A stretch of DNA of 64,000 bases, taken from Thalassobaculum sp. OXR-137 (lineage in GTDB: Bacteria; Pseudomonadota; Alphaproteobacteria; Thalassobaculales; Thalassobaculaceae). Of the stretch, positions 1-64,000 are shown piece by piece. The notes below the pieces were generated by a model. The model saw only the letters and a program-made list of their open reading frames with translations, did not search any database and was not told where the DNA came from. The stretch's first letter is position 1. Every line of letters starts with the position of its first letter. The stretch is taken from positions 5,126,501 to 5,190,500 of the forward strand of contig NZ_CP139715.1 in assembly GCF_034377285.1 (NCBI RefSeq). Direction: 5' to 3'. Position numbers and translations under genes: made by a program.

Positions 1-1424
1 GCCGGAGGGGCCGCTTCTTGGGGGCGGGCGAAGAACCGGCCGAAGCGGCTGATCACCGCCGCCGCGGCGACCGCCCGGGTCGGGTCCTCGAAGACCGGAT
101 AGCCGCCCTCCTCGTAGTGTCGCACGATCTCCGGCGGCGCGATGAGGGACAGGATGATCGACTTGTCGGGGAACCGTTCCCGCGTTTCCTGCAAGGTCTT
201 GATCAGGTCGTCGGCGATGTAGCGCGAGGCGGCGATCATGGTGAAGAACGCGACCACCACGTCGTAGCCGCCCTCGTCCAGCATCATCCGCATGTTGGTG
301 GTGATCAGCGACAGGTCGTTGAACGCCTGGGCGGTGATGTCGACCGGGTTGCGGACAGCGGCGAAGGGCAGCAGTTCCTTCAGCGCCTTCTGGGTGTCGG
401 CCGGCATCTCCTTCACGTCGAGGCCGTAGTCGATGGCCGCATCCGCCATCTGCACGCCGACGCCGCCGGAGATGGTCATCAGGCCAACGGCGTTGCCGTT
501 GGGATAGGCGCCGCGCGAGCAGATATAGGCGGCATCCAGCATCTGGTCGGTGGTGTCGACCCGCATCACCCCGTACTGGGCGAACAGCGCGTCGTAGACC
601 CGGTCGGACCCGGCCAGCGCCGCGGTATGGGAGGCCGCAGCGGCGGCCCCGATTTCGGAGCGGCCGACCTTCTGGAAGATCACCGGCTTGCCGGCCTTCG
701 CCGCCGACTCCAAAGCTGCGCGGGTGGCGTCGCCGTCGCGGATGCCCTCGGCATAGGCGACGATGGCCTTGGTCTCCTCGTCGGCCGCCAGATAGGCGAT
801 GGCGTCGGCCACATCCACATCGGCCTCGTTGCCGGTGGTGATCCAGATCCCGGTCTCCACCCCTTTCTGGCGCATCAGGTGGAAGACGTGGCTGCCATAG
901 GCGCCGGACTGGCTGGCGATCGACACCGGCCCCGGTTTCGGCAGCAGGTGGTCGACGGAGGAGGAGAAGGTGGCGAGCCAGTTGCAGCGGGCGTTGAAGA
1001 TGCCCAGGCAGTTCGGCCCGAGCACCCGGATGCCGCCGGCCCGCGCCACCGAGCGCACCCGGTCCTGGAGCTTTGCGCCCTCCTCCCCCATCTCGGCGAA
1101 GCCGGAGGAGAAGACGACCGCGCCCTTGCAGCCCTTGTCGGCCAGCGCTTCCAGGGTGTCGGCCACCATCGGCGCCGGCACCGCGACGATCGCGGCGTCC
1201 GGGGTGCCGGGCAGAGCGGCGACGTCGGTATAGGCCTGCAGGCCCTGCACGGTGTCGCGTTTCGGGTTCACAGGCCAGATCGGGCCTGAGAAACCGCCCC
1301 GGATCATGTAGCCCAACGGCCGCCCGCCGATCCGCTTGGGATCGTCGGACGCGCCGATGACGGCGATGGATCGCGGCGCGATGAGCGGCGTCAGCGTGCT
1401 GACGTCGGGTCTGTCCTTGGTCAT
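1..1424 (-). CDS. Acyl-CoA synthetase, ADP-forming type (3' end outside window)
   Basis: Reads leftwards from an ATG at 1424 and stays open to base 1, so only the first ~474 residues are visible. The start MTKDRPDVSTLTPLIAPRSI leads into a CoA-binding Rossmann segment (IAVIGAS, residues ~18-24; VLGPNCLG near 140). A succinyl-CoA-ligase-like part follows, with ASHTAALAGSD around residues 264-274. The His266 there matches the phosphorylated histidine of NDP-forming acyl-CoA synthetases. A TISGGVGVQ loop comes after it. In this family the fused enzyme ends in an ATP-grasp domain, which would lie beyond base 1. It makes an acyl-CoA from a carboxylate, ATP and CoA with acyl-phosphate and phosphohistidine intermediates. 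The start is 14 bases after the cyclase stop, so the two are probably one operon acting on the same acid. The substrate cannot be read. Confidence 0.87.
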   Translation of the reverse strand, partial: MTKDRPDVSTLTPLIAPRSIAVIGASDDPKRIGGRPLGYMIRGGFSGPIWPVNPKRDTVQGLQAYTDVAALPGTPDAAIVAVPAPMVADTLEALADKGCKGAVVFSSGFAEMGEEGAKLQDRVRSVARAGGIRVLGPNCLGIFNARCNWLATFSSSVDHLLPKPGPVSIASQSGAYGSHVFHLMRQKGVETGIWITTGNEADVDVADAIAYLAADEETKAIVAYAEGIRDGDATRAALESAAKAGKPVIFQKVGRSEIGAAAAASHTAALAGSDRVYDALFAQYGVMRVDTTDQMLDAAYICSRGAYPNGNAVGLMTISGGVGVQMADAAIDYGLDVKEMPADTQKALKELLPFAAVRNPVDITAQAFNDLSLITTNMRMMLDEGGYDVVVAFFTMIAASRYIADDLIKTLQETRERFPDKSIILSLIAPPEIVRHYEEGGYPVFEDPTRAVAAAAVISRFGRFFARPQEAAPP

Positions 1425-1438
1425 GCGGATGCCTGCGA

Positions 1439-2485
1439 TCAGACGGTGGCGATGGCGTTGGCCGGCGAACCGACCGCGCCGGGCAGGTTCAGCGGCGGGG
1501 CCGTGAGCAGGAAGCGGCTGCGCCCGTTCTCGTGCAGCCAGTTCGCCAGCTCCGTCAGGTACCAGATCTCGCCCAGGTGCACGCCGAGCTTGAACAGGCA
1601 GAGCTGGTGCAGCGGCAGCATCTCCCGCTTCGCCCCGCCGGCCGGATCGACCGATCCGACCTGCTCGACCGCGTAGTTGTCGGCGATGAGCACCGACAGC
1701 CCGCTGTCGCGCACCCAGTTCTGCAGCTCCGGGTCGCTACCGTCGAGCGCGGCGCAGGCGCCGTGCAGCACGTCAGGGTCGGGCTTGCCCGCCATGTCGA
1801 CCAGCTTCTGGGAGAAGCCGGTGTGCAGGCAGACCATGTCGCCTTCTTCCACGACCACGCCGTCGGCATCCATGATCTTCTTCAGGGTCTTGAAGTCGAC
1901 CACGGTGCGGCCGTCGCCGAGATGGCGGTACAGATCGATCATCACGCCGCGGCCCTGCACGCATGCCTTGGCCATGTTCTCGATGCCCAGGGCCTTGGCC
2001 CGCACGCCCTCGAAGCGCATCAGCGGGTCGGCCTTGTCGTTCGGGTCGCCGGCGAGCTTGTGCTCGAGCCCGCTCCAGCCGTTGTAATAGACGACCTCCG
2101 GCACGCCGTCCCCGTTGGCATCGAACATGGACCCCACATGGGTCAAGCTGTCCCACTGGGAGGAGTACTGCAGGCAGATCAGGGCGGCGTCGTCGCAGAC
2201 CACGTCGGTCAGCTCCGGGTTCACCTGCTCCATGGCGAAGTTGTAGTTCGCCAGGTTGTTGCGCTCGGTGGCGAAGAGGCGCGGCGGAAACCGGCGCGGG
2301 TTCAGGTCGCGGCCACCGGGGAGGTCCATCGGCAGGGCGAGGCAGAACCGCTCTCCGGTCTTCACTTCCTTCACCGCCTCGACCACCCGCTCGGGGGTCA
2401 GGAGGTTGAGCCTGCCGCGCTGATCGTCCGGGCCGAAATCGCCCCAATTCGAGCCCTCAGGCCGGTTCACCCACCGTCCCGCCAT
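1439..2485 (-). CDS. Cyclase family (kynurenine formamidase-like) hydrolase
   Basis: A 348-residue protein of the Pfam cyclase family, metal-dependent hydrolases that include bacterial kynurenine formamidase. The family normally carries HxGTHxDxPxH. Here the matching segment reads QWDSLTHVGSMFD (residues 110-122), keeping Asp112 and His116. This is the variant of the longer, ~350-residue cyclase-like group of unknown substrate. An in-frame ATG at 2497 and a longer frame to 2584 exist. ATG 2485 is preferred because GGAGG lies about six bases before it. It is the first gene of an operon with the acyl-CoA synthetase downstream, suggesting it releases or ring-opens an acid that is then CoA-activated. 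That link is inference. Kynureninase is encoded about 17 kb away, which does not show a shared pathway. Confidence 0.82.
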   Translation of the reverse strand: MAGRWVNRPEGSNWGDFGPDDQRGRLNLLTPERVVEAVKEVKTGERFCLALPMDLPGGRDLNPRRFPPRLFATERNNLANYNFAMEQVNPELTDVVCDDAALICLQYSSQWDSLTHVGSMFDANGDGVPEVVYYNGWSGLEHKLAGDPNDKADPLMRFEGVRAKALGIENMAKACVQGRGVMIDLYRHLGDGRTVVDFKTLKKIMDADGVVVEEGDMVCLHTGFSQKLVDMAGKPDPDVLHGACAALDGSDPELQNWVRDSGLSVLIADNYAVEQVGSVDPAGGAKREMLPLHQLCLFKLGVHLGEIWYLTELANWLHENGRSRFLLTAPPLNLPGAVGSPANAIATV

Positions 2486-2648
2486 CGCTTCCTCCATCCC
2501 GGATATGCCGCCTCTTGGCCGGGCGGCGCTTGTTTGGTCGGACGGCGATTGTCGCGGGTGGCGCGGGCCGGCGCAAGACCACACCCGCCAAGCCCTCTAC
2601 CGCAGCGGCCGGCCGCGTGATAGCGAAGCGCCGCAACCCGAGGTCAAG

Positions 2649-3548
2649 ATGTCCGCACCCGTCGCCGCCGCCCCACAGCCCGCGCAGGAATCGCTGGCGC
2701 TGGCCATCGCCTGCATGGTCACGGCCCAGATCGTGTTCACCGCCATGGACACCATGGTGAAGCTGCTGTCCGACGATTTCGGCGCGGCGCAGATCGTCTG
2801 GGGCTTCTTCGCCGCCTTCGCCGTGACGACGACGGTGGATGCCGCCCGCAACGGCACGCTGCGCAGCGTCCTGCGGACCCGGCGGCCGGTGCTGCATGTC
2901 ACCCGCGCCCTGCTGCTGCCGGTCAATATGGCGGCCATGGTGCTGGCTCTGAACCTGCTGCCGATCGCCACGGTAACGACGGTGGTCTGCACCTTCCCGC
3001 TGATCGTCACCGCCCTGTCGGTGCCGATCCTGGGCGAGCATGTGGGGCCGCGCCGCTGGACGGCGGTCGGCATCGGCTTCGTCGGGGTGCTGATCGTGGT
3101 GCGGCCGGGCACCGACGTGTTCGACCCGGCCGCCTTCGTGGCGCTGTTCGCCGGTGCGGTCTATGCGCTGTACCTGGTCCTGACCCGGCTGCTCAGCCGG
3201 ACCGACCGAAACGACGGGATCGCGCTGACCACCGCCTGGATCGGGTTAGCCGTCTTCTCCATCGCCCTGCCCTTCGACTGGCGCACGCCCACCCTGGAAC
3301 AGGGCGTGCTGCTGGTTCTGGTGGCCGCGGTCGGAACCATCGGACATTCGCTGATCATCGTCGCCTTCTCCCGCGCCCCGGCCAGCACGCTGCAGCCTTT
3401 CACCTATCTGCAGGTGGTCTGGGCGACGATCGCCGGGCTGGTGGTGTTCGGCCACCTGCCGGACGAGATCACCCTGGCCGGCGCTGCGGTCATCGTGGCC
3501 AGCGGCCTGTATGCCTGGTGGCGCGAGCGTCAGGTGAAGGCATCGTGA
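2649..3548 (+). CDS. EamA/DMT-family transporter, first of a tandem pair
   Basis: A 299-residue polytopic inner-membrane protein with about ten hydrophobic segments arranged as two EamA repeats. Typical marks are PLIVTALSVPILGE near residue 125 at the end of repeat one, followed by RRWTAVGIGFVGVLIVVRPG, and a closing VASGLYAWWRERQ. The start ATG 2649 (MSAPVAAAPQ) has GAGG eight bases upstream; the frame runs further 5' but that part looks non-coding. The next gene overlaps it by four bases and is clearly a paralogue with the same landmarks, so the pair arose by tandem duplication. EamA proteins export metabolites such as amino acids or purines. The substrate here is unknown. Confidence 0.87.
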   Translation: MSAPVAAAPQPAQESLALAIACMVTAQIVFTAMDTMVKLLSDDFGAAQIVWGFFAAFAVTTTVDAARNGTLRSVLRTRRPVLHVTRALLLPVNMAAMVLALNLLPIATVTTVVCTFPLIVTALSVPILGEHVGPRRWTAVGIGFVGVLIVVRPGTDVFDPAAFVALFAGAVYALYLVLTRLLSRTDRNDGIALTTAWIGLAVFSIALPFDWRTPTLEQGVLLVLVAAVGTIGHSLIIVAFSRAPASTLQPFTYLQVVWATIAGLVVFGHLPDEITLAGAAVIVASGLYAWWRERQVKAS

Positions 3549-4441
3549 GCCGGGTTCCCATGTCTACCGCCGCGCGGGGCATCCTGCTCATCCTGCTGGC
3601 CAATTTCGGCTTCGCCGGGATGGACGCGGTGTCGAAGACACTGACCATGGAGTATTCCGTGGCGCAGATCCTCTGGGTCCGCTTCGGCTTCTTCGCCGCC
3701 TTCGCCACCTTCCTCGCCTGGCGGCGCGGCGGCGGGATCATGCCTCACTTCCGCACGAGCCGGCCGGTGTTCCAGACCGCCCGCGCCCTGCTGCTGGTGG
3801 CGGAGATCGGCTGCTTCATTCTCGGCTTCCGCTATCTGCAGCTTGCCGAATCCCACTCCATCGGCGCCGTCTTCCCACTGGTGATCACCGCGCTGTCGGC
3901 GCTGTTTCTGGGCGAGCAGGTCGGCCTGCGGCGCTGGACCGCCGTCGGCATCGGCTTCATCGGGATGCTGGTCATCCTGCGGCCCGGCCTGGCCGTGTTC
4001 GAACTGGCCGCCCTGCTGCCGCTGGCGGGCGCCATCATGTTCGCTGTCTATCAGGTGATGACCAAGCTGCTCTCGCGCACGGACGGGATGGTCACGATCC
4101 TGCTCTACACCGGCTGGGTCGGCTTCCTCGCCATGAGCCTGTTCGGTCCGTTCGACTGGAAATGGCCGGACGCGGAGGGCTGGGCGCTGCTGGTGCTGGC
4201 GGGACTGCTCGGGTCGATCGGCCACGCCACGGTGATCAAGGCGCTCGAAGTCGCCCCCGCCAGCGTGCTTCAACCGTTCAACTATACCTTGCTGGTCTGG
4301 GCGACCGCGATCGGATTCATCGTGTTCGACGACCTGCCGGACCTGTGGACCGTGATCGGCGCCGGCATCATCGTCGCCAGCGGGCTCTATGTGTGGTGGC
4401 GCGAGCGGGTGCGCGCCGTAGCGGCCAAGAAACCGCTCTAG
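3545..4441 (+). CDS. EamA/DMT-family transporter, second of a tandem pair
   Basis: A 298-residue membrane protein closely related to the gene before it: RRWTAVGIGFIGMLVILRPG matches the paralogue almost residue for residue, and the end VASGLYVWWRER repeats too. I take the GTG at 3545, which overlaps the upstream TGA in a GTGA arrangement and has GAAGG spaced six bases away. ATG 3560 is the alternative. The overlap suggests translational coupling, so the two proteins could be made in equal amounts and might pair in the membrane. Its stop shares the palindromic CTAG with the stop of the convergent gene on the other strand. The substrate is unknown. Confidence 0.86.
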   Translation: MSRVPMSTAARGILLILLANFGFAGMDAVSKTLTMEYSVAQILWVRFGFFAAFATFLAWRRGGGIMPHFRTSRPVFQTARALLLVAEIGCFILGFRYLQLAESHSIGAVFPLVITALSALFLGEQVGLRRWTAVGIGFIGMLVILRPGLAVFELAALLPLAGAIMFAVYQVMTKLLSRTDGMVTILLYTGWVGFLAMSLFGPFDWKWPDAEGWALLVLAGLLGSIGHATVIKALEVAPASVLQPFNYTLLVWATAIGFIVFDDLPDLWTVIGAGIIVASGLYVWWRERVRAVAAKKPL

Positions 4442-4767
4442 AACAACGCGTTCGCCAGCGCCCCACCGGCCAGGAACATCATGAAGCCGAGGATCGGCCG
4501 GTAAAAGTACCGGTACGAGACCTGCACGAGCGCCGGCGCCTTGTGCAGATCCCCTCGGGACGGCACCAGCCCGTACCCACTGAATATCAGGTAGAGGTTC
4601 GATACCAGAACCATGAACCCGCCCGAGAACACGTATATTCCGAACATTATCTTAAATACGCTGGAATTTAAAACGACATACAAGAAATCGACGTCAACCA
4701 TCCCGCCTCGAAAGCACACGGCACCGAGCAAAAAGCAGACAATTGTAATCAATTTGTTTTGAGACAT
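4438..4767 (-). CDS. Small hypothetical membrane protein, AT-rich
   Basis: A 109-residue protein (from MSQNKLITIV; another ATG at 4794 would add nine residues) with three hydrophobic segments, at about residues 5-20, 37-60 and 90-108. I recognise no family. Its DNA is much more AT-rich than the flanks and uses codons such as AAA, ATT and TTA that the neighbours avoid. The AT-rich character continues upstream to about 4870. The stop codon overlaps the stop of the convergent EamA gene. This composition suggests a recent arrival or a weakly expressed orphan gene, and a non-coding remnant cannot be excluded. The unbroken frame and sensible membrane topology favour a real gene. Confidence 0.6.
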   Translation of the reverse strand: MSQNKLITIVCFLLGAVCFRGGMVDVDFLYVVLNSSVFKIMFGIYVFSGGFMVLVSNLYLIFSGYGLVPSRGDLHKAPALVQVSYRYFYRPILGFMMFLAGGALANALF

Positions 4768-5035
4768 CCGCGGATGCTTCTGATAACCCCGCATGATACA
4801 CCACCCATCAAGTACATCATCCTGCTATCAATCTAAAGTAGATGACTAATTCTTAGCAAACTCTTAATGACGTTTGTGCGTCGACGGGATACCTGCGTCA
4901 AATCCAGGGTTTGCGCGCAGGCCCGCCAATGGGCTTAAATCCGAGCGATCACAGGGATGGAGCCGGCCCGGCGCCGGGTTCCCAGACCGACCAAAAAATC
5001 ATCTCAGCAAGAAGCCCCAAGGGAGCGAGACGACG

Positions 5036-6091
5036 ATGCGTAGCTACCAACTGGTCCAGCCCGGCAAACCGTTCGAGGAAGTCGAGCGCGAGGATCCCAC
5101 GCCGACCGGGACCGAGGTGCTGGTCCGCGTGACCCATGCCGGCGTGTGCCATTCGGACATCCACATCTCCGACGGCTATTTCGACCTGGGCGGCGGCAAG
5201 AAGCTCGACATCATCGCCCGCGGCCAGCGCCTGCCGGTGACCCTCGGCCACGAGATCCTTGGCGAGGTCATCGCCGCCGGTCCCGACGCCAAGGACGCGC
5301 TGATCGGCAAGACCATGCTGGTCCACCCCTGGCTCGGCTGCGGCGAGTGCTCGGCCTGCAAGGCGGAGCAGGAGAACCACTGCCCGACCATGCGTTCCAT
5401 CGGCATCTTCCGCGACGGCGGCTACGCCACCCACTGCCTGGTGCCGCATCCGAAGTATCTGGTCGATATCGGCGATGTCGATCCGACCGTCGCCACCCCC
5501 TATTCCTGCTCCGGCGTGACCGTCTATTCGGCGCTGAAGAAGGCGATGCCGGTGCTCGACACCGAATGGCTGGCGATCTTCGGCGCCGGCGGCCTGGGTC
5601 TGTCGGCCGTCGCCATCGCCAAGGGCATGGGCGTGAAGAACGTCATCTCGGTCGATATCGACGATGAGAAGCTGGAAGCCGCCAAGAAGACCGGCGCCGA
5701 TGCGGTGCTGAACTCCAAGACCGCCGAGAACGCCATCGCCGAGCTGCAGAAGATCGCCGGCGGCGAGCTGCGGGCGGTGGTCGACACGGTCGGCGGCGAG
5801 GCCACCTCCAGCGTCGGCATCGGCGCGGTGCGCAAGGGCGGGCGCTACGTCATCGTCGGCCTGTATGGCGGCGAGATGACAGTGTCCCTGCCGACCCTCC
5901 CGATGCGGGCGCTGTCGATCATGGGCTCCTATGTGGGCTCGCTGGGCGAGCTGAAGGAGTTGATGGAGCTGGTGAAGACCGGCAAGGTCAAGCCGATCCC
6001 GATGGAGACCCGGCCGCTGGAAACCGCCTACGACACCCTGCAGGACCTCAAGGCCGGCCGCATCACCGGCCGCGTGGTGCTGACGAGCTGA
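5036..6091 (+). CDS. Zinc-dependent alcohol dehydrogenase (MDR family)
   Basis: A 351-residue medium-chain dehydrogenase. The catalytic zinc site is visible as Cys38 (GVCHSDIH), the GHEILGE motif at residues 71-77 and Cys158. The structural zinc lobe has Cys102, Cys105, Cys108 and Cys116. The nucleotide-binding GAGGLG is at 183-188 with an acidic VDIDDEK after the second strand, which favours NAD over NADP. The start ATG 5036 has GGGAG about 11 bases upstream; an open frame extends to 4874 but reads as untranslated leader. It oxidises an alcohol or reduces an aldehyde in the cytoplasm. The conserved features do not fix the substrate, and the neighbours give no hint. It appears to be a single-gene unit followed by a repeat element. 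Confidence 0.88.
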   Translation: MRSYQLVQPGKPFEEVEREDPTPTGTEVLVRVTHAGVCHSDIHISDGYFDLGGGKKLDIIARGQRLPVTLGHEILGEVIAAGPDAKDALIGKTMLVHPWLGCGECSACKAEQENHCPTMRSIGIFRDGGYATHCLVPHPKYLVDIGDVDPTVATPYSCSGVTVYSALKKAMPVLDTEWLAIFGAGGLGLSAVAIAKGMGVKNVISVDIDDEKLEAAKKTGADAVLNSKTAENAIAELQKIAGGELRAVVDTVGGEATSSVGIGAVRKGGRYVIVGLYGGEMTVSLPTLPMRALSIMGSYVGSLGELKELMELVKTGKVKPIPMETRPLETAYDTLQDLKAGRITGRVVLTS

Positions 6092-6146
6092 CGGCTCGGG
6101 GCGCCGGGGCATACCAGTCCTGGCGCCCCACGCTCTCTCACACTCC

Positions 6147-6218
6147 GTCATCCCGAACTCGTTTCGGGACCTTACGACCGACGGCCAAGATGAGGTCCCG
6201 AAACAAGTTCGGGATGAC
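6147..6218. repeat. Palindromic intergenic repeat, GTCATCCCGAA family, copy 1
   Basis: Two 25-base arms (6147-6171 and 6194-6218) are inverted copies with one mismatch, separated by 22 bases. The arms begin GTCATCCCGAACT. The same arms recur at 11220-11290 around a different 21-base centre, so the arms and not the loop are conserved. It lies between the convergent alcohol dehydrogenase and mgtE genes, where it could also act as a two-way transcription stop. It looks like a REP/BIME-type element. Confidence 0.85.
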
Positions 6219-6251
6219 AATGATGGGGTGTTTCGCGGCCCTATCGCACCA

Positions 6252-7760
6252 TCACAACAAGAACAGCGTCGCCAGCCCGAGGAACGCGAAGAACCCGACC
6301 ACATCGGTCACGGTGGTCAGGAACACGCCGCTCGCCACCGCAGGGTCGATGTTGAAGCGCTGCAGGCCCAGCGGAATCAGCGTCCCCGCCAGCCCGGCCA
6401 CAACCAGGTTCAGCACCATCGCCACGGCGATGATCCAGGCGATCTCAAAATCGCCGAACCAGGCGATCGACGCGCCCGCCACCAGGACCGCAAACGCGAT
6501 CCCGTTCAGCGACCCGACCACCGTCTCCTTCAAGATGAACTTCATGGCGTTGCGGGTGTCGATGTCGCGCATGGCGAGCGCGCGCACCGCGACCGTCAGG
6601 GTCTGGGTGCCGGCATTGCCTCCCATGGAGGCGACGATCGGCATCAGCACCGCCAGCGCCACCACCTTCTCGATGGTCGCCTCGAACATCCCGATCACCA
6701 GGGAGGCGGCGATGGCGGTCAGCAGGTTCATCACCAGCCAGGGGAACCGGGTCTTGGTGGTGTCCCACAGGGAGCCGTAGAGGTCGCTCTCGCCCAGACC
6801 GGCGAGGCGCATCAGATCCTCCTCCGCCTCTTCGTCGATGACGTCCACCACGTCGTCGACCGTGATCACGCCGAGCAGCCGCTCGTCCTCGCTCACCACC
6901 GGGGCGGCGACCAGACCGTATTGCCGGAACAGCAGCGCCACCTCTTCCTGGTCCATCTCTGCGCGGATCTTGCGGAAATCCTTGCGCATGATGTCGGATA
7001 CCCGCACCGGCCGCTTGGAGCGCAGCAGATGCGACAGGGCCAGTTCGCCGACCGGCCGGTGGCCGGGGTCGACCACGAAGATGTCGTAGAAATCGTCGGG
7101 CAGGTCGCGGACGGTCCGCAGGAAATCGATGGTCTGGCCCACCGTCCAGTGGGACGGCACCACGACCATCTCGCGCTGCATCAGACGGCCGGCGGAATCC
7201 TCCGGGAAGTTCAGGCCTTCCTCCAGGAAGATCCGGTCCTTCGCCGGCAGGGCGGCGAGGATACGGGCCTGGTCCTCCTCCTCCAGCTCGCCGAACAGAT
7301 CGACGGCATCGTCGGAATCCAGCGCCGACAGGAACCGGGTCAGATCCTCCTCGCCCAGGGTGGCGACCAGCTCGTCGCGCACCGTGACATCCAGATAGGC
7401 GAGAATATCGGCGTCGAAGGTCGCGCCCATCGCGGCGATCAGCGTCAGCCGCTGCTCCGGGGTCAGCCGCTCGATCAGGTCGGCCTGGTCGGCCGGGTGA
7501 AGCGGGCGCAGCAGACGCGGAATGATCGGCAGGCGCTCCTGGTCGAGCGCCCGGATGACGGCGGCCTCAAGCCGCGGGGTGAGGCCGTAGAGAGGCTCGT
7601 CCGGCACGCTCTCGCGAGTCTCGGCGATCTCCGCTTCAAGCGCCCGGATCTTGGCCTTCAGTTCCCGCTTCTTGACCTTCGGTTTTCTCTTGGTGCCATG
7701 CTGCTCCCCAATCTTCGCTTCGGGCGCGTCAGTCTCGTCCGGACGATCGTCTGGGGTCAT
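6252..7760 (-). CDS. mgtE: Magnesium transporter MgtE
   Basis: A 502-residue magnesium channel/transporter. In order: a lysine-rich coiled N-terminal extension (~residues 20-50), the superhelical MgtE N domain (~60-190), a pair of CBS domains (~195-315) that sense intracellular magnesium, and five membrane helices from ~340. The pore signature is clear: PIVASMGGNAGTQ at residues 374-386. The family imports Mg2+ down the membrane potential and closes when cytosolic Mg2+ binds the N and CBS domains. The 50-residue charged extension is longer than in the Thermus protein but common in proteobacteria. It reads away from the malic enzyme gene, whose stop lies only 13 bases beyond its start, so transcription may continue from that gene. 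Confidence 0.95.
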   Translation of the reverse strand: MTPDDRPDETDAPEAKIGEQHGTKRKPKVKKRELKAKIRALEAEIAETRESVPDEPLYGLTPRLEAAVIRALDQERLPIIPRLLRPLHPADQADLIERLTPEQRLTLIAAMGATFDADILAYLDVTVRDELVATLGEEDLTRFLSALDSDDAVDLFGELEEEDQARILAALPAKDRIFLEEGLNFPEDSAGRLMQREMVVVPSHWTVGQTIDFLRTVRDLPDDFYDIFVVDPGHRPVGELALSHLLRSKRPVRVSDIMRKDFRKIRAEMDQEEVALLFRQYGLVAAPVVSEDERLLGVITVDDVVDVIDEEAEEDLMRLAGLGESDLYGSLWDTTKTRFPWLVMNLLTAIAASLVIGMFEATIEKVVALAVLMPIVASMGGNAGTQTLTVAVRALAMRDIDTRNAMKFILKETVVGSLNGIAFAVLVAGASIAWFGDFEIAWIIAVAMVLNLVVAGLAGTLIPLGLQRFNIDPAVASGVFLTTVTDVVGFFAFLGLATLFLL

Positions 7761-7773
7761 GCATCACCGCGTT

Positions 7774-10065
7774 TCAGCGGGCCGGCTTGCGGCGCGCCAC
7801 TTCATGGGCCTGGGCGTCGACGACGGCGACGGCGGTCATGTTGATGATGCCACGCACAGTCACCGACTGGGTAAGGATATGCATCGGCTTCGCGCTTCCG
7901 ACCAGCATCGGGCCCACCGAAAGTCCCTGCCCCGTCGATTTGAGCAGATTAAACGCCACGTTCGCTGAGTCTAACGTCGGCATGACCAAAAGGTTCGCCG
8001 CGCCCTGCAGACGGGAGTTCGGAAAGGTCCGGTTCCGCACTACTTCGGAGATGGCGCTGTCGGCGTGCATTTCGCCCTCGACCTCGAGCCCTGGATGCTT
8101 CGCCGCCAGCTTGGCGACGGCCTCGCGCATCTTTAGCGCCGACGCCTCGTCGGAGGATCCGAAATGCGAGTGGGAGACAAACGCCACCTTCGGCTCCAGA
8201 CCGAACGCCTTCACCTCGATCGCCGCCAGTTCCACCATCTCCACCAGCGCGTCGGCGCTGGGATCCGGGGTCACATGGGTGTCGACCATGAAGTAGGAGC
8301 CCTGGGGCAGGATCAGCAGGCTGACCGCGGACAGTTCCTTCACCCCGCGCCGCGGTCCGATGACCTGACGCACATGCTTCAGGTGGTCCCAGTAGCGCCC
8401 CACCGTGCCGCAGATCGCCGCGTCGGCATCGCCGAGCTGCATCATCAGGGCGGCGATCACCGTGTCGTTGGTGCGCACCACCTCGCGAGCGCGGTCGGGC
8501 GACACGCCGCGGCGCTCCAGGAGGCCGTGATAGGTGCGCCAGTACAGCTCGTATCGGTCGTCATTGTTGGGATCGACCACCTCCACGTCGCGACCGACCT
8601 TGAGGCGCAGGCCGAACCGGTCGAGGCGCCGCTCGATCACGTCCGGTCGGCCGATCAGGATCGGCTTGGCCAGCTTCTCGTCCAGCACCGACTGGACCGC
8701 CCGCAGCACCCGTTCCTCTTCGCCCTCGGCGAAGACGACCCGCTTCGGCTCCTCGCGCGCCTTGAAGAAGATCGGCCGCATCACCTGGCCGGAGCGGTAG
8801 ACGAACTGCGACAGCTTCTGGCGGTAGGCGTCGAAATCCTCGATCGGCCGGACGGCCACGCCGCTGTCCATCGCCGCCTGGGCGACGCGGGGGGCGATCT
8901 CCATGATCAGGCGCGGGTCGAACGGCTTCGGGATCAGGTATTCCGGCCCGAAGGAGAGCTCCTGGCCGCTATAGGCGGTGGCGACGATGTCGGAGGCCTC
9001 CTGCATCGCCAGGTCGGCGATGGCCGTCACCGCGGCGATCTTCATCTCCTCGTTGATCGTCGTCGCGCCTACGTCGAGTGCGCCGCGGAAGATGAAGGGG
9101 AAGCACAGGACGTTGTTCACCTGGTTCGGATAGTCCGAGCGGCCGGTGGCGATGATCGCGTCGTCGCGCACCGCCTTGGCCTCCTCCGGCATGATCTCCG
9201 GCGTCGGATTGGCCAGCGCCATGATGATCGGCTTGGCCGCCATCGTCCTGACCATCTCCGGCTTCAGCACGCCGGGGGCCGAAAGCCCGAGGAAGATGTC
9301 CGCCCCGTCCACCGCCTCGGCCAGGGTCCGCATCGGCGTGTCGGTCGCATAGCGGGCGATCACCGGGTTCATCTGGTTGCGGCCGGTATAGACCACCCCG
9401 TCGATGTCGGTGAGGATCACGTTCTCGATCTTCAGCCCCATCGCCACCAGCAGGTCGACGCAGGCCATCGCCGCCGCGCCCGCGCCCGAGGTGACGAGCC
9501 GGACCGTCTCCAGCGGCTTCTCAACGAGACGCAGCGCGTTGAAGATCGCCGCGGCGACGCAGATCGCAGTGCCGTGCTGGTCGTCGTGGAAGACCGGGAT
9601 GTTCATGCGCTGGCGCAGCTTGCGTTCGATCTCGAAGCATTCCGGCGCCTTGATGTCTTCCAGATTGATGCCGCCGAAGGTCGGCTCCATCGCCGCGACC
9701 ACGTCGACGAAACGGTCGACATCCAGCTCCGCCACCTCGATGTCGAAGACGTCGATATCGGCGAATTTCTTGAACAGGGCGGCCTTGCCCTCCATCACCG
9801 GCTTGGAGGCGAGCGGGCCGATATTGCCGAGACCGAGCACGGCGGTGCCGTTGGTCACCACCCCGACCAGATTCTGGCGGCCGGTATAGCGGGCGGCGGT
9901 GCTGGGATCCTCGACGATGGCCATGCAGGCATAGGCGACGCCGGGGGAATAGGCGAGCGAGAGATCGCGCTGCGTCGCCATGGGCTTGGTCGGCACCACG
10001 GCCATTTTCCCGGGCACCGGCGTCTCGTGATAGTAAAGCGCCGCTTCTTTCAGATCTTCCGCCAT
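7774..10065 (-). CDS. maeB: NADP-dependent malic enzyme with C-terminal phosphotransacetylase-like domain
   Basis: A 763-residue fusion typical of proteobacterial MaeB. Residues 1-~420 are malic enzyme: [11 protein letters not shown], the [14 protein letters not shown] segment near residue 155 and the Rossmann part around [15 protein letters not shown]. It oxidatively decarboxylates malate to pyruvate. The rest is a phosphate acetyltransferase-like domain ([15 protein letters not shown] onward). In characterised MaeB proteins that domain does not make acetyl phosphate but binds acetyl-CoA to regulate activity. Full family length, no interruptions. The mgtE gene follows 13 bases after its stop and tRNA-Leu lies upstream on the same strand. 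It supplies NADPH and pyruvate during growth on C4 acids. Confidence 0.95.
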
Positions 10066-10228
10066 TCCCAGCTCCAGCAGGCCCGTATGTCGGCGCCGAC
10101 CTTACACGGCGGACCGGGCGCGCCCAAGAGCCAGTGCGCGACCAAGCACGGACCATTTGGCGCGCATCGACGTACCATCCCCTCAGGGGGAGGTCATCGC
10201 ACTCTATCGGATGTCTGGGAGAGAGATG

Positions 10229-10315
10229 TGGTGCGGTCGAGAAGACTCGAACTTCCACCCGTGTTACCGGACAGCGACCTCAACGCTGCGCGTCTACCAA
10301 TTCCGCCACGACCGC
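10229..10315 (-). tRNA. tRNA-Leu, anticodon GAG
   Basis: Read on the minus strand from 10315 to 10229, 87 bases including an encoded CCA end. The acceptor arms GCGGTCG and CGACCGC pair perfectly, followed by discriminator A. The anticodon stem CAGCG/CGCTG encloses the loop TTGAGGT, giving anticodon GAG (reads CUC and CUU). A long variable arm (GTCCGGTAACACGGG) marks it as class II, and TTCGAGT provides the T loop. Confidence 0.96.
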
Positions 10316-10432
10316 ACTATCTTGGCTGCAAGCTCCCGGCCCGCAGCGAGGGTGAGGGATTAGCAAAAGCCGCCCGCCCAATCAAGCTGAGATCGCGGGT
10401 TCTAGCACGGAACCGGAAACGGACACCGATAT

Positions 10433-11143
10433 ATGTCACTCGCCACCCTCTCCGATCAGGCCGGCAGCGTGTTTCAGAGCAGCGTGGACTGGCGCCATGA
10501 CGACGCGCTGGTGCCCTACGAGGCCGCCGTCGCCGAGATGGAGCGGCTGGCTGGCGCGATTCATCTGGGCGAGGCGCCGGAGACCGTCTGGCTGCTGGAG
10601 CATCCGCCGCTCTACACGGCGGGCACAAGTGCCGAGACCGCCGACCTGCTGGAGCCGGACCGCTTCCCGGTCCACCGCACCGGGCGCGGCGGCGAGTTCA
10701 CCTATCACGGGCCGGGCCAGCGGGTGGCCTATGTCATGCTCGACCTGAAGCGCCGCCGCCAGGACGTGCGCGCCTATGTGCATGCGCTGGAGGAATGGCT
10801 GATCCGGGCGCTCGACCGGCTCGGCGTCGAGGGCGAGCGGCGCGACGGCCGGGTCGGCATCTGGGTGCGCCGCACCGACCGGGGCGAGCCCCTGCGCGAG
10901 GACAAGGTGGCCGCCATCGGCGTCCGGGTGCGCCGCTGGGTGACCTTCCACGGCATCGCGCTGAACGTGGAGCCGGACCTGTCCCATTTCGACGGCATCG
11001 TGCCCTGCGGCATCGCCGGCCACGGGGTGACCAGCCTGGTGGATCTCGGCGTGCTCGTCGGCATGACCGAGGTCGACGCGGCGCTCAAAGGCGCGTTCGA
11101 GGAGGTGTTCGGCGAGGGCGGGGAGATGGCGCTGCGGGGGTGA
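10433..11143 (+). CDS. lipB: Octanoyl-[acyl carrier protein]:protein transferase LipB
   Basis: A 236-residue LipB. It moves octanoate from acyl carrier protein to the lipoyl domains of E2 and H proteins, the first step of de novo lipoate attachment. Family marks are [13 protein letters not shown] (54-66), the loop [19 protein letters not shown] (82-100), catalytic Lys158 in the KVAAIGVR strand and catalytic Cys192 in [16 protein letters not shown] 10433 has only a weak ribosome site, but the N-terminus has normal length. It lies divergent from tRNA-Leu. The 3' end runs into a repeat-rich region. LipA is not in the window. Confidence 0.95.
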
Positions 11144-11219
11144 GGTGAGCCGGGGTGAGGCGAGCCCGGGGGGTGAGGTGAGGCGGCGGGTGCTGTGCCC
11201 TCCGACCAACTACCCTTTC

Positions 11220-11290
11220 GTCATCCCGAACTTGTTTCGGGACCTCCAGACGGATCGGTGGATAAGGTCCCGAATCAAGTTCGGGATGAC
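11220..11290. repeat. Palindromic intergenic repeat, GTCATCCCGAA family, copy 2
   Basis: Inverted 25-base arms at 11220-11244 and 11266-11290 with one mismatch, nearly identical to the arms of the element at 6147-6218. The 21-base centre is unrelated to that of the other copy. It stands between the convergent lipB and glcF genes, directly before a second repeat type. Confidence 0.85.
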
Positions 11291-11322
11291 GAATAGAAAA
11301 GGGCTAACAGCAAACTTCCCCC

Positions 11323-11691
11323 GTCACAGTCAGGATCTGCGGTGTACCGGCGCCGGGGGCTTGGTCCTGACTTTCGTCAGGACGACGGTCGGGGGAGCAC
11401 CGATCACCCTCACCCGTCATCCTGATGCCAATCAGGATCTGCGGTCCACCGACGCCGGGGGCTTGGTCCTGACTTTCGTCACGACGACGGTTCGGGAGCA
11501 CCGATCACCCCGCCCGTCATCCTGATGCACATCAGGATCTGCGGTGCACCGGCGACAGGCGCTTGGCCCTGATTTTCGTCAGGACGACGGTTGGCCGAGC
11601 ACCGATCACCCTCACCCGTCATCCTGATGACAATCAGGATCTGCGGCGCACCGGCGACAGGGGCTTGGCCCTGACTTTCGTCAGGACGACG
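11323..11691. repeat. Four-unit tandem array of a ~100-base palindromic repeat
   Basis: Four consecutive units start near 11323, 11416, 11516 and 11618 (spacing 93, 100 and 102 bases). A full unit holds two small hairpins: ATCCTGATGnnAATCAGGAT at the start and CCTGACTTTCGTCAGG near the end, joined by a conserved spacer containing CTGCGGTGCACCGGCG. The first unit has lost most of its left hairpin. Outer edges read GTCATCCTGA...TCAGGACGAC, resembling the GTCATCCCGAA elements and suggesting common origin. The last ~11 bases of the array form the 3' end of glcF. Confidence 0.88.
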
Positions 11692-13000
11692 GCGAGGCCC
11701 GAAGCGCCGGCGGGACCGGGCCGCCCGTCGCCCAGTCGAGGAGCTGCACCGTGTGCACCACCGGGATCGACGTGCCGCCGCCGATCTGGGTCATGCAGCC
11801 GATATTGCCGGTCGCGATCACGTCCGGCCGGGTGCTCTCGATATTCGCCACCTTGCGGTCGCGCAGCGTCCGCGCGATCTGCGGCTGCATCATGTTGTAG
11901 GTGCCGGCCGACCCGCAGCACAGATGCCCCTCCGGGACGGCCTTCACCGCGAAGCCCGCCTTGGTCAGCAGCTCCGCCGGCAGGGTCTTGATCTTCTGGC
12001 CGTGCTGCATCGAACAGGCGGAGTGATACGCCACCGTCAGGCCCGAGTCCGCGCCCGCCGGCAGGCCCAGCTCCGCCAAATACTCCGTCACGTCGCGGGT
12101 CATCGCCGAGACCGCCGCCGCCTTGTCGGCATAGGCCGCATCCTCGCGTAGCATGAAGCCGTAATCCTTCACCGTGGTGCCGCAGCCGGATGCGTTGATC
12201 ACCACCGCGTCCAGCCCCTCCCCGCCGCCCTCTGCCGTCTCTGCCCACCAGGCGTCCACATTGGCCTTCACGCTGGCATGGGCCTCGTCCTCGCGGCCCA
12301 TATGGTGGGTGAGCGAGCCGCAGCAGCCGGCACTCGGCGGCACCACCACCTCCACCCCGTGACGGGTGAGCAGGCGGATGGTGGCGTCGTTGATCTCCGG
12401 CTCCAGCACCCGCTGTGCGCAGCCGAGCAGCAGGGCGACCCGGCCCCGCTTCTCGCCCTGGGCCGGATACACACCCGGCCTGTCCATGGAGGAGCGCGGC
12501 GGGATCGCCTTGGGCGCCAGCTCCAGCATCGCCCGCAGCCGCCCGCCGAACAGGTTGCCGGCCAGCGGCGCGAACGGCCGGGCGAACCAGGCGCCGGCCA
12601 GGGCCAGGCGGAACCGGTTCGGATAGGGGATCAGATTGGCCAGCAGCGAGCGCATCCAGCGGTCCAGCGGCGCGCGGGTATAGGTGCGCTCGATATGGGT
12701 GCGGGCGTGGTCGACCAGGTGCATGTAGTGCACGCCGGAGGGACAGGTGGTCATGCAGGACAGGCAGGAGAGGCACCGGTCGATATGCTTGACCTCCTCC
12801 TCCCCGGCCGGCCGGTCGTTCTCCAGCATGTCCTTGATCAGGTAGATCCGGCCGCGCGGGCTATCGAGCTCGTCGCCCAGCAGGACATAGGTCGGACAGG
12901 TCGCCGTGCAGAACCCGCAATGGACGCATTTACGCAGGATCTCGTTGGCGACCGAGATCTCCGGATCGGCAAGCTGGGCCAGGGTGAAGTTGGTCTGCAT
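11681..13000 (-). CDS. glcF: Glycolate oxidase iron-sulfur subunit GlcF
   Basis: A 439-residue iron-sulfur subunit of the glycolate dehydrogenase complex. It carries two ferredoxin-type cluster motifs near the N-terminus (CVHCGFCTATCP and CLSCLSCMTTCPSG) and two CCG domains (AGCCGSLTHHMG and HLCCGSAGTYN), which hold additional Fe-S or heterodisulfide-type clusters in this family. It passes electrons from flavin subunits GlcD and GlcE to the quinone pool as glycolate is oxidised to glyoxylate. The gene starts six bases after glcE ends, so the two are co-transcribed. Its last four codons lie in the repeat array, so the C-terminus (RASPSS) is repeat-derived. Confidence 0.94.
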   Translation of the reverse strand: MQTNFTLAQLADPEISVANEILRKCVHCGFCTATCPTYVLLGDELDSPRGRIYLIKDMLENDRPAGEEEVKHIDRCLSCLSCMTTCPSGVHYMHLVDHARTHIERTYTRAPLDRWMRSLLANLIPYPNRFRLALAGAWFARPFAPLAGNLFGGRLRAMLELAPKAIPPRSSMDRPGVYPAQGEKRGRVALLLGCAQRVLEPEINDATIRLLTRHGVEVVVPPSAGCCGSLTHHMGREDEAHASVKANVDAWWAETAEGGGEGLDAVVINASGCGTTVKDYGFMLREDAAYADKAAAVSAMTRDVTEYLAELGLPAGADSGLTVAYHSACSMQHGQKIKTLPAELLTKAGFAVKAVPEGHLCCGSAGTYNMMQPQIARTLRDRKVANIESTRPDVIATGNIGCMTQIGGGTSIPVVHTVQLLDWATGGPVPPALRASPSS

Positions 13001-13006
13001 TTGTCC

Positions 13007-14215
13007 CTATACCCCCGCCGTCATGCGGCCCGGATTGAGCACGGCTTTCGGATCGAAACTCTCCTTCACCCGCTTCGACAGGGCCGCCAGTGGGGCCGGC
13101 TGCGGGTGGAAGCTGGCCACCGAGGCCCTGACCTCCGGGGCGGCCCGGATCAGGGTCGCGTGGCCGCCCATCGCGTCCACCGCCCCGCGCACCACATCCG
13201 CCTGGGCGTCGCCCCGCGGCGGCACGGCGAGCCAGATCAGGCCGCCGGCCCAGTCGTAGAAATACGCGCACTCCGCCACCAGCGGCCGGATCGCCGCCAC
13301 CACGCGCGGGCCCGCCATCGGGGCGACAGAGAGCTTCCACACCGCCCGCTCCCGCGGTTCCGCCAGCGGCCGGGCGTCGCGCAAGTCGCGCCACAGGGCG
13401 TGGGACGCCTCGCCCTCGAGCGCGGTGATCTCGACACCGAAGCGGGCCAGTTCGTCCGTCAGCGCCGCCACTCGGGCGACCACGGACGGCGCGAAGCCTT
13501 CCACCCGCAGCGCGGTCGCCACGCCGCTCACCCCGCCGGCAGCAATCCCGTCCGGCAGGTGCGCGGCCGAGGACACGTCATGGGCCGAGCCCATGGCCGC
13601 ACTCATGGCGGTCACCGCCGTCAGCTCGTCCAGCCCGTGCAGCAGCAGGGTGGTTTCGGTCTCCGGCATGGGCAGGACCTTGAAGGTCAGGTCGGTGAGT
13701 GCGGCCAGCGTGCCCCAGGAGCCGCAGACCAGCTTGGACAGGTCGTAGCCGGTGACGTTCTTCACCACCCGTCCGCCGGATTTCACGATCTCGCCCCGGC
13801 CGGTGACGGCGGTGAAGCCCAGCAGGTGGTCGCGCGCCGCCCCGTCCTTGATCCGGCGCGGGCCGGCCAGGTTGCAGGCGAAGACCCCGGCGATGGACTG
13901 CCGCCCCTCGCCGCCGCCGAGCAGCACGCCCAGATCCATCGGCTCGAAAGCCAGGCGCTGGTTGTGGGCGGTCAGGGTTTCCTCGATCTCGGCCAGCGGC
14001 GTGCCGGGCCCGGCCTGGCAGATCAGCTCCTCCGCCTCGTACAGCCCGATGCCGCTGAGGCCGGACAGGTCGAGGGTGTTGGCGATCTGCATCGGCCGGC
14101 CGATCGTGCGCTTGGTGGCTCGGGCGACGATCTCCAGCGGGCTCTCCTCGGAGACCGCCCAGGCGATCGCCTCGCGCACCTGCTTCGGCGTGTCGGGCTT
14201 GAAGGTGTCAGGCAT
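13007..14215 (-). CDS. glcE: Glycolate oxidase FAD-binding subunit GlcE
   Basis: A 402-residue FAD-binding protein of the FAD_binding_4 (PCMH) type. GMG-like segments EPMDLGVLLGGGEGRQSIAG (around residues 95-115) and TGYDLSKLVCGSWGTLA form the FAD pocket. It ends RVKESFDPKAVLNPGRM, typical of GlcD/GlcE relatives. I take ATG 14215 because GGAG sits seven bases ahead. A GTG at 14221 is too close to that site. Complex of three subunits with GlcD and GlcF, cytoplasmic face of the membrane. Between glcD and this gene lie 396 bases of repeat DNA, unusually long for subunits of one complex. Confidence 0.93.
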   Translation of the reverse strand: MPDTFKPDTPKQVREAIAWAVSEESPLEIVARATKRTIGRPMQIANTLDLSGLSGIGLYEAEELICQAGPGTPLAEIEETLTAHNQRLAFEPMDLGVLLGGGEGRQSIAGVFACNLAGPRRIKDGAARDHLLGFTAVTGRGEIVKSGGRVVKNVTGYDLSKLVCGSWGTLAALTDLTFKVLPMPETETTLLLHGLDELTAVTAMSAAMGSAHDVSSAAHLPDGIAAGGVSGVATALRVEGFAPSVVARVAALTDELARFGVEITALEGEASHALWRDLRDARPLAEPRERAVWKLSVAPMAGPRVVAAIRPLVAECAYFYDWAGGLIWLAVPPRGDAQADVVRGAVDAMGGHATLIRAAPEVRASVASFHPQPAPLAALSKRVKESFDPKAVLNPGRMTAGV

Positions 14216-14393
14216 CGGCACGCTCCGGCGCGGGCGGTAACGTCATGGGTCCTGGACAGCCCCCGGGCTGCGGCCGACGGCTTCCAGGAAGTCGGGTAGA
14301 GAGAATGAGCCCCCCACCAAACCACGCCCGACGTCCTGGACGCCCTGAAGGGGCGATCCAAGACCTGGCGCACCGTGTCCGGCGCCTTTCCAG

Positions 14394-14584
14394 GGTCCCG
14401 GCCGAGCCCCGGGTCGAGCCCGGGCCTCGCCGGGATGACGGGGGTGGGGAATAGCTTGAAATACTGTCGTCATCCCGGACGACACCGGACCCGATCCGGG
14501 GGCGGGCCGGGACCCAGGGGACGGCGATGACGGCACGGTCCCGGTTCCGCCCCTGGATCGGGTCCAGGGGCGTCCCGGGGTGAC
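14394..14584. repeat. Cluster of palindromic GTCATCCCGG-type repeats between glcE and glcD
   Basis: Three related modules fill most of the 396-base gap. An arm at ~14394-14440 runs GGGTCCCGGCC...CGGGATGACG. An inverted partner at ~14468-14516 runs CGTCATCCCGG...GGGACCC. A third copy lies at ~14535-14584 (GGTCCCGG...CCCGGGGTGACG). Each contains inner GATCC/GGATC palindromes. The same family forms the large inverted repeat at 26242-26389. A transcript from glcD to glcF would pass through strong hairpins here, which could lower glcEF expression or stabilise the glcD message. Confidence 0.8.
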
Positions 14585-14611
14585 GGAGGTGGCTGGACAT
14601 CAGACGCCCTC

Positions 14612-16099
14612 TCAGAACCGCGGGATGTCCGGGAACGGCATCTGCCCCCGGTGGATGTGCATGCGGCCCAGCTCGGCGCAACGGTGGAGGGTGGGGAACA
14701 CCTTGCCCGGGTTCAGCAGGCCCTTGGGGTCCCAGGCGCATTTCACCCGCATCTGCTGGTTCAGGTCGGTCTCGCTGAACATCTCCGGCATCAGGTCGCG
14801 CTTTTCCACCCCGACCCCATGCTCGCCGGTGAGCACGCCGCCAAGCTCTACACAGGCCTTCAGAATGTCGGCGCCGAACGCCTCGGCCCGGTCCAGTTCC
14901 CCCGGCTCGTTGGCGTCGAACAGGATCAGCGGGTGTAGGTTGCCGTCGCCCGCATGGAACACGTTGGCGACCCGCAGCCCGTATTTCTCGCTCATCCTCG
15001 TCATGCGGGTAAGGATCTCGGGGAGCTGGCGGCGCGGGATGGTACCGTCCATGCACATATAGTCCGGCGAGATCCGCCCCACCGCCGGGAAGGCCGCCTT
15101 GCGCCCGGCCCAGAAGGCATTGCGCTCCTCCTCGCTCTGCGACACCCGCAGGGTGGTCGAGCCGTTCGCCTCAGCAATCTCGCGCACCCGCTCGATCAGT
15201 GTGTCGACCTCGACCTCGGGGCCGTCCAGTTCGACGATCAGCAGGGCGCCGGCCTCGCGCGGATAGCCGGCATGCACGAAATCCTCGGCCGCGTTGATCG
15301 CCGGGTTGTCCATCATCTCCATGCCGCCGGGGATGATGCCGGCGCCGATGATGGCGGCCACGCAGGCCCCCGCCTGCTCGCTGGTCGGGAAACCCAGCAA
15401 CAGGGCGCGTAGGGAGGCCGGCTTCTTCAGGATGCGCACGGTGACCTCGGTCACCACGGCGAGCAGCCCTTCGGAGCCGGTCATCAGTCCCATCAGGTCG
15501 TAGCCCTCGGAATCGAGATGCTTGCCGCCCAGGTGCATGATCTCGCCTTCCACCGTGACCATCTCGAGGCCGAGGATGTTGTTGGTGGTCAACCCGTATT
15601 TCAGGCAGTGCACCCCGCCGGAATTCTCCGCCACATTGCCGCCGATGGAGCAGGCGATCTGCGAGGACGGGTCCGGGGCGTAGTAGAAGCCCGCGTGCTG
15701 GACGGCGGTGGTGATGCCGAGATTGGTCACGCCCGGCTGGGCGGTGACGGTGCGGTTGTCAAAATCGATGTCGAGGATGCGGTTGAACTTGCCCAGGCCC
15801 AGCAGCACGCCGTCGGCCAGCGGCAGCGCGCCGCCGGACAGCGACGTGCCCGACCCGCGCGGCACCACCTTGATGCCGTTCTCGTGGCAGTATTTCAGCA
15901 CCGCCGCGACCTGCTCCACCGTCTCCGGCAGCACCACGATCATCGGCAGGGTGCGGTAGGCGGTCAGGCCGTCGCTCTCGTAGGGCCGCATCTCGCGCTC
16001 TTCGGCGATCACCCCCTCGCCCGGCACGATCGCGCGCAGGGCGTCGACGATCTCCGGGCGGCGCGCCAGGACCTCCTGGTCCGGCTCCGGCATCTGCAT
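14612..16099 (-). CDS. glcD: Glycolate oxidase catalytic subunit GlcD
   Basis: A 495-residue FAD-linked oxidase. FAD-binding segment: PRGSGTSLSGGALP (around residues 80-93), PDPSSQIACSIGGNVAENSGG and TGSEGLLAVVTEV. The C-terminal domain shows VFHAGDGNLHPLI and GVLTGEHGVGVEKRD, the substrate and metal histidine region of GlcD and D-lactate dehydrogenase-type enzymes. It oxidises glycolate (possibly also D-lactate) to the 2-oxoacid. It is the first gene of glcDEF on the minus strand. No glcC-type regulator, glcB or glycolate permease is next to it. Beyond its stop a repeat cluster precedes glcE. Confidence 0.95.
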   Translation of the reverse strand: MQMPEPDQEVLARRPEIVDALRAIVPGEGVIAEEREMRPYESDGLTAYRTLPMIVVLPETVEQVAAVLKYCHENGIKVVPRGSGTSLSGGALPLADGVLLGLGKFNRILDIDFDNRTVTAQPGVTNLGITTAVQHAGFYYAPDPSSQIACSIGGNVAENSGGVHCLKYGLTTNNILGLEMVTVEGEIMHLGGKHLDSEGYDLMGLMTGSEGLLAVVTEVTVRILKKPASLRALLLGFPTSEQAGACVAAIIGAGIIPGGMEMMDNPAINAAEDFVHAGYPREAGALLIVELDGPEVEVDTLIERVREIAEANGSTTLRVSQSEEERNAFWAGRKAAFPAVGRISPDYMCMDGTIPRRQLPEILTRMTRMSEKYGLRVANVFHAGDGNLHPLILFDANEPGELDRAEAFGADILKACVELGGVLTGEHGVGVEKRDLMPEMFSETDLNQQMRVKCAWDPKGLLNPGKVFPTLHRCAELGRMHIHRGQMPFPDIPRF

Positions 16100-16217
16100 G
16101 GCAAGGCTCCCCGCCTGTTGATCAGGTCTTGGCGCTTCTCTTCGGCGCTTAACTTGCCGGAACCGGGGAGAAATTCAAGCCATGGCACCGCCGGCGCGGC
16201 GAACCGCGCGCTGAAAC

Positions 16218-16252
16218 GCGAAAAGGCGGCTCGACGTTTCCGTCGACCGCCT
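16218..16252 (-). terminator. Probable intrinsic terminator downstream of rpmJ
   Basis: On the minus strand AGGCGGTCGACG, a GAAA loop and CGTCGAGCCGCC form a 12-base stem with one bulge, followed by TTTTCG. It begins ~98 bases beyond the rpmJ stop, before glcD starts. It should separate the two transcripts. Confidence 0.65.
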
Positions 16253-16349
16253 GAAAGCGGGTATGCGGGGACCGCAGCTGTGACGTGCGATCCTCAGACC
16301 AAAGTGATCAGACCGATGGGCTCAGCCACACAGGCTCAGCCCAACAGGA

Positions 16350-16475
16350 TCAACCCTGGCGCGCCTTGAAGCGCGGGTTGGTCTTGTTGATCACGTAGAC
16401 ACGGCCCTTGCGGCGGATAACCCGGCAGGCCTTGTGGCGCTTCTTCAGCGTCTTCAGCGAGTTCGCGACGCGCAT
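16350..16475 (-). CDS. rpmJ: 50S ribosomal protein L36
   Basis: A 41-residue protein beginning [19 protein letters not shown] and ending [12 protein letters not shown], clearly L36. It is of the cysteine-poor form: a single Cys17 is present and the four-ligand zinc ribbon of classical L36 is absent. The gene stands alone, as this form does in alphaproteobacteria, not in the spc operon. A terminator-like hairpin follows. It binds 23S rRNA in the large subunit. The missing zinc site means the ribosome does not need zinc for this protein. Confidence 0.95.
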
Positions 16476-16562
16476 TGGTCGTCTCCGGTGGTCGGCAGAT
16501 TTAAAAGAGCGCGGAACCTACTGAGAAGCCCGGAGGCTGTCAACCGCGATATGCGGCGGGTT

Positions 16563-17591
16563 TCAGGTCTCTTCCGGCTTCATGGCGAGGAACCGCACAA
16601 GCTGCAGTTCGCCCTTCTGCAGCAGGCTGGCGAGACGCGACCAATCCTCGGCCACATCCACCAGCGCCGCCCGGCCCAGCGGCGTGTCGGTGACGACCTT
16701 GTCGGCGTTCAGGGTTTCCACGAACCCGGCGAAGTCGTGACGGATCAGATGCACGTAGTCGTCGGACTCGTCCTTCATGAAACGCACGTCGAATTTCTGG
16801 TTCGACAGGGCGACCTCGTACTGGTCCCGGGTCCACAGGGTCACCGGCTCGCCGCGATTCTCCAGCCACTTCATCAGCCGTTCCGACGGCGGGTTCTCGT
16901 TCGGCAGCACGAAGTCGCTCATCATGAACTGCCCCCAGTCCTTCAGGGAGTCGTAGATCTTGGCGATCAGCGCGATCCGGTCCTGGACGCAATGCATGGT
17001 CTCGCTCGACAGGACCACGTCGAATTTCTTGCGCGGCAGCTCCACGGTCTCGGGATCGAAGAAGTTCAGCCGGACCCGGTCGCCGGACTTGATGGTGCGC
17101 AGGACCGTCCCGGCGATGTCGAACAGCGCCGGATTGCGCTCGTACCCGGTGACCCAGACCCCGTACTTGTCCGCGATGGCGGCGTCCGGCCCGCCCAGCC
17201 CCATGGACAGGTCCAGCACCGACTGCACCGGGTCGAGGCCGACCGATTTCACCAGTTCGATCACATGCTCGGGGCCGCCCGGACCGGTGAACCCCCGGCC
17301 GAACAGACGCTGCGTGACTTCCACCTTGGCCCGGGGCCAGACGGGGTCGGGCGCGGCCTCCTCCAGGAACTCGAGCTCGCTGTCGTCGACCTCGCCGGAC
17401 GCGCTGTGATCCGCCATCAGATCGTCGAAGCTCATCATCTTCGGCAGGGCGATCGACGCCGGAAGGTCCGATGGCTCCCCGTCCTCGTGGCCGCGCTCGC
17501 GCCACTCGACATACTCCTCCGGGTCGTAGCCTTCCCACCAGGCCTTGATCCGTATGTGCCATGGAACGGTGATGGTCCTTGCCTCGCTCAC
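16563..17591 (-). CDS. SAM-dependent methyltransferase, substrate unknown
   Basis: About 342 residues from the GTG at 17591 (MSEARTITVPWHIRIKAWWE). The open frame runs on to 17783, but that stretch overlaps the divergent transporter start and is unlikely to be translated. ATG 17666 is a weaker option. After an ~85-residue N-terminal region rich in Trp and acidic residues comes a class I methyltransferase fold: VLDLSMGLGGPDAAI (125-139) as motif I, VTGYERNP as the acidic loop, and FDVVLSSETMHCV as the post-motif strand. The N-terminal part (WWEGYDPEEY) is characteristic of an alphaproteobacterial group I cannot name. It could methylate a small molecule or a lipid. It lies just upstream of rpmJ on the same strand. 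Confidence 0.72.
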   Translation of the reverse strand: MSEARTITVPWHIRIKAWWEGYDPEEYVEWRERGHEDGEPSDLPASIALPKMMSFDDLMADHSASGEVDDSELEFLEEAAPDPVWPRAKVEVTQRLFGRGFTGPGGPEHVIELVKSVGLDPVQSVLDLSMGLGGPDAAIADKYGVWVTGYERNPALFDIAGTVLRTIKSGDRVRLNFFDPETVELPRKKFDVVLSSETMHCVQDRIALIAKIYDSLKDWGQFMMSDFVLPNENPPSERLMKWLENRGEPVTLWTRDQYEVALSNQKFDVRFMKDESDDYVHLIRHDFAGFVETLNADKVVTDTPLGRAALVDVAEDWSRLASLLQKGELQLVRFLAMKPEET

Positions 17592-17664
17592 GGTCGCAGG
17601 ATACGGCTGGATTCTGAGTGATCGGCCATGATGATCAGAACCGCCGCACCGGAACAAATAATCC

Positions 17665-18561
17665 ATGTCGACCGATTCCGCAGCCGATCCGGTGAAGGGT
17701 CTCACCTTCGCCGTGCTCGGCATACTGATCCTTACCCCGGACACCGTTCTGATGCGGATGGTCGGCGCGGATGCGTGGACCATTCTATTCTGGCGCGGGG
17801 TCCTAATGACAGTCGGTTATGTCGGGCTGCTGGTGCTGCGCTATCGCCTGGGGTTGCCGGCGGCGGTCGCCGCGATGGGCACGCACGGTGCGCTGGTGAC
17901 CGCGCTCTTCGCGCTCAACACGATCCTGTTCGTCGTCGCCGTCGCAACGACCACGGTCGCCAACACCCTCGTGATCATGGCGGCGGCGCCGCTCTTCGCC
18001 GCCCTGATCGGGCGGATGGTGCTGGGGGAGCGTCCGCCGATGCGGACCTGGATGGCAATCCTCGTCGCCATCGCGGGAATCGCCCTGATCGTCGGCGACG
18101 GTCTCTCGGTCGGCACCTGGATCGGCGACCTCATCGCCCTCGCCGCCGCCATCGCGCTTGGCGGACATTTCGTGCTGGTCCGCGCCGCCAGACCGGTGGA
18201 CATGATGCCGGCGGTCGGCCTGTCCGGCCTGCTGGTCGCCGCCGTCGCGCTGATCGCCGCCGACAGCCTGACCCTCACGCCCGTCCAGTTCGGCTGGATG
18301 GCGCTGCTCGGCCTGCTGATCCTGCCGGTGTCCTTCGGCCTGCTGACCCTGGCGCCGATCTACCTCTCGGCGGCCGAGGTCGGGCTGGTGGTGCTGCTGG
18401 AGACGGTGCTCGGCCCGCTCTGGGTCTGGCTGGTCATGGGCGAGGAGCCGAGCCGGAACGCGCTCGTCGGCGGCGCCATCGTCATCGCCGCCCTGGTGAT
18501 GAACTTCGTGCTGAAGCGTCGTAGTCTGCCCGCCGACCCGCACCCGGAGGCTTCCCGATGA
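17665..18561 (+). CDS. EamA/DMT-family transporter coupled to a CitE-like lyase gene
   Basis: A 298-residue transporter with ten hydrophobic segments and two EamA repeats (NTLVIMAAAPLFAALIGRMVLGE closes repeat one; AEVGLVVLLETVLGPLWVW opens the last helices of repeat two). The start ATG 17665 lies 73 bases from the divergent methyltransferase. The stop overlaps the next gene in ATGA fashion (18558-18561), so translation of the two is probably coupled. That pairing suggests the transporter moves a substrate or product of the downstream lyase, for example a C4 or C5 hydroxy acid or its precursor. It is more distant from the tandem pair at 2.6-4.4 kb than those are from each other. Confidence 0.86.
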   Translation: MSTDSAADPVKGLTFAVLGILILTPDTVLMRMVGADAWTILFWRGVLMTVGYVGLLVLRYRLGLPAAVAAMGTHGALVTALFALNTILFVVAVATTTVANTLVIMAAAPLFAALIGRMVLGERPPMRTWMAILVAIAGIALIVGDGLSVGTWIGDLIALAAAIALGGHFVLVRAARPVDMMPAVGLSGLLVAAVALIAADSLTLTPVQFGWMALLGLLILPVSFGLLTLAPIYLSAAEVGLVVLLETVLGPLWVWLVMGEEPSRNALVGGAIVIAALVMNFVLKRRSLPADPHPEASR

Positions 18562-19400
18562 CCACGATCCGCCCGCGCCGCAGCTTCATCTTCGCGCCCG
18601 GCAACAAGCCCGACATGTTCCCCAAGGCGATGGCGACCGGGGCGGACATCATGTGCATCGACCTTGAGGACGCGATCGCCCCCCAGCACAAGGAGCAGGC
18701 GCGCGCCGCCACCCTCGACTGGTTCGCCACCGCCGAGTTGGACGACTCGGTGGAATGCATGGTGCGGATCAACCCGCCGCGCACGCCGGACGGCATGAAG
18801 GACGTCCAGGCGATCCTCGACTCCGCCAAGGCGCCGCCCTCGCTGATGCTGGCCAAGGTGAAGTCGCCGGCCGAGGTGATCGCGCTGGACGAGCTGTTCG
18901 ACGAGTTCAAGATCGCCTCCCGCCTGCAGGTCATCATCGAGACCAACGAGGCGCTGGAAGCGGCCTGGGAGATCGCCCGCTGCTCCACGCGGATCGACGC
19001 GATCTTCTTCGGCGGCGTCGATATGGCCGCCGATCTGCGCTGCGAATACACCTGGGAGGCGCTGCTCTACGCCCGCTCCCGGGTCGTGCATGCCGCCGCC
19101 GGGGCCGGGGTCGACGTGATCGACGTGCCGTTCCTCGACCTGAACGACATGGAGGGCATGAAGCGCGAGGCCCAGGCCGCCCGCGCGCTCGGCTTCTGCG
19201 GCAAGGGCTCCATCCACCCCAAGCAGGTGCCGGTGCTCAACGAGATCTTCAGCCCCAGCGAGGCCGAGATCGCCCATGCCAAGCGCATCGTGGAGGCGTT
19301 CGAGCAGGGCGACAGCGGTCTGGTGGTGATCGACGGCAAGCTGATCGAGAAGCCGGTCCTGCGCAGCATGTACCGGGTGCTGGCCCGCGCGGGGCTTTAG
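18558..19400 (+). CDS. HpcH/HpaI aldolase / citrate lyase beta (CitE)-like protein
   Basis: A 280-residue TIM-barrel lyase of the CitE-like family. Landmarks are RRSFIFAPGNKPDMFPKA at the N-terminus, the acidic metal site MCIDLEDAIAP (residues 32-42), VIIETNEALEAA, FFGGVDMAADL (the second metal/acidic segment) and GKGSIHPKQV, which lines the CoA pocket. Relatives cleave malyl-CoA, citramalyl-CoA or beta-methylmalyl-CoA to glyoxylate or pyruvate plus an acyl-CoA. The exact substrate is not visible. No CitD or CitF is present, so it is not part of citrate lyase. Co-translated with the EamA transporter upstream. Glyoxylate is also the product of GlcDEF nearby, an attractive but unproven link. 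Confidence 0.85.
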   Translation: MTTIRPRRSFIFAPGNKPDMFPKAMATGADIMCIDLEDAIAPQHKEQARAATLDWFATAELDDSVECMVRINPPRTPDGMKDVQAILDSAKAPPSLMLAKVKSPAEVIALDELFDEFKIASRLQVIIETNEALEAAWEIARCSTRIDAIFFGGVDMAADLRCEYTWEALLYARSRVVHAAAGAGVDVIDVPFLDLNDMEGMKREAQAARALGFCGKGSIHPKQVPVLNEIFSPSEAEIAHAKRIVEAFEQGDSGLVVIDGKLIEKPVLRSMYRVLARAGL

Positions 19401-19431
19401 CCGCCCCGCCCCTCGATCAGGGGCTGCACGC

Positions 19432-20688
19432 TCAGGTCACCGAGGCGCGCTCGCGATAGACCTCCGCCAGGTGTTCGCCGCCATCCAGCACGGCCCGCAG
19501 ATGGGCGACGGCGTGCCAGACATCCGCGTACCGCTGGTAGAGCGGCGCGAAGCCGAAGCGCATGACGTCCGGGTCGCGGAAGTCGCCGACCACCCCGCGG
19601 GCGATCAGCGCCTGGACGATGCCGTAGCCGTCCGGATGGGCGAAGGAGACCTGGCTGCCCCGGATCCAGGGTGCCGCCAGACCGGCCTCGCGCGGCGAGA
19701 TCAGTCGGAAGCCGGCATCGCCGCATTCCTGCTCGACCAGGTCGATGAACAGATCGCACAGCGCCACCGACTTCGCCCGGAGCGCCGTCATGTCGGCCTC
19801 CAGCATAACGTCGAGGGCCGCCTCGAAGGCGACCAGCCCGAGGACACCCGGCGAGGAGCAGACATGGCGGCGGATGCCGTCTGCCGGGCGGTACTCCAGG
19901 TCGAAATCGAAGGGCCGGTCATGGCCGAGCCAACCGGTCAACGGCTGGTGGGCCGCCTCCTGGTGCCGCGTGGCGACGAACATCCAGGCGGGGCCGCCCG
20001 GTCCGGCGTTCAGGTACTTGTACGAACAGCCCACGGCGAAATCGGCCGCCGCCCCGTTCAGGTCCACCGGGAAGGCCCCGGCGGAATGGGCCAGATCCCA
20101 CAGGGTCAGAGCGCCCGCCGCATGGGCCGCCCGGGTGATCGCGCCCATGTCGAAGACCGCACCGGTCTTGAAGTTGGTTTCGGTCAGCATGACCACCGCG
20201 ACGGTCTCGTCGATGGCGTCCTCGATCGCGGTTTCCGGCACCAGCCGCAGCTCATGGTCGGTGCCGAGCTGTCGGATCAGGCCCTGGGCCATGTAGAGAT
20301 CGGTGGGGAAATTCTCGGTGTTGGACAGGATCACCTTGCGATCCGGCCGCATGGCGCGCGCCGCCGACAGCAGCTTGAAGACGTTGATAGACGTGGTATC
20401 GACCACCGCCACCTCGCCCGGTGCCGCACCGACCAGCTTGGCCAGCCGGTCGCCCAGGACCAGCGGCTTCTCCATCCATCCGTCCTTCAGCCAGCCGCCG
20501 ATCAGATGCTGCCCCCATTCCTCGTGCAGCATGGCCGACACCCGCTCCGGCACCGCCTTGGGCAGGGCGCCCAGGGAGTTGCCGTCGAGATAGATCAGCC
20601 CCTCCGGCAGGACGAATCGGTCGCGAAATCCGGCCAGGGGATCTGCGGCATCGAGGGCTCGGACGGTATCGAGGGTGACGCGGGTCAT
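19432..20688 (-). CDS. kynU: Kynureninase
   Basis: A 418-residue PLP enzyme that splits kynurenine to anthranilate and alanine (or 3-hydroxykynurenine to 3-hydroxyanthranilate). Recognised from YLDGNSLGALPK (33-44), TTSINVFKLLSAA, SNTENFPTDLYM, the LWDLAHSAGA segment with the PLP-binding aspartate, and Lys224 in CSYKYLNAGPGGP, which forms the Schiff base. Length matches the family. No tryptophan dioxygenase is adjacent; the cyclase-like gene at 1.4-2.5 kb belongs to a group distinct from KynB. It is convergent with the CitE-like gene (31-base gap) and divergent from aroQ. Confidence 0.95.
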   Translation of the reverse strand: MTRVTLDTVRALDAADPLAGFRDRFVLPEGLIYLDGNSLGALPKAVPERVSAMLHEEWGQHLIGGWLKDGWMEKPLVLGDRLAKLVGAAPGEVAVVDTTSINVFKLLSAARAMRPDRKVILSNTENFPTDLYMAQGLIRQLGTDHELRLVPETAIEDAIDETVAVVMLTETNFKTGAVFDMGAITRAAHAAGALTLWDLAHSAGAFPVDLNGAAADFAVGCSYKYLNAGPGGPAWMFVATRHQEAAHQPLTGWLGHDRPFDFDLEYRPADGIRRHVCSSPGVLGLVAFEAALDVMLEADMTALRAKSVALCDLFIDLVEQECGDAGFRLISPREAGLAAPWIRGSQVSFAHPDGYGIVQALIARGVVGDFRDPDVMRFGFAPLYQRYADVWHAVAHLRAVLDGGEHLAEVYRERASVT

Positions 20689-20817
20689 GGCCTTACGGTG
20701 TCTGTGTCGGGGGTTCCGCGGGGACGCGGCGGGGTTTTGGCGGCGGCGACGGTGCTACCGTTGCGTTGGGTTAGCACCATGGTATAACCCGGCCCGAGCA
20801 AACGAGAGGCGTTTTCG

Positions 20818-21270
20818 GTGGCTGACCAGCCCGACATCCTGGTCCTTAACGGGCCGAACCTGAACATGCTCGGCGTGCGCGAGCCCACGATCTATGGACG
20901 CGACACGCTGGCCGATATCGAAGCGATGTGCCAGGAACGCGGCGAGGCCCTCGGCCTCGGCATCGATTTCAGGCAGTCCAATTTCGAAGGCGAGCTGGTC
21001 ACGATGATTCAGCAGGCCCGCGACAGTCACGACGGGATCATTCTGAACGCCGGCGCCTATACCCATACCTCGGTCGCCATCCGCGATGCGCTTTCCGTGG
21101 CGGAACTGCCCGCGATCGAGCTTCACCTGTCGAACACCTACCGGCGCGAAGAGTTCCGCCATCACTCCTATCTGTCGGGCGTGGTGGACGGAATCATCGC
21201 CGGCTTCGGGGCCCGGGGCTATGTCCTGGCGCTCGAAGCCATGGCGGGCCTGGTCGGAGCCGACGAATAA
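20818..21270 (+). CDS. aroQ: 3-Dehydroquinate dehydratase, type II
   Basis: A 150-residue type II dehydroquinase of the shikimate pathway; such proteins assemble as dodecamers. Visible are [20 protein letters not shown] with catalytic Tyr26, [25 protein letters not shown] and [18 protein letters not shown]. The start is a GTG at 20818 with GAGAGG about ten bases upstream. The gene heads the conserved alphaproteobacterial order aroQ-accB-accC-aat. A dyad GGGTTA/TAACCC at 20768-20790 in the promoter region shared with kynU could be an operator, with low confidence. Confidence 0.97.
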
Positions 21271-21282
21271 GGAAGAATTGCC

Positions 21283-21723
21283 GTGAGCAAGGATCTGGAC
21301 GAAGCGCTGGTCCGTAAACTGGCCGGCCTGTTGGAAGAAACCGGACTGGGCGAGATCGAGTACGCCACAGGCGATCTGCGGATCCGCATCGCCAAGCCGA
21401 CGATCAACGCGACCTATGCCGCCCCGGCCCCCGCGGCCGCGCCCGCCGCCGTAGCGGCTGCCGCGCCAGCCGCCGCGGTCGAGGAGAGCGGCGAGGTCGT
21501 ACCCTCCCCCATGGTCGGCACCGCCTATGTCGCGCCGGAGCCGGGGGCCGCCGCCTTTGCGCCGGTCGGCTCCAACGTGCGCAAGGGCCAGACGATCATG
21601 ATCGTCGAGGCCATGAAGACCATGAACCCGATCCCTGCTCCGCGCGACGGCAAGATCAAGGCCGTTCACGTGGAGAACGGGCAGCCCGTGGAGTTTGGCC
21701 AGCCCCTGCTGGTCCTCGAATAA
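21283..21723 (+). CDS. accB: Biotin carboxyl carrier protein of acetyl-CoA carboxylase
   Basis: A 146-residue BCCP. An N-terminal ~40-residue helical part (SKDLDEALVRKLAGLLEETG) is followed by an Ala-Pro-rich linker (~46-66) and a biotinyl domain. The biotinylated lysine is Lys112 in VEAMKTMN. GTG start at 21283, with AAGGAAG ten bases ahead, 12 bases after the aroQ stop. It carries CO2 from biotin carboxylase to the carboxyltransferase in the first committed step of fatty-acid synthesis. It is co-transcribed with accC directly downstream. AccA and AccD are outside the window. Confidence 0.97.
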   Translation: MSKDLDEALVRKLAGLLEETGLGEIEYATGDLRIRIAKPTINATYAAPAPAAAPAAVAAAAPAAAVEESGEVVPSPMVGTAYVAPEPGAAAFAPVGSNVRKGQTIMIVEAMKTMNPIPAPRDGKIKAVHVENGQPVEFGQPLLVLE

Positions 21724-21753
21724 TCCGCCCAACGGCGCGAAGAGAGGTCCAGC

Positions 21754-23094
<1,341 letters not shown>

Positions 23095-23162
23095 CGGAAG
23101 CCGTTGCCGACGGCGTCGGCAATGTTAGGATTCCCGAATACCGAGCAACCGGGATGGATCGG

Positions 23163-23816
23163 ATGTCCGAGCTGCAACCGGAACTGCTGCTACAGGCCTA
23201 TGCCGTCGGCGTGTTTCCGATGGCCGAGGGACGCAACGATCCGCGCCTGTTCTTCGTCGACCCCGACAACCGGGGCGTCCTGCCGTTCGACGGCTTCCAC
23301 GTCTCCAGAAGCCTACGCAAGACGGTGCGGCGTCGGAGTTTCGAGGTGGTCTGGGACCGGGATTTCGAAGCCACTCTGGACGGCTGCGCGGAGGCCACCC
23401 AGCGCCGGCCGGACACCTGGATCAATCCGGAAATCCGGCGTCTCTATCTGGCGCTTCACGCGCGCGGGCATGCCCATTCGGTGGAATCCTGGAGGGACGG
23501 CCGGCTGGTCGGCGGCCTCTATGGGGTGCGCCTGGGCGGCGCATTCTTTGGCGAGAGCATGTTCAGTCGGGCGACCGACGCCTCAAAGGTGGCGCTGGTC
23601 CATCTGGTGGCAAAGCTGAAGGCCAGCGGCTTCACGCTGCTCGACACCCAGTTCATCACCGATCATCTCAGCCGTTTCGGCGCGCTTGAGATTCCGCGCG
23701 ACGACTATCGCGACCGGCTGGCATCGGCCATCGCAGCACCGGTTCAGTTCGATCCGGGGGCGGACGACTGGCCGTCGGTGGAAGCGCTTTTGCACGAGGC
23801 GACCCAGACGTCGTAG
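23163..23816 (+). CDS. aat: Leucyl/phenylalanyl-tRNA--protein transferase
   Basis: A 217-residue Aat that adds Leu or Phe from aminoacyl-tRNA to N-terminal Lys or Arg, marking proteins for ClpAP through ClpS. Family marks: [15 protein letters not shown] near the start, [48 protein letters not shown] and [24 protein letters not shown] 23154 would add three residues. The last 73 bases overlap the 3' end of the convergent DUF2155 gene, so both C-termini are encoded on opposite strands of the same DNA. Confidence 0.95.
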
Positions 23817-24202
23817 ACCGGGTGCTCGACGGCATGCAGGCCGGGGCTCGAGGCGAACATCCAGCCGCTGAAGATCTCACGCGGCTGCTCGTCCGGCGGC
23901 TGATCCTCGACATGCAGTAAGGCGGCGCTCTCCGGCGGCAAGGTGGGCGGCAGATCCTGGCAGGTCTCCACCCGGATATTGAAGGTGCCGAAGCGGACGG
24001 TCTGGCCGACCGCCACCTCGAAGCGCGAGATCCGCGCCGTCACCTTGTCGAGCCCCTGCAGGACCACGACGTCGTGCTGGCGCCAGTCCTCCGGCGCCGC
24101 CGTCTGGGCGGCGGCCGCTCCGGCGACGACCGCGAGCCCGCCGGCTAGGACCGCGCTCGCAACAGTATTCAGGAAGGTCGACCGGTCCATATCCGAGGCC
24201 AT
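23744..24202 (-). CDS. DUF2155 family secreted protein
   Basis: A 152-residue protein with a signal sequence (hydrophobic ~12-30, AAAA-QT cleavage region). The DUF2155 core is recognisable from [50 protein letters not shown]. It has two conserved cysteines in those segments, possibly a disulfide. The function of the family is not established; it sits next to mlaD and the NDUFA12-type gene in many alphaproteobacteria. ATG 24190 is an alternative start. Last gene of the apparent minus-strand unit NDUFA12-mlaD-DUF2155. Confidence 0.9.
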
Positions 24203-24263
24203 CGCAGATTTCAGAGATTTCCAGGATGTCAGGAAAATATGTCCGCCAGACGGCGGCGCCGGC

Positions 24264-24767
24264 TCAATTCAATCCGGGAGCCGGAGCCGTCGACCCGGAA
24301 GCGCCCGAGCCCGAGCTGGACCCGGAACTGCCGGCCTGGAACATGAAGCGGCTCAGCATCTGCACGAAATCGACCGCGTCCTGGGTCAGCTCGATCCGCT
24401 CGCCCGGCTGCAGCATCTTCTCGTCGGCGCCCGGCACCAGATCGACGAAGTTGCCGCCGAGCAGCCCTTCGCTGGAGACCGCCGCACTGGAATCGATCGG
24501 CAGCTTGATCGACTCGTCGATGCTCAGGGTGACTTCGGCCAGATAGGTATTCGGATCCAGAACCTGCTTCGACACCGTGCCGACCTTGATGCCGGACATG
24601 CGCACGTCGCTGCCCGGCTTCAATCCGCCGACCGTGGTGAAGCGGGCGATCACCTCGTAACCGCCGCCGGTGCTGAATTCGGACGACGCGTAGGCGTAGA
24701 ACAGGAACAGCCCGGCCACAGCCAGGACCACCGCTCCCATCAACGTCTCGATGACACCTCTACTCAA
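24264..24767 (-). CDS. mlaD: MlaD-type phospholipid transport substrate-binding protein
   Basis: A 167-residue MCE-domain protein with one N-terminal membrane helix (~7-26) and one MCE domain (VIARFTTVGGLKPGSDVRMSGIKVGTV, residues 40-66). A Ser/Gly-rich tail of ~20 residues ends it. MlaD hexamers bind phospholipid in the periplasmic side of the MlaFEDB ABC transporter that returns lipids from the outer membrane. No mlaF, mlaE or mlaC genes are adjacent; in alphaproteobacteria mlaD often stands apart, as here beside the NDUFA12-like gene 21 bases upstream. Confidence 0.92.
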   Translation of the reverse strand: MSRGVIETLMGAVVLAVAGLFLFYAYASSEFSTGGGYEVIARFTTVGGLKPGSDVRMSGIKVGTVSKQVLDPNTYLAEVTLSIDESIKLPIDSSAAVSSEGLLGGNFVDLVPGADEKMLQPGERIELTQDAVDFVQMLSRFMFQAGSSGSSSGSGASGSTAPAPGLN

Positions 24768-24788
24768 GGGAACCCCCGTCGTTCCGGA

Positions 24789-25148
24789 TCACGCCGGCGT
24801 CCAGGGTTCGTAGTCACCCGTCGCCTTGTCGCGCTTGCCGCCTTCCAGGACGTGACCCGGCGGACGGTAGGCATAGGGCGTCCCGGTCAGATTGGGCTGA
24901 TGCTCTTTCTGCCAGGCGTATTGGCGCGGATCCTCGCCGGTCGGCACGGCGTCGGTGCCGTGGTGCAGCCAGTGGTGCCACTCCGGCGGAACCTTGGAGG
25001 CTTCGGCAAGGCCCTTGTACATGCACCACCGCATCTCGTGGCCGTCCCGCAGGACGCCCCGACGATGGACATAGTACTTGTTCCCGTAGGCGTCCTCGCC
25101 GACGAGCTTGCCGTTCATCCAGGTAAAGATCTTCGTTCCGACGTCCAT
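24789..25148 (-). CDS. NADH:ubiquinone oxidoreductase subunit, NDUFA12 family
   Basis: A 119-residue homologue of the mitochondrial complex I accessory subunit NDUFA12 (B17.2). Features are the N-terminal GKLVGEDAYGNKYYV, RRWVLYKG-like EMRWCMYKG, VPPEWHHWLHHG and the terminal PYRPPGHV-like segment. Only alphaproteobacterial complex I shares this subunit with mitochondria, which supports the taxonomic placement. The Nuo core genes lie elsewhere. It is first in the NDUFA12-mlaD-DUF2155 unit. Some relatives assist assembly rather than remain in the complex. Confidence 0.95.
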   Translation of the reverse strand: MDVGTKIFTWMNGKLVGEDAYGNKYYVHRRGVLRDGHEMRWCMYKGLAEASKVPPEWHHWLHHGTDAVPTGEDPRQYAWQKEHQPNLTGTPYAYRPPGHVLEGGKRDKATGDYEPWTPA

Positions 25149-25331
25149 TCTCCGACCTCGAAGAGTCTGCTGAATCGCGGGCGACTATGTCATCGGAGAC
25201 CCGGATCGTCCAGTCGGGAGCGCGCGCCGCCGACCGGACCGCCGCGCGCGCCGGTAAAGGGGCCGTCGCCGCCGCGGGAGCGGCCTCTCTGCGCAGTTGC
25301 GTCGCGCCCCGGCCGGGCGTATCAGCCGGGC

Positions 25332-26228
25332 ATGACGAACGCTTCCGCGTCCTCCGGCGAGTCCCTCGCCACCGGCTACATCCTGATCGTCCTGGTGGCG
25401 GTGTTCTTCGGCATCGCGCCGAGCTTCGGCAAGCTCGCCTTCGACGGCGGTGCGGGCCCGGTCACGTTGCAACTCGGTCGGTTCGTTCTGGCGGTCGGCG
25501 TTCTGTGGACGATCGTCCACATACGGGGGATCGCCCGGCCGGTGCCGCGGCGTGTTTGGGGGCTGCTGGCGGCGCTGATCACCACGACCGCGCTCGCTTC
25601 TTTCGGCTACATGACAAGCGTCACCCTGATCCCGGTTCCGCTGGCGAGCCTGACCTTCTTCGCCTTTCCCCTCATGGTCGGGCCGCTGTCGCATCTGGCG
25701 GGACATGAACGGATGACGCCCCTGCGTCTGGTCGCGCTGGCGGTCGGCTTCGCCGGTCTCGCCCTGCTGCTGGGCGCCGATCTGAAGGATGCCGACCCGA
25801 TCGGGGTGGCCATGGCCTTCGGCGCCGGCACCTGCGTGGCGATCAGCTTCCTGCTCACCCGGCAGATCTCGGGGAGTCTCGGAACGCTGCACATCACCGC
25901 GATCGTCACCACCGGCTGTCTGGCGATCTTCACCGTCGCGACGGCGGTCGAAGGGCTGAGACTGCCGTCCGGTCAGCTTGCCTGGGTCGGGTTCATGGTG
26001 AACGTGCTGTGCTATGTGGTCGGGCTGTCCTCGCTCTACGGAGCGATCGCCCTGCTCGGCTCGGTTCGGGTGGCGGTCGTCGGCAACATGGAGCCGGTGA
26101 TTAGTGTGGTGACCGCCGCCCTGCTGCTCGGACAGGTGATGGGCCCCTGGCAGATGCTGGGCGCGCTGGTCGTGCTCGGCGGGATCGTGCTGATGCAGAT
26201 GGAACGGATACGCCAGGCCAAGACGTAG
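25332..26228 (+). CDS. EamA/DMT-family transporter
   Basis: A 298-residue membrane protein with ten hydrophobic stretches. Start ATG 25332 (MTNASASSGESLATGYILIV). Repeat one ends FFAFPLMVGPLSHLAGHERMTPLR; repeat two ends GNMEPVISVVTAALLLGQ and VLGGIVLMQMERIRQ. This is the fourth EamA protein of the window, and its helices differ from the tandem pair and from the one at 17.7 kb, so it is not a recent duplicate. No partner gene is adjacent. The substrate is unknown. A large inverted repeat follows its stop. Confidence 0.85.
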   Translation: MTNASASSGESLATGYILIVLVAVFFGIAPSFGKLAFDGGAGPVTLQLGRFVLAVGVLWTIVHIRGIARPVPRRVWGLLAALITTTALASFGYMTSVTLIPVPLASLTFFAFPLMVGPLSHLAGHERMTPLRLVALAVGFAGLALLLGADLKDADPIGVAMAFGAGTCVAISFLLTRQISGSLGTLHITAIVTTGCLAIFTVATAVEGLRLPSGQLAWVGFMVNVLCYVVGLSSLYGAIALLGSVRVAVVGNMEPVISVVTAALLLGQVMGPWQMLGALVVLGGIVLMQMERIRQAKT

Positions 26229-26241
26229 GACGGCGAAGCCC

Positions 26242-26389
26242 GGTCCCGGCCCGCTCCCGGATCAATCCCGGATCAAATCCGGGACGGGATCGGCCGGGAT
26301 GACGATGAAGTTTTCTAAATAGCGTCCGTCATCCCGGGCGGACCCGTCCCGGATTTAATCCGGGATTGATCCGGGGCCGGACCGGGACC
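26242..26389. repeat. 148-base inverted repeat, GTCATCCCGG family
   Basis: Arms of ~63 bases (26242-26304 and 26327-26389) are inverted copies with a handful of differences, around a 22-base AT-rich centre (GATGAAGTTTTCTAAATAGC). Each arm holds nested GGATCAATCC and GGATnAAATCC palindromes. Same family as the cluster at 14394-14584. It lies between convergent genes and could form a very stable cruciform or RNA hairpin. Confidence 0.88.
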
Positions 26390-26407
26390 CAGCCACTCGA
26401 ACGCCCC

Positions 26408-27079
26408 TCACCCCGCCGCGTCGGTCGGCTCGGGCACGGCGACGCCGATGATCTCCGCCGTCGTGATGCCGGAGCGCACCTTGGCGATCATGTCGGCCTC
26501 CTTGGCCACATGGGCCTCGCCCTTCACCAGCACCTCGTCGCAGAGCGCCCGCGGCACCACGCAGATGCCGTCGTCGTCGCCCAGGACCAGGTCGCCCGGT
26601 GCGACCACCACGCCGCCGCAGGCGATCGGCGTGTCGATCTCGCCGCCGAAGCCCTTGTGCGGGCCGCGCGGGGTAGCGCCCGCCGCGTAGACCGGAATGC
26701 CGAGCTTGCGCAGGCTGGCCACGTCGCGCACCGCGCCGTCCAGCACGATCCCGGCGCAGCCCCGTGCCTTGGCGCATTCGGCGATGATCTCGCCGATGAT
26801 CGCCACCTCGCCGGCGCCGCCCGCCGTCACCACCAGGATCTCGCCCGGCTGGATCAGCGGCAGGGCTGCATGCACCGCGCCGTTGTCGCCGGCCATGACC
26901 GAGATCGTGCGGGCATGCCCCACCATGGTGTAGCCATCGCCAATCGGAGACACCGAGGCGTCCATGCAGCGGTCGCGGTTCATGTTGTCCCCCGCCACGG
27001 CCGGTGGCACGGCGCGCCAGCGCTCCAGCGTTGCGGCATCCAGGGGGGTGTAGTTCAGCGCACGGCGCAGGATCGCCAT
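26408..27079 (-). CDS. RraA-like / 4-hydroxy-4-methyl-2-oxoglutarate aldolase family protein
   Basis: A 223-residue member of the RraA/HMG aldolase family. Visible: GHARTISVMAGDN, VVTAGGAGEVAIIGEIIAECAKARGCAGIVLDGAVRDVASLRKLGIPVYA (the G-G-ax-GE and DGAVRD segments that bind substrate and divalent metal) and GDLVLGDDDGICVVP. ATG 27079 has a strong GGAGG ten bases ahead; ATG 27094 and an open frame to 27232 are less likely. Members of this family are class II pyruvate aldolases or oxaloacetate decarboxylases; only a subset inhibit RNase E. The DGAVRD motif and the C-terminal acidic part favour an aldolase-like enzyme here. Confidence 0.85.
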   Translation of the reverse strand: MAILRRALNYTPLDAATLERWRAVPPAVAGDNMNRDRCMDASVSPIGDGYTMVGHARTISVMAGDNGAVHAALPLIQPGEILVVTAGGAGEVAIIGEIIAECAKARGCAGIVLDGAVRDVASLRKLGIPVYAAGATPRGPHKGFGGEIDTPIACGGVVVAPGDLVLGDDDGICVVPRALCDEVLVKGEAHVAKEADMIAKVRSGITTAEIIGVAVPEPTDAAG

Positions 27080-27488
27080 GGTTTCCTCCGACATATTGTT
27101 ACGGGCGGGTGTCAGGCATCCTACCGGGGGGTCCCGCGGCTCGGGAAGCCAGGGATTCCGCGGGCCGGACGCCTCTGTGGATAACTTGGCGCCGCCCACC
27201 ACATCTAGATTTTGCAATAATGTTTCACACAAAATCTATTGCACCGCCGCCCCCCCTCCCGCATCCTTTGTTTTGGCGCGGGGGTCTGCTGACGGAGACT
27301 CGGACCTTCCTGCCGACCGGAGACGACATCGGCACGGACGTCGTCTCTTAAAGACATCGCGGGATCGTTGCAGCGAAAGTCTCACGAAGACTTTCGTACG
27401 AAGCGCTTTAACTTCGTCATTACTTGTTGCAGCGCAGCAACACACTAAACTTACTCATCAAATCGTGAAATTTCCCGTTGCTGGGAGC
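27080..27488. other. Long AT-richer leader/promoter region upstream of nrdJ
   Basis: About 400 non-coding bases between the divergent RraA-like gene and the NrdR-type sites. It holds a 9-base inverted repeat TAGATTTTG/CAAAATCTA at 27206-27238, in the most AT-rich part. Three hairpins follow at 27374-27396 (CGAAAGTC/GACTTTCG), ~27400-27417 (CGAAG/CTTCG) and 27424-27440 (TTGTTGC/GCAGCAA). No conserved B12-box was found, so it does not look like a standard cobalamin riboswitch. Open frames in it show no coding character. Confidence 0.5.
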
Positions 27489-27536
27489 CCGCTATATCGA
27501 GTAGGTTTTGCGTCGTCGGCACACAAGATATTGGTC
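27489..27536. promoter_or_regulatory. Pair of NrdR-box-like sites upstream of nrdJ
   Basis: Two 16-base sites, CCGCTATATCGAGTAG at 27489-27504 and ACACAAGATATTGGTC at 27521-27536, resemble the NrdR consensus (acaCwAtATaTwGtgt). Their starts are 32 bases apart, about three helical turns, the spacing seen for NrdR box pairs. They lie 85-132 bases before nrdJ. NrdR represses reductase genes when ATP/dATP binds it. Confidence 0.68.
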
Positions 27537-27620
27537 GACACGGGCGGGGGACGCTCTGACGCGTATATGGGGCCCGGCGAGACAATCCGGCAGGACAACA
27601 CCCAAGGCAGGAGCTAAGGC

Positions 27621-31376
<3,756 letters not shown>

Positions 31377-31403
31377 GACGCTACGGCAGGCATCGAACAG
31401 ACG

Positions 31404-31435
31404 GGGGAAGGCATCACGCCTTCCCCTTATTCTTT
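31404..31435 (+). terminator. Intrinsic terminator of nrdJ
   Basis: GGGGAAGGC, loop ATCAC, GCCTTCCCC, then TTATTCTTT: a perfect nine-base-pair stem and U-rich tail 27 bases after the nrdJ stop. Beyond it 190 AT-richer bases lead to the next gene. Confidence 0.92.
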
Positions 31436-31625
31436 AGTAAAATTGTTTGAAAATTCGCGCAGTTATCGTCGATTTAGTTGACCGCTTTGTTTCAGATCGC
31501 CGTCATTTTTCTTAATGCTAATGGAATATTAATGGGTATCCTTCAGTCTAAAGCAGCAGTGTGACCACTGTGCGCCCGAAAACCGGCATTCGAACCGGAC
31601 GGGGTGATGAGGAGGAAACCTGGCC

Positions 31626-32192
31626 GTGTTCGGCATGGGTAAGAAAGACGGCGGAGCCGAAAAGGAAGAGGCCGAGCGGAAGCGCATCGAAGCCACCATG
31701 GTTTCGATAGACTCCGGTTTCGATCACCTGCGCCATCACGCCGAAGCGGGCAACACCGAACGCAGCGAAGCGGCTGCCAAACGGCTCGTTGAATCCCTCA
31801 AGAACCCGAAACTGCCGCCGCCCTATACCAAGGATCGCCGCAATGCGGTCGATGCCTTCCTACTGCACGCCTACATGAAGGCGACGGCGCTGGCCTGCAA
31901 AAGGGCCATCGACGCCGGGATGATTGACGACATCGAGAAGCGCAGCGAGAACATCAAGAAGGCGCGCGAGTTCCTGGCCGGAGCCGTGAAGTACAAGGCC
32001 CCGCCCGACTTCAAGCGCCAGTGCGAGCGGATGCTGGAGGTCGCCACCTTCAGCGGCGGGGTGAAGGCCAAGGGGCCGACCAAGGCCAAACCGCTGGACA
32101 CCGCGCCGAAGGTGAAGGATCGCGCGAAACACTACGATCCCAACGAAGAGACCGAAGAAAAGCCGGTCATTCCGCAGAATCTGAAGATCTGA
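31626..32192 (+). CDS. Hypothetical basic helical protein
   Basis: A 188-residue soluble protein I do not recognise. Start GTG 31626 (MFGMGKKDGGAEKEEAERKR) has GAGGAGG ~11 bases ahead; ATG 31635 is too far from that site. The N-terminal ~30 residues are highly charged. Residues ~30-135 look all-helical with regular Lys/Arg/Leu spacing (SEAAAKRLVESLKNPKLPPP, FLLHAYMKATALACKRAIDAG, IKKAREFLAGAVKYKAPPDF). The C-terminal ~40 residues are Lys/Pro-rich and probably disordered. No signal peptide or membrane segment. The helical hairpins resemble TPR-like packing but no clear repeats can be assigned. Strong ribosome site and good codon use argue that it is expressed. Confidence 0.75.
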   Translation: MFGMGKKDGGAEKEEAERKRIEATMVSIDSGFDHLRHHAEAGNTERSEAAAKRLVESLKNPKLPPPYTKDRRNAVDAFLLHAYMKATALACKRAIDAGMIDDIEKRSENIKKAREFLAGAVKYKAPPDFKRQCERMLEVATFSGGVKAKGPTKAKPLDTAPKVKDRAKHYDPNEETEEKPVIPQNLKI

Positions 32193-32274
32193 CCGATCGG
32201 CGACCGCCCGGCATGTCCGGGCCTGGGCCGCTTTCCGGGATTGACCGCGGCCTCCCAGCCGGTAGCGTACCGGT

Positions 32275-33195
32275 ATGAGCCTGTTCGCACCCCCCGCCGA
32301 TATCGAAGCCCGCGTTTTCGCCCGCCTCCCCGACCGCCTGCGCAAGGATTCCGGATCGAGCTGGTCCAAGGGAAACCGGCCGGGAATGGTCACCGAGAGC
32401 TTTCTCGAAGGGCCGAGCTTCGACCGGGAGGGCAATCTCTGGCTGGTCGACATCCCCAACGGACGCATCCTGCGCCTGTCCGCCGACGGCAAGGACTGGG
32501 ATGTGGTGACCGACTATGACGGGTGGCCCAACGGCCTGAAGTTCCATGCCGACGGCCGTGCCTTCATCGCCGACTACCGGCGCGGCGTGCTGGTGCTCGA
32601 TCCGAAGACGGGCACAGTCGAGACAGTCGTGGGCGACCGCTATTCCGAGGGCCTGCTCGGGGTGAACGACCTGCACTTCGCCTCGAACGGCGACCTCTAC
32701 TTCACCGATCAGGGCCAGACCGGCCTGCACGATCCCCGGGGGCGGGTGTTCCGGTTGAAGCCGGACGGCCGGGTCGACAAGCTGCTCGACAACGGTCCCT
32801 CCCCCAATGGCCTGGTGCTGACGCCGCGGGAGAACTGGCTTTACGTCGCGATGACGCGGGCCAACGCGATCTGGCGCCTGCCGCTGATGCCGGACGGCCA
32901 TGTCTCCAAGGTCGGCCAGTTCATCCAGCTCTCCGGCGGACACGGCCCCGACGGGCTCGCGATCGACGAGACCGGCGGGCTGGTGGTCTGCCATTTCGGC
33001 CTCGGATCGGTCTGGCACTTCTCGCCTTTGGGCGAACCGCTCCACCGCATCCGCTCGCCGCTCGGTCTCGGCACGACGAATGTCGCGTTCGGCGGACCGA
33101 ATCGCCGCACGCTGTTCATCACCGAGAGCGAGACCGGCTCGATCCTGGCCGCCGATCTTCCGGTCGCCGGCGCTGCTATGTACGGATTGTCCTAA
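32275..33195 (+). CDS. SMP-30/gluconolactonase/LRE-family hydrolase
   Basis: A 306-residue six-bladed propeller of the SMP-30/gluconolactonase family, which opens sugar lactones or related esters with one divalent metal. Candidate metal ligands are the Glu in SFLEGPSFDREGNLW (residues ~43-57), Asn in VNDLHFASNGDLYFTD, Asn in SPNGLVLTP and Asp in GPDGLAIDE; all four family positions appear kept, so it should be active. No signal peptide. ATG 32275 has only a weak ribosome site. The sugar or lactone substrate is not determinable. It is convergent with hspQ (6-base gap). Confidence 0.88.
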   Translation: MSLFAPPADIEARVFARLPDRLRKDSGSSWSKGNRPGMVTESFLEGPSFDREGNLWLVDIPNGRILRLSADGKDWDVVTDYDGWPNGLKFHADGRAFIADYRRGVLVLDPKTGTVETVVGDRYSEGLLGVNDLHFASNGDLYFTDQGQTGLHDPRGRVFRLKPDGRVDKLLDNGPSPNGLVLTPRENWLYVAMTRANAIWRLPLMPDGHVSKVGQFIQLSGGHGPDGLAIDETGGLVVCHFGLGSVWHFSPLGEPLHRIRSPLGLGTTNVAFGGPNRRTLFITESETGSILAADLPVAGAAMYGLS

Positions 33196-33201
33196 TCGCC
33201 G

Positions 33202-33528
33202 TCAGGCGTTGATCTGGCGCATCACGTAGCGGCCGTCGCCGCTGGTGCTGAACATCTCGCCGATCTGCGGATGGTCGACCGGGCCGTTCGACGCATCGTC
33301 GACCAGGTTCTGCTCGGACACATAGGCGATGTAGTAGCTCTGCGGATTTTCCGCGAACAGGTGATAGAAGGGCTGATCGCGCTTCGGCCGGCGATCCTCC
33401 GGGATGGAATTGTACCATTCCTCTGTGTTCGAAAATTCCGGATCGATATCGAACACCACACCGCGAAAATCGAAGTGGCGGTGCTTGACGACGGCGCCGA
33501 TCGGAAATTTGGGCTCAACGATCTTCAT
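33202..33528 (-). CDS. hspQ: Heat shock protein HspQ
   Basis: A 108-residue HspQ (YccV-like, hemimethylated DNA-binding family). Recognised from FPIGAVVKHRHFDFRGVVFDIDPEFSNTEEWYNSIP and QPFYHLFAENPQSYYIAYVSEQNL. In E. coli HspQ is a sigma-32 target that enhances Lon protease activity and binds hemimethylated DNA through the related fold. RpoH is encoded 8 kb away. The upstream region holds a CTTGCC...CCAAATAT arrangement that could be a weak RpoH-type promoter, but I do not rely on it. Confidence 0.94.
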   Translation of the reverse strand: MKIVEPKFPIGAVVKHRHFDFRGVVFDIDPEFSNTEEWYNSIPEDRRPKRDQPFYHLFAENPQSYYIAYVSEQNLVDDASNGPVDHPQIGEMFSTSGDGRYVMRQINA

Positions 33529-33797
33529 GGTTCTGCCCGATTCTGGGAAAGGTTCACTTCACGACTGACATATTTGGCCAATGCCGACCCGAGGGCAAGA
33601 GCCGGGGCCCGGAGGCCCGGCCGACGGCTCGCGGCGATTAAAGGCGAAACCCTACATAAACCGATAATCCACCGGGGCAAGATCCCCGGCCGCCCATACG
33701 CTCCCACCGTGGAACTCCGGTTAGACCGCCAATTCGGAGGGAAAACCGCATTTCGGCTTCGCTTCAATAAACCCGCCTGCGATTTCGGCTTGAGCAT

Positions 33798-34868
33798 TTG
33801 CAGGTCGCGCATCATGGTTTGTCCGCCGAAGCGGAACCCCAGGGCAGTGACATTCTCGACGACCTCTCAGATCTCGACCGGGACTCCCTGCACATCATGC
33901 CCCTGCGCATCGTCCCTCTGCGACTGCCGGGGCTGGCGCGCGCCCGGCTGATCAAATCCGCGCAGCTGAACTCCGAACTCGAGCTGTTTCACGACAACAG
34001 CACGGGTGCCGGTCTCATCCAGATCAAGGCCCTGCCCGACTTCATCGGCGCCGACGAGGAAGACCTCAAGGCCGACATGGCGGTGCTGTACGAGTTGGCG
34101 GAGCTGAACAGTTTCGACGTCTTCTCCCTGCGCAACTCCCTGCGCGACCTGAAGATCGACGTCCGCCATACCACCGACCTGACCCTGTCCCCCGGCATGG
34201 AGGCGCGCCTCACCGAATACATGAAGGCGTTCACCCGGCCGCTGGTGGTCAACGTCTTCGGCGCCAGCACGGACAATGTCAGCAATTCCGGCCAGATCAT
34301 CGAGATGTTCACCAATGTCGACCGCAAGGTCGCGTTGAAGAACATGCAGAAGATCGCCGCGATGATGAACATCACGGTCGCCGACATCCCGGACTTCCTG
34401 GAGAAATACGGAGACATCTATCTCTCGCTCTCCTATTTCCGGCGCTGCCTGGACGAGATCGTCCCGAAGTTCGACCAGCTCACGGACTGGATGGACGAGA
34501 TGCGCGGCACCATGCTACGCGAGAACCAGCCGCTCATGGACAAATGCGAAGTCGTGCGCAGTGGCCTCAACGAGCTGCTCGGCTCCGTCACCGGCCGGTT
34601 CGAGTCCTTCGACCGGAACTCCCAGACGTTCTGGGACAACATCTCCATGGAGAGCTTCCAGAAGCTGCACGCCCTGATCACCAGCCATCACGAGACCATC
34701 GGCGGCGTGCTCTGCGGCCTGACGGTGAAGCTGGACGCCTGGGAGAGCAAGTTCCCGCACCATACCGGCAGCCCGCACAAGCGGGCGGAGTTCGTTCAGT
34801 CGGACCTCGCACCCGGATTGGAGAAGCTGCTCAAACTGGAGCACTCCGCCCCGTCCACCATCATGTAG
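33798..34868 (+). CDS. Hypothetical conserved-looking cytoplasmic protein next to rhomboid and PagL genes
   Basis: Up to 356 residues from a TTG at 33798; ATG 33897 (MPLRIVPLRL) would give 323 residues and may be the true start, since no good ribosome site marks either. I recognise no family. Residues ~35-60 hold LRLPGLARARLIKSAQLNSEL. The middle (KALPDFIGADEEDLKADMAVLYELAEL, residues ~78-104) is acidic and helical. The C-terminal half is almost entirely helical with Trp/Phe patches (LTDWMDEMRG, FWDNISMESFQKLHALITSHHETIGG). No signal peptide or transmembrane segment. Codon use matches core genes, so it is unlikely to be recently acquired. The stop is six bases from the convergent rhomboid gene. 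Confidence 0.78.
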   Translation: MQVAHHGLSAEAEPQGSDILDDLSDLDRDSLHIMPLRIVPLRLPGLARARLIKSAQLNSELELFHDNSTGAGLIQIKALPDFIGADEEDLKADMAVLYELAELNSFDVFSLRNSLRDLKIDVRHTTDLTLSPGMEARLTEYMKAFTRPLVVNVFGASTDNVSNSGQIIEMFTNVDRKVALKNMQKIAAMMNITVADIPDFLEKYGDIYLSLSYFRRCLDEIVPKFDQLTDWMDEMRGTMLRENQPLMDKCEVVRSGLNELLGSVTGRFESFDRNSQTFWDNISMESFQKLHALITSHHETIGGVLCGLTVKLDAWESKFPHHTGSPHKRAEFVQSDLAPGLEKLLKLEHSAPSTIM

Positions 34869-34874
34869 CCGCCC

Positions 34875-35561
34875 TCAGGCGGAAGGGCTCCGTCCGCCGG
34901 CCAGCAGGGCGCCCATGACGAAGCCCGTGCCGTGGGCCAGGAAGGCGATCGGCTCGCCGGCGGCGAAGGCGAGCCCAGCCACCTGGGCGATCAGCCACAC
35001 CCCGATCAGCGGCACGGCCGGAAACGATCGCAGCCGGGGCCGGCCGCCGCCCGGCCAGGGGATTCTGATTTGGCCGCGCGGGTCGAGGCGGAGGACCCCG
35101 CCCATCAGACCGGCCGCACCGGCGCTGGCGCCGAGAATGGGGGCCGTCGAGCCGGGCCCCGCCGCCGCCTCCACCGCCAGCCCCGCGATCCCGGAGAGCA
35201 GGAAGACGCCGAGCAGCCGGATCGCGCCAGCCTTGCGCTCGACCAGGATGCCGGCGAGCAGGACCGCCACGACATTGCCAATCAGGTGCATGAGGCCGCC
35301 ATGCAGGAACTGGGCGGTGACCAGCGTGGCGACGGACGGCACGCCATCGATCGGCACCGCGCGCGCCCGCAACCCGAACAGTTCGGCGGGGATCAGGGCG
35401 AAGCCGTGAATGACCGCCATGTCGCCATAGGCATCCAGGCCGGCCTGCCAGATATAGACGCCACAGAGCGCCGCGCTGAGAAGGACCGTTGCGACCGGCG
35501 GCCGTGGCGCCGGTTCGGGCGGGGTCTGCGGCCTTGGCCGGAAGGGGATCGGATCCGGCAT
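34875..35561 (-). CDS. Rhomboid-family intramembrane serine protease
   Basis: A 228-residue membrane protein with six predicted helices. The rhomboid dyad is present: Ser146 in ILGASAGAAGLMGG and His210 in LAHGTGFVMGALL. The HGGLMHLIGN motif of helix 2 (His87, His92, Asn96) is intact. A Pro-rich cytoplasmic N-terminus of ~22 residues precedes helix one. It cleaves substrates within the inner membrane; targets are unknown. It follows pagL by 15 bases on the same strand, so the two are probably co-transcribed, and rhomboid action on an envelope protein is plausible but unproven. Confidence 0.92.
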   Translation of the reverse strand: MPDPIPFRPRPQTPPEPAPRPPVATVLLSAALCGVYIWQAGLDAYGDMAVIHGFALIPAELFGLRARAVPIDGVPSVATLVTAQFLHGGLMHLIGNVVAVLLAGILVERKAGAIRLLGVFLLSGIAGLAVEAAAGPGSTAPILGASAGAAGLMGGVLRLDPRGQIRIPWPGGGRPRLRSFPAVPLIGVWLIAQVAGLAFAAGEPIAFLAHGTGFVMGALLAGGRSPSA

Positions 35562-35576
35562 CGGCTCCGCCGTGCC

Positions 35577-36092
35577 CTATTTCCCGAACAGAGAGTCGAA
35601 CGGCACCGAATAGAACAGGACAAGCGACTCGACACCCGGATTCCGCTCGCCGATGCCGGCATTGGAGATGTGGGTGAAGGACAGGCCGAGGCGGGAATAG
35701 TCGTCGAACCGGTAGGCGACCTCCAGGCCGGACCGGAACTCGATCGCGTTACCCAGGTCCTTGCCGTCGCCGTTGCCGTAAAGCCCGGCGGCGAAGGTCG
35801 GCGTGGCGACCCAGCGGTTGCCGAAGAAGATGTCGAGCGCGATACCGGCATAGCCGTAGGTCGCCGCATCCGATGTGGCGGTCAGGCCGACGAACGGGGT
35901 GAACCACAGCAGCTTGTTCTTCTCAGAGAACCGGTATTCGAACCGGGCCTCGGCCGCCGCCTGATCGTCGAACAGGTCGTAGTAACCGGCGCCGAAGGTC
36001 AGGAAGTCGGGCTCTTCCGCGCGGGCCTGGCCGGCGGCGCCGAACAGCAGGGCGACGGCGAGGATCAGGGCAGTGGCAAGGGGCTGGCGCAA
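35577..36092 (-). CDS. pagL: Lipid A 3-O-deacylase, PagL family
   Basis: A 171-residue outer-membrane beta-barrel enzyme with a signal peptide (cleavage near QARA-EE, residue 25). The catalytic triad matches PagL: His141 and Ser143 in FTHISNAGIG, and Glu155 fourteen residues after the His. Alternating hydrophobic strands fit an eight-stranded barrel ending in Phe near the C-terminus. PagL removes the 3-O-linked acyl chain from lipid A, altering outer-membrane permeability and immune recognition. First gene of a probable unit with the rhomboid protease. Confidence 0.9.
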   Translation of the reverse strand: MRQPLATALILAVALLFGAAGQARAEEPDFLTFGAGYYDLFDDQAAAEARFEYRFSEKNKLLWFTPFVGLTATSDAATYGYAGIALDIFFGNRWVATPTFAAGLYGNGDGKDLGNAIEFRSGLEVAYRFDDYSRLGLSFTHISNAGIGERNPGVESLVLFYSVPFDSLFGK

Positions 36093-36194
36093 CGATCGTC
36101 TCCCGGCAGCTAGAAATCCGCGCGCGGCGGAAAATTTCCATTGGATATCGGCATCATAGAGGCACCGTTCGACGCATCAAGCGGCGATCACGGT

Positions 36195-37166
36195 TCATCC
36201 CACGCGCGCGTGCTGGCGCAGGGATGTCTTAAACCGCTCGGTCGCCCGAACCAGCGCCCGGCGGACGCCCGGCTCCATGGCCGCGTGCCCGGCATCCGGC
36301 ACGAACACCAGCTCCGCTCCCGGCCAGGACCGCGCCAGGGCATGGGCGCTCTCCGGCGGGCAGATGACGTCGTAGCGGCCCTGCACGATCGTGGCGGGCA
36401 GGTGCCGGATCCTATCCATGCCGCCCAGCAGCCCGCCTTCCGGCAGGAACAGACCGTTGACGAAGTAATGCGCCTCGATCCGGGCGAGGTTCAGGGCGTG
36501 ATGCGGATCCTCCGCCGACCAGATCTGGTCCGGTTCTGGCAGCAGGGAGGAGCAGGCCTTCTCGTACCGCGCCCAATGTCGGGCCGCCGGCAGATGCCGC
36601 TGCGGATCGGGATCGGTCAGCCGCCGGTGATAGGCGCCCAACAGGTCGCCGCGCTCGGCCTCGGGGATGAACTCGGCGAAGCTGCGCCAGACTTCCGGAA
36701 AGAAGCCGCGCATCCCGGTCATGAACCAGTCGATCTCCCGGGGGCGCCCCAGGAAGACGCCCCGCAGAATGAAGGCGAGGCACCGGTCGGGATGCGCCTG
36801 TCCGTAGGCGAGGGCCAGAGTCGATCCCCAGGATCCGCCGAAGACCAGCCAGGCGTCGATATCGAGGTGGCGGCGCAGGCGCTCCATATCCGCGATCAGG
36901 TGCGGTGTGGTGTTCGCCTCCACGCCGGCGCGGGGCGTCGACCGGCCGGCGCCGCGCTGGTCGAACAGAACGATGCGATAGGCCCGGGGATCGAAGAACC
37001 GGCGCTGGGTGGGAGAGACACCGGATCCGGGTCCGCCATGGAGGAACACCACCGGAATACCGTCGCGCGCGCCGCTCTCTTCCCAGTAGAGGGTGTGGCC
37101 GTCGCCGACCTCGAGGTTGCCGTTGCGCCGACTGGCGATTTCCGGAAACAGTTCGTCGCGGATCAC
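36195..37166 (-). CDS. pip: Proline iminopeptidase
   Basis: A 323-residue alpha/beta hydrolase of the S33 family that releases N-terminal proline from peptides. Oxyanion motif FLHGGPGSG (41-49), DQRGAGRS (69-76), nucleophile Ser112 in GGSWGS, then the acid in QGRYDVICPP and His in AGHAAME. The start ATG 37166 overlaps the oxyR stop in ATGA fashion, so it is likely translated together with oxyR from the same message. That pairing is odd, since the peptidase has no evident role in peroxide defence. Confidence 0.95.
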   Translation of the reverse strand: MIRDELFPEIASRRNGNLEVGDGHTLYWEESGARDGIPVVFLHGGPGSGVSPTQRRFFDPRAYRIVLFDQRGAGRSTPRAGVEANTTPHLIADMERLRRHLDIDAWLVFGGSWGSTLALAYGQAHPDRCLAFILRGVFLGRPREIDWFMTGMRGFFPEVWRSFAEFIPEAERGDLLGAYHRRLTDPDPQRHLPAARHWARYEKACSSLLPEPDQIWSAEDPHHALNLARIEAHYFVNGLFLPEGGLLGGMDRIRHLPATIVQGRYDVICPPESAHALARSWPGAELVFVPDAGHAAMEPGVRRALVRATERFKTSLRQHARVG

Positions 37167-38146
37167 GGCCTTCCTCCATTCGGGACTGCCCGGTTATCCA
37201 CCTCCACCCTGTCGTTGTCAAAACTCTCGGAGACCCTACCGTCGATAGCGCTCGCGCCCGGCGGACAGGTCCGACGCAGCAGGGCGAGAAGCGCGCGGAC
37301 ATCGGCATCTTCCACCCGGCTGCGGCGCCACGCCAGTGCAACCGTGCGGCCGATCCGGGGGTCGTTGAACGGCCGGTAGCGGATCAGCCCGCCCAGGGTG
37401 TCGTCGGTCGCCGTCAGCGGGATCAGGCTGAAGCCGGTCCCCGCGGCGACGATGGCCTTCAGGGTCTCCAGGCTCATGGCGGTCTGCCGCGGCCGGATGC
37501 CGGCGGAGGCGCAGATCGACAGGGTCTGATCGCGCAGGCAGTGGCCCTCCTCCAGCAGGACGGCCTCCTGCATATCCAGCGCGTCCAGTTCGGCAGGTCC
37601 GGCGCTCTCCTGGCCGCTGCTCGCCTCGGCCAGGCGAAACCGTTCGCGGTAGACCGGCTCGATCACCAGTCCCTCGTCGGCCACCGGCGGCGACAGGATC
37701 ACGGCGTCGAGCGCACCTTCGCGCAGCCGATCGATCAGGTGGCCCGTGAGCCCTTCCTCGATGATAAGGTCGAGATCCGGATGATCCCGTCGGATCGGTC
37801 CGAGAATGTGCCGGAAGAGATAGGGACCGATCGTCGCGATCGCGCCGAGCACGAGGCGTCCGGAGAGCGGATCGCCGCCGACCGGCTCGGAGACGAGAAA
37901 CTGATCCGCGGCGGCCAGGACCTGGCGCGCCCGATCCACTGCCACCGCCCCCCGGCGGGTCAGCAGAACCGTCCGGCTGGTGCGCTCGAAGACCCGAAAG
38001 CCGAGCAGTTCCTCGACTTTGCGCACGCCGGCGGACAATGACGGCTGGCTGACATGACAGGCCTCCGCCGCGCGACCGAAATGACCGTGTTCGGACACCG
38101 CGACCAGATACTCCAGTTCCCGCAAGCTCAGTCCAGCCGTACTCAT
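37163..38146 (-). CDS. oxyR: LysR-family peroxide sensor OxyR
   Basis: A 327-residue LysR regulator. The winged helix-turn-helix spans residues ~8-67 (FGRAAEACHVSQPSLSAGVRKVEELLG). The effector domain keeps the two redox cysteines of OxyR: Cys203 in EGHCLRDQ and Cys212 nine residues later, which form the peroxide-induced disulfide. The C-terminal extension of ~25 residues beyond the usual end (SESFDNDRVEVDNRAVPNG) is unusual. It is divergent from dps, a classical OxyR target, and the OxyR-type site overlaps its own start codon, suggesting autoregulation. Overlaps pip by four bases. Confidence 0.94.
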   Translation of the reverse strand: MSTAGLSLRELEYLVAVSEHGHFGRAAEACHVSQPSLSAGVRKVEELLGFRVFERTSRTVLLTRRGAVAVDRARQVLAAADQFLVSEPVGGDPLSGRLVLGAIATIGPYLFRHILGPIRRDHPDLDLIIEEGLTGHLIDRLREGALDAVILSPPVADEGLVIEPVYRERFRLAEASSGQESAGPAELDALDMQEAVLLEEGHCLRDQTLSICASAGIRPRQTAMSLETLKAIVAAGTGFSLIPLTATDDTLGGLIRYRPFNDPRIGRTVALAWRRSRVEDADVRALLALLRRTCPPGASAIDGRVSESFDNDRVEVDNRAVPNGGRP

Positions 38147-38159
38147 AGGATTAAACTAT
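38145..38159. promoter_or_regulatory. OxyR-type half site overlapping the oxyR start codon
   Basis: ATAG-N7-CTAT (ATAGGATTAAACTAT), the OxyR half-site pattern, lies across the oxyR start and extends toward dps. A second weaker half (GTGC GATTTAT CGAT) stands seven bases beyond, as expected for a full OxyR tetramer site. It is ~115 bases upstream of dps. Confidence 0.65.
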
Positions 38160-38272
38160 CATAACCGTGCGATTTATCGATTAGCAGATAGCATCGGCCA
38201 CCCCATATCATTTGCAAGCCCGCTTCCGGGCTCCGATGCTTCATTCCGACGAGAGATAAGGAGGGACCCTCT

Positions 38273-38719
38273 ATGTCCGCGAATAGCAAACCCGTGATTG
38301 CCGCTCTGGAACAGGCGCTGGCCGATACCTATGCGCTCGCGCTGAAGACCCAGAACTACCATTGGAACGTCGAGGGACCGACCTTCTACGGGCTGCACAA
38401 CCTGTTCGAGGAGCAGTACAACGACGCCCACGGCGCAGTGGACGAGCTGGCCGAGCGCATCCGGGCGCTGGGCGCCCCGGCGCCGGGCAGCTTCCAGGCC
38501 TTCATGGACGCCACCAAGATCGCCGACGCGAAGCAGAATGCCGATGCGCAGACCATGGTCTCCGACCTCGTCGCGAGCCACGAGACGATGGGCGAGACGC
38601 TGCGCGAGGGCATTTCCGTCGCCGAGAAGGCCGGCGATCCGGCAACGGCCGACATGCTGACCGGCCGCCTGACCACCCATGACAAGCATGCCTGGATGCT
38701 TCGCAGCCTGAAGGCCTGA
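38273..38719 (+). CDS. dps: DNA starvation/stationary phase protection protein Dps
   Basis: A 148-residue ferritin-like Dps. The inter-subunit ferroxidase ligands are seen in NYHWNVEGPTFYGLHNLFEEQYND (His30, His42, Asp and Glu nearby) and DELAERIRALG. Twelve subunits form a shell that oxidises Fe2+ with H2O2 and stores the iron, protecting DNA. ATG 38273 has AAGGAGGG ten bases before. No basic N-terminal tail of the E. coli type, so DNA binding may be weak. Divergent from oxyR with an OxyR site between, and 11 bases before the nuclease-like gene. Confidence 0.95.
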   Translation: MSANSKPVIAALEQALADTYALALKTQNYHWNVEGPTFYGLHNLFEEQYNDAHGAVDELAERIRALGAPAPGSFQAFMDATKIADAKQNADAQTMVSDLVASHETMGETLREGISVAEKAGDPATADMLTGRLTTHDKHAWMLRSLKA

Positions 38720-38730
38720 TCGGAGGCTCC

Positions 38731-39546
38731 ATGGCTCCACGGCCGACCCGACGCGCGCTGCTCCGAACCGCCCTCGCGGCGGGCGGGGCGGTGATGCTGT
38801 CGGCGGCGAAACCGGCCCGCCCCGGCCCGGCCCTGCCTGCCGCCCTGACCCGCGGCGAGACCGGCCGGGTCGCCGCCATTCTTGCCGGCGACACCCTCGA
38901 CCTGGAAGACGGGCTGCGCGTCCGGTTGGCCGGCGTACAGGGACCGGCCCCCGACCATGACGGCCGGCCGGCCTGGCCGCTCTCCGTCGAAGCCGCCGCC
39001 GAAACCGGCGCCCTATGCCTCGGGCAGGCCGTCACGCTGTTCTACGCAGACGACCGCCGCGACCGGTGGCAGCGCGCCCTGGCCCATCTGACCTTGGACG
39101 ATGGCACCTGGGTGCAGGGTCATCTGCTGCAGCGCGGCCTGGCCCGGGTATATACCTGGCCCCGCACGGCGATCGGCGCGCGCACCATGCTCGACCTGGA
39201 ACGCACCGCCCGGGCCAACCGGCGCGGCATCTGGGCCGACCGCTTCTATCGGATCCGCAATCCGGGCGAGACCTGGGGCGACCTGGACAGCTGGCAGATC
39301 GTCGAGGGCCGGGTGGCCGACGCGGCGCTGGTGCGCGGGACCGCCTACCTCAATTTCGGCCTGGATTGGCGGAACGACTTCACCTTCCGGATCGAGAGCG
39401 ACGCCCGACGCGCGTTCAAATCGGCGGGGATGGATCTGCAGGATCTCACCGGCCGGCGCGTTCGGGGGCGCGGCTGGGTCTACCCGATGAACGGGCCGAT
39501 GATCGACCTCACGCATCCGGCCCAGCTCGAAGTCCTGGAGGACTAG
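38731..39546 (+). CDS. Nuclease-like (SNase fold) exported protein, active site incomplete
   Basis: A 271-residue protein with a twin-arginine-type signal (TRRALLRTALAAGGAVML). Residues ~43-155 resemble staphylococcal nuclease: GDTLDLEDGLRVRLAGV and DDRRDRWQRALAHLTL, with Arg65 at the Arg35 position and an arginine kept near the Arg87 position. The Ca-binding and general-base residues appear lost: DGD is AGD (Asp54 kept), and DxPE reads QGPA at residues 70-73. A C-terminal part of ~115 residues (GETWGDLDSWQIVEGRV and YLNFGLDWRNDFTFRI) is beyond the nuclease domain. ATG 38731 has GGAGG. It is 11 bases after dps and may be co-transcribed. Probably binds nucleic acid or has altered activity. Confidence 0.82.
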   Translation: MAPRPTRRALLRTALAAGGAVMLSAAKPARPGPALPAALTRGETGRVAAILAGDTLDLEDGLRVRLAGVQGPAPDHDGRPAWPLSVEAAAETGALCLGQAVTLFYADDRRDRWQRALAHLTLDDGTWVQGHLLQRGLARVYTWPRTAIGARTMLDLERTARANRRGIWADRFYRIRNPGETWGDLDSWQIVEGRVADAALVRGTAYLNFGLDWRNDFTFRIESDARRAFKSAGMDLQDLTGRRVRGRGWVYPMNGPMIDLTHPAQLEVLED

Positions 39547-39680
39547 GCGGCTCATCCGCCCCGGTTCCGGAACCGGGGCGCAGCCTGAGACGTTGCCTCC
39601 CGAATAGACACCCAGAGCGATCTTGGAGATGGCTGCCGCCTGCCATATCGTCGCCACGACCAGTCACAGGGTAGAAACGC

Positions 39681-41141
39681 ATGATGGCTCCGCTGTTCAA
39701 ACGCACATTCCCGCTTCTCGCCTGCCTGGCGCTCGTCACGCTGGGGGCCTGCTCCACCAACCCCGCGACCGGCGAACAGAGCTTCACGGCCTTCATGTCG
39801 CCGCAGGACGAGAAACGGATCGGTGCGGAGCAGCACCCGCAGATCCTGGAGGAGTTCGGCGGCGCCTATGAGGATCCGCAGCTCGGCGCCTACGTGGCCA
39901 GCATCGGCGCGCGGATGGCGGCGGTGTCCGAGCGTCCGGACCTGAACTTCACCTTCACCATTCTCGACAGCCCCGTGGTCAACGCCTTCGCGCTGCCCGG
40001 CGGATACGTTTACGTGAGCAGGGGACTGCTGGCGCTCGCCGACAACGAAGCGGAGCTCGCCGGCGTCCTCGGCCACGAGATCGGCCACGTCACCGCACGG
40101 CACAGCGCCGAGCGCTACAGTCGCTCGGTCGCGGTCAGCCTTGGCGCGGGGCTGCTAGGTGCGGTCACCGGTCAGCGCGCCCTCTCCGACCTCGCCAATC
40201 TCGGGGGCGGCCTGTACCTGAAGAGCTACAGCCGCGAGAACGAGTTCGAAGCCGACTCCCTCGGCCTGCGCTATATGACGGCCTCCGGATACGAGCCCAG
40301 CGCCGTCGCCCAGTTCCTCGCCAGCCTCGGCAAGCAGACCGAGCTGGAAGCCCGCCTGAGGGGCTCCGAGAGCAACCCCAACGACTTCAACCTCCTGGCC
40401 ACCCACCCGCGCACCATCGACCGGGTCCGCGAGGCGCAGCAGGCCACCGGCTCCCTGGCGCCGGGCCGGGTCGAACGGGAGGCGTATCTGCGCCAGATCG
40501 ACGGCATGCTCTACGGCGACGATCCCAACGAAGGCTTCATCCGCGACCGGACCTTCATCCATCCGACCCTGCGCTTCCGTTTCGTCGCACCGCCGGGCTT
40601 CGTGTTGATGAATTCCTCCGACCGGGTCGAAGGACGCCGCGGCAACGAGATGGCCATGGTCTTCGATGCGGTGCGGGCGACGTCCGGCCTGTCGATGTCC
40701 CAGTACCTTCAGCAATGGGGCAAGAACGCCCGTCTTTCGGGGCTGCAGGAGTTCACCGTCAACGGCATGAACGCCGCGACAACCGCCGCCGTGGTCCAGA
40801 CCCAGCAGGGGCAGCAGAACTACCGGCTGATCGCCATCCGCGGCACCGACGGCATGATCTACCGGTTCATCTTCCTGGGCAGCGCCAGCACGCTCGCGGC
40901 GAACGAAGAGGAGATGAGACGCACCACCTACAGCTTCCAGAAGCTCAGCGAAGCCGAAGCCGGCTCCTACCGGCCCTACCGTCTTCAGGTGGTCCAGGTG
41001 CAGGCCGGCGATACCGTCGACAGCCTCGCCGCCCGGATGCCGGACGGGACCGAGAAGCGCGCCCGGTTCCAGGTGCTGAACGACATCGACACCAACGCCC
41101 AGCTTCAGCCGGGAATGCTGGTGAAGATCGTCACCGAATAG
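39681..41141 (+). CDS. M48-family zinc metalloprotease lipoprotein with C-terminal LysM domain
   Basis: A 486-residue exported peptidase related to BepA/YfgC and LoiP. The lipobox LGAC puts the lipidated Cys at residue 24. The zinc motif HEIGH is at 132-136 and the third ligand Glu lies in ENEFEADSLGLRYM (~190). After residue ~290 a second domain follows (LRFRFVAPPGFVLMNSSDRVEG) and the last ~60 residues (VQVQAGDTVDSLAARM...QLQPGMLVKIV) form a LysM peptidoglycan-binding module. BepA-like enzymes degrade misfolded outer-membrane proteins; the LysM module would keep this one at the wall. A terminator shared with convergent rpoH follows. Confidence 0.92.
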   Translation: MMAPLFKRTFPLLACLALVTLGACSTNPATGEQSFTAFMSPQDEKRIGAEQHPQILEEFGGAYEDPQLGAYVASIGARMAAVSERPDLNFTFTILDSPVVNAFALPGGYVYVSRGLLALADNEAELAGVLGHEIGHVTARHSAERYSRSVAVSLGAGLLGAVTGQRALSDLANLGGGLYLKSYSRENEFEADSLGLRYMTASGYEPSAVAQFLASLGKQTELEARLRGSESNPNDFNLLATHPRTIDRVREAQQATGSLAPGRVEREAYLRQIDGMLYGDDPNEGFIRDRTFIHPTLRFRFVAPPGFVLMNSSDRVEGRRGNEMAMVFDAVRATSGLSMSQYLQQWGKNARLSGLQEFTVNGMNAATTAAVVQTQQGQQNYRLIAIRGTDGMIYRFIFLGSASTLAANEEEMRRTTYSFQKLSEAEAGSYRPYRLQVVQVQAGDTVDSLAARMPDGTEKRARFQVLNDIDTNAQLQPGMLVKIVTE

Positions 41142-41166
41142 GACGTCTTCACCGACCTGGAACGAC

Positions 41167-41195
41167 AAAGGGCGTCCCGACGGGACGCCCTTTTC
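41167..41195. terminator. Bidirectional intrinsic terminator between the M48 protease and rpoH
   Basis: AAAGGGCGTCCC, loop GA, CGGGACGCCCTTT with T-tracts on both sides. It can end transcripts from both convergent genes. Confidence 0.88.
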
Positions 41196-41223
41196 GTTTC
41201 GGTACACCTCGCGGGAGGAAGAT

Positions 41224-42108
41224 TCAGGCCTCCAGCAGCAGATCGCCGGTGCGCTCGACCCGGTGGACCAGCCGGTCGCGGAGCTTCATGAGCGCCCGAT
41301 GCTCGAGCTGGCGGACCCGTTCCTTGGAGACGCCGAGCTCCCGGCCCAGCTCCTCCAGGGTCGCGCCTTCTTCGCTCAGGCGGCGCTGATCGATGATCGT
41401 GCGTTCGCGCGGCGACAGTTCCGCCAGCGCCTCCGCCAGCCACTTGGACCGGGTGGAGGCATCGCGCATGCCGGTGACCACCGCCTCTGGGCTCGGCCGT
41501 TCGTCCGCCAGGAAGTCCTGCCAGTCATCTTCGCCCGCCTCGGAGATCGGGGCGTTCAGCGACTGATCGTGGCCGGACAGCCGCATCTCCATCGCCTCCA
41601 CCTCGCGGCGGTCGACCTTGAGCTGCGTGGCGACGTACATGCGCCCTTCCTCGGTCATGCCGCCGTTCACCGAACTGCTGATCTTGGCGCGCAGGCGACG
41701 GAGGTTGAAGAACAGCGACTTCTGCGCCGCCGTCGTGCCGGTCCGCACGATCGACCAGTTGCGCAGGATGTAGTCCTGGATGGCAGAGCGGATCCACCAG
41801 CCGGCATAGGTGGAGAACCGCACCTCCCGCTCCGGCTCGAACCGGGCAGCCGCCTGCATCAGGCCGACATTGCCTTCCTGGACGAGGTCGCCCATGGGCA
41901 GGCCGTAATTGCGGAACTTGCTGGCGGTGGACACCACCAAACGGGTGTAGGAGCGCACAAGCTCGTGCAGCGCCCGCTCGTCCCCCTCCTCGCGCCAGCG
42001 GCGCGCCAGGTCGAATTCATGGTCGCGCTCGAGCAGCGGTTCCTTCATCGAGGCCTTGATGAAGGCGATGTTGGCGCGCTGGGTCTCCGGGTCGTCGATA
42101 TAGGCCAT
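41224..42108 (-). CDS. rpoH: RNA polymerase heat-shock sigma factor RpoH (sigma-32)
   Basis: A 294-residue sigma-32. Region 2 (LVRSYTRLVVSTASKFRNYGLPMGDLVQEGNVGLMQAAARFEPEREVRFSTYA) is full. The RpoH box AQKSLFFNLRRLR (128-140) between regions 2 and 3 identifies it as a heat-shock sigma. Region 4 carries a helix-turn-helix TLEELGRELGVSKERVRQLEHRA. ATG 42108 (MAYIDD) is chosen for its family-normal length; 42132 would add eight residues. Alphaproteobacteria often have two RpoH proteins; only this one is seen. Its likely targets in the window are htpG and possibly hspQ. Confidence 0.95.
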   Translation of the reverse strand: MAYIDDPETQRANIAFIKASMKEPLLERDHEFDLARRWREEGDERALHELVRSYTRLVVSTASKFRNYGLPMGDLVQEGNVGLMQAAARFEPEREVRFSTYAGWWIRSAIQDYILRNWSIVRTGTTAAQKSLFFNLRRLRAKISSSVNGGMTEEGRMYVATQLKVDRREVEAMEMRLSGHDQSLNAPISEAGEDDWQDFLADERPSPEAVVTGMRDASTRSKWLAEALAELSPRERTIIDQRRLSEEGATLEELGRELGVSKERVRQLEHRALMKLRDRLVHRVERTGDLLLEA

Positions 42109-42319
42109 TGCCGCCCCCTGTGTGGTTGGCATCCGCTGGTGTCTGACACCCGTGCTGCGGTTCTTTTTAGCCTTACGTACGCATTTCCAAATAAATCGGA
42201 TCATATCCCGGACCCGATTGACACGAAAATATTGTTGCGGCGCACAAGGATCGCCGTCGGTTCAACCAAACGTGATGGAGATGGGGCCGCAGCCGGCCGG
42301 CAGAAGCGCCTGGCCGGTC

Positions 42320-43213
42320 CTATCGGGCGGCGCGCAGGGGGACGACCGTCTCACTGGGAACGGCGTCGACCCAATCCAGCAGTCGGCCGTCGGTCGCCAG
42401 ACAGGCAGCACTCAGCGCCCCGCCGCGGCCGCAGCCGCTATCGATGCAGAGCGTCCGCTCGGTTTCCTTGGGTCCGCCGCCCTCGGGGTCGTAGCCCCGG
42501 ACCAGCTTGCGGAAGCCCTCGAACCCTGCGGTATCGGCACGCTCGAACCCCTTCGACGCCCACCAGAAGGCGTCGCGCTGGTCGTTCAGCGTGCGCGACG
42601 GATCGATGCCGGTATTCACGAACAGCACGCCGTCGGACCCGGTGCAGGCGAACCGGCGGATCTGGCTGAACCACTGCTGATGGCCGGGAGAGGCATGCAC
42701 ACCCGCCTTGAGCCGGCTGGTCCAGCGGGTCAGCGCCACCATGCCCTCCTCGGCCGCGGCGAAGCCCTGGTCGGCATCGCCGCCATAGGCCGCCAGCGCT
42801 GCGCCGACGCCGCGCTCCAGCATCCAGGTCAGCAGCTCGGCCGGCTTCGGCGCGAAGTGGATCTGCAGCAGCTTGTGCCACATCTCCTCCTGGGCGCCGC
42901 GCAGGCAGACGATGTCGTCCGGCAGGTACAGGGGCGGCTGGGCCATCACGAGCGCGCGGAACCGCATGAGCTCGCGCAGCGTGGCGCGGACGTCGCCGCC
43001 GCCGAGCACGTTGCCCAGATACACGATCCGGTCGCCCGGTGCGAAGCGGGCACCGATCTGGTCGTGCAGGTCGCTGAGAAGGTCGGCCTCGCCGAAAACC
43101 GCTCCCACCGCCCAGATGCGGCGTGCGCCGGACAGGTCGACATGGCGATCGGAAGCGTTCAGGCAGGTCGGTGTCACGGCCGGGGGGGCCTCGCGCTCGG
43201 GTGAACGAGTCAT
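42320..43213 (-). CDS. Metallophosphoesterase-fold protein lacking all metal ligands (probable pseudoenzyme)
   Basis: A 297-residue protein whose outline follows the bacterial serine/threonine phosphatase family, but each metal motif is replaced. GDIHG reads GAVFG (37-41), GDxVDRG reads GNVLGGG (67-73), GNHE reads GAQE (106-109), VHAG reads VNTG (199-202) and VxGH reads VRGY (~238). The C-terminal CIDSGCGRGGALSAA still matches IDTGAxxGGxLT of active phosphatases, so the fold alignment holds. Without metal ligands it should not hydrolyse phosphate and may bind a partner or ligand. No signal peptide. It stands between rpoH and carD on the same strand, in intact, well-conserved-looking frame. 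Confidence 0.82.
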   Translation of the reverse strand: MTRSPEREAPPAVTPTCLNASDRHVDLSGARRIWAVGAVFGEADLLSDLHDQIGARFAPGDRIVYLGNVLGGGDVRATLRELMRFRALVMAQPPLYLPDDIVCLRGAQEEMWHKLLQIHFAPKPAELLTWMLERGVGAALAAYGGDADQGFAAAEEGMVALTRWTSRLKAGVHASPGHQQWFSQIRRFACTGSDGVLFVNTGIDPSRTLNDQRDAFWWASKGFERADTAGFEGFRKLVRGYDPEGGGPKETERTLCIDSGCGRGGALSAACLATDGRLLDWVDAVPSETVVPLRAAR

Positions 43214-43376
43214 CCCACCCCAATACCACTTCCGAGTCGCGCGTCAACGCACCGCCCGCAAGCGGTCCCGCCGAGTCGCCGCATCCGATTCTCGATATTC
43301 TAGCTAAGTGCCGGATATCGCTCGCAGAGTGGGCGCCGGCACCATTCGCATACTATAGGTCTCACCCGGACATGAG

Positions 43377-43402
43377 AACGGGCGACCCAAAGGCCGCCCG
43401 TT
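43377..43402. terminator. Hairpin downstream of carD, possible terminator
   Basis: Inverted arms AACGGGCG (43377-43384) and CGCCCGTT (43395-43402) lie 37-62 bases after the carD stop. Neither strand has a strong T-tract after the stem, so termination may be partial. Confidence 0.45.
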
Positions 43403-43438
43403 GCACAAAATTGGCCGATTCGCGCCGAATCAGGTCGA

Positions 43439-43963
43439 TCAGGCAGCGTCCATCAGCTTCTCGAGACGGTCGATCGCCGCTTCCTCGTCGATCTTCTCGA
43501 TCTTCGCGAATTCCCGGGCGAGCCGGTCGATGGCCGCCTGGTACATCTGGCGTTCGCTGTAGGACTGCTCGGCCTGATTGCTCGACCGGCGCAGGTCGCG
43601 AACCACTTCGGCGATCGACACCGGATCGCCGGAATTGATCTTCGCCTCGTATTCCTGGGCGCGACGGCTCCACATGGTGCGACGGACGCGGGCGCGGCCC
43701 TTCAGCTTGGCGATCGCGGCATCCATCTGCTTGCGGCTGCTCAGGCGCCGCAGGCCGCTGGTCTTGGCTTTGGTGAGCGGAATGCGCAGGGTCATCCGAT
43801 CCTGCTCGAAGTCGATCACCAGAAGTTCCAGCTCAGTCCCGGCGATGGTCTGGGTCTCAGTCCCCTTGATCAGGCCCACACCGTGCGTCGGGTACACGAC
43901 AAAGTCACCAGTGTTGAACTCGTTCTTTTTTGTCATGGGTGATTTTTCCACGTCCTCTGCCAT
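43439..43963 (-). CDS. carD: CarD-family RNA polymerase-binding transcription regulator
   Basis: A 174-residue CarD (from MAEDVEKSPM; the frame extends to 44002). The N-terminal RNA polymerase-interaction domain (NEFNTGDFVVYPTHGVGLIKGTETQTI) resembles the Mfd RID fold. The C-terminal helical part (MWSRRAQEYEAKINSGDPVSIAEVVRDLRR) contacts the upstream edge of the promoter bubble and carries the conserved Trp (WSRR). It stabilises open complexes, tuning rRNA and stress promoters. ATG 43963 has GAGGG/GGA ahead. Its 350-base leader holds a stem-loop and, further upstream, a CRP-type palindrome. Confidence 0.92.
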   Translation of the reverse strand: MAEDVEKSPMTKKNEFNTGDFVVYPTHGVGLIKGTETQTIAGTELELLVIDFEQDRMTLRIPLTKAKTSGLRRLSSRKQMDAAIAKLKGRARVRRTMWSRRAQEYEAKINSGDPVSIAEVVRDLRRSSNQAEQSYSERQMYQAAIDRLAREFAKIEKIDEEAAIDRLEKLMDAA

Positions 43964-44016
43964 TCCGCCCTCTTCGACCACCAAAACGCTCCCACCACAC
44001 AAAGAAAACTAACCAC

Positions 44017-44037
44017 CGTCGGTCCGAAGGACCGACG
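44017..44037 (-). promoter_or_regulatory. Stem-loop in the carD leader
   Basis: CGTCGGTCC and GGACCGACG are perfect nine-base arms around a GAA loop, 54-74 bases upstream of the carD start. No T-tract follows on either strand. It could stabilise the message or be an operator. Confidence 0.5.
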
Positions 44038-44314
44038 TCCCCATAAGCCGAGAACCACGCTATCAACACGAGAGACGGCCGAAACATTTGGTCGTTTCGT
44101 CGATGGTCCCACGTTTTGCGGGGGTGCACTGATCCTCGTCGGCTTTTGACCAGCGCGATGTTGTGAACCTTATCACAAAATCGCGGCGAATGGTAGCTTA
44201 CACGCAGGAATGCGAGCGCAGGGCGGCAGCCCAGCCGACTGAGTCATTAGATCAGATATTTGTGACCGGAATCTTAATGTCGCGGCAGAAAGTCGCCGTG
44301 GAAGCTGCGATCGA
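44038..44314. other. Upstream part of the carD-fdxA intergenic region
   Basis: Apart from the CRP-type palindrome at 44161-44178 I see no gene here. A 70-codon plus-strand frame starting at 44163 runs into fdxA antisense and lacks coding character. Confidence 0.55.
44161..44178. promoter_or_regulatory. CRP/FNR-family type palindrome TGTGA-N6-TCACA
   Basis: TTGTGAACCTTATCACAA contains an exact TGTGA-N6-TCACA, the consensus of the E. coli CRP family, with one further matching pair outside. It is ~200 bases upstream of carD, just after the 3' end of fdxA. A second exact site of the same pattern occurs at 60421-60436. Confidence 0.6.
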
Positions 44315-44653
44315 TCAGCTTCCGTCGCCGGGATTGGCCGAGAAATACTTGTCGTATTTGCCCGCCTCGTCCTGAAGCTTGTCGGCATCCGGCATCGGAT
44401 CGACCTTGCGCGTGATGTTCGGCCAGATCTCGGCGTACTCCGCATTGAGCGCGAGCCACTTCTCCGCGGCCGGCTCGGTATCGGGCAGGATCGCCTCGGG
44501 CGGACACTCGGGCTCGCAGACGCCGCAGTCGATGCATTCATCCGGATGGATGACCAGCATGTTCTCGCCCTCGTAGAAGCAGTCTACGGGGCAGACCTCG
44601 ACACAGTCAGTGTACTTACACTTAATGCACTTCTCGTTGACGATGTAGGTCAT
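44315..44653 (-). CDS. fdxA: Seven-iron ferredoxin FdxA
   Basis: A 112-residue ferredoxin. The N-terminal half carries [17 protein letters not shown] (Cys9, Cys12, Cys17, Cys21, Cys25), and [12 protein letters not shown] follows at ~40. This arrangement fits one 3Fe-4S and one 4Fe-4S cluster, as in Azotobacter-type FdxA. The C-terminal ~50 residues ([20 protein letters not shown]) form the extra helix of the family. It donates electrons to unknown partners. Start ATG 44653. It is the gene before carD on the same strand; 45 bases upstream is the TerB-like gene. Confidence 0.95.
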
Positions 44654-44698
44654 GCGGGTCTCCGGCGCGCGGTTGACGTCGCTCTTTAGCGTAGCCGG

Positions 44699-45166
44699 TC
44701 AACCGACTTCAAGACCGAGCTTCGCAAGAGCCCGTTTTCGCGCCTCTCCGCTTTCGCGGTCGGTAATGTACAGCAGGCCCGAAAGCCGCCGCATCAGCTG
44801 GCTTTCGTAGTCATGCAGCTCGCCGTCGGCGTAGACCACCTCCCACAGCGCTTCCATCAGCTCGATGCGCCCTTCCTCGTCCAGCCGGTCCTTCACGGTC
44901 CGGGTCAGGCCGTAGAGGTCGACCATCTGATCGGCGGAGGTGGCGGCCTCGTCCAGGGTGCGGTCGATCTCGTCCCGCGACACGTTGAACCGATTGCACA
45001 GATGCTCCGCCACCACAGCGCGCTCCTCGGCCTCGAAGCTGCCGTCCAGCGTTGCCGCCCGGGCCAGAAGAACCGCCACGGCGGTGGCCAGGGCATCTTT
45101 CGGCGCGGCGGAGGGCGTGCCTCCGGCGTCGATACTGTTCATGAAGGCCTTCAGGCGCGCTAGCAT
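44699..45166 (-). CDS. TerB-like tellurite resistance family protein
   Basis: A 155-residue all-helical protein of the TerB-like fold, with metal-binding acidic positions: TLDGSFEAEERAVVAEHLCNRF (residues ~39-60) and VVYADGELHDYESQLMRRLSGLLYI (~108-132), matching the two DGxxxxxE units of the fold. The family senses or buffers metal and stress signals; most members have no link to tellurite. No ter operon is nearby. It lies 45 bases before fdxA in the same direction, possibly sharing the transcript. Confidence 0.88.
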   Translation of the reverse strand: MLARLKAFMNSIDAGGTPSAAPKDALATAVAVLLARAATLDGSFEAEERAVVAEHLCNRFNVSRDEIDRTLDEAATSADQMVDLYGLTRTVKDRLDEEGRIELMEALWEVVYADGELHDYESQLMRRLSGLLYITDRESGEARKRALAKLGLEVG

Positions 45167-45262
45167 GGTCGAGTTCCGTTCCGGTTCCTGGAGTCTGTGC
45201 GGGTCATCTTTCCCGGCGCCGGCAGCCAGTGGCGCCGGACCGTGAGTACATAGGTCGCTATC

Positions 45263-45952
45263 ATGGATACGTCAGCCCCCTCTCCCTCCACCGCCCCTGC
45301 CGGGTTCGATGCCCTGATGGCTGTCGAGGCGCCCGCCGGGGCGATGGACGCCCCCGCCGCCCGCCGCAACGCCAGGCCGCTGTTCGACGTGCTGCGCCAG
45401 GAACTTCCCGCGACGGGGACGGTGCTCGAGGTCGGATCGGGCACCGGACACCATGCCGCCGCCTTCGCGCGCGACCTGCATCCGGTGCGTTGGCTGCCGA
45501 CCGAAAACACCCCGGAGCGGCGGGCGAGTATCGAGGCCTGGAGCGCCTTCCTGCCCGCCGACGGCCCGCGCCCGCTGGCACCCCGCGCACTCGACGCCTC
45601 GCTCTCGGCCGAGGAATGGCCGGTGGCGGACTGCGCGCCGTTCGACGGCATGGTGAGCGTCAACGTGATCCACATCGCGCCCTGGGCCGTGGCTCGCGGC
45701 CTCCTGGCGGGCGCGGCGCGCTGGCTGAGACCGGGCGCGCCGCTGGTTCTCTACGGACCGTTCCATCGCGACGGCCGGTCCATGAGCCCCGGCAACACCG
45801 CGTTCGACGCCGACCTGCGGCGTCAGGACCCGGACTGGGGCATCCGGGACCTGGAACGCGAGGTCCTGCCCTTGGCGGCGGCGTGCGGCCTGAAGCTGGC
45901 CGCCGTGCACACGATGCCGGCGAACAACCTTTGCGTCGTGCTGCGGAACTGA
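45263..45952 (+). CDS. DUF938 SAM-dependent methyltransferase
   Basis: A 229-residue DUF938 protein. Motif I is VLEVGSGTGHHAAAFA (residues 54-69). Other family signatures are PAARRNARPLFDVLRQELP, LPTENTPERRASIEAW and MVSVNVIHIAPWAVARGLLAGAARWLRPGAPLVLYGPF, then SPGNTAFDADLRRQDPDWGIRDLE. The substrate of the family is not known to me. Cytoplasmic, single gene, divergent from the TerB-like gene. Confidence 0.9.
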   Translation: MDTSAPSPSTAPAGFDALMAVEAPAGAMDAPAARRNARPLFDVLRQELPATGTVLEVGSGTGHHAAAFARDLHPVRWLPTENTPERRASIEAWSAFLPADGPRPLAPRALDASLSAEEWPVADCAPFDGMVSVNVIHIAPWAVARGLLAGAARWLRPGAPLVLYGPFHRDGRSMSPGNTAFDADLRRQDPDWGIRDLEREVLPLAAACGLKLAAVHTMPANNLCVVLRN

Positions 45953-46153
45953 TCCGATCCGCGGTTGGCCGCGTAATCCATTCAAAAGGCCGGGACAAAT
46001 AATCGGTGCGCCCCACGGGCACCCGCACAGGTCGTTGAAATCCCTGGCGACCCTGATCGACTCGCGCATACGTCAGCGAAAGATATTGACTTGGTTGAAC
46101 CGGTCTACGACCAGAATTAGAGCCCTACCCTGGTAAACGAAGCGACAATCGAA

Positions 46154-47284
46154 ATGAAATTCTATGACTGGATGAGCCGGCTTCCTCTGCCGCGCAACTA
46201 TCTTGTGAAGATTCTGGTGGTCAGTTTCATCGGGGTTCATATCCCCATGATTGGTGCGGTTACTTACATCCTGCTCTCCGCCGACATCGCCCTCTCCGAC
46301 ACGATGGGCGTTCTGATCGCCCTACTGATCGCCACCGTGCTGGGAACCGTCGCCACCATGGCGATGCTCTACCTTCTGCTCGCGCCGATCACCCGTGCGG
46401 CCACCGCCCTGCGCGCCTACCTGAATGAGCGCAAGATCCCGTCGCTGCCGACGCGCTACGACGACGAAGCCGGCATCCTGCTCGCCAATGTGCAGGAGAC
46501 GGTGACCCGGCTCGACATGGCCCTGGACACCGCGCGCGCCCAGCGCGAGGAAGCGGTCCGCGGCCACCGCAGCAAATTCCAGGTTCTGGCCGGAATGAGC
46601 CACGACCTGCGCACGCCGCTGAACCATGTGATCGGCTTCGCCGAGGTGATGACGACCGAAGCCCTCGGCCCGCTCGGCAGCCACCGCTACCGCGACTATG
46701 CCAGCGGCATCCGCGACAGTGGCGAAGATCTGCTGACCACCCTGCAGACCATTCTGGACCTGAGCGCGCACGAAGCCGATCCGGACTCCCGCGACCTGGA
46801 CCCGGCGGGCGTCGACCTGGCAGGCGCGGTGGATCAGGCGGTACGGCTGACCCATTTCCACGCGGAACGCTGCGGAACCGTCATCCACATGACCGTTCCC
46901 AGCAACGCCGACGCGGCCGTGGTGACCTCGGAACGCTCCTTGAAGCAGATCGTCCTGCACGCGCTGCAGGTGGCGCTTGGCACCAGTCCGACCGCCACGC
47001 GGATCGACGTTTCGGTTGCCGAGACGATCGACCACGCCAGCCTGACGGTCGTCAGCGATCTACCCTGGACCCTGGGAGACGTGCCGCCCGAATTGGACGA
47101 CGGTGCCGGGCCGGAGGACTTCCCCTCCTCGACCCCGGCCGCCCTGCGGCTGTCCCTGGTGAACTCGCTGGCCGCCGGCGCCGGCGCGACGGTTCAGGTC
47201 GGCAACGCCGCTGGGGGCGCCCGGTCGTTGACCATCACCTTCCGCAAGGCGGAACGGAAGCGCGGCGCGTCCCAGGCCGCCTGA
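46154..47284 (+). CDS. Membrane histidine kinase-like protein with degenerate ATPase domain
   Basis: A 376-residue protein with two N-terminal membrane helices (~18-42 and ~50-78), a short HAMP-like stretch and a normal dimerisation/phosphoacceptor helix: His150 in LAGMSHDLRTPLNHVIGFAEVM. The catalytic ATP domain is eroded. The N-box position of the essential Asn reads Val273 (LHALQVALGT). The G1 box has DLPWTLGD instead of DxGxG. The G2 region (STPAALRLSLVNSLA) lacks its glycines. So it probably cannot phosphorylate itself, but His150 could accept a phosphate from another protein, as ChpT-like phosphotransferases do. No response regulator is adjacent. A frame-intact gene of ordinary composition. 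Confidence 0.85.
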   Translation: MKFYDWMSRLPLPRNYLVKILVVSFIGVHIPMIGAVTYILLSADIALSDTMGVLIALLIATVLGTVATMAMLYLLLAPITRAATALRAYLNERKIPSLPTRYDDEAGILLANVQETVTRLDMALDTARAQREEAVRGHRSKFQVLAGMSHDLRTPLNHVIGFAEVMTTEALGPLGSHRYRDYASGIRDSGEDLLTTLQTILDLSAHEADPDSRDLDPAGVDLAGAVDQAVRLTHFHAERCGTVIHMTVPSNADAAVVTSERSLKQIVLHALQVALGTSPTATRIDVSVAETIDHASLTVVSDLPWTLGDVPPELDDGAGPEDFPSSTPAALRLSLVNSLAAGAGATVQVGNAAGGARSLTITFRKAERKRGASQAA

Positions 47285-47290
47285 CGGCGG

Positions 47291-48481
47291 TCAGGCGCCC
47301 TCGCCCACCACGCGCACCAGGGCGTCGATCTCCCGCTCCAGCGTGATGTAATGGACGCTGGCCCGAACCGCCGTGGCGATCCCGCGGCGGTCGTATCCCA
47401 CCCGCGCGCCGCTGTCGCCGGAGACGCTGACGTTGATGCCGTGGTCCTTGAGGCGGCGCTTGATGGCGTCCGCCTCCTCGCCGCGCTTGCGGAAGGTGAC
47501 GATGCCGCATTTCTCGGCACCCTCGTCCAGTACCTCCACGCCGTCGAGGCCGGATAGACGGTCGCGGAGCTGCTGGGCTAGCGGCTGGACCCGGTCGCGG
47601 ATCGCCTCCAGCCCCCAACCCAGCGCGTAGTCGATGGCCACGCCCAGGGCCGCCTTGCCGGCGAAATGGCACTCCCAGTTCTCGAACCGCCGGGCGTCGG
47701 CGCGGACCACGTATTCCCGCTCGTTGACCAGTTCGGCCGCGTGCTGGTCCAACAGCGGCGGATCCAGACGCTCGATCCAGTCGCCGCGCACGTAGAGAAA
47801 CCCGGTGCCGCGTGGGCCGCGCAGGTACTTCCGCCCGGTTGCCGACAGAAAATCGCAGCCGATCTCGGCCACATCCAAGGGGATCTGTCCGGCCGACTGG
47901 CAGGCATCCAGCAGATAGGGCACGCCGTGCTTGCCGGCCACCCTGCCGACCTCGGCCGCCGGATTGACCAGGCCGCCACCGGTGGGCACATGGCTGATCG
48001 AGATCAGCTTCACCCGGTCGTCCACCATGCGGTCCAGGGCGGCCACGTCGATCTGGCCGTGGTTGTCGTTCGGCACGATCGCCACCTCGCAGCCGGTATG
48101 CTTGGCCCTGTGCAGATAGGCGATCATGTTCGAGCCGTATTCGGACTCCGTCGTCAAGATGCGGTCGCCCTTGCCCAGATCCAGCGCATAAAACGCCATG
48201 TCCCAGGCCCGGGTGGCGTTCTCCACGAAGGCGACCTCGTCGCGGCTGCAGTTCAGCAGCCGGGCGGTGGCGTCGTAGAAGTTCTCCAGCTTGTCCTGGT
48301 GCCGGTCGGCGGTCTCGTAGCCGCCGCGGAACTCCTCCTCGCGCTGCCAGCCGATCAGCGCGTCGGCGACCGGGATCGGCATCAGCGAGGAACCGGCGTG
48401 GTTCAGGTGGACGATCCCCGCGCAGCCCCGGGTCTCGTGCCGGGCCCGCTCGACATCGATAGGCGTTGATTTCGTGGACAT
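47291..48481 (-). CDS. Class V aminotransferase / cysteine desulfurase-like PLP enzyme
   Basis: A 396-residue PLP enzyme of the aminotransferase V group. Landmarks: IVHLNHAGSSLMP at the N-terminus, VENATRAWDMAFYALDL, SISHVPTGGGLVNPAAE, YLLDACQSAGQIPLDV with the PLP Asp, and Lys in SATGRKYLRGPRGTGFLYV (~218), which forms the Schiff base. Relatives include isopenicillin N epimerase-like proteins and lyases acting on cysteine conjugates. I cannot assign a substrate. It lacks the flexible active-site loop with catalytic Cys expected of a NifS/IscS desulfurase. Convergent with the kinase-like gene (6-base gap). Confidence 0.85.
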   Translation of the reverse strand: MSTKSTPIDVERARHETRGCAGIVHLNHAGSSLMPIPVADALIGWQREEEFRGGYETADRHQDKLENFYDATARLLNCSRDEVAFVENATRAWDMAFYALDLGKGDRILTTESEYGSNMIAYLHRAKHTGCEVAIVPNDNHGQIDVAALDRMVDDRVKLISISHVPTGGGLVNPAAEVGRVAGKHGVPYLLDACQSAGQIPLDVAEIGCDFLSATGRKYLRGPRGTGFLYVRGDWIERLDPPLLDQHAAELVNEREYVVRADARRFENWECHFAGKAALGVAIDYALGWGLEAIRDRVQPLAQQLRDRLSGLDGVEVLDEGAEKCGIVTFRKRGEEADAIKRRLKDHGINVSVSGDSGARVGYDRRGIATAVRASVHYITLEREIDALVRVVGEGA

Positions 48482-48516
48482 CCTGACCCTCCCTTGCGCG
48501 TGCTGGCGGGGAGGCT

Positions 48517-48565
48517 AGAGCAAATCACAACCAGATGGAAACATCTGGCCGTGTGAATTTGCTCT
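48517..48565. repeat. Stem-loop repeat AGAGCAAAT...ATTTGCTCT
   Basis: Arms AGAGCAAATCACAACCAGATG and CATCTGGCCGTGTGAATTTGCTCT can pair almost completely around GAAA (three internal mismatches or bulges). It lies in the gap upstream of the aminotransferase gene and downstream of the S4 gene. It is unlike the GTCATCC families. I see one copy in the window. Confidence 0.75.
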
Positions 48566-48627
48566 ATCTTGAATAGGTTAGACGGCGATTCACGGTTCAG
48601 ATCGAGTGGATCCGACCCGATCGCGCC

Positions 48628-49062
48628 TTACCCGTCGAGACCGCTGTCGTCCAACATCCGGTCGATGGCCCGCCGGTCGCGCTTGGTCGGCCGGCCCGCA
48701 CCCTTGTCACGGCTCGGCGCGGTGGGCTCGTCGAGATCGACCGACTTGGCTTCGGAACTGCGCTCAGGAATGGGCGCCAGGTCCTCGTACAGCAGTCGGG
48801 CTTCGGGCGCCGGGCCGCGCCGGGTGGCCAGGGACAGAACCTTGACGACCCGCACATGCGGTCCCTGGGGAAAGGTCAGCACGGCGCCGACCTTCACCTT
48901 CTGATGGGCCTTGGCGACGACGGTTCCGTCCATCCGCAGCCGGTTGGCAGCCAACAGGGCATTGGCCAGGGCGCGCGATTTGAAAAACCGCGCGCACCAG
49001 AGCCATTTGTCCAGACGCTGGCTGTCGGCACCGTCGGGGGCGGGGACGCCGCCTCCGCTCAT
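48628..49062 (-). CDS. S4-domain RNA-binding protein, Hsp15-like
   Basis: A 144-residue protein with an S4 domain at residues ~14-75 (QRLDKWLWCARFFKSRALANALLAANRLRMDGTVV). This follows the heat-shock protein Hsp15 pattern; Hsp15 binds stalled 50S subunits carrying nascent peptidyl-tRNA and shifts the tRNA. The C-terminal tail is basic and Lys/Arg/Asp-rich. ATGA overlap with the helicase gene (49059-49062) implies coupled translation, so both probably act on structured or ribosomal RNA. Confidence 0.88.
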   Translation of the reverse strand: MSGGGVPAPDGADSQRLDKWLWCARFFKSRALANALLAANRLRMDGTVVAKAHQKVKVGAVLTFPQGPHVRVVKVLSLATRRGPAPEARLLYEDLAPIPERSSEAKSVDLDEPTAPSRDKGAGRPTKRDRRAIDRMLDDSGLDG

Positions 49063-52000
49063 CCGTCCTTCTTGCGCAGCGCGTCGCGCAGGCCGGCCAG
49101 GGCCGCGAAGGGCGAATCCGGATCGATCTCGCCGCGGCGTTCCGGCTCGGCGGTATGCACCCGGGGCCGGTCGTCCCGCCCACGACGATCGCCGTCGCGC
49201 CGGTTCGGACCCTTGCCGCCGCCACCCCGGCGACGGTCGCCGCGCTGGCCGTCGCCCTCGCCCTGTCGAGCCTGGCTCGACTTGCCATGCTGCGGCTTGC
49301 CCTGGGACGGGCGGTTGTCGGACCGCTTGCCCTGCCTGTCCTGACCCTGGCGATCTTGACCCTGCCGCTCCTGACCCTGGCGATCCTGGGCCGGTCTGCC
49401 GTCGGCCCGGGCCTCGCCGGCGGGCGCGCCCTCGGCCGCGTTCGGCCGGTTGCCGCCCTGTCGCTGCTTGTTGCGGTTGGGACGCGGACGGCGCCCTTCC
49501 TCGCTGCGGCGGCGCGCGAACAGCGGCACCATGACCACCGGCTCGGCCTCTCCCGTCGGGGCCGTCTCGCCGTCATCCGGTTTGGCCTCTTCGCCAGCCG
49601 GGTCGATTGCGGCTTCGGCCGGGGCATCGTCGGTCGCCGGGGTCGTCTCGGCGGTCTCCGCCGGAGCGTCGGGCTGTGCTTCGGCCGACGCCAAGCTGTC
49701 CGCCTCCGGCACGTCGCTCGCAGCGGTGTCCGCGGGCGCCTCCTCGGGTGACGGCGCGCCGACGCTTTCCGGCACGGACGCATCGGCCGCCTCGGCCGGG
49801 CTGACCGTGTCCTCGGCCGGCGTGTCCTCAGCCGGCGCTTCCTCGGAAGCCTCGCCCGGGGTCGGCTCAACCGCGGCCGCATCCGCCGGAGCCGCAGCGT
49901 CCTCCGTCGTCGGCGCCGCCCCAGCGTCGTCGCCGGCCTGCGCCGGCTGGGCGGCGGCGGGCTGGTCGGCCGGACGCTCGCCCACCTTGCGGTAGCCGAG
50001 GTCGTTCAGGATGGCGGCAAAGGTCTCGTGATCGACACCGGCCAGCGACAGCATGTCCGGATTGATCGCGAACGGGCCGTTGCGGGCCGCCTGACGGATC
50101 AGCGCGGCGATGCGCTCGACCATGTCGATGCGGATCGCCCGGCCGCCGAGCCGCTGGTAACCCAGGGCGATGTCGTATTCCGTCGGCGTCTCCGGCCGGC
50201 GTACCACCTGCACCCGGCCCTCCGGCGGCAGCCCCTCTTCGGGGAAACGGCCGTGGAACACCGACCAGAGCAGGCCGCGCATGGCGACCGGCTTCGGCTT
50301 CAGGAGCTGGGGGATGTACAGGTTCTCGGTGCCGAGCCGGATCCCGACCCGGGCCAGATCCTTGCGGCCCTGCTCGTCGAGTTCCTTGACCATCGCACGC
50401 AGCCCTTCGGCCGGCGCGTTGCCCAGTCCCTCGAGGACCTGGAACACGATGCCGCGCGCGCCGCCGGACAGGTCCGAGCGGGCAAGCTGCAGCAACTGCG
50501 GGATCACCGCCTCGAGATGCACGTCCAGCCAGGTCTTCAGGCGCTTCTGCACCCGGTCGCGCTGCGGCGGTTCGAGCATGTCGCTCTCGCGCACGCGCAC
50601 GTCCGGCCGCCAGGGCACGTCGCCGGCGACCAGATCGGCCACCGGGTTGCCCCGCCAGTAGAACACGCCATGACCATCCAGGCGGAACACCTCGTCGAGG
50701 TCGCTTTCCAGACGGGACACACGACGTGCGATCTCGTCCGGAAGGACGCGCCGCGCCGCCGTCATCACCTGTTTCTCTTCTTCGGTATTCGCGGCGTCGG
50801 GCTGGAAGGAGAACCCTTCCAAATGCCCGACACGATGCCCCTCGACCGTTACCGTCCCGTCGCCGGATACGCCCGCCAATATATCCTCCTTACCACCCTT
50901 CAGCTTCCGCGACAGGGTCGCCGACCGCCGATCGACGAACCTTAGAGTGAGCTGCTGATGCAACGCGTCCGATAATCGGTCCTCGATCGCGCGCGCCCTA
51001 GACTGCCAGTGACCGGCGTCGTCAATCCAGTCCCCTCGGTGTGTAATGTAGGTCCAAGTGCGAATATGCGCGATACGTCCCATCAGGGTATCGATATCGC
51101 CCTCGGTCCTGTCGAAGCGGCTCATCTGGCCGTCGACCCAGTCGCTTGGCAGCTTCTCCTCAGCGTCGGTCAGGTAAAGATACACCTGTGCGAGGAGACG
51201 CGCATGACTTTCCGTAAGGTGTTTCTGAAAGTCCGGGATCTGGCACACGTCCCACAGCAGCCGGATGCGGACCGGACCGTTGGCGCGCTTGGCCACCTCC
51301 TCCATCCGGGAGAGGGTCTCCAGTGCCTCCTGATCCTCGCCGTCGCGCTTGCGCGACAGGAAATCGTGCTCCGGCCAGACCTCCAGCGAGCGCTTCAGGT
51401 CGCGCATGGTCGCAAAGTCGAGCCGGGTGTTGCGCCAGGAAAGCTGTTTCAGCGCGTCGAAGGTATGGGTCTCGATCGCCATCACCGCCTCGTCGTCCAG
51501 CGGCGGGCAGTTGCCGGTCACCCCGAAGGTGCCGTCGTTCATGTGGCGGCCGGCGCGGCCGGCGATCTGCGCCAGCTCCGCGGCCCTCAGGCGGCGCGGG
51601 AAGCGGCCGTCGAACTTGCGGTCGGAGGCGAAGAACACATGGTCGATATCCATGTTCAGGCCCATGCCGATCGCGTCGGTGGCCACCAGATAGTCGACCT
51701 CGCCCTCCTGATACATCTGCACCTGGGCGTTGCGGGTGCGCGGACTGAGCGCCCCCATTACCACCGCCACGCCGCCGCGCTGGCGCCGCACGACCTCGGC
51801 GATGGCGTAGACATCGGCGGCGGAGAACGCGACCACCGCGCTGCGGCGCGGCAGGCGGGTCATCTTGCACAGGCCGGAATAGCTCAACTCCGACAGGCGC
51901 GGCCGGGTCTCGAACCGGGCCTCCGGCACCAGCCGGCGCAGCAGCGGGCGGATCGTCTCCGAGCCGAGGAACATGGTCTCGTCGAGGCCGCGGGCGTGCA

Positions 52001-52346
52001 GCAGGCGGTCGGTGAAGACGTGACCGCGCTCCGGATCGCCGGCAAGCTGGACCTCGTCGACCGCCAGAAAGTCGAAAGATTTGTCCAGCGGCATCGACTC
52101 GACGGTGCAGACGAAGTACTTGGCATCGGGCGGGATGATCTTCTCCTCGCCCGTGACCAGCGCAACCGCGCGATATCCCTTGCGGGCGACGATCTTGTCG
52201 TAGTTCTCGCGCGCCAGCAGCCGCAGCGGAAATCCGATCACGCCGTTGCGGTGACCGAGCATCCGCTCGATCGCAAGGTGGGTCTTGCCGGTGTTGGTCG
52301 GGCCGAGGACGGCCAGGACCGACGCGGCATGCGATGCGAGAACCAT
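49059..52346 (-). CDS. Suv3-like RNA helicase with long low-complexity C-terminal tail
   Basis: About 1095 residues from ATG 52346 (MVLASHAASVLAVLG); the open frame starts at 52397. Walker A GPTNTGKT at 15-22, Walker B DEVQ at 97-100, and motif VI QIAGRAGRH near residue 270 identify the Suv3 group of helicases, close to mitochondrial SUV3. After ~800 residues comes a Ala/Pro/Glu-rich acidic stretch, then a Gln/Arg/Gly-rich basic tract with repeated DRQGQ units, and a folded-looking end (SPFAALAGLRDAL). The tail should be disordered and could bind RNA or RNA-degradation partners such as RNase E or PNPase. Overlaps the S4 gene by four bases. Confidence 0.88.
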   Translation of the reverse strand: MVLASHAASVLAVLGPTNTGKTHLAIERMLGHRNGVIGFPLRLLARENYDKIVARKGYRAVALVTGEEKIIPPDAKYFVCTVESMPLDKSFDFLAVDEVQLAGDPERGHVFTDRLLHARGLDETMFLGSETIRPLLRRLVPEARFETRPRLSELSYSGLCKMTRLPRRSAVVAFSAADVYAIAEVVRRQRGGVAVVMGALSPRTRNAQVQMYQEGEVDYLVATDAIGMGLNMDIDHVFFASDRKFDGRFPRRLRAAELAQIAGRAGRHMNDGTFGVTGNCPPLDDEAVMAIETHTFDALKQLSWRNTRLDFATMRDLKRSLEVWPEHDFLSRKRDGEDQEALETLSRMEEVAKRANGPVRIRLLWDVCQIPDFQKHLTESHARLLAQVYLYLTDAEEKLPSDWVDGQMSRFDRTEGDIDTLMGRIAHIRTWTYITHRGDWIDDAGHWQSRARAIEDRLSDALHQQLTLRFVDRRSATLSRKLKGGKEDILAGVSGDGTVTVEGHRVGHLEGFSFQPDAANTEEEKQVMTAARRVLPDEIARRVSRLESDLDEVFRLDGHGVFYWRGNPVADLVAGDVPWRPDVRVRESDMLEPPQRDRVQKRLKTWLDVHLEAVIPQLLQLARSDLSGGARGIVFQVLEGLGNAPAEGLRAMVKELDEQGRKDLARVGIRLGTENLYIPQLLKPKPVAMRGLLWSVFHGRFPEEGLPPEGRVQVVRRPETPTEYDIALGYQRLGGRAIRIDMVERIAALIRQAARNGPFAINPDMLSLAGVDHETFAAILNDLGYRKVGERPADQPAAAQPAQAGDDAGAAPTTEDAAAPADAAAVEPTPGEASEEAPAEDTPAEDTVSPAEAADASVPESVGAPSPEEAPADTAASDVPEADSLASAEAQPDAPAETAETTPATDDAPAEAAIDPAGEEAKPDDGETAPTGEAEPVVMVPLFARRRSEEGRRPRPNRNKQRQGGNRPNAAEGAPAGEARADGRPAQDRQGQERQGQDRQGQDRQGKRSDNRPSQGKPQHGKSSQARQGEGDGQRGDRRRGGGGKGPNRRDGDRRGRDDRPRVHTAEPERRGEIDPDSPFAALAGLRDALRKKDG

Positions 52347-52420
52347 GGGGGAGATCTGCGACCGGCTCCATTCAATCCGGTTCTCGGCATAACACATATG
52401 GACGGCGGCGGAGAGAAGGA

Positions 52421-52449
52421 CTTGCAGACGTCACTCGTCGGCCATATCT
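52421..52449 (+). promoter_or_regulatory. RpoH-type promoter of htpG
   Basis: A -35-like CTTG at 52421-52424 and a -10-like CCATATCT at 52442-52449 match the alphaproteobacterial sigma-32 pattern (CTTG, ~17-18 bases, CyTATnT; one mismatch in the -10). The start codon is 47 bases further. RpoH is encoded 10 kb away. Confidence 0.58.
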
Positions 52450-52495
52450 CCGACCCGTCCTGACAGTCGACAATAGCAACAACGGACCAACTGCC

Positions 52496-54382
52496 ATGGC
52501 TGCCGAAACAAGATCTTTCCAAGCCGAAGTCTCGAAACTTCTGCACATCGTCGCGAACGCGCTTTACAGCGAACGTGAGGTGTTCCTGAGAGAGCTGATC
52601 TCGAACGCCGCCGACGCCTGCGACAAGCTGCGATTCCTGGCGATCTCCAATCCGGATCTGACCGCCGACGACAGCGCCTTCAAGATCCGCATCTCCGCCG
52701 ACGACAAGGCGAAGACGCTGACCCTCTCCGATAACGGGGTGGGCATGACCGAAGCCGAGCTGCACGACAATCTCGGCACCATCGCCCGCTCCGGCACCTC
52801 GGCCTTCGTCGACGAGATGAGCGGCGATGCCAAGAAGGACACCAGCCTGATCGGCCAGTTCGGCGTCGGCTTCTATTCCGCCTTCATGGTTGCGGACAAG
52901 GTCGAGGTCCTGACCCGCAAGGCCGGCGAGAGCACGGGCTGGCTGTGGACCTCCGACGGGCTCGGCGAATACACGGTCGCGCCGGCCGAGAAGGCCACCC
53001 GCGGCACGGTCATTACCCTGCATCTCAAGAAGGACGCCAAGGAGTTCCTGGAGAAGCAGCGGATTCAGACCATCGTCCGCACCTATTCCGACCACATCCC
53101 CTTCCCCGTCGTATTCGTGGAGGGCGAGGACGAGGACACGCTGAACCAGGCCTCGGCCCTGTGGACCCGGTCGAAGAGCGAGATCTCCGACGAGGACTAC
53201 AAGGAATTCTACCACCACGTCGGCCACGCCTTCGACGACCCGTGGATGACCGTCCACTGGAAGGCCGAAGGCCGCATCGAGTATCACGGCCTGCTGTTCG
53301 TGCCGTCGCAGCGCCCGTTCGACCTGTTCCACCCGGAGCGGCGCCATCACGTGAAGCTCTACGTGAAGCGGGTCTTCATCACCGATGAGATCGAGGGCCT
53401 GGTCCCCTCCTGGCTGCGGTTCCTGAAGGGCGTGGTCGATTGCGAGGACCTGCCGCTGAACGTCAGCCGCGAGATGCTGCAGCACAACCCGGTGGTCACC
53501 ACGATCTCGAAGGCACTGACCAAGCGCGTGCTGGGCGACCTGGCCAAGAAGGCGAAGAAGGAGCCGGAGGCCTATGCCGAGTTCTGGCGCAACTTCGGCG
53601 CGGTGCTGAAGGAGGGCCTCTACGCCGATGGCGGCGAGCACAAGGAGGCACTGCTCGACCTGGTGCGGTTCAAGTCGACCGCCGGCGACGAGCTGGCGAG
53701 CCTGGACGGCTATATCGAGCGCATGAAGGAAGGCCAGGAGGCGATCTACTACATCGCCGCCGAGGACGAGGCCGCCGCCAAGGCCTCGCCGCAGTTGGAG
53801 GGCTTCCTGAAGAAGGGCGTGGAGGTCCTGTTCCTCACCGACCCGATCGACGAGTTCTGGGTCCAGACCATGTTCGACGGGGTGAAGGGCAAGCCGCTGA
53901 AGTCCATCACCCGCGGCGGCGCCGATCTCGCCTCCATCAAGTCCGGCGAGACCGACAAGGACGAGAGCGCCGACAAGAAGGACGACGAGCCGAAGGACAG
54001 CGGGTCGGTCGACAATCTGATCGCCTCGGTGAAGCTGGCGCTCGGATCGACCGTGAAGGACGTGCGGACCACCGACCGTCTGTCGGAAAGCCCGGTCTGC
54101 CTCGTCGCCGACGAGACCGACATGGACATGAACCTGGAGCGGATGCTGCGCCAGCATAAGCAGCTCGACCATGCCGCCCCGCGGGTGCTGGAGATCAACG
54201 CCGACCACGCGCTGATCAAGGGCCTGGCCAAGCTAGTCAAGGACGGCAAGACGGACGGCATCGACGACGCCGCCTTCCTGCTGTTCGAACAGGCCCGTAT
54301 CCTGGAAGGCGAGCCGGTCAGCGATCCGAAGGCCTTCACCCGCCGGTTCTCGGAAGTGATGGTCAAGGCGCTGGGCGCCTGA
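52496..54382 (+). CDS. htpG: Chaperone protein HtpG (Hsp90)
   Basis: A 628-residue Hsp90. The ATP pocket of the GHKL domain is intact: ELISNAADACDKLR (~32-45), DNGVGMTEAEL (~82-92), and GQFGVGFYSAFMVAD. The middle domain holds LPLNVSREMLQHNP, and the C-terminal dimerisation domain ends without an MEEVD tail, as in bacteria. A charged linker (DKDESADKKDDEPKDS) lies before the last domain. ATG 52496 is chosen by family; upstream in-frame codons look untranslated. Two adjacent hairpins follow the stop. Confidence 0.96.
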   Translation: MAAETRSFQAEVSKLLHIVANALYSEREVFLRELISNAADACDKLRFLAISNPDLTADDSAFKIRISADDKAKTLTLSDNGVGMTEAELHDNLGTIARSGTSAFVDEMSGDAKKDTSLIGQFGVGFYSAFMVADKVEVLTRKAGESTGWLWTSDGLGEYTVAPAEKATRGTVITLHLKKDAKEFLEKQRIQTIVRTYSDHIPFPVVFVEGEDEDTLNQASALWTRSKSEISDEDYKEFYHHVGHAFDDPWMTVHWKAEGRIEYHGLLFVPSQRPFDLFHPERRHHVKLYVKRVFITDEIEGLVPSWLRFLKGVVDCEDLPLNVSREMLQHNPVVTTISKALTKRVLGDLAKKAKKEPEAYAEFWRNFGAVLKEGLYADGGEHKEALLDLVRFKSTAGDELASLDGYIERMKEGQEAIYYIAAEDEAAAKASPQLEGFLKKGVEVLFLTDPIDEFWVQTMFDGVKGKPLKSITRGGADLASIKSGETDKDESADKKDDEPKDSGSVDNLIASVKLALGSTVKDVRTTDRLSESPVCLVADETDMDMNLERMLRQHKQLDHAAPRVLEINADHALIKGLAKLVKDGKTDGIDDAAFLLFEQARILEGEPVSDPKAFTRRFSEVMVKALGA

Positions 54383-54389
54383 GAAACAC

Positions 54390-54442
54390 GGTAGTGCCGG
54401 TCCCGGAACGATCGGCACTACCGCAACCCGGTTTCGGGTTGC
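54390..54442. terminator. Two adjacent hairpins after htpG
   Basis: GGTAGTGCCG (54390-54399) with CGGCACTACC (54413-54422), immediately followed by GCAACCCG-GTTT-CGGGTTGC (54423-54442). Both stems are perfect. No clear T-tract, so termination is probable but not certain. Confidence 0.5.
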
Positions 54443-54496
54443 AACGGTTTGGCATCGATCCATCTCCCTAACACCGTGTCGGCTTGCGAGGATCTG

Positions 54497-55030
54497 ATGC
54501 GCCTGTTCTTCAGTCTCTGTCTGATGTTTGCGCCCGCTGTCGCCCATGCCGATGCCTGCGGCCCGCGTCTGGTGGCGACCTTCAGCGAAGGCGCGCCGGC
54601 CGACCGGTTCACCCTCACCAACACCAGCGATCCCGGATGGTCGGTCACCGAGGTTGAGATCGATCTCGGCCCGTCGCGCGGGCGGGTGATCTTCGACGTC
54701 ACCGAGCGCGGCGCCGGGCTCAGCGTCTATCAACCGTTCGAGGAAGCGACCGGGACGGCGGTCATCGCCAACCGCAGCGAGGTGACCGACGGCGACACGC
54801 TGCTCACGCTCCGGTTCAGCCGCTTCGCGCCGGGCGACACCTTCGGCTTCACCATCGACCTGGACGACACCGCGGGCTTCGCGCCGACCGTCGTCTCCAC
54901 CGACGAGATCGCCGAGGGCGTCATCCGCGCCCGCTTCACCTCTGCCCGGGGCGAGGCCACCCGCGAGGGCTTCTTCGACGACAACAGCGAAGCCGATACC
55001 GGCCGGCTGGAAGGGTGTTTCGTGTCGTGA
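54497..55030 (+). CDS. Hypothetical secreted protein
   Basis: A 177-residue protein with a clear signal peptide (MRLFFSLCLMFAPAVAHA, cleavage before DACG). ATG 54497 has GAGG eight bases upstream. The mature part is acidic and beta-rich, with Ser/Thr-rich strands (RFTLTNTSDPGWSVTEVEI, GLSVYQPFEEATGTAVIANR, FGFTIDLDDTAGFAP), and three or four cysteines, two near the ends (ACGPR, EGCFVS) that could form a disulfide. The pattern resembles the beta-sandwich of PEP-CTERM or extracellular adhesin-like proteins, but no sorting tail is present. I do not recognise a family. It precedes znuB on the opposite strand by 11 bases. Confidence 0.72.
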   Translation: MRLFFSLCLMFAPAVAHADACGPRLVATFSEGAPADRFTLTNTSDPGWSVTEVEIDLGPSRGRVIFDVTERGAGLSVYQPFEEATGTAVIANRSEVTDGDTLLTLRFSRFAPGDTFGFTIDLDDTAGFAPTVVSTDEIAEGVIRARFTSARGEATREGFFDDNSEADTGRLEGCFVS

Positions 55031-55041
55031 CGGCCGAGGCC

Positions 55042-55839
55042 CTACCGCCCCACCCGTAGTGCCGGTAGTGCCAGGCCCGCGCAGAACAGCAGGATCGCCG
55101 CCACCACGATCGACGGGCCGGAGGGCGTGTCCCATTGCAGCGAGGCGAACAGGCCGAGCGCCACCGCCAGCGCCCCGGTCAGCGCCGCCAGAACCGCCAT
55201 CGCTTCCGGCGTAGCCGCCAGACGGCGGGCGGCGGCGGCCGGGATGATCAGGAGCGAGGTGATCAGCAACACGCCGACCACCTTCATCGCGACGGCAATC
55301 ACCAGCGCCATCAGCAGCATCAGCACCGCCCGGGCCCGCTCCGGCCGCATGCCCTCGGCCGCCGCCAGGTCAGGGTGCACCGTATCGGCGAGCAGGGGCC
55401 GCCAGAACCAGAACAGCCCGGCCAGCACGACCGCACCGCCCGCCCAGATCAGCGCCACATCCGTCACGCCGACCGCCAGAACGTCACCGAACAGCAGGGC
55501 CGTCAGGTCGATCCGTACCCAGGTCATCAGCGCGACCAGGACCAGGCCTACCGCCAGGGTCCCGTGGGACAGCAGACCGAGCAGCGCGTCGGTCGACAAG
55601 GCACGCCGCCGGTCGAGCAGCAGCAGGAGACCGGCGATCGTCGCCGCCACCGCGAAGACGCCGAATACCGGCGCGATCTGCAACACCAGGGAGAGCGCCA
55701 CCCCGAGCAGGCCGGCATGGGCCATGGTGTCGCCGAAATAGGCCATACGCCGCCACACCACGAAGCAGCCGAGCGGCCCGGCCGTCAGCGCCACCCCGAT
55801 CCCGGCCAGCAGGGCGCGTACGAAGAAGTCGTCAAGCAT
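55042..55839 (-). CDS. znuB: Zinc ABC transporter permease ZnuB
   Basis: A 265-residue permease with about eight to nine hydrophobic helices of the ABC-3 family. Marks: ALTAGPLGCFVVWRRMAYFGDTMAHAGLLGVAL and KVVGVLLITSLLIIPAAAARRLA. ATG 55839 overlaps the last eight bases of znuC. It forms the membrane channel for zinc brought by ZnuA. In E. coli the order is znuA divergent from znuCB, the same as here. Confidence 0.93.
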   Translation of the reverse strand: MLDDFFVRALLAGIGVALTAGPLGCFVVWRRMAYFGDTMAHAGLLGVALSLVLQIAPVFGVFAVAATIAGLLLLLDRRRALSTDALLGLLSHGTLAVGLVLVALMTWVRIDLTALLFGDVLAVGVTDVALIWAGGAVVLAGLFWFWRPLLADTVHPDLAAAEGMRPERARAVLMLLMALVIAVAMKVVGVLLITSLLIIPAAAARRLAATPEAMAVLAALTGALAVALGLFASLQWDTPSGPSIVVAAILLFCAGLALPALRVGR

Positions 55840-56710
55840 GGGGATGGCCGTGCTGCCCGCCGGAATGGGAATGGGAATGCCCGTGGTCGTGCCCGTCATG
55901 GTCATGGGCATGGCCGTCGGTGATCGAACCGTCGGCATTGCGGATCCGGCCGTCCGGCAGATGGGTATGGTCGTGCTGGTGCCGGTAGACCGCCAGCGCG
56001 CCCGCGGCCCTTCCGCCGAACAGGCGCAGGTATTCCGGGTTCTCCGCCACCGTCTGCGGGGTCCCGCGGCAGCAGACATGGCCGTTGAGGCAAACCACGG
56101 TGTCGGTCTGCGCCATCACCACATGCAGGTCGTGGGAGATCAGCAGGATGCCGCAGCCGGTCTCGTCGCGGATCCGCTTGATCAGGCCGTACAGCGTGAC
56201 CTCGCCGGTGAAATCCACCCCCTGCACCGGCTCGTCCAGGATCAGCAGGTTGGGGCGGCGCACCATGGCGCGGGCCAGCAGGGCGCGCTGGAATTCGCCG
56301 CCGGACAGGGACTGCACCTCCGCCTCGGCCAGATGGGGAATGCCGACCGCCTCCAGCGCCTGGGAGATCTGCGCAGGGGAATGGCGGGAGGTCAGCGTCA
56401 TCAGCCGCCGCACGGTGATCGGCAGGGTCCAGTCGATCTGGATTTTCTGCGGCACATAGCCGACCCGCAAGTCGCGGCGGCTCTCCGCCCGGCCTTCGTC
56501 GGCCCGGATCACCCCCGCCGCCACCTTGGCGGTCGTCGTCTTGCCGGAGCCGTTGGGGCCGATCAGCGTAACGATCTCGCCCGGGCGCACGTCGAGATCG
56601 ACGTTGCGGGTCAGCCAGCGCCCGGCCCGCTGCACGCCCACCCCGGACAGGCGGACCAGCACGTCATCCGGCGCGCGCGCCGGATCCGGCAATATCTCGG
56701 CAGTGGCCAT
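55832..56710 (-). CDS. znuC: Zinc ABC transporter ATPase ZnuC with His-rich C-terminal tail
   Basis: A 292-residue ATPase. Walker A GPNGSGKTT (~49-57), signature LSGGEFQRALLARA, Walker B LLILDEPVQGVD, and H-loop LLISHDLHVVMAQ are intact. Beyond the usual ~245 residues there is a tail whose last ~26 residues hold eleven or more histidines (DGHAHDHDGHDHGHSHSHSG region), resembling the His loop of ZnuA but on the cytoplasmic side. That tail could bind zinc and sense or buffer the imported metal. ATG 56710 has GAGG about seven bases ahead. A Zur-type box lies upstream. Confidence 0.93.
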   Translation of the reverse strand: MATAEILPDPARAPDDVLVRLSGVGVQRAGRWLTRNVDLDVRPGEIVTLIGPNGSGKTTTAKVAAGVIRADEGRAESRRDLRVGYVPQKIQIDWTLPITVRRLMTLTSRHSPAQISQALEAVGIPHLAEAEVQSLSGGEFQRALLARAMVRRPNLLILDEPVQGVDFTGEVTLYGLIKRIRDETGCGILLISHDLHVVMAQTDTVVCLNGHVCCRGTPQTVAENPEYLRLFGGRAAGALAVYRHQHDHTHLPDGRIRNADGSITDGHAHDHDGHDHGHSHSHSGGQHGHPHA

Positions 56711-56766
56711 GGGTGAACCTCTTTCTTCCCTCTTGCGCGGAGATATGACAGCGGTTACGACTGACC

Positions 56767-56790
56767 GCAACGTTATAATATAACATTTAA
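56767..56790. promoter_or_regulatory. Zur box between znuC and znuA
   Basis: GTTATAATATAAC at 56772-56784 is a perfect 13-base palindrome; with flanks (AAC before, ATT after) it is nearly identical to the E. coli Zur box core GTTATAnTATAAC. It contains TATAAT-like -10 elements in both directions, so one bound dimer pair could block both divergent promoters. No zur gene is in the window. Confidence 0.9.
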
Positions 56791-56813
56791 AGACACCAAT
56801 GCCGGAGAGTCCG

Positions 56814-57830
56814 ATGCGGAACCCCCTCACCGCCGCCCCGATCCTTGCCGCCCTCCTGACCGGCCTGACCGGTCCCGCCCTGGCCGAGACGTCGGTCGTC
56901 GCCACCATCAAGCCGCTGCATTCCCTGGTCGCCGGCGTGATGGAAGGTGTCGGCACCCCCACCCTGCTGATCCCGGGGACGACATCGCCGCATACCTTCA
57001 CCCTGAAGCCGTCCGACGCCCGCAAGCTGGAGGATGCGCGGGTCGTGTTCTGGATCGGCCCGGATCTCGAGACCGCCCTGGAGCATCCGCTGGAGACCCT
57101 GGCCGCCAAAGCAACGGTCGAGACGCTGATGAACGCCCCGGGCATCACCCAGCGCGGGTTTCCCGAAGGTCACGATCACGACCACGGGCATGACGCCGAC
57201 CATAAGGACGCAGAGCACAAGGACGACGATCACAAGGACGCTGCTCACAAGGACCACGACCACGACAAGGACGGCCACAAGGAAGCAGAAGAGCACGGGC
57301 ATCACCACCACGGAACGCACGATCCGCATGTCTGGCTGGATCCGAAGAATGCCGAGGCCATGCTCGCCGCGATCGCCGCGACGCTCAGCGACGCGATGCC
57401 GGAGCATGGCGATGCCTTTGCCGCCAATGCCGCCCGGATGACCGCCCAGCTGACGAAGCTGGGGGACGAGGTCACCGCGATCTTGGCGCCGGTCTCGGTC
57501 AAACCGTTCCTCACGTTCCACGACGCGCTCGGCCACTTCAACGCACGCTACGGGCTCACCAAGGGCGAGGCGATCGTGGTCAATCCGGAGATCAAGCCGG
57601 GTGCCAAGCGGATCGCCGAACTGCGCGAGGAGATCGAAGAGGAAGGCTTCGCCTGCGTCTTCATCGAGCCGCAGTTCGACCCGTCCATCGCCGAGGTGAT
57701 CGTCGAGGGCAGCGACGCCAAGATCGCCACACTCGACCCGCTGGGCAGCGCCCTGGCGGAAGGGCCCGCCCTCTATCCGGATCTGATCCGCGGCATCGCC
57801 CAGACCCTCCACGACTGCATGGCCGACTGA
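56814..57830 (+). CDS. znuA: Zinc ABC transporter substrate-binding protein ZnuA
   Basis: A 338-residue periplasmic protein with a signal peptide (MRNPLTAAPILAALLTGLTG, cleavage near ALAETS). Cluster A-1 fold. Zinc ligands are His in IKPLHSLVAGVME (~40), His of HDPHVWLDP (~165) and His in FLTFHDALGHF (~230). Between the first two is a ~50-residue His/Asp/Lys loop (EHKDDDHKD repeats) that collects zinc. ATG 56814 has GGAGAG six bases ahead; the upstream ATG 56799 lacks a ribosome site. It delivers Zn2+ to ZnuB. Regulated by the Zur box upstream. Confidence 0.95.
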   Translation: MRNPLTAAPILAALLTGLTGPALAETSVVATIKPLHSLVAGVMEGVGTPTLLIPGTTSPHTFTLKPSDARKLEDARVVFWIGPDLETALEHPLETLAAKATVETLMNAPGITQRGFPEGHDHDHGHDADHKDAEHKDDDHKDAAHKDHDHDKDGHKEAEEHGHHHHGTHDPHVWLDPKNAEAMLAAIAATLSDAMPEHGDAFAANAARMTAQLTKLGDEVTAILAPVSVKPFLTFHDALGHFNARYGLTKGEAIVVNPEIKPGAKRIAELREEIEEEGFACVFIEPQFDPSIAEVIVEGSDAKIATLDPLGSALAEGPALYPDLIRGIAQTLHDCMAD

Positions 57831-57982
57831 TGCGGGTCCGCTGGACGCCGGGGCGGTGGGCCGACCGCCGCCCCGCCCAGCCAGCCGATTTCGCTCTCGG
57901 ACGGAACGACAAACATTCCTGAAACACGCGGGCGGACCTCTTCCGTCCGCGCCCTGGCCGGGCCATCTCAATCTGTAACAAT

Positions 57983-58000
57983 CAGCCATCGCGATGGCTG
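57983..58000. promoter_or_regulatory. 18-base perfect palindrome upstream of the TPR-sulfotransferase gene
   Basis: CAGCCATCGCGATGGCTG is a perfect inverted repeat without spacer, 84 bases before the next start codon. Around it (57838-57955) lie two GC-rich hairpins that could terminate znuA. The palindrome may be an operator; no regulator is assignable. Confidence 0.45.
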
Positions 58001-58083
58001 TCCACGGCCAGAGAGCTAGATCCTGTTACTTCCAGCATCGCCGACCCGGCTTCCGGACGACGGCCTCCGCGCGCGAACGACCC

Positions 58084-59760
58084 ATGGTTGACGCCTCTGC
58101 GTTCGCGGATGCTTTGCGTATCGCCCGAGAGCACCACGGGGCCGGACGCCTTAAACCGGCGTTGGCGGCCTACGAAACCCTTCTCAAACAAGCACCCACC
58201 GATGCCGAGGCGCTGTTCGGCTCAGGCATGGTGCTGGCCGCGCTGGGAGCCGTTCCCCAGGCGTTGACCCAGCTGGACAAGGCTCACGCCGCCAGCCCGG
58301 AACGCACGGACATCGCTTTCGCCCGTGCCTCGCTTCTGTTCGATGCGGACCGGCTGATCGCCAGCGAGACGGCCTACGAGGAGGCGCATCGTCTGGGCCG
58401 CTCACCGCGGGACCTCCTGACCTTTGCGCAGGGCATGCGCAACCTGGGCCGCCTGGAGCGGGCGGAGGACGCCCTGCGCCGCGCCATCACCCTGGAGCCG
58501 ACCGCAGCCCCTCTGCTCGCCCTTTCCGACGTCCTGATCGACCGCTACCGGGTGGAGGAAGCGGTCGATGCCTGCCGGCGCGCCTGCCTGCTTGCCCCGA
58601 GTTCGGCCGCGAGCCTGCGCCTGGGCACCCGGCTGCTGGAGGCCGGCCGGACCGACCCGGCGCGCCGGGCCTTCCGGCAGGCGATCGTGCAGACTCCGGC
58701 CAATACCGCCGCAAGATACAGCCTCGCCCGCATCACCCGGCATGCCGCCGAGGATGCGGATGTCCGCGAGGTGCGGCGCCTGGCAGACGCGTCCAACCTT
58801 GCTCCCCGGCGGCGGGCGGATGCGCATTTCGCCCTGTTCAAGGTTTACGAGGACCTCGACAGAACGGAAGCGGCCTTCGACCACCTCGCCCGGGCGAATG
58901 CTCTGGTGCGCAGCCAGATCTCCTATTCGTCGGCAGCCGATCAGCGGTATTTCGAGCGGATCCGGACGGCATTCGACTCGATCGAGGGTGCAGACCCTCG
59001 CCCTATCGACGGCCCGGGCGCGGGTCAGATCTTCGTGGTCGGACTGCCGCGTTCCGGGACCACCCTGGTCGAGCAGATCCTGGCCAGCCACCCGATGGTC
59101 CACGGCGCGGGAGAAATCCAGAACCTCCGCCTGGAAATGCTGCGCGGGTTCGAACGCGGCGGCGCGACCGGCGGGTTTCCGGACGGCGCGCCGTTTCTGG
59201 ACAGGGCCGGCTGGCAGGGGGTCGGCGACGGCTACATCACCTCCCTGGAGCCGAGCGGCCGCCCGGTGACCGTCAACAAGACCCCCGGCAACTTCCAGAT
59301 GGTCCCGGCGATCTGGCGGGCACTGCCGGGCGCACGGATCGTGCATTGCCGGCGCAATCCGCTGGACACCTGCTTCTCGATCTACAGGCACAACTTCGTC
59401 GGCTGGGGCCTGCACTATGCCTACGACCAGACGGACGTGGCGGCGCTCTACGCGATCTACGACCGGTTCATGGCCCACTGGTCGGCCCACTGGCCGGACC
59501 GCCTGTTCGACCTGTCCTATGAGCGGCTGGTGGAGGACCCGGAGACGGTGGCCCGCGCGCTGCTGAACTATTGCGGTCTGCCTTGGGACGACCGCTGCCT
59601 GGATTTCGCCAATACCCGGCGGATTGTCCGCACGGCCAGCGTGGAGCAGGTGCGCCGTCCGATCCACGCCCAGGCGGTCGGATCCTGGAAAAGGTACGCG
59701 GCCCATCTCGGACCGATGCGAGACGGCTTGCGCGCGGCGGGGATCGAGGCCGAAGCCTGA
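58084..59760 (+). CDS. TPR-repeat sulfotransferase
   Basis: A 558-residue protein. Residues ~1-275 are tetratricopeptide-like repeats (typical A-x-x-x-Y/F units, e.g. KPALAAYETLLKQAP, AEDALRRAITLEPTAAP, VEEAVDACRRACLLAP). Residues ~312-558 are a sulfotransferase domain: PAPS-binding GLPRSGTTLVEQ (320-331), then the 3'-phosphate-binding region CRRNPLDTCFSIYRHNF. It would transfer sulfate from PAPS to a peptide, sugar or lipid acceptor. The TPR part likely positions the acceptor. No signal peptide. ATG 58084 lacks a strong ribosome site; the frame extends to 57994. Convergent with the first PAS_5 gene (10-base gap). Confidence 0.87.
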   Translation: MVDASAFADALRIAREHHGAGRLKPALAAYETLLKQAPTDAEALFGSGMVLAALGAVPQALTQLDKAHAASPERTDIAFARASLLFDADRLIASETAYEEAHRLGRSPRDLLTFAQGMRNLGRLERAEDALRRAITLEPTAAPLLALSDVLIDRYRVEEAVDACRRACLLAPSSAASLRLGTRLLEAGRTDPARRAFRQAIVQTPANTAARYSLARITRHAAEDADVREVRRLADASNLAPRRRADAHFALFKVYEDLDRTEAAFDHLARANALVRSQISYSSAADQRYFERIRTAFDSIEGADPRPIDGPGAGQIFVVGLPRSGTTLVEQILASHPMVHGAGEIQNLRLEMLRGFERGGATGGFPDGAPFLDRAGWQGVGDGYITSLEPSGRPVTVNKTPGNFQMVPAIWRALPGARIVHCRRNPLDTCFSIYRHNFVGWGLHYAYDQTDVAALYAIYDRFMAHWSAHWPDRLFDLSYERLVEDPETVARALLNYCGLPWDDRCLDFANTRRIVRTASVEQVRRPIHAQAVGSWKRYAAHLGPMRDGLRAAGIEAEA

Positions 59761-59770
59761 GAAGGGCCGG

Positions 59771-60319
59771 TCAGGTTTTGCGGCCGGGCCGAACCCCATT
59801 GGCGAAGATCGCGACGAATACCTGATCGATCGCCCCACCCTTGACCGTCGAAACAGGCAGTAGAAGCCGTTCCGCGATGCTGTAGTCCTTCTGGAAAATC
59901 TTGATCAGGTGAACGGTCGGCTGGCCCAGCTCGCAGACCTCCCGAAGGTCGGGAAGAAAGGTGGACCCGAACCGCGCGTCCACCTCGGAGGCCCAGCGAT
60001 CGGTCCAGTTCTCGCCGGTCAGGTTGCCGACATAGGTCCCTTCCAGCCGGTTCCGGAAGTCGTTCCGCTCCGCCACCCGCTCGTAGACGCTGAGATAGCC
60101 GAGCCATTTCACCAGCCGGGCGGGGTCGAAGGCCGTGCGGTCGGGAACGCCCGTCTCCGGCCTGGCCGCCCGCCAGTACTCCAGCAGCGACGCCGCCAGC
60201 GGGCTGAGGTCGCGGTCGGCGTTCTCCACACGCACGCTCGATTTCGAACCGAGGCGCTCTTCCCGTCGTTCAGCCACGCCCGCCGCAAGCGGCTGATCTG
60301 GTAGCCGGAAGATTTTCAT
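59771..60319 (-). CDS. PAS_5-family domain protein (1 of 2)
   Basis: A 182-residue protein with one PAS domain of the alphaproteobacterial PAS_5 type: SLLEYWRAARPETGVPDRTAFDPARLVKWLGYLSVYERV, then FRNRLEGTYVGNLTGENWTDRW and a closing TVHLIKIFQKDYSIAERLLLPVS strand set. ATG 60319 (MKIFRLPDQP); the frame extends to 60403. No output domain, so it probably senses a ligand and signals by protein contact. A second PAS_5 protein lies at 60956 on the other strand, with a short ORF and a CRP-type palindrome between. Confidence 0.82.
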   Translation of the reverse strand: MKIFRLPDQPLAAGVAERREERLGSKSSVRVENADRDLSPLAASLLEYWRAARPETGVPDRTAFDPARLVKWLGYLSVYERVAERNDFRNRLEGTYVGNLTGENWTDRWASEVDARFGSTFLPDLREVCELGQPTVHLIKIFQKDYSIAERLLLPVSTVKGGAIDQVFVAIFANGVRPGRKT

Positions 60320-60420
60320 GCCGGTCCGTCCGTTCCTGGTAGAAAGACCACTATGACCGATTTTTATTAAAACACGAGCTAGGATGCAGGCGTCAGTTGG
60401 CAACTGCCGAAAACGGATTC

Positions 60421-60436
60421 TGTGAGCTATCTCACA
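60421..60436. promoter_or_regulatory. CRP-type palindrome TGTGA-N6-TCACA, second copy
   Basis: TGTGAGCTATCTCACA is exact for the CRP-family consensus. It is 102 bases upstream of the minus-strand PAS_5 start and 84 bases upstream of the small plus-strand ORF, so it could control both. Compare the site at 44161-44178. Confidence 0.62.
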
Positions 60437-60519
60437 CGGCGGCCAACCCTGTGGACGGCCGGATCTCGAATCACCTAGAGTCGGAAACGCTGCTTTCGGC
60501 GCCGGGCGGGGGCCCAGGA

Positions 60520-60768
60520 ATGTCTAGAAAAAACGTCGTCTTGAAGGCCATCGCCGAGGTGCTGGGGCGGAAGAGTACCGCCTATACGGATCTCGCCAGC
60601 GCCATCGAGAACAACGACAACCTCAGCCTGATCCTGTGCCAACAGGCCCTGGAAAGCTTGCCGATCGAGACGAAGTCGGCACTCTGGTCGCGGGTTCGCG
60701 ACCTTGAGGAGGCCCTGTCGAACGACGCCTCGCTTGCCGAGACCGACGACGTCAAGGATATCGCCTGA
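60520..60768 (+). CDS. Small hypothetical helical protein
   Basis: An 82-residue protein from ATG 60520 (MSRKNVVLKAIAEVLGRK); the frame extends to 60397 but has poor coding character there. It is acidic at the C-terminus (EEALSNDASLAETDDVKD) and helical throughout; no domain is recognised. A GGGCGGGGG stretch precedes the start. It lies between two PAS_5 genes and downstream of the CRP-type site. It may be a regulatory partner, but the identity is unknown. Confidence 0.6.
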   Translation: MSRKNVVLKAIAEVLGRKSTAYTDLASAIENNDNLSLILCQQALESLPIETKSALWSRVRDLEEALSNDASLAETDDVKDIA

Positions 60769-60955
60769 AGGACATCGCCTGACTGCCGCCGAAATAGGCG
60801 CTGGCGAAAATTATGATAACCTTCATACTTTGACGAGTAAAAGCCGGCTCGCCTTTAGCGCCGATCCGTTCCGTATGAACTCAGGGACGCGTCCGCCATC
60901 TGCCGGAGACGACGCCTTGCCCCCGCTCACGCTGGCCCCCGACCACGGAAGCCTG

Positions 60956-61465
60956 ATGTCCCAGCCGTTATCAGATCTGGTAGGGCGGTTTCGCCAGGAA
61001 CGCCTGCAGGTGCTCGAGCCTGAAAGCGCGGTCGGCAAACTGGCCGACCATCCGAAGGCGCTGACGCTGTTTCGTGCCTGGCAGAAGTGGTGCCGCGGCC
61101 GCATCTGCCCCGAACGGGCCGATGTCGAGCCGTTGGATATCCCGGCACTTCTGGAATACATCGTGCTGCTCGACGTGGAGGAACGCGACTTCCGCTTCCG
61201 CCTTGTCGGAGAGACGATCGCCAACCGCTATGCCATCCGGCTCAAGGGCAAGACGATCACCCAGCTCATGGCCGGATCCAGCCTGGACGAGACCCTGTAC
61301 GAGCATCGGCGGTGCGCGCAGGACCGGCGTCCCGTGCTGGTCACCCATACGGACGCCATGACCTCTCTGGGCGACACCCGGTCCTACAGCCGGCTGCTTC
61401 TGCCGCTCGGCGCGCAGGGGCCGCGGGCGAGCCACATCATCGGCGTGATGCAGTTCTACCGCTGA
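60956..61465 (+). CDS. PAS_5-family domain protein (2 of 2)
   Basis: A 169-residue protein from ATG 60956 (MSQPLSDLVGRFRQER), which has GGAAG ahead; ATG 60875 would add 27 residues without a ribosome site. PAS_5 core: LFRAWQKWCRGRICPERADVEPLDIPALLEYIVLLDVEERDFRFRLVGETIANRYAIRLKGKTI, then SYSRLLLPLG and the closing HIIGVMQFYR strand. It shares its architecture with the gene at 59771 but is not a close copy. The stop is seven bases from the convergent glgB gene. Confidence 0.8.
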   Translation: MSQPLSDLVGRFRQERLQVLEPESAVGKLADHPKALTLFRAWQKWCRGRICPERADVEPLDIPALLEYIVLLDVEERDFRFRLVGETIANRYAIRLKGKTITQLMAGSSLDETLYEHRRCAQDRRPVLVTHTDAMTSLGDTRSYSRLLLPLGAQGPRASHIIGVMQFYR

Positions 61466-61472
61466 CCTGATC

Positions 61473-63674
61473 CTACCCCGTATGCTCCAGCACGACGCCG
61501 GCGAGCGGCGGCAGATCGACCACGATCGATTGGGCGAATCCGTCCCAGGGGATGGTCTCGCTCTCGAGCGTCTCGCGCATCGGCGCCCCGCTGCCGCCAT
61601 AGGCGGTGGCATCGGTGTTGAGCCGCAGGGTCCAGGTGCCGTCGGCCGGCACCCCGAAGCGCCAACCCGGCCGCGGGACCGGGGTGAAATTGAAGGCCGC
61701 CGCCACCGGGGCGTCGCCCTCTTCCCCGTAACGGGCCCAGGCGATCACGGATTCCGCCTCCGCCCCGCCGTTGATCCAGCCGAAACCGTCCTCGCGCGTG
61801 TCGCGGCGGTGCAATGCCGGCAGCGACCGGTACAGCCGGTTCAAGTCGCGCACCAGCGCCTTCACGCCCGCATGATCGGCGGAGTCCAGGGCCGCCCAGT
61901 CCAGCTCGGAATCGTGGTTCCATTCCTTCGCCTGGGCCAGCTCGCCGCCCATGAACAGCAGCTTTTTGCCCGGATGGGTCCACATGAAGGCGTAGTAGGT
62001 CCGCAGGTTGGCGAAGCTCTGCCAGCGGTCGCCCGGCATCCGACCCAGCAGCGAGCCCTTGCCGTGCACAACCTCGTCGTGGCTCAGCGGCAGGATGAAG
62101 TTTTCGGTGAACGCGTAGTGCAGGCCGAATGTCATCTTGGAATGGTGGTAGCGCCGGTGGAGCGGATCCTCCTTCATGTATTCCAGGGTGTCGTTCATCC
62201 ACCCCATGTTCCACTTGAAGCCGAAGCCGAGTCCGTCCTCGCTGGTCGGCCGGGTGACGCCCGGCCAGGCCGTCGATTCCTCGGCGATGGTCATGACCGA
62301 ACTGTCGGCGCCGTAGACAACCTCGTTCATCCGCTTCAGCAGGGCGATGGCTTCCAGGTTCTCACGGCCGCCATGGACGTTCGGCACCCACTCGCCGTCG
62401 GACCGGCTGTAATCGCGGTACAGCATCGACGCGACGGCATCGACCCGCAGCCCGTCGGCATGGTGTGCCTCCAGCCAGTACAGGGCGTTGGCGATGAGGA
62501 AGTTCGACACCTCGCGGCGGCCGTAATTGTAGATCAGGGTGTTCCAGTCCTTGTGGAATCCCTCGCGCGGGTCGGCGTGTTCGTAGAGCGCGGTGCCGTC
62601 GAACTGGCCGAGGCCGTGCGGATCGCTCGGGAAATGCCCCGGCACCCAGTCGAGGATCAGCCCGAGGCCGTGCGCGTGGCAGGCCGCCACGAAATCGCGG
62701 AACTCCTCCGGCCGGCCGAAACGGATCGACGGGGCGAACAGCCCGACCGGCTGATAGCCCCAGGACCCGTCGAACGGGAACTCCGAGATCGGCATGACCT
62801 CGATATGGGTGAAGCCCATTTCCGCCACATAGGGCACCAGTTCCTCGGCGAGCTCCTTGTAGGACAGCATGCGGCCGTCCTCTTCCCAGCGCCGTTTCCA
62901 CGATCCGAGATGGACCTCGTAGATGGAGATCGGTGCGTCGATCCGATTGCGCTCGGCCCGCGACGCCATCCAGGCGTCGTCCGGCCAGCCATAGCCGCGC
63001 AGGTCGCGCACGATGGAGGAGGTTTCCGGCGGATGCTGGGAGCCGAAGCCGATCGGATCGGCCTTCAGCGGCAGCAGCATGCCCCCGGGCCCGCGGATCT
63101 CGTATTTGTACTGCATGCCGGCTTCGAGGCCGGGCAGGAAGATCTCCCATACGCCGGTGGCGCCGCGGCGGCGCATCACGTGGCGGCGGCCGTCCCAGGC
63201 ATTGAACTCGCCGACGACGGACACCCGCATGGCATTGGGCGCCCAGACGGCGAAATGGACACCCTCCACCCCCTCATGGGTGATCGGATGGGCGCCGAGA
63301 ACCTGCCACAGGCGCAGGTGGCTGCCTTCGGAGAGGTAGTACTCGTCCTGCTCGCCGATGACCGGACCGAACGCATAGGGATCGACGACGTCCCAGGTAT
63401 CCTGCCCACGATGGGCGCGCAGCCGATAGGCGCCGGGATCGGCGCCCAGTCTGGCGGCGAAGACCCCGTCGGCCTTGGCCGGCGACAGCTCCGCCACCGG
63501 TTTGCCGGATTTTCCGGGGATCAGCTCGACGCGCTCGGCGCCGGGAATGTAGGCCCGCACGACGACGCCGTCGCCCTGCGGATGAATGCCAAGTACCGAG
63601 AACGGATCCGGGAAGATACCCCGGGCGATATCGGCGGCGGTCGTCGGATCGATGAGCTGTGTCTCGTCGGTCAT
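61473..63674 (-). CDS. glgB: 1,4-alpha-glucan branching enzyme
   Basis: A 733-residue GH13 branching enzyme. N-terminal CBM48 modules (VRVSVVGEFNAWDGRRHVMRR), then the catalytic barrel with GLRVDAVASMLYRDYSR (nucleophile Asp), TIAEESTAWPGVTRP (acid/base Glu) and LPLSHDEVVHGKGS (third carboxylate). The C-terminal beta domain ends in PPLAGVVLEHTG. It creates alpha-1,6 branches in glycogen. It follows glgP 83 bases downstream on the same strand, so synthesis and breakdown enzymes are encoded in one probable operon. Confidence 0.97.
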   Translation of the reverse strand: MTDETQLIDPTTAADIARGIFPDPFSVLGIHPQGDGVVVRAYIPGAERVELIPGKSGKPVAELSPAKADGVFAARLGADPGAYRLRAHRGQDTWDVVDPYAFGPVIGEQDEYYLSEGSHLRLWQVLGAHPITHEGVEGVHFAVWAPNAMRVSVVGEFNAWDGRRHVMRRRGATGVWEIFLPGLEAGMQYKYEIRGPGGMLLPLKADPIGFGSQHPPETSSIVRDLRGYGWPDDAWMASRAERNRIDAPISIYEVHLGSWKRRWEEDGRMLSYKELAEELVPYVAEMGFTHIEVMPISEFPFDGSWGYQPVGLFAPSIRFGRPEEFRDFVAACHAHGLGLILDWVPGHFPSDPHGLGQFDGTALYEHADPREGFHKDWNTLIYNYGRREVSNFLIANALYWLEAHHADGLRVDAVASMLYRDYSRSDGEWVPNVHGGRENLEAIALLKRMNEVVYGADSSVMTIAEESTAWPGVTRPTSEDGLGFGFKWNMGWMNDTLEYMKEDPLHRRYHHSKMTFGLHYAFTENFILPLSHDEVVHGKGSLLGRMPGDRWQSFANLRTYYAFMWTHPGKKLLFMGGELAQAKEWNHDSELDWAALDSADHAGVKALVRDLNRLYRSLPALHRRDTREDGFGWINGGAEAESVIAWARYGEEGDAPVAAAFNFTPVPRPGWRFGVPADGTWTLRLNTDATAYGGSGAPMRETLESETIPWDGFAQSIVVDLPPLAGVVLEHTG

Positions 63675-63757
63675 GGATCTCCGCTTTGCCGGTTGTTGTC
63701 AGGTCGATGTCCCCGCTCCCGAGGTCGGGAGCGGGCGGACGGTCGACGCCGCGGGCG

Positions 63758-64000
63758 CTATACCCGCGCGTCCACCTCCCAGACATCCTTCGCGTAACCA
63801 CGGATTGTGCGGTCGGAAGAGAACCACCCCATTGGGGCGGTATTGAGGACGGCGCTTCTGGCCCAGGCGTTCTTGTCGGCCCAGGCCGCATCGACCTCGC
63901 GCTGCGCCGCGTAATAGGCATCGAAATCGGCGCAGACCATGAACCAGTCGTGGCCGCGCAGATTGTCCACCAGCGCGCGGTACCGATCGGGATCCTCGGG
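63758..64000 (-). CDS. glgP: Glycogen phosphorylase C-terminal part (5' end outside window)
   Basis: Only the last 80 residues are visible. They end with ADFDAYYAAQREVDAAWADK, followed by NTAPMGWFSSDRTIRGYAKDVWEV, the conserved C-terminal helix pair of bacterial glycogen/alpha-glucan phosphorylases. The PLP domain lies beyond the window. It splits glycogen into glucose-1-phosphate. Confidence 0.92.
   Translation of the reverse strand, partial: PEDPDRYRALVDNLRGHDWFMVCADFDAYYAAQREVDAAWADKNAWARSAVLNTAPMGWFSSDRTIRGYAKDVWEVDARV

Follow-up and report, generated by a model that had tools for sequence, protein, structure and literature searches.

What is left for a histidine kinase to do when its phosphoacceptor is intact and its ATP site has eroded? 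This question was raised by one gene of the window, the whole stretch of 64,000 nucleotides analysed here. Its open reading frame, 46154..47284 on the + strand, is uninterrupted from ATG to TGA, and the encoded protein of 376 aa (the window protein) consists of a two-helix membrane module, a linker, a HisKA (DHp) domain and a degenerate CA domain.

The phosphoacceptor and the ATP site

The DHp domain (aa 131-210, 46544..46783, +) was delimited by Pfam, family comparison and a structural model. In the translated frame its H-box reads SHDLRTPLN, with H150, D151, R153, T154 and N157 all present, and the intact HDLRTP context in which a preliminary description of this DNA had placed His150 (codon 46601..46603, +) was borne out. 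The Pfam HisKA model scored 47.1 bits (cut-off 26.9), and HATPase_c scored 14.9 bits, below its cut-off of 26.4. No Hpt domain (PF01627) was listed among the Pfam matches of the protein up to E 1.

For the CA domain (aa 211-376, 46784..47281, +) a kinase-type fold is predicted, and the ATP motifs are gone. In the N-box remnant (aa 265-276, 46946..46981, +), the two positions held by Asn in functional kinases are occupied by His269 and Val273. The G1 region, S301-D302-L303-P304, has no glycine and only an Asp left (remnant at aa 302-304, 47057..47065, +); Asp302 falls in the G1 Asp column by profile, and one column further by MAFFT. The G2 remnant (aa 327-333, 47132..47152, +), whose region reads P-A-A-L-R-L, is likewise devoid of glycine. 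The preliminary description had named Val273 at the N-box and the missing G1 and G2 glycines; we confirmed both, and found the other N-box Asn to be lost as well. It had also considered that intact ATP motifs might lie in another reading of the gene. A six-frame motif scan of 46154-47400 ruled this out: no ATP motif was found except one in-frame DxGxG (DDGAG, aa 315), which we read as chance since it comes after the DVP motif, the wrong place for G1, and is missing in the closest homologue.

The other HisKA proteins of the genome served as a control. The genome has 58 HisKA matches, and the 57 besides the window protein were aligned to a profile of functional kinases and scored for seven ATP-site residues (N-box Asn, D.G.G, G.G.G). 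All seven were kept at 52 loci, six at three and five at one, and the last locus, L181, shows no CA domain. At least five residues are thus kept at 56 of the 57 loci, and the window protein retains one of seven, short of the ATP site of an active HisKA kinase, with the HisKA domain and its phosphoacceptor His in place. A related-locus search of genome contigs gave just one ordinary kinase, L034. L181 (G000:C1:4334752-4338931) is a 244-aa ORF with the HisKA H-box region at its C-terminus and an N-terminal part that looks GAF-like by eye; judged by its sequence, it is a candidate for a second ATP-independent DHp protein in the same genome. DivL carries Tyr in place of His. The DivL-like L150 (G000:C1:1976746-1976949 region) also has Tyr instead of the phosphoacceptor His, with its CA motifs intact (7/7 ATP-site residues), whereas the window family has kept the His and lost the ATP site.

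Structure prediction of the C-terminal domain, proposed in the preliminary description as a check, suggested that a kinase-type CA fold persists despite the lost motifs. The full model, computed from 22 sequences (the window protein and relatives) with an alignment of ordinary kinases that may favour the kinase fold, had a mean pLDDT of 77.8, with much of the CA domain near 90 and the stretch 301-330 at 58-71. It placed helices at 16-42 and 47-92 in the membrane module, where its confidence is low to middling. A CA-only model made without alignment was of low confidence (pLDDT 52.9, pTM 0.49), though helices and strands follow one another much as they do in the full model. The fold matches were histidine kinases, and RetS (E about 1e-10, Foldseek) and DivL (4q20, Z 18.1) were among them, tied with ordinary kinases. 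ChpT was not among the 50 matches listed by VIA-align, which is uninformative on the fold. A predicted fold that is shared with kinases shows no function.

Relatives and the divergence of their domains

A search of 61 genomes gave near-full-length relatives in G003 (67% and 46%) and G050 (43%). With the N-terminal region as profile, 7/385 genomes of the class matched, G000 included, and order-wide searches gave no new carrier (2/36, 1/17, 1/2, 2/3, 1/9 and 1/1 genomes matched). A second draw from the class (388 genomes, E up to 0.1), in which 29 genomes matched, brought in G574, as well as G517 with a different architecture; 21 of these 29 were weaker matches (E 1.5e-5 or worse), kept outside the family count. 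The family totals 11 proteins from 10 organisms, all of them full-length open frames of 375-390 aa, and its distribution is patchy and spread over several orders. The Pelagovum pacificum member (L050, 15565-16722, +) lies on a 41-kb plasmid, where it directly follows the replication initiator gene; sugar transporter, UDP-galactopyranose mutase and glycosyltransferase genes are found on this plasmid too. Carriage by viruses was rejected, as the membrane module was not matched in two pattern scans of viral contigs. G001 and G005 (1.5 Mb, one contig, 99% completeness), both listed in the same genus, had no match to the window protein and are possibly reduced symbionts; the other genomes of that genus are of 4.7-5.6 Mb and gave 23 or more matches.

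The His, Arg, Thr (H+4) and Pro of the H-box are present in 11/11 members, and the residue after the His is acidic in 10/11. The exception is G003b, a paralogue in G003 (L032, 7625-8764, +), whose box reads SHKIRTPLN, with Lys following His. The second N-box Asn is gone in all 11 members, and the first survives in G050 alone. By profile alignment, 0-2 of the seven ATP-site residues are left per member, but four in G050; this alignment ends before G2 in G075, G068 and G293, so that the counts of 0-2 are slightly low for some. MAFFT placed one G2 glycine in G075, G068, G293, G130 and G323, five of the nine members aligned. Eight members were scanned with Pfam; all eight passed the HisKA cut-off, and two (G050 and G130) passed that of HATPase_c. 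Loss of the ATP site is a family trait. The preliminary description, which had asked for conservation of the loss in relatives, had seen a protein that keeps the phosphoacceptor and two membrane helices and lacks the ATP site; this picture holds for the window protein, which has two N-terminal hydrophobic stretches by Kyte-Doolittle, and it is common to the 11 members found.

In a tree of the DHp only, built from the 57 rows that filled over 70 of the model's first 100 columns, the 11 members formed a single clade among the 57 tips, with a support of 0.975. Mean pairwise identity within the family was 0.52 in the membrane module, 0.52 in the DHp and 0.25 in the CA domain; the genome's own paralogues (52 rows) gave 0.34 in the DHp and 0.30 in the CA domain. 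At DHp identities of 0.4-0.5, 0.5-0.6 and 0.6-0.7, bands that hold 53 of the 55 family pairs, the CA identity of the family was 0.23, 0.25 and 0.27, and that of 72 other kinases with a CA domain was 0.33, 0.36 and 0.39 (5th percentiles 0.26, 0.27 and 0.33); the pairs in this comparison are not independent, and kinases of the L032 locus and rows of at most 200 aligned columns were omitted. The two closest family pairs showed no excess divergence of the CA domain (0.56 vs 0.55 in band 0.7-0.9, and 0.92 vs a single pair at 0.74 above 0.9). At medium DHp divergence, the CA domain of the family is thus more divergent than that of ordinary kinases, and the ATP part appears to have been freed while the phosphoacceptor part was held.

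The membrane module and the genomic setting

The N-terminal membrane module (aa 1-100, 46154..46453, +) has no Pfam match, HAMP included, in the window protein and seven relatives, and the Pelagovum family record is annotated as HAMP-containing. Its GVHIP motif (aa 27-31, 46232..46246, +) places His29 within the first hydrophobic stretch, by Kyte-Doolittle and by the model, and Gly27, His29 and Pro31 (GxHxP) are invariant across 18 aligned carriers. The same two-helix module and linker were found in front of other outputs, where a GGDEF or GGDEF-EAL region stands in place of the degenerate kinase core. Module and linker occur on a GGDEF protein encoded by a Gemmobacter plasmid and on GGDEF-EAL proteins from G517 and from a plasmid of Comamonadaceae; module-bearing GGDEF proteins in four more genomes were assigned by motif only (GGDEF or GGEEF). 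A module search of 396 genomes matched 45, of which 39 were weaker partial matches (best E 2.5e-8) outside the carrier set. Besides G000, five matches were near full length; four have a GGDEF or GGEEF motif, and the fifth is G829. The GGDEF and GGDEF-EAL loci (L089 7669-9348, -; L141 6001-6936, +; L142 5950-7704, +; L200-L203) belong to several proteobacteria. The module may sense a signal. In the open literature searched, by titles and the starts of abstracts, we found no paper naming this family or the GxHxP module, which is a candidate for an undescribed input domain of diguanylate cyclases.

On one side of the gene stands that of a DUF938 methyltransferase (45263-45952, +) and on the other that of a class V aminotransferase (47291-48481, -), with genes for TerB, CarD and S4 domains farther away. 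A Pfam scan of the eight neighbouring ORFs gave DUF938, TerB, CarD, class V aminotransferase, S4 and a helicase, with two ORFs without match, and found nothing phyR-like and no kinase. None of these neighbours suggests a signalling operon. Among relatives, the G574 member adjoins a complete HisKA-HATPase kinase gene. G003b adjoins genes for an OmpR-type regulator, a hybrid kinase with Hpt and a PAS-MCP protein, a setting seen at that single locus. A scan of 30 neighbours at eight relatives' loci, which did not include the G293 locus (a close copy of that of G068), found no neighbour common to loci of different orders. A fixed operon partner was thus rejected, and the lack of shared neighbours is as expected for a protein acting in trans.

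Proposed function, alternatives and known systems

The most likely reading, to which we give roughly even chances, is that the window protein is a membrane-anchored, ATP-independent DHp phosphotransferase or phosphatase for response regulators, like PhyT but of another kinase class. Having no ATP site, the protein could not phosphorylate itself. Response regulators phosphorylated by other kinases would meet, on a dimer, His150 together with Asp151 and Thr154; His150 would accept the phosphoryl group, to hand it to a second regulator or lose it by hydrolysis. The choice between transfer and hydrolysis would be set, via a HAMP-like linker, by the two-helix module with its intramembrane His29. 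In this scheme we infer the absence of ATP binding, the dimer, the phosphotransfer or phosphatase chemistry and the role of the module alike.

The best NCBIfam matches of the window protein were PdhS and DivJ, and over ten members the models with the lowest E among those matching all ten were PdhS, TorS and DivJ. PdhS and DivJ are kinases of the DivK network, and we take this similarity of the DHp to suggest DivK- or PleD-like partners. Regulators of that kind are a weak guess from sequence likeness, since this DHp type is common to many kinases.

Several observations count against phosphotransfer. Acid-base chemistry should suffer from the Lys after the His in G003b, a purely structural role of the DHp would also be consistent with an invariant H-box, the closest two family pairs are without excess CA divergence, and G050 and G130 pass the HATPase_c cut-off. 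Functional kinases, moreover, are often aided by ADP or ATP when they act as phosphatases; such help would be missing in the window protein.

The best-surviving alternative, possible if rather unlikely in our judgement, is a non-catalytic pseudokinase, whose DHp would pair with an active kinase, lie next to one, or bind a regulator (DivK, for example), and would act on this partner allosterically with His150 unphosphorylated, in the way of DivL on CckA and RetS on GacS. The fold matches to RetS and DivL agree with it, tied as they are with ordinary kinases, and so do PdhS and DivJ as the best named kinases by sequence and the acidic residue lost in G003b. Further agreement comes from ChrS, a CA-dead pseudokinase which, according to PMC9491836, acts with a conserved His that is not used or needed and appeared to have lost phosphatase function; this unused His speaks against phosphotransfer in our case as well. 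Still, the window family holds the His and the Thr at H+4 in 11/11 members, whereas the DivL-like L150 has Tyr, and DivL itself can do without its phosphorylation residue (as cited in PMC9491836).

That the protein is half of a heterodimer, in which an active kinase subunit would trans-phosphorylate His150 and the complex would work as a single kinase that has gained a membrane input, we regard as quite improbable. The DHp-CA profile of the family is close to that of nine functional kinases (hhalign 100%, E 3.3e-51), and the G574 and G003b members do have kinase genes beside them, the latter with its OmpR-type regulator; however, no kinase was found among the scanned neighbours at the other six relatives' loci or at the window, and heterodimers of HisKA kinases are rare. 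Highly improbable is a kinase gene decaying into a pseudogene, or a kinase still binding ATP through an unusual site: the fast CA divergence, the two HATPase_c matches and the four residues of G050 would suit it, but all 11 frames are open at full length across several orders, and the membrane module and DHp are of high identity.

To return to the phosphotransferase reading, its widest form is that of a new HisKA-derived membrane phosphotransferase family, independent of ChpT, PhyT and Spo0B, with input from a His-containing intramembrane module shared with c-di-GMP enzymes; this we put forward tentatively, as rather unlikely in so wide a form. If it were true, one kind of membrane signal would set phosphorelay flow in the window family and the c-di-GMP level in the GGDEF carriers. 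The step from kinase to phosphotransferase by loss of the ATP site would have been taken once more, here by an ordinary HisKA kinase and with a tie to the membrane, and the family, which has no large sensor domain, would offer a simple case of membrane steering of a DHp between phosphotransfer and phosphatase activity.

DivL and RetS resemble the window family as regulators on a HisKA kinase core, with structures among the fold matches. ChpT is also a phosphotransferase from a degenerated histidine kinase, as stated in PMC5898713. The preliminary description had called the window protein analogous to but distinct from ChpT, and the distinction is supported. ChpT (PF10090) is encoded separately in 8/8 carrier genomes searched (a set without G574 and Pelagovum), which led us to reject the protein as a stand-in for ChpT, and PF10090 was absent from the matches listed (E up to 1) of the window protein and seven relatives. 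Against eight ChpT, the family DHp-CA profile reached 39.5% (E 3.1e-4), much farther than from functional kinases, and the ChpT boxes of 8 ORFs (CHDLVGP, CHDLVSP or FHDLIGP) have no Thr at H+4, unlike those of all 11 family members.

The nearest precedent is PhyT (formerly PhyP) of the general stress response of Sphingomonas melonis. According to PMC5898713, PhyT is membrane-anchored with a degenerated ATPase domain, and moves phosphoryl from SdrG to PhyR via a conserved His. A membrane anchor, descent from a kinase, a degenerated ATPase domain and a conserved DHp His are thus common to PhyT and the window protein. The PhyT box is HRxxN, the motif of HWE/HisKA_2 kinases (PMC5898713), whereas that of the window protein is the HisKA-type SHDLRTPLN; PhyT, as described there, has a putative periplasmic sensor domain and is encoded at the phyR locus, whereas the two helices of the window protein are just a few residues apart, and its gene, by its eight neighbouring ORFs, is not at such a locus. 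The other box and the phyR location of PhyT show that the window protein is not a PhyT. In the preliminary description, ATP-site loss beside a kept phosphoacceptor and the separation from ChpT have stood, and its reading as a membrane phosphotransfer protein is plausible by analogy with the precedent set by PhyT.
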